A stretch of 37,171 nucleotides of DNA from contig CAIXSY010000216.1 of assembly GCA_903922175.1 (NCBI GenBank), positions 1 to 37,171 on the forward strand, read 5' to 3'. The position numbers were made by a program, and so were the translations under genes. Under the pieces are notes generated by a model. That model was not told the DNA's origin, did not search any database, and saw only the letters and a list, made by a program, of their open reading frames with translations. This document shows positions 1 through 37,171 of this stretch, one piece after another; the stretch's first letter is position 1, and each line of letters starts with the position of its first letter. The stretch comes from an uncultured delta proteobacterium. GTDB taxonomy: Bacteria; Bdellovibrionota_C; UBA2361; CAIXSY01.

Positions 1-442
1 GGCGCGCCGCTGGGAGGCTCACAGAGGCACGAGGATGCGTCCGAATTTTTCAGGCAGTAGGTGTGCCTCAAAGTCGTCAAGGGGGAAGAGAAATATATTT
101 TTCTAATTGCCCACACGCGGGCGCGACTCCTCTTTCGTTCTTTGCGCGTCTGCTATTTTCTTGATTCTAAAAACCCACCCGGAAGTTCTTTAATGCGTAA
201 AATCTCAGGGGTTTGGGGACAGCGTCCCCATCGCCTGGAATGTGCTTGTGCATAATCTCTGGGTGCTCGCACGCCTGCCGCTGGCGCGGCAGCTGCCTCA
301 GGCTCTCGCAGCTTAAGGTGAATATTTAAACTAACTTCGCTGACTTACGGCGGGTGCCCTCAATACACAAGCCACATTCACTGGCAACAGCAAGCCATGG
401 TTTGATGCTAATTACCAGGCAAACTACAACAATGGGGCGACG
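1..442. other. Left-edge stretch without a confident gene
   Basis: No confident gene is seen here. A plus-strand frame open at the window edge stops at TAG 58-60 (19 residues, ending SEFFRQ) and could be the C-terminal tail of a gene lying to the left, but it is too short to judge. An 18-base palindromic word, TTGGGGACAGCGTCCCCA, lies at 213-230 and recurs inside a mobile element at 28589-28606. The frame of the next gene (443-811) stays open back to a TGA near 339 with plausible codons but no start. Confidence 0.4.
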
Positions 443-811
443 ATGAGTTCAGAAGCTACGCTCGGCAACACACCGGCAGGTCAGGTACCAACTATCAGCG
501 GACTGCAAGAGATGATCGCAAGTCCTGGTAGAGCATTTCTGTCGGCCAGTGGGGAGACACCTATCCCTTCTGTTAGGACGGACGAAAAGTTGATGATGGA
601 GGCTGCCGAGAGAGCCGCAGTCCTTAGTGCGCTTGGGAACGCCGAGATGAAAATACTCGATACTGCCATAGGAAATTATGGATTTGCCCAATTGCTTGTC
701 CGTCTCGTCCCCTCAGAAGAAAATAAATTGGCTGTGATTAAGGCTCTCCGGAGCTTGGGAGATACCGAAGAGCGGCTCATCAAAGCCGCCAGATCGGAAA
801 GCAATCCCTAA
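443..811 (+). CDS. Hypothetical protein, 122 aa
   Basis: The product is unrecognised. It has a low-complexity, Thr/Gly/Pro-rich N-terminal third and a mostly helical, charged C-terminal part (about residues 46-118) containing AAERAAVLSALGNAEMK and EENKLAVIKALRSLGDTEE. There is no signal peptide, membrane segment or cysteine. The ATG at 443 has no clear Shine-Dalgarno, and the same frame is open for about 100 bases upstream (reading ...FTGNSKPWFDANY... just before the Met), so this may be the 3' part of a decayed longer gene. It stands alone, followed by a GC-rich hairpin and a transposase remnant. I infer no function. Confidence 0.45.
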   Translation: MSSEATLGNTPAGQVPTISGLQEMIASPGRAFLSASGETPIPSVRTDEKLMMEAAERAAVLSALGNAEMKILDTAIGNYGFAQLLVRLVPSEENKLAVIKALRSLGDTEERLIKAARSESNP

Positions 812-874
812 AAAACATCCTGGTACTGGGTAGCTCAAGGTAGCAGATTGTACGGCCGGTGCTTCCTACTTCGC

Positions 875-944
875 CTTGCCTTCCCCCTTCGCCCGGCCTT
901 GCGGCCGGAGCTACGGCGGACAGGCGCGGCAAGTGCTACGTAGG
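875..944. repeat. GC-rich hairpin repeat
   Basis: Outer arms CCTACTTCGCCTTGCC (875-890) and the imperfect complement ending GCTACGTAGG (to 944) enclose a perfect inner stem, CCGGCC (893-898) with GGCCGG (903-908) and a TTGC loop. It lies between the small hypothetical gene and the transposase remnant. There is no T-tract, so it is a repeat hairpin rather than a convincing terminator. Confidence 0.45.
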
Positions 945-1004
945 ACAAGACGGAGCACACGTCGCGCGCCGCTAGTTGGTGCGACAGCGGAGGCATGCGA
1001 AGCC

Positions 1005-1454
1005 TCAATCTGGCCAGGAGCGCGGCATGACGCGGCTAAGTGACTGCTCGTGAAGGTAATTTAAGACAGTCCTGTAGCAGAGCTGCTCATGCAGCTCTTT
1101 GACTAAGTACCCATGTAGTTTGACGCCCATCCAGTGAGTCTCTCCAACCTTCGATGGATCTAACACGAGAGGGATGATCTCTGTACTGAACTTTTCTTTG
1201 GAGATCTTACGTGGTCGACCGCTACGTTTCTTAATAGCGACTCCGTCGATGCCATGTATAGCGTAGTCCTGTGCCCAGCGCTCTATCGTCCTAACAGATT
1301 TGGCACTGATACGTGCGACCTCATCCTTTTCATACCCTTCAAGCAGTAGCAGCTCGACAGCTTGAAAGCGAACAAATCCCTCCTTGGTCGGCGCGCACTG
1401 CTTAGCTATCCGAAGTTCTTCGGGTGTTGCGTTCTCTGATGCATTTGACTCCAC
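1005..1454 (-). pseudogene. IS630-type transposase, N-terminal fragment
   Basis: The 149-aa frame matches the N-terminal DNA-binding half of IS630/Tc1-like transposases: a helix-turn-helix with FVRFQAVELLLLEGYEKDEVARI, then a second helical segment with SVRTIERWAQDYAIHGIDG, the basic linker KKRSGRPRK, and the conserved GVKLHGYLVKELHEQL / YRTVLNYLHEQSLSR region. The whole DDE catalytic domain (about 190 residues, normally following in the same frame) is missing. The frame stops right after RVMPRSWPD, and the sequence beyond 1005 is unrelated hairpin DNA. I infer a dead insertion-sequence remnant truncated at its 3' end. It could at most act as a DNA-binding protein. No matching terminal repeats were found around it. 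Confidence 0.75.
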
Positions 1455-1590
1455 ATCGCATTTTATTACATGAAATCAATAGCTTAGATATACCCCTCTT
1501 TTTCCTTATGCCATGCTGCTTTCAGAGAGTTTTTGGCTTTACTTTTCTGCACGGTGTTGGAGCGAAAGGTTCTCGCACCGAAGGTGGGCT

Positions 1591-1652
1591 AGGTCTACCC
1601 TTTTTGTGGCGTTATCAACGGCTGCAGCATGGTGCAAGAAAAGGGTAGACCT
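1591..1652. repeat. Inverted repeat AGGTCTACCCTTTT
   Basis: A perfect 14-base inverted repeat, AGGTCTACCCTTTT (1591-1604) and AAAAGGGTAGACCT (1639-1652), with a 34-base loop, lies downstream of the P-type ATPase gene. A closely related arm, CTCTACCCTTTT, recurs in the hairpin at 27940-28027, suggesting one repeat family. It may also stop transcription of the ATPase gene, whose stop codon is about 55 bases away. Confidence 0.55.
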
Positions 1653-1705
1653 CAGTCCGCCATCAATGCGTTTTTTGCATCGAGATTTCTTGCGGACGGC
1701 ATAGG

Positions 1706-3544
1706 CTAAAAGTCCACCAGCTTCTTGGGAATCAGTGCCACTCGCAGGGCGTTAAGTACGGCAAATAGATCGATAAATTCCTGGCCGATCGCTCCGGCGA
1801 CGGGAGTGAGCATGCCATAGGCAGCAAGCACCATGCCGGCTATGCTAAACACCATTCCACCAATCGCGCATTGTAGGGCGATGATACGCATGCGTCGGGC
1901 GATATGAAAAAATTCATCGACCTTCTCCAGTGAGGTGTCCATAATCACGGCACCGGCCGCTTCGGAGGTAATGTCGCTTTGGTGACCGAAGGCGACCCCG
2001 ACGGTTGCGGCCAATAGTGCGGGTGCATCGTTGATACCGTCACCCATAAAAAGTGTCGGTGCCAGTGTTGTTTCGTGCGCCACGATGGCTACCTTTTCCT
2101 CAGGACTTTTGCCGCCGTATATCTGGCTTATGCCGACTCGCTCAGCAAGATGGCGTACCTCCTCCTCGCGGTCACCAGAGACGATCATGACTTTGCTAAA
2201 CTTGTGCTTGGAGCCGAGATGTTCGATGAACGAAAGCGTGTTGTGGCGTGGTTCATCGCGGAAGCGATAGAGCGCCTGCACGTTGTCATCAACGACGAGC
2301 ACGCATTCAAGCCCGCCGACAGAGGGGGGGAGCTTTTCGGCGCCGGGAAGTTTCCTTTCGCTTACGACTTTACGACTGGTGACGAGTACGGAGTGTCCCA
2401 TGACGGTAGCCCAGAGGCCAACGCCTGCCTCTTGGTGAACTTCGCTGGCGGCGTTGGAGGTGATCCCATTGGCTCGCGCCTTGCGTACCACGGCTGTGGC
2501 TAGCGGATGCTTGGAGTACTGCTCGGCACCGGCGGCAAGAGCGAGCATCTCGGGGGCGGCGATGTCACCGATGACGATCTCTTCTGAAAGCAGGGGTGTT
2601 CCATAGGTGAGCGTGCCGGTTTTGTCGAGAATGATCGTGCGGCAGGTCTCGACCCGTTCGAGTACTGCGGGATCTTTAATGATGATGCCGCGTTTTGCTG
2701 CAAGAGATATTGAGCCGATGATAGTAACGGGGATAGCGATTAAAAGCGGGCAGGGGGTGGCGATGACGAGCACGGCCAGAAAACGCACCGCATCTCCCGA
2801 CAGATACCACGCAGCGAAGGCAATGATTAGGGCAACCGGGGTATAGAAGGCACCGAGTTGATCGCCCAAACGGCGCAGCGAGACCCGTTTATGCTGGGTC
2901 TCATCCATGACCTTGGCGATACGCGCATAGCGCGAGTCAATAACTTTGCGTACGGCTCGAATGACCAGAGCGCCTTCGCCATTAATTGCACCGGAGATTA
3001 CCTCAGACCCTGGAGCTTTGGACATCTCGTAGGGCTCGCCGGTGAGGAATGCCTCATCCATCGTGCCGTTACCTTCGATGACAACACCATCGACCGGGCA
3101 GATATCTTGGGGGGGGACCACGAGGATGTCGCCCACAGCGACCTGATCGCTGTTGATCTCTTCGATCTTCCCATCGACACGTCTTTTGGCTATCTGTGGC
3201 ATGCGTTTGGCGAGTGCTTGCAGTACGGCTGAGGCTTTACCACTTGCATAACGTTCAAGTGCTGTGCCCCCGGAGAGCATTAAGACGACGAATGCACCAG
3301 CAAGACATTGATCGAGAAATACCGAGGTGACGATCGAGAGTCCGGCCAGTAAGTCTGAGCCGAATTCGCCGCGCAACGCCTTGCGCCCTAACTCCCAGAC
3401 TAAGGGGATTCCACCCAGAATAAAGACGACGTAGAGCGGGATCTGCGCGGCAGGATGAGTAGCGTTGACAAATACCATCGCCACAAGGTGAAGGGTGATG
3501 CCACACAGGGAGAGAATAGCGATGCGAAGTTCGGTTGAATGCAT
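1706..3544 (-). CDS. Heavy-metal P1B-type ATPase with TPCP motif
   Basis: An inner-membrane ATP-driven metal exporter by family. Of 612 residues, about 1-100 form four membrane helices. The actuator motif TGE is at 168-170; two helices follow, the second with ATPCPLLIAIP (TPC at 263-265). The phosphorylation loop DKTGTLT starts at D307, then the nucleotide-domain SKHPLA motif, GDGINDAP, and two C-terminal helices with GQEFIDLFAVLNALR. It lacks the N-terminal Cys-rich HMA domain of CopA/ZntA. The transmembrane motif is TPC followed by Pro, not the CPC of Cu/Zn/Cd pumps, CPH or the SPC of Co pumps, so the metal cannot be assigned. It stands alone, divergent from the addB-like gene across a repeat element; the start is ATG with only a weak GGA upstream. 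Confidence 0.9.
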   Translation of the reverse strand: MHSTELRIAILSLCGITLHLVAMVFVNATHPAAQIPLYVVFILGGIPLVWELGRKALRGEFGSDLLAGLSIVTSVFLDQCLAGAFVVLMLSGGTALERYASGKASAVLQALAKRMPQIAKRRVDGKIEEINSDQVAVGDILVVPPQDICPVDGVVIEGNGTMDEAFLTGEPYEMSKAPGSEVISGAINGEGALVIRAVRKVIDSRYARIAKVMDETQHKRVSLRRLGDQLGAFYTPVALIIAFAAWYLSGDAVRFLAVLVIATPCPLLIAIPVTIIGSISLAAKRGIIIKDPAVLERVETCRTIILDKTGTLTYGTPLLSEEIVIGDIAAPEMLALAAGAEQYSKHPLATAVVRKARANGITSNAASEVHQEAGVGLWATVMGHSVLVTSRKVVSERKLPGAEKLPPSVGGLECVLVVDDNVQALYRFRDEPRHNTLSFIEHLGSKHKFSKVMIVSGDREEEVRHLAERVGISQIYGGKSPEEKVAIVAHETTLAPTLFMGDGINDAPALLAATVGVAFGHQSDITSEAAGAVIMDTSLEKVDEFFHIARRMRIIALQCAIGGMVFSIAGMVLAAYGMLTPVAGAIGQEFIDLFAVLNALRVALIPKKLVDF

Positions 3545-3552
3545 AGGGATTT

Positions 3553-3726
3553 ATTGTTCCATCTTACAGGGTATAAACCTTCGGCTTTAGCCGGAAGTGC
3601 TTCAGTGAGGTATTCTTAGTCCTGGTGCTGGTCGTGGTCCAAATTCATGACCATGACCAGCACCAGGACTAAGAATACCTCGCTCTACCTCATTGGACCG
3701 CACGGCTTCAGCCGGTAGTGGTTTAG
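3553..3726. repeat. Hairpin-ended repeat, family 1 copy 1
   Basis: This 174-base element is shared with 19841-20019. The left end has ATTGTTCCA and a hairpin CTTCGGCTTTAGCCGGAAG (3579-3597); the right end has CGGCTTCAGCCG (3703-3714) then GGTAGTGGTTTAG. The centre is a 33-base inverted repeat (3607-3639 with 3649-3681, one mismatch) whose arm reads CCTGGT GCTGGT CGTGGT. It fills the gap between the divergent ATPase and addB-like genes. Hairpins at both ends recall IS200/IS605-type nonautonomous elements, but that is inference. Confidence 0.8.
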
Positions 3727-3842
3727 ATAGAGCTGAATTTTGACCGGTTATGTTACTCTGCAGTGGGGAGATACAGCAACAGAAATCTGCCTTAAAATAT
3801 TAATGACCATAGTTTGAAATTTTGATGGAATAAGCGAGACTG

Positions 3843-3864
3843 TAGGCAAAAGATAGGCAAAAGA
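3843..3864 (+). repeat. Tandem 11-mer in the addB-like leader
   Basis: TAGGCAAAAGA is repeated twice head to tail (3843-3853 and 3854-3864), directly before the Shine-Dalgarno GAGGA (3863-3867) of the addB-like gene. The duplication changes leader spacing but not the ribosome site. A similar tandem, AGATAGGCAG twice, sits at 10193-10212 in front of a secreted-protein gene. Confidence 0.6.
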
Positions 3865-3874
3865 GGATTTACGA

Positions 3875-6721
3875 ATGAGTATCTCGCGCATATTTCTTGG
3901 TTGGAGTGAGCCCTGCTTGCGGCTTTCGGCGCGGTATTTAGCAGATCAATTTTGCTCTTCAGGTAGCATTGATCTGCATCATGTAATTGTGGCTCTTCCG
4001 GTAGGGCGTGCGCTTCGACGGCTTACCGAGCTTCTTGTCGAGGAGGCTAAAGCTCGCAACGTACGACTAATTCCTCCGGCGCGAATGCTCACCAGTGGCG
4101 AGGTACCTGAGCTTTTGTATGAACCGGTGCTTCCTGTGGCGAGCGATCTGATCAGGATTCTGGCTTGGCGCCGTGCGCTGCAGGAGTTATCGAGTGCGGA
4201 GCTTTTTGCTCTTACCACAAGTGTGCCGAAGTCCCCCGATGACCGCGCCTGGATGGGGCTAGCCGAGACGATGAGTGGGCTATGGAACACACTCGCTGCC
4301 GGTGTCGTTCGTTTTAGTGAGGTCTCAGGTAAGGCCGAACAGCTCGATCTCTTCGAGGAAGAGGAGCGCTGGCAGGTATTGAGTTCCGTGTTTACGAGGT
4401 ACACAGCTGCACTTAGCGCCGCTGGTTACTCTGACCCTCAGGTTAACCGGATCGAAGCCCTCGATCGTGGGCAGCTTAGCTGTGATAAAACCATTGTGCT
4501 CATTGGCGCAAGTGATCTCTCGCCTCTGCTTCGAAGTATGTCACGTGCCTGCTCGAGCGAGGTACTCTCACTTGTTTTTGCTCCGCAGAGCTATGCCGGG
4601 CATTTTGATGATTGCGGCGTCCTGCTCAAGAAAAGGTGGGCTGATGAAACGGTAGAGCTGGCTGATCAGCATCTGCTCCTTGGCGCAGGGGCCGAGAGCC
4701 AGGCTCGTAAAACAGTGGCCGCGCTGGCTTCTTTTGACGGTGCCTATTCCGTCGAGGAGATTAGCATCGGCGCTGGGGATCCTCTTCTGATACCGTACCT
4801 AGAACAGGAGCTGCGGAGTGCCGGCGTGGCTTGCCGCAGCGCTGCGGGGCGCGCACTCTCTGAGACCGCGCCGGTCAAGCTCTTAAGCGCAGCGGCGCGC
4901 TTCGCCTCCTCTCAAAGTTTTACAGCGCTGGCCGCACTTTTACGCCACACCGATTTTGAGATCCTCCTGCGAAGCACGCTTGGGGAGCAGGGAAGCGTGC
5001 TGGCGCTCCTTGATGACTACCAGCACCGCCATCTGCAGGGGCGGATCAACCAGGCACTTCCAAAGGATCAGCGTAGCGGCATGAGGGTGGCCGAGATCGC
5101 TGCAGCCGCGCAAAAACTGCTGGCGCCGCTCCTTGGTTCGCGCCTTGTGTTAAGTGAACTACCGGCACGTGTGCAGGAGTTTTTGCTTGCAGTTTATGGA
5201 GGTAGAGAGCTTCGCGGCGATCACCCGAGTGAGCGCGAGATTATTGAGGTCGGTGAGGCGCTTGGCCAAGAGCTCCTTCTCTTCATAGATCTTCCCCAGG
5301 AGTTTAACGTCGAAATGGCTCCAGCTGAGGGGCTCACACTTCTGCTTGATCGCTTGGCGCAGGCGAAGACGAAGCCGGCCCCAGGGAGTGCGGCGATAGA
5401 GGTTCTGGGCTGGCTCGAACTGCAGCTTGATGATGCTCCGGCACTGGTTATTACGGGAATGCATGAGGGCTCGGTTCCCGAGGCGATCAACGCCGATCCC
5501 TTTCTGCCGGATGCACTACGGAGTGCGCTCGGTCTTTTTGATAACGAAGGGCGCTACGCGCGTGATCTCTTCGCCTTTACGAGTATCTGCCATAGTCGCG
5601 CCGCGCTACGGGTCGTTGTTGGCCGACGCTCGGTGCGTGGCGAACCGGTTTTACCGGGCAGAATTCTTCTCGCGTGTGGCGAGAAGCAGAAGCTCGAGCG
5701 TATTTTGCGCCTCTATGGAGAGGGGGGTACGAAAGATGAAGATGCGACTGCGGTCAGGGCGGATGTGCGCACTCAGAGCATCTTTGTCATTCCCGCTCGC
5801 CCCAAAGCGCTCACCGCGCCGATGACACGGCTCTCGGTAACAGCCTTTGCTGATTACATTGAGTGTCCGTATCGCTTTTACTTACGCCACGTGCTTGGTC
5901 TCTCGCGTCAGACAGATTGCATGCGTGAGATGGAGCCGGACGTTTATGGAGCACTCGTGCACAGTGTCCTACGACGCTTTGGCACCTCCGTTGTTGCCTC
6001 AAGTAGTGATGCCAAGGTGATAGGTGAGTATTTAAGCGCCGAGCTTAAGCATGAGGCAGAGGATCTCTTCGGCGCGCATCCGCTACCGGCGGTAGTGGTC
6101 CAGATTCGCCAGCTCGAGGCGCGCTTGGCTCGCTTTGCTGAGGTGCAGGCGGCACACCGCGCCGAGGGTTGGGAGATCGCCGAAACCGAATTCGATCTTG
6201 GTGCTAAAGCCGAACCGTTTCACATTGATGGCGTGCCCTTTGTTATTTCAGGGCGTATCGATCGCCTCGATGTTAAACGTCAGGGGACGAGTGAGAGTTT
6301 TGCTATTATCGATTATAAGATAGGTGAAAAGGGGAGGGAGCCGGAGGAGGTCCATGGTGGTGGTAAAAAAGCATGGAAGGATCTGCAGCTTCCACTCTAT
6401 TACCATCTTCTGCGGCGTTGGAAGGGGGAGGAGTGGCAGGGCGAGGTTCGACTGGGCTACGCTCTTTTGCCGCGCGACCTCGGCGACACCAAGTTTGCCT
6501 TTGCCGATTGGAGCGAGGACGATCTTATTCAGGCCTTTGAAGTGGCCTTCGAAGTTATTCGTCAGCTACGGGCCGAAGTATTCTGGCCCCCGAGCGAAAA
6601 GAGGATCGCCTTTGATCCGTACGCAATCCTGCTTGGTGCAAACCAGTTTCTGGCCGATGCCGACGAGGGTGGCATCGAGGATGGAAACAACGAGGACGGA
6701 AGCAAGGAGGACGCCGCATGA
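3875..6721 (+). CDS. AddB-like PD-(D/E)XK nuclease
   Basis: The partner subunit of an AddAB-type double-strand-break resection helicase-nuclease, acting at broken DNA ends. Of 948 residues, 1-640 form a degenerate UvrD-like fold without a usable Walker A (the N-terminal LPVGRALRRL sits where it should be). From about 650 follows the nuclease domain: SVTAFADYIECPYRFYLRHVLGL, LVHSVLRRFG, GRIDRLD near 790, IIDYKIG near 810 (catalytic D-x-K) and QLPLYYHLLRR near 838. Typical AddB has three C-terminal cysteines which, with the one in ECPYRF, hold an iron-sulfur cluster; the C-terminal tail here has none, and is acidic (GGIEDGNNEDGSKEDAA). The start ATG follows GAGGA by seven bases. Its stop overlaps the next gene as ATGA, so the two are translationally coupled. 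Confidence 0.85.
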   Translation: MSISRIFLGWSEPCLRLSARYLADQFCSSGSIDLHHVIVALPVGRALRRLTELLVEEAKARNVRLIPPARMLTSGEVPELLYEPVLPVASDLIRILAWRRALQELSSAELFALTTSVPKSPDDRAWMGLAETMSGLWNTLAAGVVRFSEVSGKAEQLDLFEEEERWQVLSSVFTRYTAALSAAGYSDPQVNRIEALDRGQLSCDKTIVLIGASDLSPLLRSMSRACSSEVLSLVFAPQSYAGHFDDCGVLLKKRWADETVELADQHLLLGAGAESQARKTVAALASFDGAYSVEEISIGAGDPLLIPYLEQELRSAGVACRSAAGRALSETAPVKLLSAAARFASSQSFTALAALLRHTDFEILLRSTLGEQGSVLALLDDYQHRHLQGRINQALPKDQRSGMRVAEIAAAAQKLLAPLLGSRLVLSELPARVQEFLLAVYGGRELRGDHPSEREIIEVGEALGQELLLFIDLPQEFNVEMAPAEGLTLLLDRLAQAKTKPAPGSAAIEVLGWLELQLDDAPALVITGMHEGSVPEAINADPFLPDALRSALGLFDNEGRYARDLFAFTSICHSRAALRVVVGRRSVRGEPVLPGRILLACGEKQKLERILRLYGEGGTKDEDATAVRADVRTQSIFVIPARPKALTAPMTRLSVTAFADYIECPYRFYLRHVLGLSRQTDCMREMEPDVYGALVHSVLRRFGTSVVASSSDAKVIGEYLSAELKHEAEDLFGAHPLPAVVVQIRQLEARLARFAEVQAAHRAEGWEIAETEFDLGAKAEPFHIDGVPFVISGRIDRLDVKRQGTSESFAIIDYKIGEKGREPEEVHGGGKKAWKDLQLPLYYHLLRRWKGEEWQGEVRLGYALLPRDLGDTKFAFADWSEDDLIQAFEVAFEVIRQLRAEVFWPPSEKRIAFDPYAILLGANQFLADADEGGIEDGNNEDGSKEDAA

Positions 6722-9700
6722 ACTCCGCCATTAACTCGGTAATCCAACACACCTTGATCAAGGCGAGCGCTGGTTCGGGCAAGACCTTTCAGCTCAGTAA
6801 CCGCTTTATTACCCTGCTTGCCTTAGACGAATCGCCAGACAAGATTTTGGCGACGACCTTCACCAGGAAAGCAGCGGGGGAGATCCTCAGCCGGGTCTTT
6901 ACGCGATTGGCACAGGGTGCCAGCAGTGCCGCCGCAGCCGCCAAGCTTTCGGCTGAACTGAACGCTTCGCTAACTCAGGCGCGCTGCGGTGAGCTGCTTT
7001 CAGCCTTGGTGCGTTCGCAGCATCGCCTCAATATCTGCACGATGGATAGCTTTTGCGTCAAAGTGGCGCGTGCCTTTGCGCTCGAATTAGGATTTAGTAC
7101 GAGTTGGGATATCCTTGACGAGCAACAGGATCGAGAGCTGCGCGAGGAAGCACTGCAGGAGCTGCTCTACGGGATTGATCCGGAGGAGGTTTCGACGTTG
7201 ACCCGCCTCGTCGGTAACAATAACGCCGGGCGCTCAGTATACGTAGCGCTGCTTGCTCGGCTAGGTTCCCTCTATAATCTGTTTCTAGATTCACCGCTGA
7301 AAGCCTGGGGAGCTTTTCAGGTGTCGCCGGACATCGAGTCGACGCAGCTTCAAGCGATACTGGCGGCCTTACCCGAGCACGCCTTGCCGATGACCAAGAA
7401 AGGAGCGCCAGATCTGACCTGGGTTAAGGCACGAGCGCGCGCCGTAGCCCTTGTGCAAGGGAGCCGGTGGGAGGAGTTTCTTGATTCCGGTATCGCGGCT
7501 AAAGTAATAAGCGACGCTACTGAATTTAGCCGTCACCCGATTCCTGACGAGGTAGCGGCAGTCTACAAGCAGCTGATTGAGCATGCAAAGGTGCTACTCC
7601 TCACACGTGCCAACAAGGCGAGCGTCGCCTTGGCAACACTTCTGGCACATTTTGACCAGGCCTATAGCGCTCTTAAAATAGGTCGCGCAGCGCTGCGCTT
7701 TAGTGACATTAAGCGCGCCCTCTCCAAAGCTCCAGCGCTGCACGATCTGAGCTCCCTCTACTACCGCCTTGACTCTCGAATTCATCACCTTCTTCTGGAT
7801 GAGTTTCAGGATACCTCGTCTGAGGAGTGGCAGGTGATGCTGCCGCTGGCCGAGGAGATCCTTGCGCAGGGAGTTGATCGGCGTAGCTTCTTCTGTGTCG
7901 GTGACATTAAACAGGCGATCTACGGATGGCGAGGCGGTGTGGCGGAGATCTTTGATGCCGTTGAGAAACGCTTTGCCGATGTGCTCGAACCGGCTCGGCT
8001 CGATGTCAGCCGGCGCAGCACGGTTGAGATTATTGATACGGTGAACACGGTCTTTGGCGCGATCGCCAGCAACGCAGCACTGGCTGATTATCCGGCAGCG
8101 GCGACGGCCTGGGCCGGGCGCTTCTCTACTCATGCGGCGCACGATACGACACGCCATGGCTATGTTGAACTGCGCTGCACGGGACTCGGCACCGAAGCTG
8201 ACCCTGACGGCGGGCTGTACCATGAGCTTGGTGTGCTGGTCAGCTCTCTTATCTCGCAAGCGCCTACGGCACAGATCGGTATTCTCGTGCGGCGTAACAA
8301 GATCGCCGCCCGTGTGCGCTACGAACTGCAGCGGCCGGAGTTCGGTGTTTTAGCGCGCGAAGAGGGTGGATCGCCGGTAACCGACTCCCCGGCCGTGGGC
8401 TATGTCTTGTCGGCTTTGACGATGAGTGATCACCCCGGGGATACGGTGGCGCGCTTTCACCTGGCAACTTCACCTTTGGGAGCCGAACTTGAGTTCACCG
8501 ATTTCGCCGACGGTGGGCGCGCCGAAAATGTGGCGCGGTATGTGCGCAGCCGCTTGTTGCAGGATGGCTATGGCGCCGCGGTTCGGTGGCTTACGAACTT
8601 ACTTTTGCCGTACTGCAGTGAACGCGATCAGAGTAGGTTGCAGCAGCTCTGTGAATTGGCTCTACTTTTTGAGCCGCGTGCGACGCTGCGCGCCGATGAT
8701 TTCGTGCGCTTTGTAGAGGCGGCGCGGCGCGAGTCCGGTGGTGCGGCGCAGGTGCGGGTCATGACCGTGCACCAATCGAAGGGGCTCGAGTTCGATGTTG
8801 TCATCTTGCCCGAGCTTGACCGCCCTCTCGTGGGAGAGGTGCGCAGCAAGCCAGTACTTTTCGATAGACCCTCACCACTTGAGCCGCTGCGAAGTATCAT
8901 CTGCACGCCACCAGGCCCTGTGGTTGAATACGACCCTGCATTGCAACGGATGAAGCAGCAGATGGATAACGCAGTGGTGAGTGAATCCTTGAGTGTGCTC
9001 TACGTGGCGCTTACCCGCGCAAAGACGGCGCTGTATGCGCTCACCCACGCCGATCAATCTAAGAATCCAAAGATTAAGGCTACCTTCGCTGGTGTTTTGC
9101 AGGCCGCGTGCGCAGCGGGTGCCAGTCTTGACCCGGGGGTGGTGCTCTATCAGCTAGGCGAGAGCCGGTGGCAGGCGGCCTTCCAAAAAGATCAAACTTC
9201 GAAAGTGGTGCCGCCTATGCCACTGGCGGAGGTGCGTCTTAAGGTGCTGAGTGGACCGCGGACGCGACTGCTGCCGCGGCGTAGCCCATCGGGGATGGAA
9301 GGCGGGGGAGAGGGGCAGGTAGTGAAAGATCTGGCTGCCGTCTTGAACCCCGGCTCAGCTCAAGCCCGTAGCCGTGGCACACTTCTACATCGCTTCTTTG
9401 AACAGGTTACATGGATTGACGATGGTGTACCGCAGGCCGCACAATTAGAGCAGTTAGCGCAGAAAGAGTGCGCCGATCCTGCTTTGATTACGAGGGTGAA
9501 GACGGATTTTTCAGAGGCATTGGCACTTCCGGCCGTGGCGGCGCTGCTGCAACGTAAGCGATATTCTGCCTGGAGTGAGCTTGAGGTCTGGCGTGAACGC
9601 AGCTTCGCCCTGCGTGAAGGGGAGTACCTTTTAAGCGGGGCCTTCGATCGCGTTGTCATTGGTCGTAACGGGCAGAAGGTGGTGGGGGCGGAGATTGTCG

Positions 9701-9861
9701 ATTTTAAGAGTGATCACAGTGCAGGTCCTGCCAAGGTTGATTTTTATCGCCCACAAATTGAGTCCTATCGCCGGGCGCTCGCATTGCTCCTTGAAATTGA
9801 GCCAGCTATGATCAAAGCCGTGCTGGTCTTTGTGCGACTGGGAGAGGTAATTAGCTTATAG
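6718..9861 (+). CDS. AddA-like UvrD helicase-nuclease
   Basis: ATP-dependent 3'-5' DNA helicase with a C-terminal nuclease, the motor subunit of the AddAB/RecBCD-like end-resection complex. Visible superfamily-1 motifs in order: Walker A KASAGSGKT (about 14-22), motif Ia TTFTRKAAGEI (about 45-55), Walker B LLLDEFQDTSSEEW (about 357), motif III VGDIKQAIYGWRGG (about 394), motif V MTVHQSKGLEFDVVILPE (about 681) and motif VI LYVALTRAKTALYAL (about 760). The nuclease follows with GTLLHRFFEQ (about 887), GAFDRVV (about 974), EIVDFKSD (about 991; D-x-K) and QIESYRRAL (about 1013). At 1047 residues it is a little shorter than classical AddA. It overlaps the addB-like stop by four bases, and the yheU-like gene follows five bases after its stop. 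Confidence 0.92.
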   Translation: MNSAINSVIQHTLIKASAGSGKTFQLSNRFITLLALDESPDKILATTFTRKAAGEILSRVFTRLAQGASSAAAAAKLSAELNASLTQARCGELLSALVRSQHRLNICTMDSFCVKVARAFALELGFSTSWDILDEQQDRELREEALQELLYGIDPEEVSTLTRLVGNNNAGRSVYVALLARLGSLYNLFLDSPLKAWGAFQVSPDIESTQLQAILAALPEHALPMTKKGAPDLTWVKARARAVALVQGSRWEEFLDSGIAAKVISDATEFSRHPIPDEVAAVYKQLIEHAKVLLLTRANKASVALATLLAHFDQAYSALKIGRAALRFSDIKRALSKAPALHDLSSLYYRLDSRIHHLLLDEFQDTSSEEWQVMLPLAEEILAQGVDRRSFFCVGDIKQAIYGWRGGVAEIFDAVEKRFADVLEPARLDVSRRSTVEIIDTVNTVFGAIASNAALADYPAAATAWAGRFSTHAAHDTTRHGYVELRCTGLGTEADPDGGLYHELGVLVSSLISQAPTAQIGILVRRNKIAARVRYELQRPEFGVLAREEGGSPVTDSPAVGYVLSALTMSDHPGDTVARFHLATSPLGAELEFTDFADGGRAENVARYVRSRLLQDGYGAAVRWLTNLLLPYCSERDQSRLQQLCELALLFEPRATLRADDFVRFVEAARRESGGAAQVRVMTVHQSKGLEFDVVILPELDRPLVGEVRSKPVLFDRPSPLEPLRSIICTPPGPVVEYDPALQRMKQQMDNAVVSESLSVLYVALTRAKTALYALTHADQSKNPKIKATFAGVLQAACAAGASLDPGVVLYQLGESRWQAAFQKDQTSKVVPPMPLAEVRLKVLSGPRTRLLPRRSPSGMEGGGEGQVVKDLAAVLNPGSAQARSRGTLLHRFFEQVTWIDDGVPQAAQLEQLAQKECADPALITRVKTDFSEALALPAVAALLQRKRYSAWSELEVWRERSFALREGEYLLSGAFDRVVIGRNGQKVVGAEIVDFKSDHSAGPAKVDFYRPQIESYRRALALLLEIEPAMIKAVLVFVRLGEVISL

Positions 9862-9866
9862 AAACT

Positions 9867-10091
9867 ATGACCAAAGTAACTCAAGGAATCGAAGTCCCAA
9901 TGACGGCGCTGCAGCCCGAAACCCTGACGCGGGTGATAGAGGAGTTTATCTTACGCGAAGGCACCGACTACGGCATGGCCGAATATTCGTTAGACGAAAA
10001 AGTTATACACGTCCGCCGCCAGCTTGAAAAAGGCAAGGTGCGTATCGTCTATGATGAGAAGAGCGATAGCTGCACGATTGAGGTGACCTGA
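9867..10091 (+). CDS. yheU: YheU/UPF0270 family protein
   Basis: A 74-aa cytoplasmic protein of the UPF0270 (YheU) family, of unknown biochemical role. The family signature is plain: VPMTALQPETLTRVIEEFI followed by LREGTDYGMAEYSL and VIHVRRQLEKGKVRIVYDE. E. coli YheU has the same order of motifs. It begins five bases after the addA-like stop, so it is probably co-transcribed with the nuclease genes; whether it works with them is unknown. ATG 9867 gives the usual short lead before the VP motif. ATG 9900, preceded by GGAATCG, is an alternative but would cut into that motif. A stem-loop follows five bases after the stop. Confidence 0.85.
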   Translation: MTKVTQGIEVPMTALQPETLTRVIEEFILREGTDYGMAEYSLDEKVIHVRRQLEKGKVRIVYDEKSDSCTIEVT

Positions 10092-10095
10092 GTGA

Positions 10096-10124
10096 GTGAC
10101 GCGCTGCTGCGCGTCACTGCTTTG
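10096..10124 (+). terminator. Stem-loop after the addAB-yheU operon
   Basis: A perfect 9-bp stem, GTGACGCGC (10096-10104) with GCGCGTCAC (10109-10117), TGCT loop, followed by TGCTTTG. It starts five bases after the yheU stop. The T-tract is weak, so termination may be partial. Confidence 0.55.
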
Positions 10125-10178
10125 TGACCGACGAGTTACCAGCCTGTGATCATTTTGTGATCTATTACCTGCTATACT
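10123..10178 (+). promoter_or_regulatory. Phased TGTGAYC repeats and -10 box
   Basis: TGTGAYC occurs three times on the plus strand at 10123, 10145 and 10156, spaced 22 and 11 bases, one face of the helix. A good -10 hexamer TATACT (10173-10178) follows 10 bases after the last repeat, with no recognisable -35. This looks like an activator-dependent promoter for the secreted protein gene starting at 10315. The binding factor is unknown; the repeats are direct, not the palindrome of a CRP site. Confidence 0.4.
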
Positions 10179-10314
10179 CGAATTAGACAGAAAGATAGGC
10201 AGAGATAGGCAGTTTGCTTTCGAACTGAATAAAGGAGATTTTGGGGCGGATCGTCATCCACTCCCAGGTTTTCTCTCTATGTTTTTCTGCGTTTTACAAT
10301 TTGGAGGTTTGTTT

Positions 10315-10809
10315 ATGAAGTACGCCTTGCTTTTGCCTGCTTGCTTATTTGCATTAATTTCCAGCGCATTTGCGCAGACTTCCATTGGGAAACCAACTCC
10401 TCCGGATCCGCTCCTGGCGTACGACTTATCCTACGAATGTAGGTTGGTAGCCGCTGGAAACGAAATGAGAGTCTCCGGAATTACTCCATTCGTTCCAAAA
10501 ACTGCAAGCTCTGGTGGGGGTGTCTCTGTATTGGGACCTGCCGCTGTTGGTGAACTGTCCTTCTCCTCCACGCAAGTAGGGCAGGTCTCCGTATCTCGGG
10601 ATAATTCTATAACAACGCTGCGTTATTTTTCATTTGATACTGCTAAACCCGAATTCCTTTTTGATGCAAGCCTTGCCTTGCCTATCGCGCCGCCGCTGCA
10701 AAAGAGTTTTGTAATCTCTGGCGGGACATCAGATAGCCAGTCTCACGGCTACTTTGGCGACTGCCAACTTATGATTGCCAAGCGGCTCCGCAGTTCAAGG
10801 GCCAAATAA
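10315..10809 (+). CDS. Secreted hypothetical protein, 164 aa
   Basis: An exported protein of unknown function. The start at 10315 is chosen because GGAGG (10303-10307) lies seven bases upstream and gives a clean Sec signal peptide: MKY, a hydrophobic core ALLLPACLFALISS, and cleavage after AFA before QTS. The frame extends 12 codons further upstream, but those would spoil the signal. The mature part is Ser/Gly/Thr-rich and beta-like, with two cysteines (in SYECRL and GDCQLM) that could form a disulfide. It is flanked by a promoter-like region and a strong terminator, so it is probably monocistronic. No family was recognised. Confidence 0.8.
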   Translation: MKYALLLPACLFALISSAFAQTSIGKPTPPDPLLAYDLSYECRLVAAGNEMRVSGITPFVPKTASSGGGVSVLGPAAVGELSFSSTQVGQVSVSRDNSITTLRYFSFDTAKPEFLFDASLALPIAPPLQKSFVISGGTSDSQSHGYFGDCQLMIAKRLRSSRAK

Positions 10810-10840
10810 GACGGGTTCGCACTGACCGATACTTGCAGTG

Positions 10841-10866
10841 AGGCCGGGAACCTTCCCGGCCTTTCC
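10841..10866 (+). terminator. Intrinsic terminator after the first secreted protein
   Basis: A perfect 10-bp stem, AGGCCGGGAA (10841-10850) with TTCCCGGCCT (10853-10862), two-base CC loop, and TTT plus CC after it. It lies 32 bases after the stop of the secreted-protein gene. Confidence 0.75.
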
Positions 10867-10997
10867 TGCTAGAGAATACCTTTAGCGCTCAGTTGCCTGA
10901 AGCATTATCTGCCAGAGAGCGGATGTAGGATCCAGGCGAGTGTTGTTTGGGACTGAAGGGGTAAGGACAAGGCGAATTACATTTTGGAGAGCACGTT

Positions 10998-11555
10998 ATG
11001 TTCAAAAGAGTTATTGCTCCAATCCTCGCGCTTATCGTCTCTGGCAGCATGCCAGCGACAGGCAATGCGGAGAGGCTTCTTCACTTAAATATACATACGG
11101 TCGGCAGCTGTGCCGCAGCGATGCAAAGAGATGGCGGAGATTATGACGACTTTCAGGTAAAACCGATTGCCGAGGGTACCCGTTGCCGGGCGCTTCTTAA
11201 GGCCTCCATAGTTCGCCTTATCAATACTACTTCTGACTTCAGGTATGAAAAGCTCGCTCCCGTTGCCAATGCTAGGTTTGCAGTCAGGACCTATCAGTCA
11301 TTAACTTCACCAACGTACGTCAGCGGAAGGGCTCGCACCAATAAGCAGGGAGTCGCATTCATTACGTTCCGCTGGAAGGAGATTTCATGTAGTTTCACCC
11401 CTATAATTGATGCCCGCGACGAGACACGGATCGCTAAAAAGTACGGCAAAATACCAGAAGGCGATACACTTTCAGTGACGAATAACGCAATTGAATCGAG
11501 CTTCTTTCAGAATGAGACTGGTAAAACACCTTCTGCCTGCTTCAGCCCGGTATAA
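10998..11555 (+). CDS. Secreted hypothetical protein, 185 aa
   Basis: An exported protein of unknown function. The Sec signal is visible: MFKR, hydrophobic VIAPILALIVSGSMP, and cleavage likely after GNA (about residue 24). The start follows GGAG about ten bases upstream. The mature chain has four cysteines (GSCAAAM, TRCRALL, ISCSFTP, SACFSPV), suggesting two disulfides, and several basic stretches. The segment VAFITFRWKEISCSF looks like a beta-rich core. It lies between two other secreted proteins with its own leader on each side, so a shared extracytoplasmic job is possible but not shown. Confidence 0.75.
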   Translation: MFKRVIAPILALIVSGSMPATGNAERLLHLNIHTVGSCAAAMQRDGGDYDDFQVKPIAEGTRCRALLKASIVRLINTTSDFRYEKLAPVANARFAVRTYQSLTSPTYVSGRARTNKQGVAFITFRWKEISCSFTPIIDARDETRIAKKYGKIPEGDTLSVTNNAIESSFFQNETGKTPSACFSPV

Positions 11556-11716
11556 TTTAAAGTAGTGCCGTGCATCCAAGAGAATCAAAGCGAAGGCGAC
11601 CCTCTTCGAAAATGGCGAAGGGGATCGCGAATTGCCCCAAAGTTCAGCTCTCGCTTCAACTGACTTGCACTATCCGCTCCTAAGTCGTTCTATTGAGTCT
11701 AGAAAGAATTGATTTT

Positions 11717-11915
11717 CCTAGGAGTGTGTGACACAGGCCTCCCAGGCACAAAAACTATGGTGGTAAAGCGAGTGGAAATAATCGCGGAGGATGCAGAGGC
11801 AACGGAGGAAATGATAATATATTTGGGCAGTTACCTGCCTAAATATTTTCCATTCACTCCGCTGCCTCCGCGATTATCTGAGGCACGCCCTGCCACCTGT
11901 CACAGGCTCCTAGAC
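11717..11915. repeat. Long full-length hairpin repeat
   Basis: About 200 bases fold back on themselves: the outer arm CCTAGGAGTGTGTGACACAGG pairs with CCTGTCACAGGCTCCTAG. The middle arm GGAAATAATCGCGGAGG pairs with CCTCCGCGATTATC, and the central ATATTTGGGCAG-TTAC-CTGCCTAAATAT forms the tip. It fills most of the gap before the dockerin-like gene. A frame through it (11709-12032) is a by-product of the palindrome. It looks like a miniature transposable element, but no target duplication was found. Confidence 0.7.
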
Positions 11916-12018
11916 ATCATAAAAAACAACACCGCTCATAATATTATCGGCATCATATCTAGGCGCTTTACAAACAGTTGTATGTCGCACATGAGAGAAA
12001 ACCTCACAGGGGAAAGAT

Positions 12019-13704
12019 ATGGGATTGAGTAGAACTAAAACATTTATATTGAGCTTGATGCTTTGTTTAACCTTCGATCTATCCGCTCAGGAGACTCCTA
12101 TTGTAGTTAGTCATGGCGGATTACTCAGCGAATATAGAATTAACCTGCAGTCATCTTCTGTTCGACCGCTATGGAACGTACAAATTCCCCAGACTATTGG
12201 CGGAGTCTCTGTAAACGCTGGTGGAAGCACTGATGTGGCCGGTCTCTTGGATGGCCGGATAGCGGTGTTACTTGCAGGGCAGATCTCAGGCATCTCTAGC
12301 CAGCTAGCTTTCTACGAGCCGAGCACTGCACGATGGTCTTTGGCAAATACTGCGCCGATCGGTAAACTTTTGACCGCTGCTCACGGTATGCCACTCGTTG
12401 ATTTAGCCACAGCATTTGGCCCATCGAGTAGCGGCGCGTTGTACATTGCAGAAAGCTTACAACCAGGTCGGCTGGTAGCATTCGATTCCATATCACGAGG
12501 CTTCAGAGCTTTCGATAGTCAGACTTTTCCTGGTCTAGGACTCACTCCAGACCAGAGTTTTGCTCTTCTCGCATCTGACTACAGCGGCTCCCTCTTCGTC
12601 GTTAAGGGGGGAGGGTATGTTGTGGATGAGCTGCAATATGAATCTGGAGACTTTCGTCGCCGTAGTTCAACGATGATACAATCAGATTGGACCAGGGCTA
12701 TCGATCTATCTGGAATCGCCGTAAGCCGCTCTCGAGATATCTACGCCTTCGCCAATGGCTGGACCGATGCCGGACCGGCCACTAACCTCGTGCGCGTGAA
12801 AGTGGGAGGCACACAATTATTGAACGCCACATCGATTGCCGCTAGCGAGCGTCCTTTCCATGACATCGATGTGCTTTCATCTGGCGAGGTGGTGCTTGCC
12901 AACCAACGCGGAGAGCTCTGGGTATTTAGGCCGGATCTGCGCCTTGCACTCCGTTTCGAAGCTGGAAGAGCGCCCTCCTACATTAGCGAGCTTTGGAATA
13001 CACCGCCTTGTATCTCAAGAATTTCTGCTATTCTGGATTCAGGCTGGTACTCTTCCAATTCGCCTGCGCTCGATGTGCGAAACCTTGTAGCGAAGGAGAC
13101 CCCAGAAGGAGGCGTTGTGCTCTCATACGCCAACACAAATAGTCTTACCATTAATCCCCCGCAAAATTCCTCTTTACGTGTGGGGTCTTGGGATGCCAGA
13201 TTCACCACGGTACCGGGGAACCTTTACTCAATCGAAATGCCCAAACTCAACGCTGGTGGTACTCCAAGTGATTTTCAATGCGTGGCTGGCTCATCCTTTC
13301 CCTTCGCCATTGATCGCTTGGAACGCGGCTTGTATGGCCAGCTCACTCGTATAGAGGCGCGTTTTGATCCATATTGCTCCGCCTCCGGTTCTTACCAGGC
13401 GGGATTCTTGCGTACCTACGCAAACTTCTGCCGAACAAACACTGGAGTCCTTGGCGATGGCAATTGCGATGGCGTTGTCAATATTCTTGATAAGAAGCTA
13501 CTCACTAAAGCTCTCAACCTACTACAGACAAGCGGGCCGGATGCCGTAAAGTCTCTAGCTGGCAACTGTGATCTTCGACTCTTAGATACCAATGGGAATG
13601 GGGCTCTTGACCGCGGGGACGCCGCTTACTTGGATGCGCCCTCCTCGACCACTACCACTGTTAGTACTGTGCCGAGTATTATTAATTCTCCCGCAGTAGA
13701 ATAG
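12019..13704 (+). CDS. Secreted protein with C-terminal dockerin-like module
   Basis: 561 residues. A Sec signal, MGLSRTKTFILSLMLCLTF with cleavage near LSAQE, sends it out of the cytoplasm. Residues about 25-340 are beta-rich with repeating units of the kind seen in propellers (GGLLSEYRI, GSLFVVKGGG, GELWVFRPD), but I cannot name a family. Residues about 478-540 hold two EF-hand-like calcium loops as in type I dockerins: GDGNCDGVVNILDKKLLTKAL and DTNGNGALDRGDAAYL, with flanking cysteines. A Ser/Thr/Val tail ends the protein. Dockerins bind cohesins; no cohesin is seen in the window, so the module may be a generic calcium-stabilised domain. The start is preceded by GGGGAAAG. Confidence 0.8.
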   Translation: MGLSRTKTFILSLMLCLTFDLSAQETPIVVSHGGLLSEYRINLQSSSVRPLWNVQIPQTIGGVSVNAGGSTDVAGLLDGRIAVLLAGQISGISSQLAFYEPSTARWSLANTAPIGKLLTAAHGMPLVDLATAFGPSSSGALYIAESLQPGRLVAFDSISRGFRAFDSQTFPGLGLTPDQSFALLASDYSGSLFVVKGGGYVVDELQYESGDFRRRSSTMIQSDWTRAIDLSGIAVSRSRDIYAFANGWTDAGPATNLVRVKVGGTQLLNATSIAASERPFHDIDVLSSGEVVLANQRGELWVFRPDLRLALRFEAGRAPSYISELWNTPPCISRISAILDSGWYSSNSPALDVRNLVAKETPEGGVVLSYANTNSLTINPPQNSSLRVGSWDARFTTVPGNLYSIEMPKLNAGGTPSDFQCVAGSSFPFAIDRLERGLYGQLTRIEARFDPYCSASGSYQAGFLRTYANFCRTNTGVLGDGNCDGVVNILDKKLLTKALNLLQTSGPDAVKSLAGNCDLRLLDTNGNGALDRGDAAYLDAPSSTTTTVSTVPSIINSPAVE

Positions 13705-13787
13705 TTCCTGCCCGGAAATCGATATTTTGCAGCTGCGGGGAGCCTTCTCGCCGGACAGGAACACCATGGCCGCGCCTCGCGGCGCGG
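13704..13787. repeat. Two hairpins after the dockerin-like gene
   Basis: The first is GTTCCTGCCCGG (13704-13715) pairing with CCGGACAGGAAC (13751-13762), one mismatch; its arm starts in the last base of the stop codon. The second is a 7-bp GC stem, CCGCGCC (13770-13776) with GGCGCGG (13781-13787) and a TCGC loop. Neither has a T-tract on the plus strand, so termination is only possible. Confidence 0.45.
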
Positions 13788-13851
13788 AAAAGGCAGTGTT
13801 GGGTGAGTTCAATAAGCTAGGGATGGTGAATTGAATACACGAAAAATGGGT

Positions 13852-13961
13852 CTGGTACAAGGTAGCTTCAAAGCACGATGGCTTATCGGGGATTAGGGTA
13901 AAAAGTTTCCTAAGATCCTTAGGGAAAGCTACCTTGTACCAGTGTGTTTGTACCAGTGTGT
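13852..13961. repeat. Inverted and tandem repeat CTGGTACAAGGTAGCTT
   Basis: A perfect 17-base inverted repeat: CTGGTACAAGGTAGCTT (13852-13868) and AAGCTACCTTGTACCAG (13926-13942). Its right end is partly duplicated head to tail (TGTACCAGTGTGTT twice, about 13935-13962), as if an end had been copied. The rest of 13705-14333 shows no convincing gene. Confidence 0.6.
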
Positions 13962-14333
13962 TTTTTCCTGGCCCTGCAATGAGGAATCCAGACTGCGCGG
14001 TAAAGCCACCTTTGAAGCGAAATCTACCTCTCGGTAGCACCCGCAAACTCAGCCAGGAGCTCTGCGAAGCAGAGCTCCTAGCCATTGAGTCCTATTTCAA
14101 ATGATGTCATAACTGCAGCGCCTGTATGTTTGGGGGTGCTCTATAAAATCTGAAGATGTGCCTAACGATTCCGAAGTACCTACCTGTGAGCGCGCCAGGA
14201 GCTTGGCGCACGATCCAAAAACGCCGCAATCTGTTCGTTCCTGCCTGGAGGAGATATTAGATCACGGCGCTGTACAGGGAGGCGCCTCTCCCTCAAGCAT
14301 GAAGAACTCGACGGTGAGCTAATGCGCTTCTTA

Positions 14334-14514
14334 GGCCCTGTTAATTAATAAAGGTGTCAAGTTGCGCTCAGATTTAGGTCAGATTTGAATTTTCTTTAAG
14401 CGGGAAAAACCGCAGACATAGCATCACTATATCGAGGATTTTTCCCACTCAAAAAAATTCAAAGATGGCCTGAAGATGAGATGCAAATTGGCACCTTTAT
14501 TAATTAACAGGGCC
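14334..14514. mobile_element. MITE with GGCCCTGTTAATTAA ends, copy A
   Basis: This 181-base nonautonomous element starts GGCCCTGTTAATTAATAAAG and ends with its exact complement (23-base terminal inverted repeat), flanked on both sides by TTA (14331-14333, 14515-14517), a likely 3-base target duplication. The interior continues the fold: GAATTTTCTTTAAGCGGG pairs imperfectly with TTTTTCCCACTCAAAAAAATTC. A second copy is at 28526-28674. A 3-base TNA duplication is typical of the IS1031 group of IS5 elements, so that type of transposase may have moved it (inference). It ends about 50 bases before the next gene. Confidence 0.85.
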
Positions 14515-14566
14515 TTAAGATCCATCTGATTTAGAGTGAGAGAATATAAGTTTTGGTAGGAAATGT

Positions 14567-16609
14567 ATGACTTTATCCCCGGTTCTTTCAACTCCACCAG
14601 TTGAGGCGGCGAAGAGGGCACGCTCGGTGCTCGCTGACCTTTATGCGATTTCTCGTAGATTGCATGGTGAATTGATCTCCGGTTCTGTCGAGCTCCCTCT
14701 TGATAAATTGCAGCCTAAGTTCGTTGGTTACGAAGCCGTGGTCGGGATGATTGAGGCATTGGCCCATGGCCCATTGAAAGAGGATGCTGGTCTACGTGAT
14801 ATCGTTGCCGGGATGACGAGTGAGCGGAAACACCTCGTCTTCGCACTGCGCTATCCTCCGGCGGTGGATCTGGCAGAGGACGTTCCCTTGTTGAAGCAGC
14901 AGGCAGCTGCTGTACTGGCCGAGGCTCTCGATGCCTGGATGCGGTTTAAAAAAAAGTTTGACGTGGATGAGCTTAACGAGACAGCCTGGCGTGATCGTTT
15001 CTTGAAGAGTGATGTCGCCCTTCGCCTGAGTGAATTTTGCGGAACAGCAAGCGCAAGCGATCGCTACCTTGCTCTCAGGCTCTGTATGGGGGCAGGTTTT
15101 CCGGTAGCGCGTGCCACGGGTGCTGAGGATTTCTTTACGGCGCATGCCGGACTGTTAGCTGCACTCGAAGGCTCATGGATTGAGCAGAAACGTCTAAGGG
15201 GTATTTTGGAAGCGGTGATTACCTGTGTGCCCGCTTTGCGCGAGGAGAGATTTCGCTTGCATGAGGCCGAGGTGTTTCTCTATGCGTTAACGAGATTTAG
15301 TGGCGCCGTAAAAGCGGGGGAGCCCTCAAGGTGCCTTGAGAGGGAGGTGTTTGGCGCATTGCCGGATTTCTGCAGTTACGCTGGGCTTAAATTTGACCTG
15401 GCGTACGGTAAGCGTTCGGCGCAGGAATTGGGAAGGTGGCTTGATCGGTCTCGTGATCTGGCGCAGAAGGCAGGGAAAGCTGATAGCTTTAAGAACAGGC
15501 TGATATATAGGCCAGCTCAGCTCTATACTCAATTTCGAATCTTGTGGGCGAAGAAAAACTGCCATGATGACCTGGTGGTGCTGCAAAAAGCTGTAGCGAA
15601 GAGTTTAAAGGAAGCTCCGTTGCCACATCACAACGATGGCAGAGTAATGACGGAGGCGGAGTATGTAAGGCAGCAGCTTGTCGAAAGGCTTAGTCAGAAT
15701 TTTATAGAGACCCCTCCAAATTCACTACCAGAGCTTTTGGGTAACTTTGGAACCCTGCAGGCTGCCTGTGCTCTTTTTACAGCGCTGGCTGGGACTCAGC
15801 GACGCTTTGACCTACGGCGTGGTGCCCCGGGACGTGCTGTTGATAGAGAGAAAGTTGCAGTTACAGCAGCCGAAGACGTTCTCCTGGCTGCTCAAAAAAA
15901 GAGGCAAGCAGAGATGCCCGAGGGGGCAACAGGTGAATCTCTACAGCAAGAAGTTGATTCTGTCTTAGCGCGCCACCTTGCTTGTATGGTGTTGCAATTT
16001 ATTGACGTCACCAGGGAACAATTAGGCTGCCAGCTTTCCCAGGCTGAAGCAGGACTGTTAAAGGCTGTTGGCTATCTGGCGTCACTGCCGGAAGATTCGA
16101 TCCTCCAGGGCGCTGCCGCCGACACCTGTCTAAATCTTAGTCTGCATATGTTCCTGTCTCAGACGATGGGGTTTCTAAATGACAAGGCACGAGGAGAAAA
16201 TTCATCTGCGGAGCTTGCTCAGATGGGCGGTCTTGAGATGACGATAAAAATAGCTCCGGCATCAGGTTCAACAAGCCTAGCTGATTGTGTCGTTACCCAG
16301 GATCTGCAGCGTGAACTTTCAACCTGCCTACCAAGTGCGCTCGTTTCGCAGTCGGAGCAGGCGCCAGCGGGGGGAGGCATTTTGGCTGTATTGTCCGAAC
16401 CTGTAGGGCTTAAATTTGCTATTCCCTGGTCCAGCATGCCAGCCGATGTCGGCAATGTGCTCAAGGTATATAGACAGTCCCTTGAGAGCCATATCTCAGC
16501 TGGCCTCAAACGTGCGTTCGCCAATCATGGGCAGCCTGGGGTTAGCTTTGATGTGGGTGTCTTGATTGCAAAAGTAGAGCCTGCGGTGGCGGAGGCGTGT
16601 GCTGCTTGA
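14567..16609 (+). CDS. Large orphan cytoplasmic protein, 680 aa
   Basis: Not recognised. The 680 residues are predominantly helical throughout, without signal peptide, membrane segments, nucleotide-binding loops or obvious metal ligands. Recurrent patterns are Leu/Ala-rich amphipathic helices (VPLLKQQAAAVLAEALDAW, EDVLLAAQKKRQAEM). A possible hinge near residue 430 (RRFDLRRGAPGRAVDREK) separates a larger N-terminal helical part from a smaller one. The last 130 residues (from about GGLEMTIKI) look more mixed alpha/beta. The ATG follows TAGGAA by four bases, and an A/T-rich leader precedes it just after the MITE. It is convergent with the methyltransferase gene, seven bases apart, so it is probably monocistronic. 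Confidence 0.85.
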   Translation: MTLSPVLSTPPVEAAKRARSVLADLYAISRRLHGELISGSVELPLDKLQPKFVGYEAVVGMIEALAHGPLKEDAGLRDIVAGMTSERKHLVFALRYPPAVDLAEDVPLLKQQAAAVLAEALDAWMRFKKKFDVDELNETAWRDRFLKSDVALRLSEFCGTASASDRYLALRLCMGAGFPVARATGAEDFFTAHAGLLAALEGSWIEQKRLRGILEAVITCVPALREERFRLHEAEVFLYALTRFSGAVKAGEPSRCLEREVFGALPDFCSYAGLKFDLAYGKRSAQELGRWLDRSRDLAQKAGKADSFKNRLIYRPAQLYTQFRILWAKKNCHDDLVVLQKAVAKSLKEAPLPHHNDGRVMTEAEYVRQQLVERLSQNFIETPPNSLPELLGNFGTLQAACALFTALAGTQRRFDLRRGAPGRAVDREKVAVTAAEDVLLAAQKKRQAEMPEGATGESLQQEVDSVLARHLACMVLQFIDVTREQLGCQLSQAEAGLLKAVGYLASLPEDSILQGAAADTCLNLSLHMFLSQTMGFLNDKARGENSSAELAQMGGLEMTIKIAPASGSTSLADCVVTQDLQRELSTCLPSALVSQSEQAPAGGGILAVLSEPVGLKFAIPWSSMPADVGNVLKVYRQSLESHISAGLKRAFANHGQPGVSFDVGVLIAKVEPAVAEACAA

Positions 16610-16616
16610 AAGGTTA

Positions 16617-17234
16617 CTAAAAATTGATGAACAACCGTTGGTACCCATCAAAGACCATCTTCCAGCCGCGAGATTGTAGAAAGCGTGTTCCGAGGTATCC
16701 CTTGCCTTCGAAGGGTAGGGCGCAGTCATCCAAAAGCACTGCTCCGGGGGTACTCAGCTTGCCATAGGCAGCCCCAATTTCGGCCAGTTCATGTTGTTGT
16801 GAGGCAGTTGGATTGTCGACTTCAAAGTCGTAGCTGTCGAGGTAGAGCATATCAATCGGTGCATTGAAGCGCGACAGCCAGGTAACAGAGTCCTCGCAGG
16901 CATAGGTAACGTAGGGCAGAAGGTCGCCCAGCTCAGATTTTGATGTCTCGATATGCTCTGGCGTGATATCGACAGAGTAGACCTTCGCCCCCGTTAAACG
17001 TGCATATTCAGCGAAAACCTTAGTCGATTGGCCATCGGGAGCGTCTTTAACGCGAATCGTCCCGGTTTCGACGATCGTTTTGGCGCCTATGGCCTTTGCC
17101 AGCGTGAGGAATATGAGCAAGGACTCGCGCCGCAGATCTCCGGCGTAATCGGCGATATGGTTAAGAAAATCGGGCGAAAACTCCTTTATCGCTCGGACAA
17201 GCCCCACGTCTCCAGTTTCGGTGTCTAGTGTCAT
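16617..17234 (-). CDS. Class I SAM-dependent methyltransferase
   Basis: A soluble methyltransferase-fold protein of about 205 residues. The glycine-poor motif I, TIVETGTIRV, is followed by motif II, KVYSVDITPEHIE (acidic D for the SAM ribose), the CEDSVTWL segment, DMLYLDSYDF (motif IV-like) and TPGAVLLDDC with a downstream catalytic-region loop. This order resembles the Methyltransf_24/CmcI-type group, whose substrates are varied; none can be inferred here. The frame can begin at GTG 17258, but ATG 17234 is taken because family members start near TLDTE; neither has a strong ribosome site. It is convergent with the 680-aa gene and 63 bases downstream of the next minus-strand gene. Confidence 0.75.
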   Translation of the reverse strand: MTLDTETGDVGLVRAIKEFSPDFLNHIADYAGDLRRESLLIFLTLAKAIGAKTIVETGTIRVKDAPDGQSTKVFAEYARLTGAKVYSVDITPEHIETSKSELGDLLPYVTYACEDSVTWLSRFNAPIDMLYLDSYDFEVDNPTASQQHELAEIGAAYGKLSTPGAVLLDDCALPFEGKGYLGTRFLQSRGWKMVFDGYQRLFINF

Positions 17235-17297
17235 GCGCACTAGACTACACACTCTCACCCTGGACGAATAGTAACCTTTTTCTCTAGAAGTAAAGGC

Positions 17298-18485
17298 TCA
17301 GCGTGCCACAAAAGCCTGCAACGCCAGCTTAAGCACGCCGAGTTGTGTCTCACGGTCGAGCTGTCGATCGACATAGGGATCGATCAGCAGCTTCTCGGGG
17401 AGTTTATTGTTGCCGCCATGTTCCGCCCAGAATGATGCTACCTCAGGACAGATCTGTTCGACGAGTGTGCGCAGTTTACCACGTGCAGTTTCGACAAAAG
17501 CGGCGGCGTGTTGGACGTCCATAGCAAAAAGTGGAGCAACTTCAATCAGAGGGTGTTCGGTGAGTATCCAGAGGATCGAAAGCTCATCCGGACCGAGCAT
17601 TTGAGGAAGGAGCGAGGCGAGACGTGCGCAGGGGGTTGCTAGTCCAATGGTCTGGGCCAGGGCATGTTGGGTGTCGAGAAAACGGAGCATGGCGTGGCAG
17701 TAAGAGGGGAAGTGTCGTGAGGGCTTCTTCCACAGCCGTGGTACGGCCGAAAGTTTCGCTGGTATTATTGCTGTTGATGGCAGCTCTGGTGGGGCCTGTG
17801 TCTCGGCTGCCGCATCAGTGCTCTTTGTCGTCTCAATGATAGGCGGTGTTTTACCCTTCTCGCAAACGCTTAGCCCCTGTTCTACTGCTTTTAGAACAGC
17901 AAGGATCTTTTCAATCCCGAAGGATCGCTTTTTTAAAAGCTGGTCCATGTTGAGTTTGGCAAATTGTCTGAAGGTCATACACTCTTCGAAGGGTGCACGG
18001 GGCCAGTCCGGATTCCAAAATTCACCAAGCTTTTTGCTACAGAGCAGGCTAAATGCGGAGGAGTCTCTGACTCTTTCGGAGGCTGCCAGTAGGCGTCGCT
18101 CAGCTTCTGAGGCCCCGATATAGAGCGTGTCGTCGCGGTGCTTGGCGGAAGGGTGGAGGTGGGTTACCTTTTTGAACGGGGACGTTGCGGAGGCGGCTTT
18201 ACTGTTACTGGTTGTTAGGGGCAAGAGTAGGGCAGCGAGTGTTTTAAGCTCCCCGGGCTTAAGTGATATTAGTGGAGAGATCTCGGCGTCAAGCATCTGA
18301 ACGAGATCGTCTAGCGATGCTTTGCTCAGCGAGGAGAACTGGGCGGCCTTGTTGCCGAGGAGATGGCTTATGGGTAAGTTGCGCAGTAGGGGGAATTGAG
18401 GCGACTCGACAAGGGACATGAGCGTATTGCGGAAATTGCGCAACGCTTCACTTGCAGCAGTCTTTTTGGGTGGACGTTTTACCAT
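17298..18485 (-). CDS. Hypothetical protein with alpha-CTD-like segment
   Basis: 395 residues, no family assigned. Residues about 168-206, MTFRQFAKLNMDQLLKKRSF plus GIEKILAVLKAVEQGL, follow the pattern of the helix-hairpin-helix in the C-terminal domain of RNA polymerase alpha (L-x-x-K-x-F-G-x-x-S/I-L-x-x-I). A second such stretch may lie at 32-67. The C-terminal part (about 300-360) is helical and ends in a segment that could hold a helix-turn-helix (DELSILWILTEHPLIEVAPL). Pro/Thr-rich linkers at 90-112 and 208-245 separate these parts; the N-terminus is basic. A nucleic-acid-binding role is a guess from these resemblances. It may be transcribed with the methyltransferase gene that follows on the same strand. 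Confidence 0.7.
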   Translation of the reverse strand: MVKRPPKKTAASEALRNFRNTLMSLVESPQFPLLRNLPISHLLGNKAAQFSSLSKASLDDLVQMLDAEISPLISLKPGELKTLAALLLPLTTSNSKAASATSPFKKVTHLHPSAKHRDDTLYIGASEAERRLLAASERVRDSSAFSLLCSKKLGEFWNPDWPRAPFEECMTFRQFAKLNMDQLLKKRSFGIEKILAVLKAVEQGLSVCEKGKTPPIIETTKSTDAAAETQAPPELPSTAIIPAKLSAVPRLWKKPSRHFPSYCHAMLRFLDTQHALAQTIGLATPCARLASLLPQMLGPDELSILWILTEHPLIEVAPLFAMDVQHAAAFVETARGKLRTLVEQICPEVASFWAEHGGNNKLPEKLLIDPYVDRQLDRETQLGVLKLALQAFVAR

Positions 18486-18599
18486 AGGCTACTCCGGCGA
18501 AGAGTATACGGTGCCTGCCTTCGCAAAGGAAGCTACGCTTTTAGTGGACGGTATAGGTGAAAAAAACGTATCTATTCAGCACGATATTATCTAGGCGCG

Positions 18600-18772
18600 T
18601 AATTGCTCATTAAGTCTGGGTAATTCTAAATCTTGAACATGAACTGTTCCCGATTCCTGCTCCTGCCCCTTATCCTCGTGATCGGACTAGGAAAAGGGGC
18701 AGGGGCAGGAATCAGGAGCAGTTCAAGTGCAAGTTCAAGCAATTTCCTTTTACCGGGGTTATTGAGCAGTTA
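18600..18772. repeat. Hairpin repeat family 2, element A1
   Basis: The left end TAATTGCTCATTAAGTCTGG and the right end TTTTACCGGGGTTATTGAGC (at about 18748-18767) are inverted versions of each other. Between them is a long stem: about 39 bases from 18633 pair with about 18694-18732, with arm hexamers CCTGCT CCTGCC CCTTAT CCTCGT (18656-18679). It is the first of two elements lying in tandem in the gap between the 395-aa gene and the Rrf2 gene. Confidence 0.75.
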
Positions 18773-18784
18773 CCAAAAAAACCT

Positions 18785-18987
18785 TAATTGCTCATTAACC
18801 CCGGGTAAATCTTATCTTAGTCTTGGTTCTGGTCATGGTCCTAAATCCTGGTCATTGTCAGATGGTCAATGATTTTGGCCAAGAACACGACAATGATTTC
18901 AGACAGTTCGACAAACTCACCGCAGGCCAGAACCAAGACCAGGACTAGGGTCCAGGCACTTTTACCCAGACTTAATGAGCAATTACG
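18785..18987. repeat. Hairpin repeat family 2, element A2
   Basis: The left end TAATTGCTCATTAACCCCGG (18785 on) and right end TTACCCAGACTTAATGAGCA (18962 on) are inverted. The right end is also a perfect 26-base complement of the left end of A1 (18598-18623), so A1 plus A2 are bounded by one long perfect repeat. The inner arm shows CTTGGT TCTGGT CATGGT (18822-18839). It ends 23 bases from the Rrf2 stop. Confidence 0.75.
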
Positions 18988-19009
18988 GTTACAGAGTACG
19001 GGGCGCGAT

Positions 19010-19507
19010 CTACGGCTGCGACGGCGATGCTGGAACGCCGTTGCCACCCCCAATTAAGATTGGCTTGTAGTCGATGTCGGGCAAGCCGGTCTTGCTATGG
19101 ACGATGTCATCGAGGGTGTATTTAGTGAGAAATACGTCGACGTGATCTTTTAGGGCGCGCCATACCGCACGCAAGTTGCACGGGGAGCCAGGGGCACAAC
19201 AATCTTTGTTGATCGGCTTTGAATCGCAGATAATCTCGAAGGTGGCACCTTCCGCGGCCACAAGGATATCTTTGAGGCTAATTTCCTTAGCAGGACGCGC
19301 GAGCTTATAGCCACCCTGGGGGCCGCGAATGCTTTTGACGATGTTGTTCTTGCGAAGTCTCTGGAGGATCTGCTGGGTGTAGTCGAGTGCTATCTTTTGG
19401 TCGGCGGCTATCTCAGCAGCCGGGACAGCCAGCGCACCCGCATTTTCTTTGGAGGCGATAAATGAGGCACAATGAATCCCGTATTCTCCCCACTGGGTAA
19501 TGCGCAT
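19010..19507 (-). CDS. Rrf2/IscR-like iron-sulfur regulator of suf
   Basis: A winged-helix transcription regulator of the Rrf2 family, 165 aa. The N-terminal MRITQWGEYGIHCASFIAS and the recognition region (LDYTQQILQRLRKNNIVKS, then RGPQGGYKLARPAKEI) are diagnostic. Cluster ligands are likely among C94, C103/C104 and C110: the spacing is C-x8-C-C-x5-C, against C-x5-C-x5-C in IscR, so ligand choice is uncertain. It is transcribed divergently from sufBCD with 528 bases between, so it most likely senses Fe-S status and controls suf, and perhaps itself. The start ATG follows GAGGAG. An IscR-like function is inferred from context, not from a recognised operator. Confidence 0.85.
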   Translation of the reverse strand: MRITQWGEYGIHCASFIASKENAGALAVPAAEIAADQKIALDYTQQILQRLRKNNIVKSIRGPQGGYKLARPAKEISLKDILVAAEGATFEIICDSKPINKDCCAPGSPCNLRAVWRALKDHVDVFLTKYTLDDIVHSKTGLPDIDYKPILIGGGNGVPASPSQP

Positions 19508-19740
19508 ATACTCCTCTACTTGGTTAATCTATTCAATTTTGATAAAAGCTAACCCTACTAAACACGCACAATATGCACTGACTTTACGTGCTACAAAACG
19601 GTGGGTAGTCTGTAAGAAGCCTAAATTAATTTTACCTAGGGTCGATGTTATCCTTTTCAAAGATTACAGTGCAAGCGTGCATTGAAAATCTATCTCCCTG
19701 TAAGTAATAGCTAAAATTACTCCACGGGCATTATAAACTA

Positions 19741-19769
19741 TTGTAATCTTGTGTAATCTAGGCTATGCT
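19741..19769 (+). promoter_or_regulatory. Candidate suf promoter
   Basis: TTGTAA (19741-19746) and TATGCT (19764-19769) are separated by 17 bases, with A/T-rich flanks and a second TATAGT overlapping downstream. It would start a leader of about 260 bases carrying the family 1 repeat before sufB. No certain Rrf2 operator was identified around it. Confidence 0.5.
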
Positions 19770-19840
19770 ATAGTATATTAGTCAAGTTTGTGTGTTAGAA
19801 TAAATCTGTCGTATTGTGACAACAGTGCGTGGTGGGTTTA

Positions 19841-20019
19841 ATTGTTCCACCTTACAGGTTATAAACCTTCGGCTTTAGCCGGAAGTGCTTCGGGGTGATG
19901 TTCTTAGTTCTGGTGCCGGTTTTGGTCCTGAATCTTGGCCATGACCAGCACCAGCACCAGGACTAGGCTAAATAGTTCTACTTCGTTAGTCCGCCCGGCT
20001 TTGGCCGGTAGTGGTTTAG
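19841..20019. repeat. Hairpin-ended repeat, family 1 copy 2
   Basis: A 179-base copy of the element at 3553-3726: the same left end (ATTGTTCCACCTTACAGG, then CTTCGGCTTTAGCCGGAAG) and the same right end (CGGCTTTGGCCGGTAGTGG, then TTTAG), but a diverged centre whose arm reads TCTGGT GCCGGT TTTGGT. Its right end is only 16 bases from the sufB ATG, so it forms the end of the suf leader. Confidence 0.8.
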
Positions 20020-20035
20020 TTAACAATTGTGCTTC

Positions 20036-21478
20036 ATGACAGATGACTCTCAAGTTCTCGATGATTTAACCAGCCGGGAATATAAGTACGGCTTTGTGAC
20101 TGATGTCGAAACTGATTCTGTCGCCGCGGGTCTGAGTGAGGAGACCATCCGGCACATCTCGCTTAAAAAACAGGAGCCTCAGTTTCTTCTTGATTGGCGT
20201 TTGCGTGCCTACCGCAAGTGGCTGAGCATGAAGGAGCCACACTGGGCTTTTGTTAAGTACCCGGCGATAGATTATCAGGCAACGATATACTACTCAGCGC
20301 CAAAAAAACTGGGTCTCAAAAGTCTTGATGAGCTCGACCCCGAGATCTTGAAGACGTACGAGAAGCTCGGCATCTCGCTAAATGAACAGAAGGCACTTAA
20401 TGGTATCGCCGTCGATGCGGTTTTTGACAGTGTCTCGATCGCCACAACCTATCGTGAGGAGCTTTCCAAGCATGGCGTTATCTTCTGCTCCTTCTCCGAG
20501 GCGGCGCGCGAGCATCCAGAGCTGGTTGAGAAGTACCTGGGATCGGTCGTACCCTATACGGATAACTATTTTGCAACGCTTAATTCGGCTGTGTTTACCG
20601 ATGGCACCTTTGTGTACATTCCCAAAGGGGTACGCTGTCCGCTTGAGCTGTCCACCTATTTTAGGATAAATGCCGAGAAGAGCGGCCAGTTTGAACGCAC
20701 GCTGATTGTGGCCGACGAAGGAGCTTCAGTCAGCTATCTTGAAGGCTGCACGGCACCGATGCGTGATGACAATCAGCTGCATGCGGCGGTCGTAGAGCTT
20801 GTGGCGCACAAGGATGCACAGATCAAGTACTCTACGATTCAGAATTGGTACCCTGGCGACAAGAATGGCAAGGGTGGAATTTACAATTTCGTCACTAAGC
20901 GCGGCATCTGCCAGGGGGATAACTCAAAGATATCCTGGACGCAGGTCGAAACGGGCTCCTCGATCACGTGGAAGTATCCGAGCTGTATCCTTAAGGGTGA
21001 CAATTCTGTCGGAGAGTTCTACTCGGTAGCCCTGACAAATCATCGTCAGCAGGCCGATACCGGTACGAAGATGATCCATATCGGTAAGAATACCCGTAGT
21101 ACCATCGTCTCGAAGGGGATCTCAGCTGGCCATGGGCAGAATTCTTATCGTGGCTTGGTTAAGATTATGAAATCAGCCGAAAACGCGCGCAACTTCTCGC
21201 AGTGCGATTCGATGCTAATGAGTGACAAGTGTGGGGCTCATACCTTCCCCTATATCGAGGTGAAGAACCCGACGGCCAAGGTTGAGCATGAGGCCTCAAC
21301 CTCGAAGATCGGCGAGGACCAGATATTTTACTGCAATCAGCGCGGTATCTCGACTGAAGATGCTGTGTCGATGATCGTTCACGGCTTCTGCAAGGAGGTT
21401 TTGAGCGAGTTGCCGATGGAGTTTGCCGTTGAGGCGCGTCGCCTTTTAGAGGTGAGTCTTGAGGAGAGTGTGGGGTAA
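20036..21478 (+). CDS. sufB: SufB, Fe-S cluster scaffold subunit
   Basis: Scaffold component of the cytoplasmic SufBCD iron-sulfur assembly complex; 480 aa against about 470-495 in the family. Hallmarks: [15 protein letters not shown] near the N-terminus, [71 protein letters not shown], and the C-terminal [18 protein letters not shown] and [16 protein letters not shown] 20036 is chosen; a TTG three codons earlier is less likely. No Shine-Dalgarno is visible, because the repeat element runs almost to the start codon. The gene is followed by a 194-base gap with a hairpin before sufC. No cysteine desulfurase (SufS) or SufU/SufE is in the cluster. Confidence 0.97.
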
Positions 21479-21482
21479 GAGT

Positions 21483-21615
21483 TACGAGAATGCTTGACCA
21501 TGGGGAGATATTGAGAGTGAGTCAGGTTTTGGTTTCTCCCGTGCACCTGCACGTAAACGTTCCCGTTCCCCATCCTTATCGGGAAGGGGAGTGTGCAGGG
21601 GCAGGGGATCTCGTA
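21483..21615. repeat. Hairpin between sufB and sufC
   Basis: Outer arms TACGAGA (21483-21489) and TCTCGTA (21609-21615) enclose GGGGAGA/TCTCCC and a GC-rich arm CGTTCCCGTTCCCC facing GGGAAGGGGAG and GCAGGGGCAGGGG. The word GGGGCAGGGGCAGG is also found in element A1 (about 18696-18709). It splits the suf operon and could modulate expression of sufC relative to sufB. Confidence 0.5.
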
Positions 21616-21672
21616 GAAGGGTCCGAGGCTCCGCCTTGCTCGTATGTTTAGTATGAATATGTTGAGTAAAAT

Positions 21673-22431
21673 ATGCTGAGTATAAAGAATTTACACGCCA
21701 CGATTGCCGAAACCGGTACGGAGATTCTCAAGGGGATCAATCTTGAGGTTCGCGCCGGTGAGGTGCACGCCATCATGGGTGCGAATGGCTCGGGCAAGAG
21801 TACGTTGGCTAATGTGCTCAGTGGCCGTGAGGGCTATCAGGTTACCGCAGGCGAGGTGAGCTTTGCAGGAAAGAATCTTCTTGAAATGGACCCCGAAGTG
21901 CGCGCGCGCGAGGGGTTATTTCTCGCTTTTCAATATCCAGTTGAGTTGCCCGGGGTGCTTGGGACGTACTTTATGCGCACGGCATATAACTCGATGCGTG
22001 AGCACCGTGGATTGGCACCGCTCTCGGTACGAGATTTTGCTGCGCGGATAAAGGAGAAGGCGCAGCTCTTGGAGCTTGATGACGCCTTGCTTAAGCGCCC
22101 GGTGAATGAGGGATTCTCTGGTGGAGAAAAGAAGCGAAATGAGATCTTTCAGATGGCAGTCCTCGATCCCAAGCTAGCCATCCTTGATGAGACCGATTCC
22201 GGTCTAGATATCGATGCCCTGCAGGTTGTGGCGAACGGCGTGAACAAGGTCAAGAGCCAGGACAACGCCGTGATTGTGATCACCCACTATCAGCGTCTGC
22301 TTAACTATATCGTTCCCGATTTCGTGCATGTGCTCCTCGATGGTCGGATCGTTAAATCTGGCGGCAAGGATCTGGCGCTTGAGCTTGAAGCTCGAGGCTA
22401 CGGCTGGGTACGAGAGGAGGCTGCGGCCTAA
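21673..22431 (+). CDS. sufC: SufC, ATPase of the Suf complex
   Basis: Cytoplasmic ABC-type ATPase that powers SufBCD during Fe-S cluster assembly; 252 aa, the usual size. Walker A GANGSGKST is at 36-44; the Q-loop is in FLAFQYPVELPG; the signature is FSGGEKKRNEIFQM, a SufC hallmark in place of LSGGQ; Walker B is LAILDETDSGLDIDAL; and the switch His is in VIVITHYQRLL. It is preceded by the 194-base hairpin gap after sufB, with no strong ribosome site (AGTAAAAT before ATG). It is five bases from sufD, so sufC and sufD are clearly co-transcribed. Confidence 0.97.
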   Translation: MLSIKNLHATIAETGTEILKGINLEVRAGEVHAIMGANGSGKSTLANVLSGREGYQVTAGEVSFAGKNLLEMDPEVRAREGLFLAFQYPVELPGVLGTYFMRTAYNSMREHRGLAPLSVRDFAARIKEKAQLLELDDALLKRPVNEGFSGGEKKRNEIFQMAVLDPKLAILDETDSGLDIDALQVVANGVNKVKSQDNAVIVITHYQRLLNYIVPDFVHVLLDGRIVKSGGKDLALELEARGYGWVREEAAA

Positions 22432-22436
22432 TCTTT

Positions 22437-23783
22437 ATGGAGACCCTAGCCCCCATCGTTCCTGGCTGGATTCCGGCCCAGTTTAAGATCTTTGAAGCGT
22501 CCCTTAACGGGGCGTCTCGTGCCCCGATTCACCTGCGTCGCCAGGAGGCCTTCGCCTCGTTATCCCGTGGTGGTTTTCCCGTCGCCAAAGCTGAAGAGTG
22601 GAAGTACACCGACCTGGGCGATCTTTTGAAGATGTCATTTCGTCCGGCTGATGTTACAGGCGCTTTTTTGGAGAGTGAGTTCCCTGATCTGCAGGCAGCG
22701 GGCCTGCCTCAGTACCGCCTCGTTTTCGTCAATGGTCGGGTGGTGACTGCACTTTCACATCTTCCGGATGAGGCGAAGGTTCTCGTGCGCTCTTTAAGCG
22801 AGACGATGGGAGCGCCCTCCGCCGGAGATGACGGAAAAATGATCGAGCGCTATCTGGGCAAACTTTCACCGACAGAGGGAGATCCTTTTGCCGCTCTCAA
22901 TACGAGCTTCGTGCGAGAAGGGGCGTTTGTAGTCATTGGTGAGGGTGCAGCTCTTAGCGCGCCCTTAGCTCTATTTTTTATCACCAGCGGTGCTGCAAAG
23001 GGCGTGGTTACCTATCCCCGTGTACTGATCGTGGCCCAACCGCGATCACAGGCAACGGTTGTTGAGTACTACCTCGGGGGCAACGGCGCCGAGTATCTGA
23101 CGAATGCGGTGACCGAGATCGTTGTGGAAGAGGGCGCCACCGTGGAGCACCTCAAGCTGCAGCGCGAGGGAGATAAGGCTTTTCATGTTAGTACTCTTTA
23201 TGCTCAGGTGGCGCGCGATGCGACACTGACGGCACATACGTTCGCCTTTGGTGGCGCGCTCGTGCGCAACGAAATTCGCCCACGGCTCACGGGGAGCGGC
23301 ATCCACTGTGTGATGAACGGCCTGAGCGTTCTTAATGCTGAGCAGCATGTCGATAACCACACCGTACTTGATCATGCCGAGCCGCATTGTGAAAGCAGCG
23401 AGCTGTTCAAGGGGGTCTACGCCGACAGATCCTCCGGCGTCTTTAGCGGCACGATTATCGTTCACCCCCAGGCGCAGAAGACAAATGCCTATCAGTCGAA
23501 TCAGAGTCTGCTGCTCTCCCCCGAGGCCAAGATCGATACCCGTCCGCAGCTGAAAATTTGGGCTGATGACGTCAAGTGTACCCATGGGGCAACCATCGGG
23601 CAGATCGATGAGGAGGCCTTGTTCTATATCCGTTCGCGCGGGGTCGGCATCCACGAGGCGCGCAATATGCTGATCCACGCCTTTGCCAGTAACATCATTT
23701 CGCAGGTGAAAAGTGCCGAGCTCCGCGCTCACCTGGAGCAGGTGCTGATGGAGAAGCTCGAGCGCTGCAGGGTGGTACGATGA
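22437..23783 (+). CDS. sufD: SufD, partner of SufB in the Suf complex
   Basis: Paralogue of SufB that heterodimerises with it in SufBC2D; 448 aa. Family features: the N-terminal region with EEWKYTDLGDLLK, the beta-helix middle (VEYYLGGNGAEYLTNAVTEIV), and the conserved C-terminal core KTNAYQSNQSLLLSPEAKID, then KIWADDVKCTHGATIGQIDE, ALFYIRSRGVGIHEARNMLI. The CTHGAT histidine is the residue important for iron handling in E. coli SufD. The gene starts five bases after sufC and its stop overlaps the next ATG (ATGA), so the downstream lipoprotein gene belongs to the same transcript. Confidence 0.96.
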   Translation: METLAPIVPGWIPAQFKIFEASLNGASRAPIHLRRQEAFASLSRGGFPVAKAEEWKYTDLGDLLKMSFRPADVTGAFLESEFPDLQAAGLPQYRLVFVNGRVVTALSHLPDEAKVLVRSLSETMGAPSAGDDGKMIERYLGKLSPTEGDPFAALNTSFVREGAFVVIGEGAALSAPLALFFITSGAAKGVVTYPRVLIVAQPRSQATVVEYYLGGNGAEYLTNAVTEIVVEEGATVEHLKLQREGDKAFHVSTLYAQVARDATLTAHTFAFGGALVRNEIRPRLTGSGIHCVMNGLSVLNAEQHVDNHTVLDHAEPHCESSELFKGVYADRSSGVFSGTIIVHPQAQKTNAYQSNQSLLLSPEAKIDTRPQLKIWADDVKCTHGATIGQIDEEALFYIRSRGVGIHEARNMLIHAFASNIISQVKSAELRAHLEQVLMEKLERCRVVR

Positions 23784-23977
23784 AAATCACCGCAGTTTTT
23801 GCCTTATTCCTCTCTGTCGTCGTAACCTCCGGCTGTAGCACAGGTGCCTCCTCTGCCATCTCTCGCGATGCATTAGCCAGGTTCCATCGTCCTCAAGCAA
23901 GCATGTTTGTTGAGCGCGCTGAGGCACCGCAGCGAATACTAGCCCGATCTCTGGCGCTTAAGAACTCTACTTTATAG
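23780..23977 (+). CDS. Small predicted lipoprotein, 65 aa
   Basis: A tiny exported protein: MKITAVFALFLSVVVTSGCS is a lipoprotein signal with the lipidated Cys at 19, though the lipobox is TSGC, less canonical than LAGC. The mature part is only 46 residues, with one basic-aromatic stretch (ALARFHRPQASMFVERAE) and no recognised family. Its ATG overlaps the sufD stop (ATGA), so its translation is coupled to sufD; why a lipoprotein should travel with an Fe-S operon is unclear, and a chance overlap cannot be excluded. Confidence 0.6.
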   Translation: MKITAVFALFLSVVVTSGCSTGASSAISRDALARFHRPQASMFVERAEAPQRILARSLALKNSTL

Positions 23978-24055
23978 CTCCAAATCGTTCAGCTCCACAG
24001 TCCGTCATCCGATTCACTCCCTCTGAAGCTTGTGTGATCGTAGGAGGGGATGGTT

Positions 24056-25249
24056 GTGAGAAGGATACTCGCTGCGCTGTGTCTAGGAGTTTTACTTACG
24101 GGTGTGTCGGTCAACCTGTGGGCTGAAGAGACAGCACACGATGACGTTGTGCCACTTTTTGGCCGTGGGACCTCCTTTCAAGTCACTTCGACCACTGATT
24201 TTGTTGCAAACCTAGCCGGTGGGCTTAGTCGCAAATCCACCGTTCTTGAAAATCTCGATCTGATCTTCAATCTTGACACCGCTGAGGCTGGACTCTGGGA
24301 ACACGGCAAGTTCAAGTTCTATGGACTTGTTGATGGAGGTGGCAATATATCGATGCTGACCGGAGCGATGCAGGTCAATAGTAATATTGATGCACCGACG
24401 ACAGCAAAACTCTATGAGGCATATTACGAGCACGAGATGCTTGATGGCCGTTTAACCGTGCTGGCCGGCTTGCATAACTATAATTCAGAATTTGACGTGG
24501 CTGAATTTGCAGGGCTATTTCTTAATGCATCATTTGGTATAGGCCAGGACGTGGCCCAGAGTGGTCCATCGATATTTCCGACGACCTCGTTGGCCTTAAG
24601 ATTTCGTGGGCAGCTCACGGATAGAATCTACGCACTGCTCGGTGTCTATGACGGGGTGCCAGGTGACGCCAGCAATACCAGCGGTACTCATATTAGGCTG
24701 AGCCGGGCGGACGGACTGTATTACGCAGGTGAAGTTGGTCTGCATTCAACCGAGGCGGAGTCGGCAGAAAATCTCTACAAAGTTGGGCTTGGAGTGTGGC
24801 GCAGGACGACTGATTTTACTGACTATAGCGATGAAAATCGCCCTCATAACACCGGCTTTTATGTAACGCTGGATAAGTCTCTTTTTAGAGAGGAGGATAC
24901 GGCACAGGGGCTAGGAGCCTTCTTCCAATTTGGCTATGCGCCTGGTGACCGAAATCAAACGGAGGAGTATTACGGCGCAGGTCTTCAATATACGGGGCTT
25001 GTGCCGGATAGAGACCAGGACGTCACCGGCATAGCATTCGCCAGGGCTGAAAACAGCCACGATTATCAGGAGGTAACTCCCGATTCTACCGCGGCTGAGA
25101 CGATAGTCGAGCTAACATATCGCGCGCCAATTCTCTCCTGGCTTACGCTTCAGCCCGATATACAGTATGTCATAAACCCAGGTACGAGCAGCGACGTCGA
25201 TAACGCTCTGGTGGTAATGTTGCGGGTACAAGCATCGTTGTCTGAGTAG
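24056..25249 (+). CDS. OprB-family outer-membrane porin
   Basis: A beta-barrel porin of the carbohydrate-selective OprB type, about 397 aa, in the outer membrane. A signal peptide (RRILAALCLGVLLTGVSV, cleavage near WAEET) is followed by the family order: early FQVTSTTDFVANLAGGL, LDLIFNLDTAEAG, LYEAYYEHEMLDGRLTVLAG, NSEFDVAEFAGLFLNASFG, LALRFRGQLTDRIYALLGVYDG, GLGAFFQFGYAP and the C-terminal ITWLTLQPDIQYVINPG-like strand (here LSWLTLQPDIQYVINPG). The ATG at 24050 is only two bases from GGAGG; the in-frame GTG at 24056 has proper eight-base spacing and is preferred. Substrate is not predictable: OprB-like porins carry various sugars and other small solutes. Confidence 0.85.
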   Translation: MRRILAALCLGVLLTGVSVNLWAEETAHDDVVPLFGRGTSFQVTSTTDFVANLAGGLSRKSTVLENLDLIFNLDTAEAGLWEHGKFKFYGLVDGGGNISMLTGAMQVNSNIDAPTTAKLYEAYYEHEMLDGRLTVLAGLHNYNSEFDVAEFAGLFLNASFGIGQDVAQSGPSIFPTTSLALRFRGQLTDRIYALLGVYDGVPGDASNTSGTHIRLSRADGLYYAGEVGLHSTEAESAENLYKVGLGVWRRTTDFTDYSDENRPHNTGFYVTLDKSLFREEDTAQGLGAFFQFGYAPGDRNQTEEYYGAGLQYTGLVPDRDQDVTGIAFARAENSHDYQEVTPDSTAAETIVELTYRAPILSWLTLQPDIQYVINPGTSSDVDNALVVMLRVQASLSE

Positions 25250-25295
25250 ACCAAGAGACAAAAAACGCTTACAGTGTCTGAGTTGGGAGGACGGT

Positions 25296-26075
25296 ATGAC
25301 CTACGATTCACTATCTTTGCGGCATGAACTTTTTATTGCAGCGGCCACCCTTGGGGCTCACGCCAATACGAGCGAGGGGTTTCGTCAGAGGGATGTTAAA
25401 TTTCTGATTGATCTATTCGGCAACTGGGTTGAGCTGGCGCTGCAACGTAGCCCAGCCTCGTTTCAAAATACACAGGTTTTGCGCTACCTTGATTCTCTCG
25501 TGGCAGAGGGCTACGCCCGCAAAATAATGAAGAAGACGCATCCGTATTACCGCTTGACGCGAACGGGGCTTCTTGAATTGCTCTCGCGTATGGTTGAAAA
25601 ACCGCAACTTTCGCGTGGGTCACACTTTTTCTTTTTGTATTACTTCGTTCATAACTATGGACCACGAATTGAGGAGCTGGTGCGTACCGAGGGGCGACAG
25701 TTTCCGTATGCGCTAAAAGTGGAGGTAGAGCGGCTTCTGAACGCCGCCGATCTTTTGGGACGAGAGCTTAAATATGCTCGCCAAGAGCTGGCGAAGATCG
25801 AGAATCGGATTGATTATGCAAGGAAATCAAGCGCCCTGACTGTAAGCTTGCTTGAGAAGGGGATGCCCTTCGCTCAGGTAGTGAAGGAGGCTGAGCGGAA
25901 GTACCCGTATGACCTTAACAGCCAGAAACCTCTTTCCGAGCTGATAGGCGGGCTTCCAGAGCCGGCGCAGCGCTGGGAGCTGGAGACGGGTAATTTACGC
26001 CGCGTGGTGCATATGTGGGCGCCGGAAAAGATGCTCTTGGAGAGCTATATTCACGCCTTGGAGAGTCTGCGCTAA
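25296..26075 (+). CDS. Winged-helix DNA-binding-like protein
   Basis: 259 aa. Residues about 30-110 carry a winged-helix pattern: RDVKFLIDLFGNWVELALQ, then a recognition region NTQVLRYLDSLVAEGYARKI and the wing HPYYRLTRTGLLELLSRM (PadR/MarR-like YRLTxxG ending). The central stretch (about 115-200) is helical with a long charged segment, LLNAADLLGRELKYARQELA, perhaps for dimerisation. The C-terminal part has two Pro/Trp motifs (GLPEPAQRWELE, VHMWAPEKMLLE). There is no ligand-binding family match. GGGAGG precedes the ATG by about six bases. It is 46 bases after the porin stop, so may be read with it; a regulator of the porin is conceivable but not shown. Confidence 0.7.
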   Translation: MTYDSLSLRHELFIAAATLGAHANTSEGFRQRDVKFLIDLFGNWVELALQRSPASFQNTQVLRYLDSLVAEGYARKIMKKTHPYYRLTRTGLLELLSRMVEKPQLSRGSHFFFLYYFVHNYGPRIEELVRTEGRQFPYALKVEVERLLNAADLLGRELKYARQELAKIENRIDYARKSSALTVSLLEKGMPFAQVVKEAERKYPYDLNSQKPLSELIGGLPEPAQRWELETGNLRRVVHMWAPEKMLLESYIHALESLR

Positions 26076-26146
26076 AAAACCTCAACTTCTTCCCGCGTTA
26101 GACGATAACTTCATATTAGGATGTTCTTGTAACCAGGAGGTGCGGT

Positions 26147-26314
26147 ATGGAAGTTGCTCCCGTGTCGAGTTCTTCTACTCAGGTCCAGGCTAATATCAGC
26201 GTAAAAGCCAATAAACAACAGGAAGCTGTGATCAACACGATTATGCAAGGTGTTGAGGCAAGCGCACCACGCGCGCCTGGGCAGACAGGTCAGAGGCTTA
26301 ATACCGCAGCTTAG
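26147..26314 (+). CDS. YjfB-like small protein, 55 aa
   Basis: A small gene with an excellent ribosome site, AGGAGG at 26135-26140, six bases before ATG. The product starts MEVAPVSSSSTQVQANIS and continues VKANKQQEAVINTIMQGVEA, then a Gly/Pro/Ala tail. The pattern M-[DE]-V-x-x-(S/T-rich)-Q-x-x-x-S-V-x-x-x-K-x-x-x-x-Q resembles the YjfB family, listed as putative motility proteins, but the resemblance is by eye on a short sequence. It has no signal peptide. It is convergent with mscL, 16 bases apart. Its function is open. Confidence 0.6.
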   Translation: MEVAPVSSSSTQVQANISVKANKQQEAVINTIMQGVEASAPRAPGQTGQRLNTAA

Positions 26315-26330
26315 GTAGGGCCCGTAAGCA

Positions 26331-26747
26331 CTACCTGCTCCTAAGGATATCCCGGATTTCCGTAAGCAGCACCTCCTGCGCGGAAGGCTTGGATGGTGGT
26401 GGTGTGGCGCTTTCTACCTTCTTGTTAAAGGTATTTATCGCCTTGATAACGAGAAATATAGCAAATGCTTGTATCAAGAACTCGATTAACACCTGAATAA
26501 ATGCACCGATTTTTACCGAAACAGCAGCAATGGCAGCTCCATTCGCAGCATGGGATGCGTCGCGCAGGACCACCTCGAGGCCGCGAAAATCGATGCCGCC
26601 GATGAGCATGCCGAGTGGCGGATTGATGATGTCGCTAACGAGCGAAGAGACTACTTTGCCGAAGGCGACACCAACGATAACGCCGACCGCCATATCGACG
26701 ATGTTGCCCTTAACCGCAAATTCCTTGAATTCCTTAATAAGTCCCAT
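26331..26747 (-). CDS. mscL: MscL large-conductance mechanosensitive channel
   Basis: Inner-membrane pentameric channel that releases solutes on hypo-osmotic shock; 138 aa (E. coli 136). The N-terminal signature [20 protein letters not shown] runs into TM1 with [20 protein letters not shown]. The periplasmic loop is [22 protein letters not shown]2 is [20 protein letters not shown]. The cytoplasmic helix is at the C-terminus ([14 protein letters not shown]). It lies 52 bases downstream of slyD on the same strand and is likely read with it; its own leader has no strong ribosome site. Confidence 0.97.
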
Positions 26748-26799
26748 ATGACGAGTGCTCTAAAGGTCATTAGTCTTCTGGCGGGTATACAAAGACTAG

Positions 26800-27294
26800 C
26801 TAATCATGTGATTCGCCAACACCGTGAGCGTGCCCATGCTCAAGCTCCTCGGCGGTCGCAGCACGAAGAGAGACAATTTCAATTTCAAAGAATAGTTTCT
26901 TGCCGGCGAGGGGATGGTTGGCATCTAGGGTGATGCTATCCGCCTCTACTGCGGTAATTCGCGCTGGAATAACTTCGTTGTTCTCTCCAACTAACTCGAA
27001 CTCGTTGTCGACTTCAAAAGCAGCACCTTCTGGAAATTGGCTTTTGGGGAAGGTCATACTCATCTCTGCAACATAATCCCCGTAGCCATCTTCTGCCGAT
27101 ATCTCGACGGGAAATTTATCCCCGACGTTTTTCCCCAAGAGCGCCGATTCAAGCCCGGGGACTACCTGCCCATGTCCCTGCAAGTATATGAAGGGAGGTT
27201 GCCCAGCCGAAGAGTCGATGGTTTCGCCATCCTCACCTTTAAGTGTGTAATGGATGCCAACGACAGTATCATTTGTAATAGTTTGGGCAGTCAT
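26800..27294 (-). CDS. slyD: SlyD-type FKBP peptidyl-prolyl isomerase
   Basis: Cytoplasmic proline isomerase and chaperone. Of 164 aa, the FKBP half 1 (VVGIHYTLKGEDGETIDSS, then PFIYLQGHGQVVPGLESALLG) is followed by the inserted-flap domain (DGYGDYVAEMSMTFPKSQFP ... EFELVGENNEVIPARITAV) and FKBP half 2 (LDANHPLAGKKLFFEIEI). The C-terminal tail ELEHGHAHGVGESHD is short but His-rich, consistent with nickel binding, though far shorter than in E. coli SlyD. ATG 27294 is chosen because GGAG lies five bases upstream; the frame could begin eight codons earlier. It is followed by mscL. Confidence 0.93.
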   Translation of the reverse strand: MTAQTITNDTVVGIHYTLKGEDGETIDSSAGQPPFIYLQGHGQVVPGLESALLGKNVGDKFPVEISAEDGYGDYVAEMSMTFPKSQFPEGAAFEVDNEFELVGENNEVIPARITAVEADSITLDANHPLAGKKLFFEIEIVSLRAATAEELEHGHAHGVGESHD

Positions 27295-27398
27295 AAGTTC
27301 TCCGATAACTAAATCCACAAAAAATAATTAGATACGATTAGGTGAAGGCCTTCTGTCTTAATTCTTACGAAGTACTAAGGAGAATGATTCTACTTACC

Positions 27399-27878
27399 CT
27401 AACGCTCGTATACTCCTATCAGTTCTGCAGTTGCAAGTACATGCCCGGAGATGGCTTTGAGCAGTGCTTGCTTCTCCAAATCGGGAGCCAAGTTCAACTC
27501 TTCATCCAATGCATAGAGGGTAAAGTGGTAGTGATGGGTCCCGTGTCCCTTTGGGGGTAGTGGTCCACGGTAGCCAATGGTGCCCCATGAGTTCCTTCCC
27601 TGGAATGCGCCGTGCGGGTCCTCCAGCTTATTGTGGCTAGGTATATTCTCCGCCAGTCCCGGCTCGTCACAGAAGATTTTGTAAATCACCCAGTGTACCC
27701 AAGCTGAGGTTCCTGGAGCATCCGGATCGTCAACGATGAGCGCCAGCTCGACACACCTTTCGGGGACGTTGTCCCAACGCAAAGATGGTGACAGGTCTTC
27801 ACCCTCGCCTGTGTGTCGGCGCGGAATGGCGCCGCCGCTAAGAAATGCCTCACTTCGTATTCTAAATGCTCCAGCCAC
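27399..27878 (-). CDS. PEBP family protein (YbhB/YbcL-like)
   Basis: Phosphatidylethanolamine-binding-like protein, 159 aa, similar in size to E. coli YbhB. Motifs: IPRRHTGEGEDLSPSLRWDN, ALIVDDPDAPGTSAWVHWVI (the DPDAP...HW ligand pocket) and GTIGYRGPLPPKGHGTHHYH. It starts with GTG at 27876-27878 after AAGGA; no upstream ATG is in frame. There is no signal peptide, so it is cytoplasmic (YbhB-like) rather than periplasmic (YbcL-like). The biochemical role is unknown for the bacterial family. It is 81 bases from the slyD start, in the same direction, and may share its transcript. Confidence 0.92.
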   Translation of the reverse strand: MAGAFRIRSEAFLSGGAIPRRHTGEGEDLSPSLRWDNVPERCVELALIVDDPDAPGTSAWVHWVIYKIFCDEPGLAENIPSHNKLEDPHGAFQGRNSWGTIGYRGPLPPKGHGTHHYHFTLYALDEELNLAPDLEKQALLKAISGHVLATAELIGVYER

Positions 27879-27939
27879 AGTATCCTTATAATCTAGTGTT
27901 TATCACTCAATTCCCGCCCCCAGTCGGAGTGAGCCAAAT

Positions 27940-28027
27940 TGTCATCCCGATGAGCTCTACCCTTTTCCAGCGCCTCTGCACCGAATCCGCTATCACCTCA
28001 AAAAGGGTAGAGCGACGAGGGATGACA
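27940..28027. repeat. Hairpin repeat TGTCATCCC...CTCTACCCTTTT
   Basis: The left arm TGTCATCCCGATGAGCTCTA (27940 on, then CCCTTTT) pairs with the right arm AAAAGGGTAGAGCGACGAGG (then GATGACA, to 28027). The centre is about 35 bases. The CTCTACCCTTTT part resembles the inverted repeat at 1591-1652. It sits just upstream of the PEBP gene. Confidence 0.6.
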
Positions 28028-28152
28028 GGGGGCGTAGGCGGTTACCTCTAATTAAGCTTTTTTTCATCGCACAAAGCAAGCTCAACACAAGTAGCGCGAG
28101 CTTACAACAAAAAAACAGTCTCTATACCCCTTTAGGCGCTTAAAGGGTAACG

Positions 28153-28426
28153 GCTCAATCACCCCGGGTAGCTTAATAATTCGTGCTCGTGGCCTGTCGT
28201 GAGCTTGTCGAACGGTCGCGGTCGAAGAGTGTGCCGAATCGGCTAGCCGCCCCTTCTCACAGACTCTCAATTGCCCTATTCATTCCTGAAAGTCCTCACG
28301 TTTCTTCAAAAACACCACTGTTCGGTAAGGGGCGAGCTTAGCTCGCCTTTTCTCACTTCGTGAGAAAAGGCGACTAGTTACGTCGACCACGACCGTTCGA
28401 CAAGCTCACGACAGGCCACGAGCACG
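28153..28426. repeat. Hairpin repeat family 2, copy c
   Basis: The left end GCTCAATCACCCCGGGTAGC is like the other family 2 ends. A near-perfect 44-base inverted repeat (28182-28225 with 28383-28426, one to two mismatches) carries CGTGCTCGTGGCCTGTCGTG and TTGTCGAACGGTCGCGGTCG. The 157-base centre holds GGCGAGC-TTA-GCTCGCC and the 13-bp stem CGCCTTTTCTCAC-TTC (28344-28359) with GTGAGAAAAGGCG (28360-28372). 28153-28380 is almost identical to 36870-37109. The gap 27879-28674 has no convincing gene. Confidence 0.85.
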
Positions 28427-28461
28427 TCCACGCTCACGAAGAAATACACGAGCAATGCAGG

Positions 28462-28522
28462 AAATTGTAAAAGTTACCCACTAAAAACGTCGAAGAGCCC
28501 CTATTTATCCCAGCACAGGGCC
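28462..28522. mobile_element. Half MITE, inverted, beside copy B
   Basis: The sequence ending CAGGGCC (to 28522) is an inverted partial copy of the neighbouring MITE: its complement reads GGCCCTGT, then CGACGTTTTTAGTGGGTAA, matching the left part of copy B (CGACGCTTTTAGTGGGTAA). The two touch across one shared TTA (28523-28525), CAGGGCC-TTA-GGCCCTG. The other end is lost into the hairpin repeat to the left. Confidence 0.6.
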
Positions 28523-28525
28523 TTA

Positions 28526-28674
28526 GGCCCTGTTAATTTGGGTCATCGACGCTTTTAGTGGGTAAAAAGAGCTGATTTTCTCTCCAAATTGGGGACAGCG
28601 TCCCCAAGCATGTCTGAAAATTAGCTCTTTTTACCCACACTTTTGCCCGAAGACCATTATTAATTAACAGGGCC
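28526..28674. mobile_element. MITE with GGCCCTGTTAATT ends, copy B
   Basis: A 149-base element with 13-base perfect terminal inverted repeats, GGCCCTGTTAATT, flanked by TTA on both sides (28523-28525 and 28675-28677). The interior folds (TAAAAAGAGCTGATTTTC with GAAAATTAGCTCTTTTTA); its tip has the word TTGGGGACAGCGTCCCCA (28589-28606). The right TTA is the stop codon (TAA) of the methyltransferase gene on the minus strand. Same family as 14334-14514. Confidence 0.85.
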
Positions 28675-29856
28675 TTACCTATGCTGGAGCAGGGTAACAA
28701 CTTCGACATGCGGTGTTTGCGGGAATAGATCGACGGCACGGCAGCGCACGATGTTGTACGCCGTGAGTAGTTCGCGTAGCTCGCGGGCAAAGGCGCCGAA
28801 ATTGCAAGAGACATAAATAATCGAAGGGGGGGCATTGTCAAGCAGTGCTTTGAGAGCTTTCGGATGCAGTCCAGCTCGTGGCGGGTCGACAATTACCATC
28901 GCCGGGGTAAGTGAGCTCCAGTCGAACTTTTCTGCTTGCATATCATGGAATTCGACCGGGACGTGGTTTAGCTCAGCATTGATGCGTGCGTCGCGTACTG
29001 CGTCCGCAACTAGTTCGACTCCGACGCAACGCTGCATACGAGAGGCGCAGGCAACACTAAAAAATCCGCTACCACAAAATAGGTCGAGTAAAGTGCCCTG
29101 AGATCCGCTTAGGGAGAGGTTGTCAAAGACCTCACGTAGAAGGACCGCTGCACCGCGTGAGTTGGTCTGAAAGAATGCATTCGGGCTAATCTGGAACTTT
29201 ACGCCCTCGACTTCTTCTTCGATTACGCCTGGGCCTGATATAATCTCCATCTCGGTACCGAACGAGACATCGGAAATGGTGTTATTTCTAGCCCAGATGA
29301 CGGTTGTAGCTGACAATGATGACGTTAATGTGTGCAGTGCTGCGCGTGCACGTTGCTCTTCGTCGCGATCCCTCGGCACGCTCGTCACAAGATTGAGCAT
29401 GAGTTGGCCGGTAAGCGTTGCGCGAATCACTGCGTAGCGTAGTAACCCGTGATGTTTTTTGCGATCAAAGTAGGATAGATCGGCGCTCTGTATCCACTCA
29501 CGGACCCTGCCAAAGGCCTGTTCGATGCGTTCATCGCTGATAAAGCAGTGATGGTTGTCAATTACTCGCCACCATTTCCCTTTCTCGCGAAGACCGATGC
29601 GGCCTTCAAAATCGATCGCAAAATCCATGCGATTGCGATAGTGGCTTATGGCGGGAGAAGGCAGGATTTCGCTGCACTCGGCGGCAACGCCGGTTTCTTG
29701 AAAGGCGGTATTGATCGCCGCGAGTTTCATCTGTAACTGAAGTGGGTAGGGGGTGGTCGACCAGGGGCACGAGCCGCACAGCTCCTTTCCTGGGCAGGGT
29801 GATTCGCAGGTGGCAGTATGGGGCGGGGTGGGGGAGGTGGTATCTGTGGTACTCAT
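28675..29856 (-). CDS. RNA m5U methyltransferase (RlmC/RlmD/TrmA family)
   Basis: SAM-dependent uridine-C5 methyltransferase of 23S rRNA or tRNA; 393 aa from ATG 29856. An Fe-S motif C21-x5-C27-x2-C30 with C104 matches RlmC/RlmD, and the SAM motif is LLDLFCGSGFFSV. DPPRAGLHPK and IIYVSCNFGAFARE (catalytic Cys), then HVEVV (catalytic Glu), are in place. It lacks an N-terminal TRAM domain, as in RlmC, so the target uridine (747, 1939 or tRNA 54) is not settled. The frame continues upstream to 29988 into repeat DNA; ATG 29856 is chosen because homology starts after it, though its leader lacks a ribosome site. Its stop TAA lies exactly on the edge of a MITE. Confidence 0.92.
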   Translation of the reverse strand: MSTTDTTSPTPPHTATCESPCPGKELCGSCPWSTTPYPLQLQMKLAAINTAFQETGVAAECSEILPSPAISHYRNRMDFAIDFEGRIGLREKGKWWRVIDNHHCFISDERIEQAFGRVREWIQSADLSYFDRKKHHGLLRYAVIRATLTGQLMLNLVTSVPRDRDEEQRARAALHTLTSSLSATTVIWARNNTISDVSFGTEMEIISGPGVIEEEVEGVKFQISPNAFFQTNSRGAAVLLREVFDNLSLSGSQGTLLDLFCGSGFFSVACASRMQRCVGVELVADAVRDARINAELNHVPVEFHDMQAEKFDWSSLTPAMVIVDPPRAGLHPKALKALLDNAPPSIIYVSCNFGAFARELRELLTAYNIVRCRAVDLFPQTPHVEVVTLLQHR

Positions 29857-29883
29857 GGTGGGGGAGTATAGGGGTTTTTTCGC

Positions 29884-29982
29884 ACAAGTGCTAGCGAGGC
29901 TGCGCCTCAGACCTGATCTGTAATCTGCTTTCAGAGAGCTGCTGGCAGCTTTCCGCTGACTGCATCTGATGCAGCTGCAGCG
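29884..29982. repeat. Inverted repeat family 3, copy a
   Basis: Read as its complement, this stretch (GCTGCAGCTGCATCAGATGC, AGCGGAAAGCTG, AGCAGATTACAG, ending GCACTTGTGCG) matches 31690-31771 with gaps. The two copies face each other and bracket the stress-protein and degenerate-receiver genes (30027-31466). Confidence 0.55.
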
Positions 29983-30026
29983 TTTCAAGGTCTCTCGAAC
30001 AAAGAAAGTGGTTACTTTGCTACAAA

Positions 30027-30476
30027 CTACTCCTTCGCCGGAACAATCACGACCGGATGGCGAGACTCGCGCGCGACGCGCTCGGCGGTGCTCCCGATGA
30101 GCAGGTGTTTAATCCCCGTGCGGCCATGGGTTGCAAGCACGATAAAGTCAGCATTGATAGAGTCGGCGCAGCGCAATATCTCTTGATAGATGCTCCCGTT
30201 GGCCTCGCGTACGACGCATTCTGTTGGGAACGCGGCAAAATGCTCGTTTTGCAGCGATTTGAGATCCGCGGTCAGTTTGTTAATTACCTGGGCACGAATC
30301 CCCGGTTCTGGAAGAACAGGAAAATCCATCGCATAAAACATGGCTGCTTGTGAGGGATCTTCAACGACACTAAGAATCACTATCTTGGCGTTGAAAGCCC
30401 GAGCCAGTTCCGCGGCGGTGACGAAGGCCTTTTTCGATTCTTTTGAAAGGTCAGTAGTAACCAGTACTGTTTTCAT
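30027..30476 (-). CDS. Universal stress protein (UspA family)
   Basis: Cytoplasmic nucleotide-binding stress protein, 149 aa, a single Usp domain. MKTVLVTTDLSKESKKAFVT and NAKIVILSVVEDP form the first half; the ATP loop is ATHGRTGIKHLLIGSTAERV (G-x2-G-x9-G-S/T), followed by SRHPVVIVP. Such proteins bind ATP and are induced by growth arrest or stress. Start ATG follows GGGGGATT. It lies between a repeat and a family 2 hairpin and appears to have its own promoter, 243 bases downstream (in its reading direction) of the degenerate-receiver gene. Confidence 0.93.
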   Translation of the reverse strand: MKTVLVTTDLSKESKKAFVTAAELARAFNAKIVILSVVEDPSQAAMFYAMDFPVLPEPGIRAQVINKLTADLKSLQNEHFAAFPTECVVREANGSIYQEILRCADSINADFIVLATHGRTGIKHLLIGSTAERVARESRHPVVIVPAKE

Positions 30477-30505
30477 AGTGAATCCCCCTAGGTAATTCCT
30501 TTGAA

Positions 30506-30660
30506 ATTACTCATTAAGTCCGGGTTGGCGAATCGTGAGCGTGCTCGTGGTCGTGAACGTGGTCGATATAACTGGTTGATTTGAGGAACATTTCGACCAG
30601 GACCACGAGCACGATCACGCTCACGAATTATTAAGTTACCCCGGGTGAATGAGCAGTTCG
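30506..30660. repeat. Hairpin repeat family 2, copy b
   Basis: The ends ATTACTCATTAAGTCCGGGTT (30506 on) and TTACCCCGGGTGAATGAGCA (to 30660) are inverted. The long inner stem has the arm CGTGAG CGTGCT CGTGGT CGTGAA CGTGGT (30534-30563), facing CGACCAGGACCACGAGCACG onwards. It lies between the stress-protein and degenerate-receiver genes. Confidence 0.8.
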
Positions 30661-30719
30661 CTCCTTTGAAGCGAAGCGATTCTATTGTAGCGCTTGGCTA
30701 AGGGAAGAGCTAGAAGTTT

Positions 30720-31466
30720 TTATTCTGACTTCTTTTGTTCCGCCTCTTTCTTCTCGATTTCCGCGAGAATCTTCTGTTCCATTTTTTGGCGGATGCGGTT
30801 GCTGACGCCGGCATATTTCTTGGTTTGAAAGATCTGCTTGGGAACAGGGGCTTCCTCAAACGTTCTCATGGCGATCTCAAGGTACGTGGCCATCTTTTCG
30901 GGATCAAGGTCTTTGAACATGGCGCACGTATCGCGGAACTTCTTCATCGCCATGCCGACTTCCATCTTACATGACTTGATGTAGGAGAGCTGGTCTATCT
31001 GCCCGACGACTTCATGCACCATCATGGCGAGGGCGGTCTTTTCGCGTGCGACCGAGCGTTCGGCTTTAACTCGGGCCGAGATGCGTGTCATTTCAACAAG
31101 GAGGTCGACGGAGTAAGGTTCAAAGAGGAAGCCATCGGCCCCGATCATTACATTTTGCGCAACCGTGGAGGCATCCTGGTCCTTCCCCTGCAGGACGAGG
31201 ACGTATGCCGCATCTTGACCGGGCTTGGTTTCCTTAGCCTCTTTGATGAATTGAGTAACATGGGCCTTATCTATACGGTAGGAGATGAAGATGACATCGA
31301 AGGCGTCGCCGCTCTTAAGCTTAAAGATGGCTTCTTGGGGATCGACGACCTGGGTAATCTTCCCGAAGTTGTAGACCGAGCTCATGGCCTGCTTCAAGCG
31401 GATGCGCGAATCCATGTCGGCGTCAACAACCAAGGCATCGTATTTCTTCTCTGTTTTAATGGCCAT
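30720..31466 (-). CDS. Degenerate receiver-domain protein, 248 aa
   Basis: Residues 9-130 follow a response-regulator receiver fold: the acidic VVDADMD (D15, D17) and GADGFLFEPYS at the end. The phosphoacceptor Asp is replaced by Ser62 (FDVIFISYRI), the conserved Thr by Gln (VLVLQGK), and the Lys by Glu116 (FEP for TKP). It is therefore probably a pseudo-receiver that cannot be phosphorylated. Residues 130-248 are a helical charged output domain (long EKTALAMMVHEVVGQIDQL, a run of Lys/Glu at the end), of no recognised type. The start ATG has no strong ribosome site. No histidine kinase is adjacent. A protein-protein adaptor role is inferred. Confidence 0.8.
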   Translation of the reverse strand: MAIKTEKKYDALVVDADMDSRIRLKQAMSSVYNFGKITQVVDPQEAIFKLKSGDAFDVIFISYRIDKAHVTQFIKEAKETKPGQDAAYVLVLQGKDQDASTVAQNVMIGADGFLFEPYSVDLLVEMTRISARVKAERSVAREKTALAMMVHEVVGQIDQLSYIKSCKMEVGMAMKKFRDTCAMFKDLDPEKMATYLEIAMRTFEEAPVPKQIFQTKKYAGVSNRIRQKMEQKILAEIEKKEAEQKKSE

Positions 31467-31689
31467 AAATTTCTATTCAACGGTAGACTGATCTGGGATC
31501 GTGATCACCCAGTGGGTTATTCACCCATACTCTTACTATCGGCGGATCCTGCTTGAAACTAAAACAAATTACTAAAGATATCGCGTGAGCACCTCGGGGG
31601 AAAACCTAACTGAGTTACTGAGCCTTCCGCTTCAACTTATCGAAAGTATTAGGGAAAAGGCTATGGTTGGTGCCGTCGGCTGCGGTCGT

Positions 31690-31790
31690 TGCTGCAGCTG
31701 CCTCGGATGCTGTTAGCAGAAAGCTGAGAGCAGATTACAGAAGCTCGATAGCAAGTAGGAGGCGCTTGTGCGTTCGCCGGTCTGAGGCAG
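31690..31790. repeat. Inverted repeat family 3, copy b
   Basis: GCTGCAGCTGCCTCGGATGC, AGCAGAAAGCTG, AGCAGATTACAG, GGCGCTTGTGCG: the opposite-orientation partner of 29884-29982. It lies in the gap 31467-31792 between the degenerate receiver gene and livF, where nothing else was recognised apart from a small palindrome near 31490-31515 (CTGGGATCGTGATCACCCAG). Confidence 0.55.
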
Positions 31791-31792
31791 CT

Positions 31793-32509
31793 CTACTGGC
31801 CAAGATACGCCGATTGCACCTTGGGATTGAGGAGTAGGTTTTTCCCGCTATCGACGAGCACGATCCTGCCGGTTTCCATCACATAGCCGTGAGCGGCGAG
31901 CGAGAGGGCCAACTGCGCATTTTGCTCGACCACAAGAACGGTCAGCCCTTCGCTACAAAGCTGGCGGATGGTCTCGAATATCTTTTGGGTGAGAATCGGT
32001 GCGATGCCCATCGACGGTTCATCGAGGAGCAACATAATTGGTTTGCTCATCAGTGCGCGCCCGATGGCGAGCATCTGTTGTTCGCCACCGGAGAGGGTGC
32101 CTCCAAGCTGGCTGCGGCGCTCAGCCAGAACCGGGAAGAGTGAAAACACACGTTCTAAGCTGCGCTTAATCTCGGCCCCGTCATGGCATAGAAATGCCCC
32201 CATATCGAGGTTCTCAATCACACTTAAGCGTGGGAAGATCTTTCTTCCCTCGGGAACCTGCGCTAGTCCGCGGCCGACTCGGGCATGAGCCGCTAAATTA
32301 GTTATATCCTCTCCCGCAAAGCTGATCTTTCCAGCGCGAGCGGCGACAATTCCCGAAGCGCAAAGGAGTGTTGTTGTTTTGCCAGCGCCGTTAGCACCAA
32401 TCAGGGCGACGAGCTCCCCGCGAGTAACGCTGAGGCTGACATCGTGGAGCGCTTGTACGGGGCCGTATCCGGCGCACAGCCCCTCGATGTGGAGCAAGCT
32501 TTCAGCCAT
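31793..32509 (-). CDS. livF: LivF, branched-chain amino-acid ABC transporter ATPase
   Basis: Second cytoplasmic ATPase of the LIV-type importer, 238 aa. Walker A IGANGAGKTTTL, Q-loop region (AQVPEGRKIFPRLSVIENL, LivF-typical), signature LSGGEQQMLAIGRAL, Walker B LLLDEPSMGIAPIL and the switch His region VVEQNAQLAL are all present. ATG 32509 is chosen: it overlaps the livG stop by eight bases, as is common in liv operons, whereas the frame's first Met is 10 codons upstream. It is last in livK-livH-livM-livG-livF. Confidence 0.95.
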   Translation of the reverse strand: MAESLLHIEGLCAGYGPVQALHDVSLSVTRGELVALIGANGAGKTTTLLCASGIVAARAGKISFAGEDITNLAAHARVGRGLAQVPEGRKIFPRLSVIENLDMGAFLCHDGAEIKRSLERVFSLFPVLAERRSQLGGTLSGGEQQMLAIGRALMSKPIMLLLDEPSMGIAPILTQKIFETIRQLCSEGLTVLVVEQNAQLALSLAAHGYVMETGRIVLVDSGKNLLLNPKVQSAYLGQ

Positions 32510-33539
32510 GTTCGACTTCCTTGCCAAGGTAGGCCTCAATAACGCGGGGATTGGCGCGAATCTCGTCGGGGGTACCTTCGGCGATCTTATGCCCGTAGTC
32601 GAGTACGGCGATGCGATCGGAGATCTCCATAACGACGCGCATGTGGTGTTCGATCAAGACAATGGTAATGCCCTTATCGCGAATGCGCCGGATTAAGTGG
32701 AGCAGCTCCATCGACTCTTTAGGGTTAAGGCCTGCAGCGGGCTCGTCGAGGAGGAGCAGCCTAGGTTGAGCAGCAAGGGCTCGACCGATCTCCAGTCTGC
32801 GTTGTAATCCATAAGGCAGATTCCCGGCGAGGGTCTCTTCTGATTCGCCGAGCTCGATAAATTCCATAATCCGCCGAGCGCGCACGGTGGCGCGCAGGCG
32901 TTCACGCCAAAAACGTGGCAGGTGTAGTGCCGAGGACAGAAACGAACTTCCCAAACGTACCTGCATCCCCGCTAGAATATTGTCGAGCACGCTCATCATC
33001 GGGAATAGGCGAATGTTCTGGAATGTACGCGAGACACCGAGATAGGTGATACGTTCCGGGGCGCGCCGTGCGGCCAGCCAAAACGACCACGATGCCGCAA
33101 ATCCAAGAATTGCGCCGCAACCAAAGGGGAGAAGTGATGCGTAGGGAGGGAGCTCGGATACAAATTGCCAAAAGTGCGACCAGGCTTGGCCCCAGTGAAA
33201 GGGCTGCTGATAGACGTATAAACTGACGATGATCTGCTGCCACAGGTCCTGCAGGTTAAACGCCAGAAACACGCTGACGCCAACGGCGATGGCAGTGAAG
33301 AGGAATACGATCAGCGTTGCCATCGAAAACTGCGCTGCGGCCTCACGCCCATGGTAGCGCAGCGATCCCTTGGTTGGCTGGTACACGCCGCTGATCACAT
33401 TAAACAGGGTAGTTTTTCCGGCTCCGTTTGGCCCGATGATGGAAAGGATCTCTCCTGCCTGAACTTGAAGCGAGACATTGTTCACCGCGGTGACGCCACC
33501 GAACGAGACGGTTAGATCTTTAAGTTCAAGAATGCTCAT
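32502..33539 (-). CDS. livG: LivG-like ATPase with two-helix membrane insertion
   Basis: First cytoplasmic ATPase of the LIV-type importer, 345 aa against about 255 in the family. Walker [10 protein letters not shown] (36-44), Q-loop RTFQN (171-175), signature [16 protein letters not shown] (from 240), Walker [14 protein letters not shown] (261-273), and the switch IEHHM (296-300) are all in place. Between GSLRYHGRE (58-66) and the normal [18 protein letters not shown] (from about 158) lies a foreign stretch of about 92 residues. It has two hydrophobic helices, about 73-94 ([20 protein letters not shown]) and 133-156 ([20 protein letters not shown]), joined by an aromatic-rich loop ([14 protein letters not shown]). 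Because it is even in number of helices, the ATPase stays cytoplasmic. It starts one base after the livM stop (TAGATG). Start and end are solid; the function of the insertion is unknown. Confidence 0.93.
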
Positions 33540-34562
33540 CTAGCGTCGCCCCTGTGTTGTCGGTCCCAGAATTCCCTCTGGCCGAAAACGCATCATCAGT
33601 ATGAGCACGAGTCCGAAGATCATGTACTTCCAGTTGGTCGGTGAGAGGAATATCGCCGCAGCACTCGAGCTGTCGGAGGTGCCCAAGAAGCGGGCGAGGC
33701 GATCGAGGACGATGGAGTTGATTCCGACCATGATAATGCTTCCCAAGACGACGCCGCGAATGCTGCTTAAGCCCCCGACGATAATGATGCACAGAACGAG
33801 AACCGAGAGGTTGAAGTCGTAATTACCGGGTTCGCCTGTGGAGCTAAAGTAGGAGGCCCAGAGTGCACCGGCTAATCCGGCAAACGCCGCGCTGCAGCTA
33901 AAGGCCAAAAGCTTGGCCCGCACAATGTATATCCCCATTGAGCGCGCGGCGAGTTCATCCTCGCGTATCGCAAACCACATCCGTCCATGACGTGAATGTT
34001 CGAGGTTGTAGCTGATCCAGAGAGTCGCCGCGAGGACTGTTGCCAACAGATAGTACCAGGCGCTGTGGTCGGCGGAGCTTAAGGTGTAGCCAAAGAGTGA
34101 GGGATAGGGCAGGGGGTTAATGCCTTGCGTGCCTTTGGTGATCCCATCAAGGTTCCGCAGCAGATCTTGGACTATCTCTCCGAATCCGAGGGTAACGATG
34201 GCGAGGTAATCACCGCGTAGGCGGATAGCCGGTAATCCCAGCATCAAGCCGGAAGCAGCGGCGCAGAGCATGGCGGCGAGAAGCCCGGGCCAGAAGCCGA
34301 TCTGGAACGGATAAATTGATGAGGTTAGAATTGCATACGAATACACGCCGATGGCCATGAAGCCCGCAGAGCCGAGGTTGAGTAGTCCGCACATCCCGGT
34401 GACGACGTTGAGCCCGAGCCCGATAATGGCAAAGATAAACACCGTGCGCAGTGAGCCGGAGATCTGTAGCGCTGCTGGCAGTGCTTGTTCCCATCCCGGC
34501 AGGGTGAGGAGCCCAGCGCAGAGGAGTGCGAAGAGCGGGTATCTCTTAATTAGCTGTAGCAT
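33540..34562 (-). CDS. livM: LivM, permease of branched-chain amino-acid ABC transporter
   Basis: Multi-pass inner-membrane permease, 340 aa, with eight or more hydrophobic segments. LivM hallmarks are IIGLGLNVVTGMCGLLNLGSA (start of the core), FMAIGVYSYAIL, LAIVTLGFGEIVQ, the ATPase-contact loop WFAIREDELAARSMGI, and the GGLSSIRGVVLGSIIMVGIN segment. Its ATG overlaps the livH stop by one base (TAATG), and its stop abuts the livG start, so translation is coupled along the operon. No frameshift or missing region is seen. Confidence 0.95.
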   Translation of the reverse strand: MLQLIKRYPLFALLCAGLLTLPGWEQALPAALQISGSLRTVFIFAIIGLGLNVVTGMCGLLNLGSAGFMAIGVYSYAILTSSIYPFQIGFWPGLLAAMLCAAASGLMLGLPAIRLRGDYLAIVTLGFGEIVQDLLRNLDGITKGTQGINPLPYPSLFGYTLSSADHSAWYYLLATVLAATLWISYNLEHSRHGRMWFAIREDELAARSMGIYIVRAKLLAFSCSAAFAGLAGALWASYFSSTGEPGNYDFNLSVLVLCIIIVGGLSSIRGVVLGSIIMVGINSIVLDRLARFLGTSDSSSAAAIFLSPTNWKYMIFGLVLILMMRFRPEGILGPTTQGRR

Positions 34563-35524
34563 TAGACCTTCTCCCGCACGCGAGCGCCAAGCAGCCCAGA
34601 GGGGCGGAACACGAGCACCATAATTAAGATCAGAAACACGACGGAATTAGTCCACTGCGTGGCCACGTACTGGTCGCTCATGGCACGAATGATGCCGATC
34701 GCAATTCCGCCGAGCATGGCCCCAGGGAGGTTGCCTATTCCGCCGAGGACGGCGGCGGTGAAAGCATCCATGCCGACACGGAACCCCATCTGGAAGTGAA
34801 GCGAGTTGTTATAGAGCGCATTGACGACGCTGGCCACACCGCCGAGCATACCGCCAAGAATAAAGGTGCGTCCGATAATTTTATTGGTATCGATCCCCAT
34901 CAGTTCGGCAGCGGTTGGGTTTTGGGCGACGGCGCGCATGGCTTTGCCCGTGCGGGTGTATTTGACGAAGATGGTCAGGGCCACAAGCAGCGGGACGGTG
35001 ACGACAAAGACGAGCAGATCTTTGGCTGAAAAGTAGATCACGCTGTCACCAAGTAGATTGTCGTTGGAAAGAAGTGCCGGGAATGACTTCCACGACGAGG
35101 GCGCCTTCCCAAAGCCAAAGACCTCAAGCGGCAGTCCACCCCAGAAGAGGCCGATATTCATTAATATGAATGAGACCCCGATGGCTGATACTAATGGCGC
35201 GAGCCGTGATGATCGTCGCAGCGGCTGATAGGCCAGTCGATCGATGGTCCAATTAACCGCCGCGCAAAAAAGCGGGGTGCTGCAGAGAAGCACGGCGACG
35301 GCGGCAAAATTATTCCCGCCACCGGCATCGGCCGCGGCAAAACCGCAGACACCGACGAGGGTGAGGGCAAAAAAGTTGCCCAACATGAAGAGGTCCCCAT
35401 GGGCGAAGTTGATCAGTTCGATGATCCCGTAAACCATGGTATAGCCGATGGCGATCAGTGCTAGGATCGTGCCATTGGAGAGTCCGGTGAGGAGCTGCTG
35501 CAGAAATACATCGAGGTCAGACAT
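34562..35524 (-). CDS. livH: LivH, permease of branched-chain amino-acid ABC transporter
   Basis: The partner inner-membrane permease, 320 aa. Recognised by FLQQLLTGLSNGTILALIAI near the N-terminus, GYTMVYGIIELINFAHGDLF, LAYQPLRRSSRLAPLVSAIG, the ATPase-contact loop AVAQNPTAAELMGID, and GMDAFTAAVLGGIGNLPGAM. The frame begins at TTG 35536; ATG 35524 is preferred, as family members start a few residues before FLQQLL. No clear ribosome site. It lies 21 bases after livK. Confidence 0.95.
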   Translation of the reverse strand: MSDLDVFLQQLLTGLSNGTILALIAIGYTMVYGIIELINFAHGDLFMLGNFFALTLVGVCGFAAADAGGGNNFAAVAVLLCSTPLFCAAVNWTIDRLAYQPLRRSSRLAPLVSAIGVSFILMNIGLFWGGLPLEVFGFGKAPSSWKSFPALLSNDNLLGDSVIYFSAKDLLVFVVTVPLLVALTIFVKYTRTGKAMRAVAQNPTAAELMGIDTNKIIGRTFILGGMLGGVASVVNALYNNSLHFQMGFRVGMDAFTAAVLGGIGNLPGAMLGGIAIGIIRAMSDQYVATQWTNSVVFLILIMVLVFRPSGLLGARVREKV

Positions 35525-35545
35525 ACGTGCTATCAATAACTTTTG

Positions 35546-36736
35546 CTAATCACCGAGTATTTTGACGAATTCGAACTTCCCGCCCTTCACGGTATTAGCG
35601 CTCATCGTTTTAAGCGTGGTGTCGCCGTTCTCGTCAAAGGACCAGCGTCCGAGGGCACCGTCGAAGTCTTTGGTTGCCGCCACGGCCTGCACAATTGCGG
35701 CGCGATCTTTTTTGCCGGCGCGGCGGATGCCGTCAAGGACAACGCGCATAGCTTCGTAGCCATAGGCAGCATAGCCTTCAGGCTCACTCTGGTAGCGGGC
35801 TTTGTAGGCTTCGTAGAACTTTTTGCCGTTACCTTCGAGCTTCGAGGTCGGAATCCCGCCGAAGGTGATAAAGGCTGTGCCCTCGACGTTCTCCTTCCCC
35901 GCAGCGTCGATGAAGGGGGTTTCAAAGCAGCCGTCGGGAATCATAAACTTAACCTTCATGCCGGATGCTCGTAGATCTTTGACGAGCTGTCCGGCGTTGG
36001 TCTGGGTAGTGCCTCCAAAATACACCAGATCCGGCGCGGTCTGGCGGATTTTTGTGGCCAGTGATCGATAGTTGGCTGCTTTGGGATCGATCCCCTCGAT
36101 GCCTAGTATCTGAATATCATGTTTCGCCGCCTCTTTAATAAAGATGCTGGCGATACCCTTGCCGTACAGCTCGCGGTCGTGCAAGACGAAGGCACGCTTT
36201 ACACCGAGCTCTTTGGCCCAGAGCACAGCGACGTAGCCCTGGATGTCATCGGCGGGGACGACACGGAAGAACGAAACCTTGCCGCTGGGGCGATAGACCA
36301 TCGGCTCGTTGGGCTCGCCGATGCCGGGCTTGGTTAACCCGGGCCAGGTATTAGCTGGGCTTACCATCACCAATCCGGCCTGATTGAGCTTCGGCATCGA
36401 GATCTTGGCGGCGCCGGAATTGTAGGTGCCGATGTAGGCCATCACGTCGGCATCGTTGACAGCGCGGTCAGCGTTAGCCGTCTCGATCGCCGGATCCCAT
36501 GCGCCGCGCTCAGGCGAGGCGTCATCCCAATCCTCATAGCTAATCTTGAAACCGGCAACGCTAGCTCCAACGTCATCGATAGCGAGCTTTATTCCGTTGA
36601 CGATGGAAGATGACTGCGAGTTGGCGCTACCGGTACGCGGTAAGCTCGAGACGATTTTTATGGTCCCGGCCCCCTCGGCCAAAACGCCCGAGGTAATAAC
36701 AAAAGAGGTGAGAAGCGAAAGAAGGAGACGTGGCAT
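35546..36736 (-). CDS. livK: LivK-type substrate-binding protein
   Basis: Periplasmic type I solute-binding protein of the LIV importer, 396 aa. ATG 36736 is chosen because GAGGAATCCT directly precedes it and gives a clean signal peptide, MPRLLLSLLTSFVITSGVLA with cleavage near LAE; the frame's first ATG lies seven codons upstream. Mature features: TIKIVSSLPRTGSANSQSSS at the start of lobe 1, GIKLAIDDVGA, VMAYIGTYNSGAAKISMPKL, SPANTWPGLTKPG (ligand side), and the C-terminal GYEAMRVVLDGIRRAGKKD and KDFDGALGRWSFDENGD. The actual ligand (branched-chain or other amino acid) cannot be told from the sequence. Confidence 0.93.
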   Translation of the reverse strand: MPRLLLSLLTSFVITSGVLAEGAGTIKIVSSLPRTGSANSQSSSIVNGIKLAIDDVGASVAGFKISYEDWDDASPERGAWDPAIETANADRAVNDADVMAYIGTYNSGAAKISMPKLNQAGLVMVSPANTWPGLTKPGIGEPNEPMVYRPSGKVSFFRVVPADDIQGYVAVLWAKELGVKRAFVLHDRELYGKGIASIFIKEAAKHDIQILGIEGIDPKAANYRSLATKIRQTAPDLVYFGGTTQTNAGQLVKDLRASGMKVKFMIPDGCFETPFIDAAGKENVEGTAFITFGGIPTSKLEGNGKKFYEAYKARYQSEPEGYAAYGYEAMRVVLDGIRRAGKKDRAAIVQAVAATKDFDGALGRWSFDENGDTTLKTMSANTVKGGKFEFVKILGD

Positions 36737-36782
36737 AGGATTCCTCGACATGAGCATTGGGTGAAACTAGAAAATACCTATT

Positions 36783-36812
36783 CTTATAGCCTTCTTGGAG
36801 CACAGAAGACAA
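36783..36812 (-). promoter_or_regulatory. Candidate liv operon promoter
   Basis: On the minus strand, TTGTCT (36812-36807) and TATAAG (36788-36783) are separated by 18 bases, about 46 bases upstream of the livK ATG. A TATATATAG stretch lies further upstream. Reasonable sigma-70 fit, but no regulator site was identified. Confidence 0.4.
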
Positions 36813-36869
36813 CCGGAAATACGGGGTATCGCTATATATATCGGATAGTTAACTCATTAAAATGTACCT

Positions 36870-37109
36870 GCTCAATAACCCCGGGTGGTCTAATAATTCG
36901 TGCTCGTGGTCGTGCTCGTGGCCTGTTGTGAGCTTGTCGAACGGTCGCGGTCGAAGAGGGTGCCGAATCGGCTAGCCGCCCCTTCTCACAGACTCTCAAT
37001 TACCCTATTCATTCCAGAAAGTCAGAGCGTTTCTTCAAAAACACCCCTGTTCGGTAAGGGGCGAGCTTAGCTCGCCTTTTCTCACTTCGTGAGAAAAGGC
37101 GGCTAGTTA
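36870..37109. repeat. Hairpin repeat family 2, copy d
   Basis: Nearly identical to 28153-28380, including the CGCCTTTTCTCAC-TTC-GTG stem, but with 12 extra bases (CGTGCTCGTGGT, two hexamers) in the left arm (36899-36922). After GGCTAGTTA (to 37109) the copies part: the right arm is missing and the sequence continues AGAGCCTGTCCGGAAACAGC to the window edge, so copy d appears cut or interrupted there. Confidence 0.85.
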
Positions 37110-37171
37110 GAGCCTGTCCGGAAACAGCGAAAGCGCGATAGGACGGGAGAAATAAGTGAAATAGTAGAGTA

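Follow-up and report, generated by a model that had tools for sequence, protein, structure and literature searches.

The livG gene of the window, by which we mean the whole stretch of 37,171 nucleotides analyzed here, encodes an ABC ATPase of the HAAT family (branched-chain-amino-acid type) with an internal insertion, and our analyses support a predicted hairpin of two helices in this insertion that spans the inner membrane. The gene is an ORF for 345 aa (positions 32502 to 33539, minus strand, as are all features of the operon given below), and the insertion comprises residues 66-158 (33066 to 33344). From sequence and structural modeling we lean towards the view that the hairpin is a built-in membrane anchor holding LivG beside the permease subunits LivM and LivH, a docking that we infer. 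A search of the open-access literature returned no description of such a hairpin in LivG, and it appears to be undescribed so far. Since profile searches split around the insertion, sequence-based annotation has overlooked it.

The assignment of the protein to LivG is supported by curated models. The window protein matches Pfam ABC_tran (1.6e-27) and, at its C-terminus, BCA_ABC_TP_C (PF12399, 4.5e-15, above the cut-off), and its best curated model is NCBIfam LivG (PRK11300, 2.9e-80); the score of 269 bits lies below the equivalog cut-off of 362 bits, a shortfall due in part to the match being split by the insertion. UrtD, the ATPase of the urea importer, is the closest sister family by profile (TIGR03411, 1.5e-57, in two blocks), and its model also lacks the insertion. 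Window LivG shares its ATPase motifs, BCA_ABC_TP_C motif, operon position and fold with canonical LivG, as represented by E. coli LivG/PRK11300 and by MJ1267 (1g6h, 1gaj). The uninterrupted soluble ATPase domain of ~255 aa found in canonical LivG is not seen in the window protein, which carries an insertion with two hydrophobic helices, but as this is a trait of typical members and no curated requirement, we filed the protein as a LivG variant.

The operon around livG is complete, in agreement with the preliminary description, as judged from ORFs, Pfam and NCBIfam. The permeases livM (340 aa, 33540 to 34562, with its translation inspected) and livH (324 aa, 34562 to 35536) both match Pfam BPD_transp_2, the livJ-type binding protein (35546 to 36757; Pfam Peripla_BP_6) has the stretch SSLPRTGSAN near its mature start, and the second ATPase, livF (31793 to 32509; NCBIfam LivF, 2e-83), has no insertion; its ORF is open from 32539, with a likely ATG at 32509. 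The binding protein can be aligned to amino-acid binding proteins of known structure, also over the SPA-x-T stretch, and its substrate is therefore likely an amino acid. At 33537-33542, the TAG of livM is directly followed by the ATG of livG in the same frame, and read-through there would give a LivM-LivG fusion.

All the ATPase motifs are present and aligned, so the earlier statement that they are intact stands. Walker A (residues 36-44; 33408 to 33434) is conserved, the Q-loop glutamine Q174 (33018 to 33020) lies in an RTFQ stretch invariant in the alignment, the signature motif LPYGLQ (241-246; 32802 to 32819) is of the normal LivG type, and Walker B with its catalytic glutamate E266 (261-266; 32742 to 32759) precedes the switch histidine H298 (32646 to 32648). 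The latter is followed by H299, giving HHM; the corresponding residues are HDM in most insert-less LivG. This IEHHM (32643-32648), in place of the usual IEHDM, is found in most insert-bearing LivG and also in an insert-less one (L141), and as some insert-bearing proteins have HDM, we rejected HHM as their hallmark.

The position and size of the insertion were established by alignment breaks and by spacing. Pfam ABC_tran, PRK11300 and the PDB structure of MJ1267 (1g6h) all align window LivG in two blocks, breaking at residue 65 and resuming at 159-160, with the second block extending to residue 340 and the region between the blocks unmatched by any of the three sources. This places the insertion between the first (antiparallel) β-subdomain and the strand that runs towards the Q-loop, where canonical LivG has four residues (70-73 in MJ1267) and the hairpin family ~93. 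Walker A and the Q-loop lie 135 residues apart in window LivG but 46 apart in most LivG lacking the insertion, which therefore amounts to a net 89 residues; the spacing is 131-136 in nearly all other insert-bearing proteins (the exceptions are L090, with 122, and L089, with 372). The boundaries first proposed for residues 66-158 proved exact, and the insertion is in frame, as had been claimed.

The insertion is also conserved in independent genomes, and it is common to three groups: the class of the window, Planctomycetota and Hydrogenedentota. In the class of the window, full-length matches identified it in 4 of 46 genomes (the window's own, G044, G007 and G005), while a profile of the insertion detected it in 14/392 Planctomycetota and 6/68 Hydrogenedentota genomes. 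Scanning GTDB contigs with the insertion alone yielded eight loci, from Phycisphaerales, other Planctomycetota, a Kuenenia-labelled MAG, Hydrogenedentota, and MAGs labelled Oligoflexia, Deltaproteobacteria and Proteobacteria, the last three being class relatives already counted. Among ~337 other genomes of the domain, the profile search gave no further genuine match. Three candidates were discarded in the course of these searches: G582, whose match contains stops; G743, which has no Liv genes nearby; and G718, whose match coordinates are identical to those of the Hydrogenedentota genome G826. An assembly error, a frameshift or contamination could be suspected in a MAG with an estimated contamination of 6.8%, but this explanation is refuted by the identical in-frame insertion in many independent genomes, and the response-regulator-like neighbour gene at 30720-31466, typical of the class (found in 28/46 of its genomes, at <=53% identity), argues against contamination. 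The sharing with related genomes that the preliminary description proposed to check is thereby confirmed, and what it named as contrary evidence was not seen.

Every insert-bearing LivG that we examined is encoded in a liv operon, and wherever the contig reaches the binding protein, it is ~54-72% identical to that of the window, compared with 26-32% for the insert-less systems of the window's class. Twenty-three Planctomycetota genomes have this binding protein, and the insertion was found in 15 of them (14 by profile, and G106 by full-length match); no insert-less LivG was seen in that operon among Planctomycetota, with LivG unrecovered or cut at the contig end in the remaining 8/23. The same type of binding protein occurs with an ordinary LivG in G642 (59%), G772 (54%) and G526 (46%), all from other groups.

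We propose that the hairpin was probably gained once, within a single family of importers of the HAAT type (LivJHMGF). In a tree of LivJ, LivH, LivM and LivF, which leaves LivG out, one branch (SH-aLRT 99.4) parts the 27 insert-bearing systems from the three outgroups G642, G772 and G526, requiring a single change. The tree of the LivG core alone is poorly resolved; it requires two changes, and so does a further tree that includes distant outgroups, the pair G084/G106 being the source of the uncertainty. The LivJ+H+M+F tree does not by itself separate gain from loss, but LivG generally lacks the insertion and is ordinary in the three outgroups, so a single gain is the simplest account. The system of the window is closest to those of Hydrogenedentota, is nested among those of Planctomycetota and is patchy in its own class, suggesting horizontal transfer. 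As LivM and LivH of insert-bearing systems have no obvious segment missing relative to insert-less ones, the hairpin is an addition and not a relocated or replacement permease helix. Profile comparisons showed no similarity of the hairpin to LivM or LivH and did not support its derivation from either, and comparison of the insertion with Pfam and PDB gave no credible match.

AlphaFold2, run on a 40-sequence alignment, modeled window LivG with a mean pLDDT of 95.3 and a pTM of 0.88, and with a pLDDT of ~93-98 per ten-residue block in the insertion. The model has the normal LivG fold (Foldseek match to 1gaj, TMt 0.86) with four predicted helices in the insertion. The first, TM1 (residues 73-94; 33258 to 33323), has a small-xxx-small pattern at A83 and G87, two positions that are small across the alignment of 26 sequences. 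The predicted extracytoplasmic loop (33192 to 33254) includes a short helix (96-107) and bears the series W100...Y108-x-Y110...P113-F114-x-W116; a second short helix (116-129; 33153 to 33194) follows. TM2 (132-157; 33069 to 33146) contains a GxxxG motif (G142, G146) and W154, and is followed by R158 at its cytoplasmic end.

The best 19-residue Kyte-Doolittle window of TM1 scores 2.73, whereas the rest of window LivG outside the hairpin does not exceed 1.12 and insert-less LivG proteins reach 0.87-1.87. TM2 is Gly-rich and weaker, at 1.44 over 19 residues, so the earlier claim of two strong hydrophobic segments holds for TM1 and was slightly overstated for TM2. Both helices are weakly hydrophobic in L082, L083 and L143. 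The hairpin loop of the window copy has no K or R, and over 26 sequences, K+R total 79 and 90 in the two 15-residue flanks (means of ~3.0 and ~3.5) versus 50 in all loops together (~1.9 per ~35-residue loop). This bias fits both ends of the hairpin lying in the cytoplasm. Hydropathy, charge bias, AlphaFold2, and the conserved small-xxx-small and interfacial W/R residues support the initial proposal that the insertion crosses the membrane with two helices, leaving its loop on the extracytoplasmic side and the ATPase in the cytoplasm. The four helices could instead form a soluble add-on outside the bilayer, docked against LivF or against the permease from the cytoplasmic side, as the hydropathy of TM2 is borderline in several members and AlphaFold2 models proteins with no membrane present. 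We consider this very improbable given the hydropathy of TM1 in the window copy, the lengths of the two long helices (22 and 26 residues), the positive-inside bias and the interfacial W/R.

The insertion has a mean pairwise identity of 29%, versus 60% for the LivG core, and is under purifying selection, with dN/dS of 0.19-0.41 where dS, which is near saturation, can be estimated. This faster change is expected of a plain anchor, unlike a tight interface, and counts against docking. The hairpin could serve purely to tether LivG to the membrane, with no specific partner, raising its local concentration there ahead of or in the course of its assembly with LivHM. The fast drift of the helix sequences is consistent with this, as are the shorter, atypical loops of L090 and L143 and the tolerance of G363 for a much larger loop. 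The LivG of G363 (L089, 3160-4905) is 581 aa long and retains both helices, with ~235 extra residues between them that have no Pfam match and for which the model, of low to moderate confidence, shows a region of beta-alpha repeats. However, W100 (24/26), F114 (25/26), W116 (24/26), G142 (24/26), G146 (25/26), W154 (24/26) and R158 (25/26) are near-invariant across groups, beyond the needs of a generic anchor, and we regard a tether with no partner as unlikely.

Only 16 residues separate the end of the insertion from the glutamine of the Q-loop, the element that meets the coupling helix of the permease in ABC importers, so the insertion may have a mechanical effect. The best-conserved positions of the loop are aromatic. 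Together with the co-occurrence of the insertion with one type of binding protein, both features would also fit a regulatory or recognition element, in which LivG would sense the outside: the aromatic loop would touch either the binding protein in its loaded state or the outer loops and gate of LivM/LivH, and the hairpin would relay this docking to the Q-loop. G642 and G772, however, pair the same type of binding protein with an insert-less LivG, and we hold both the recognition role and this outside sensing to be quite doubtful.

For the anchor beside LivM/LivH, which we prefer, we envisage the following arrangement. LivG would have gained a helical hairpin of ~89 residues in the loop that joins its antiparallel beta-subdomain to the Q-loop strand, and the two long helices of the hairpin would cross the inner membrane with both ends cytoplasmic, packing through the small-xxx-small motifs and placing W154 and R158 at the cytoplasmic interface. 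On the outer face, a loop of two short helices would bear the W...PFPW motif. LivG would be held permanently next to the LivM/LivH bundle, and the ATPase would keep its attachment and orientation from one turnover cycle to the next.

One of the outgroups has a natural LivM-LivG fusion, which suggests LivM as the neighbour. In G526 (L141, 4313-6604), which shares the binding-protein type, a single ORF of 763 aa joins the two proteins and has no hairpin. LivG is there covalently tied to membrane segments, as with the hairpin, but the tether is a whole N-terminal permease and the ATPase domain is uninterrupted, whereas in the hairpin LivG the ATPase domain itself is interrupted. The LivM stretch SSTGEPGNYDF (33813-33845) is typical of the clade, exceeds its counterpart in insert-less relatives by one residue, and is a possible partner site of the hairpin. 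NBD1 of CFTR likewise has an insertion in the beta-subdomain region of its ABC ATPase domain. Unlike the LivG hairpin, this regulatory insertion is short, soluble and disordered, lies at another position and does not span the membrane.

To our knowledge, the ATPases of ABC importers are regarded as soluble subunits that touch the permease only through coupling helices. If our reading is true, a conserved membrane hairpin inside the ATPase fold, by the Q-loop, would connect the motor to the membrane a second time, and its presence in only one of the two ATPases, LivG and not LivF, would offer a natural handle on asymmetric ATPase function. Should LivG sense the outside, signals in an ABC importer would have a second way across the membrane, through the hairpin, in addition to the coupling helices.
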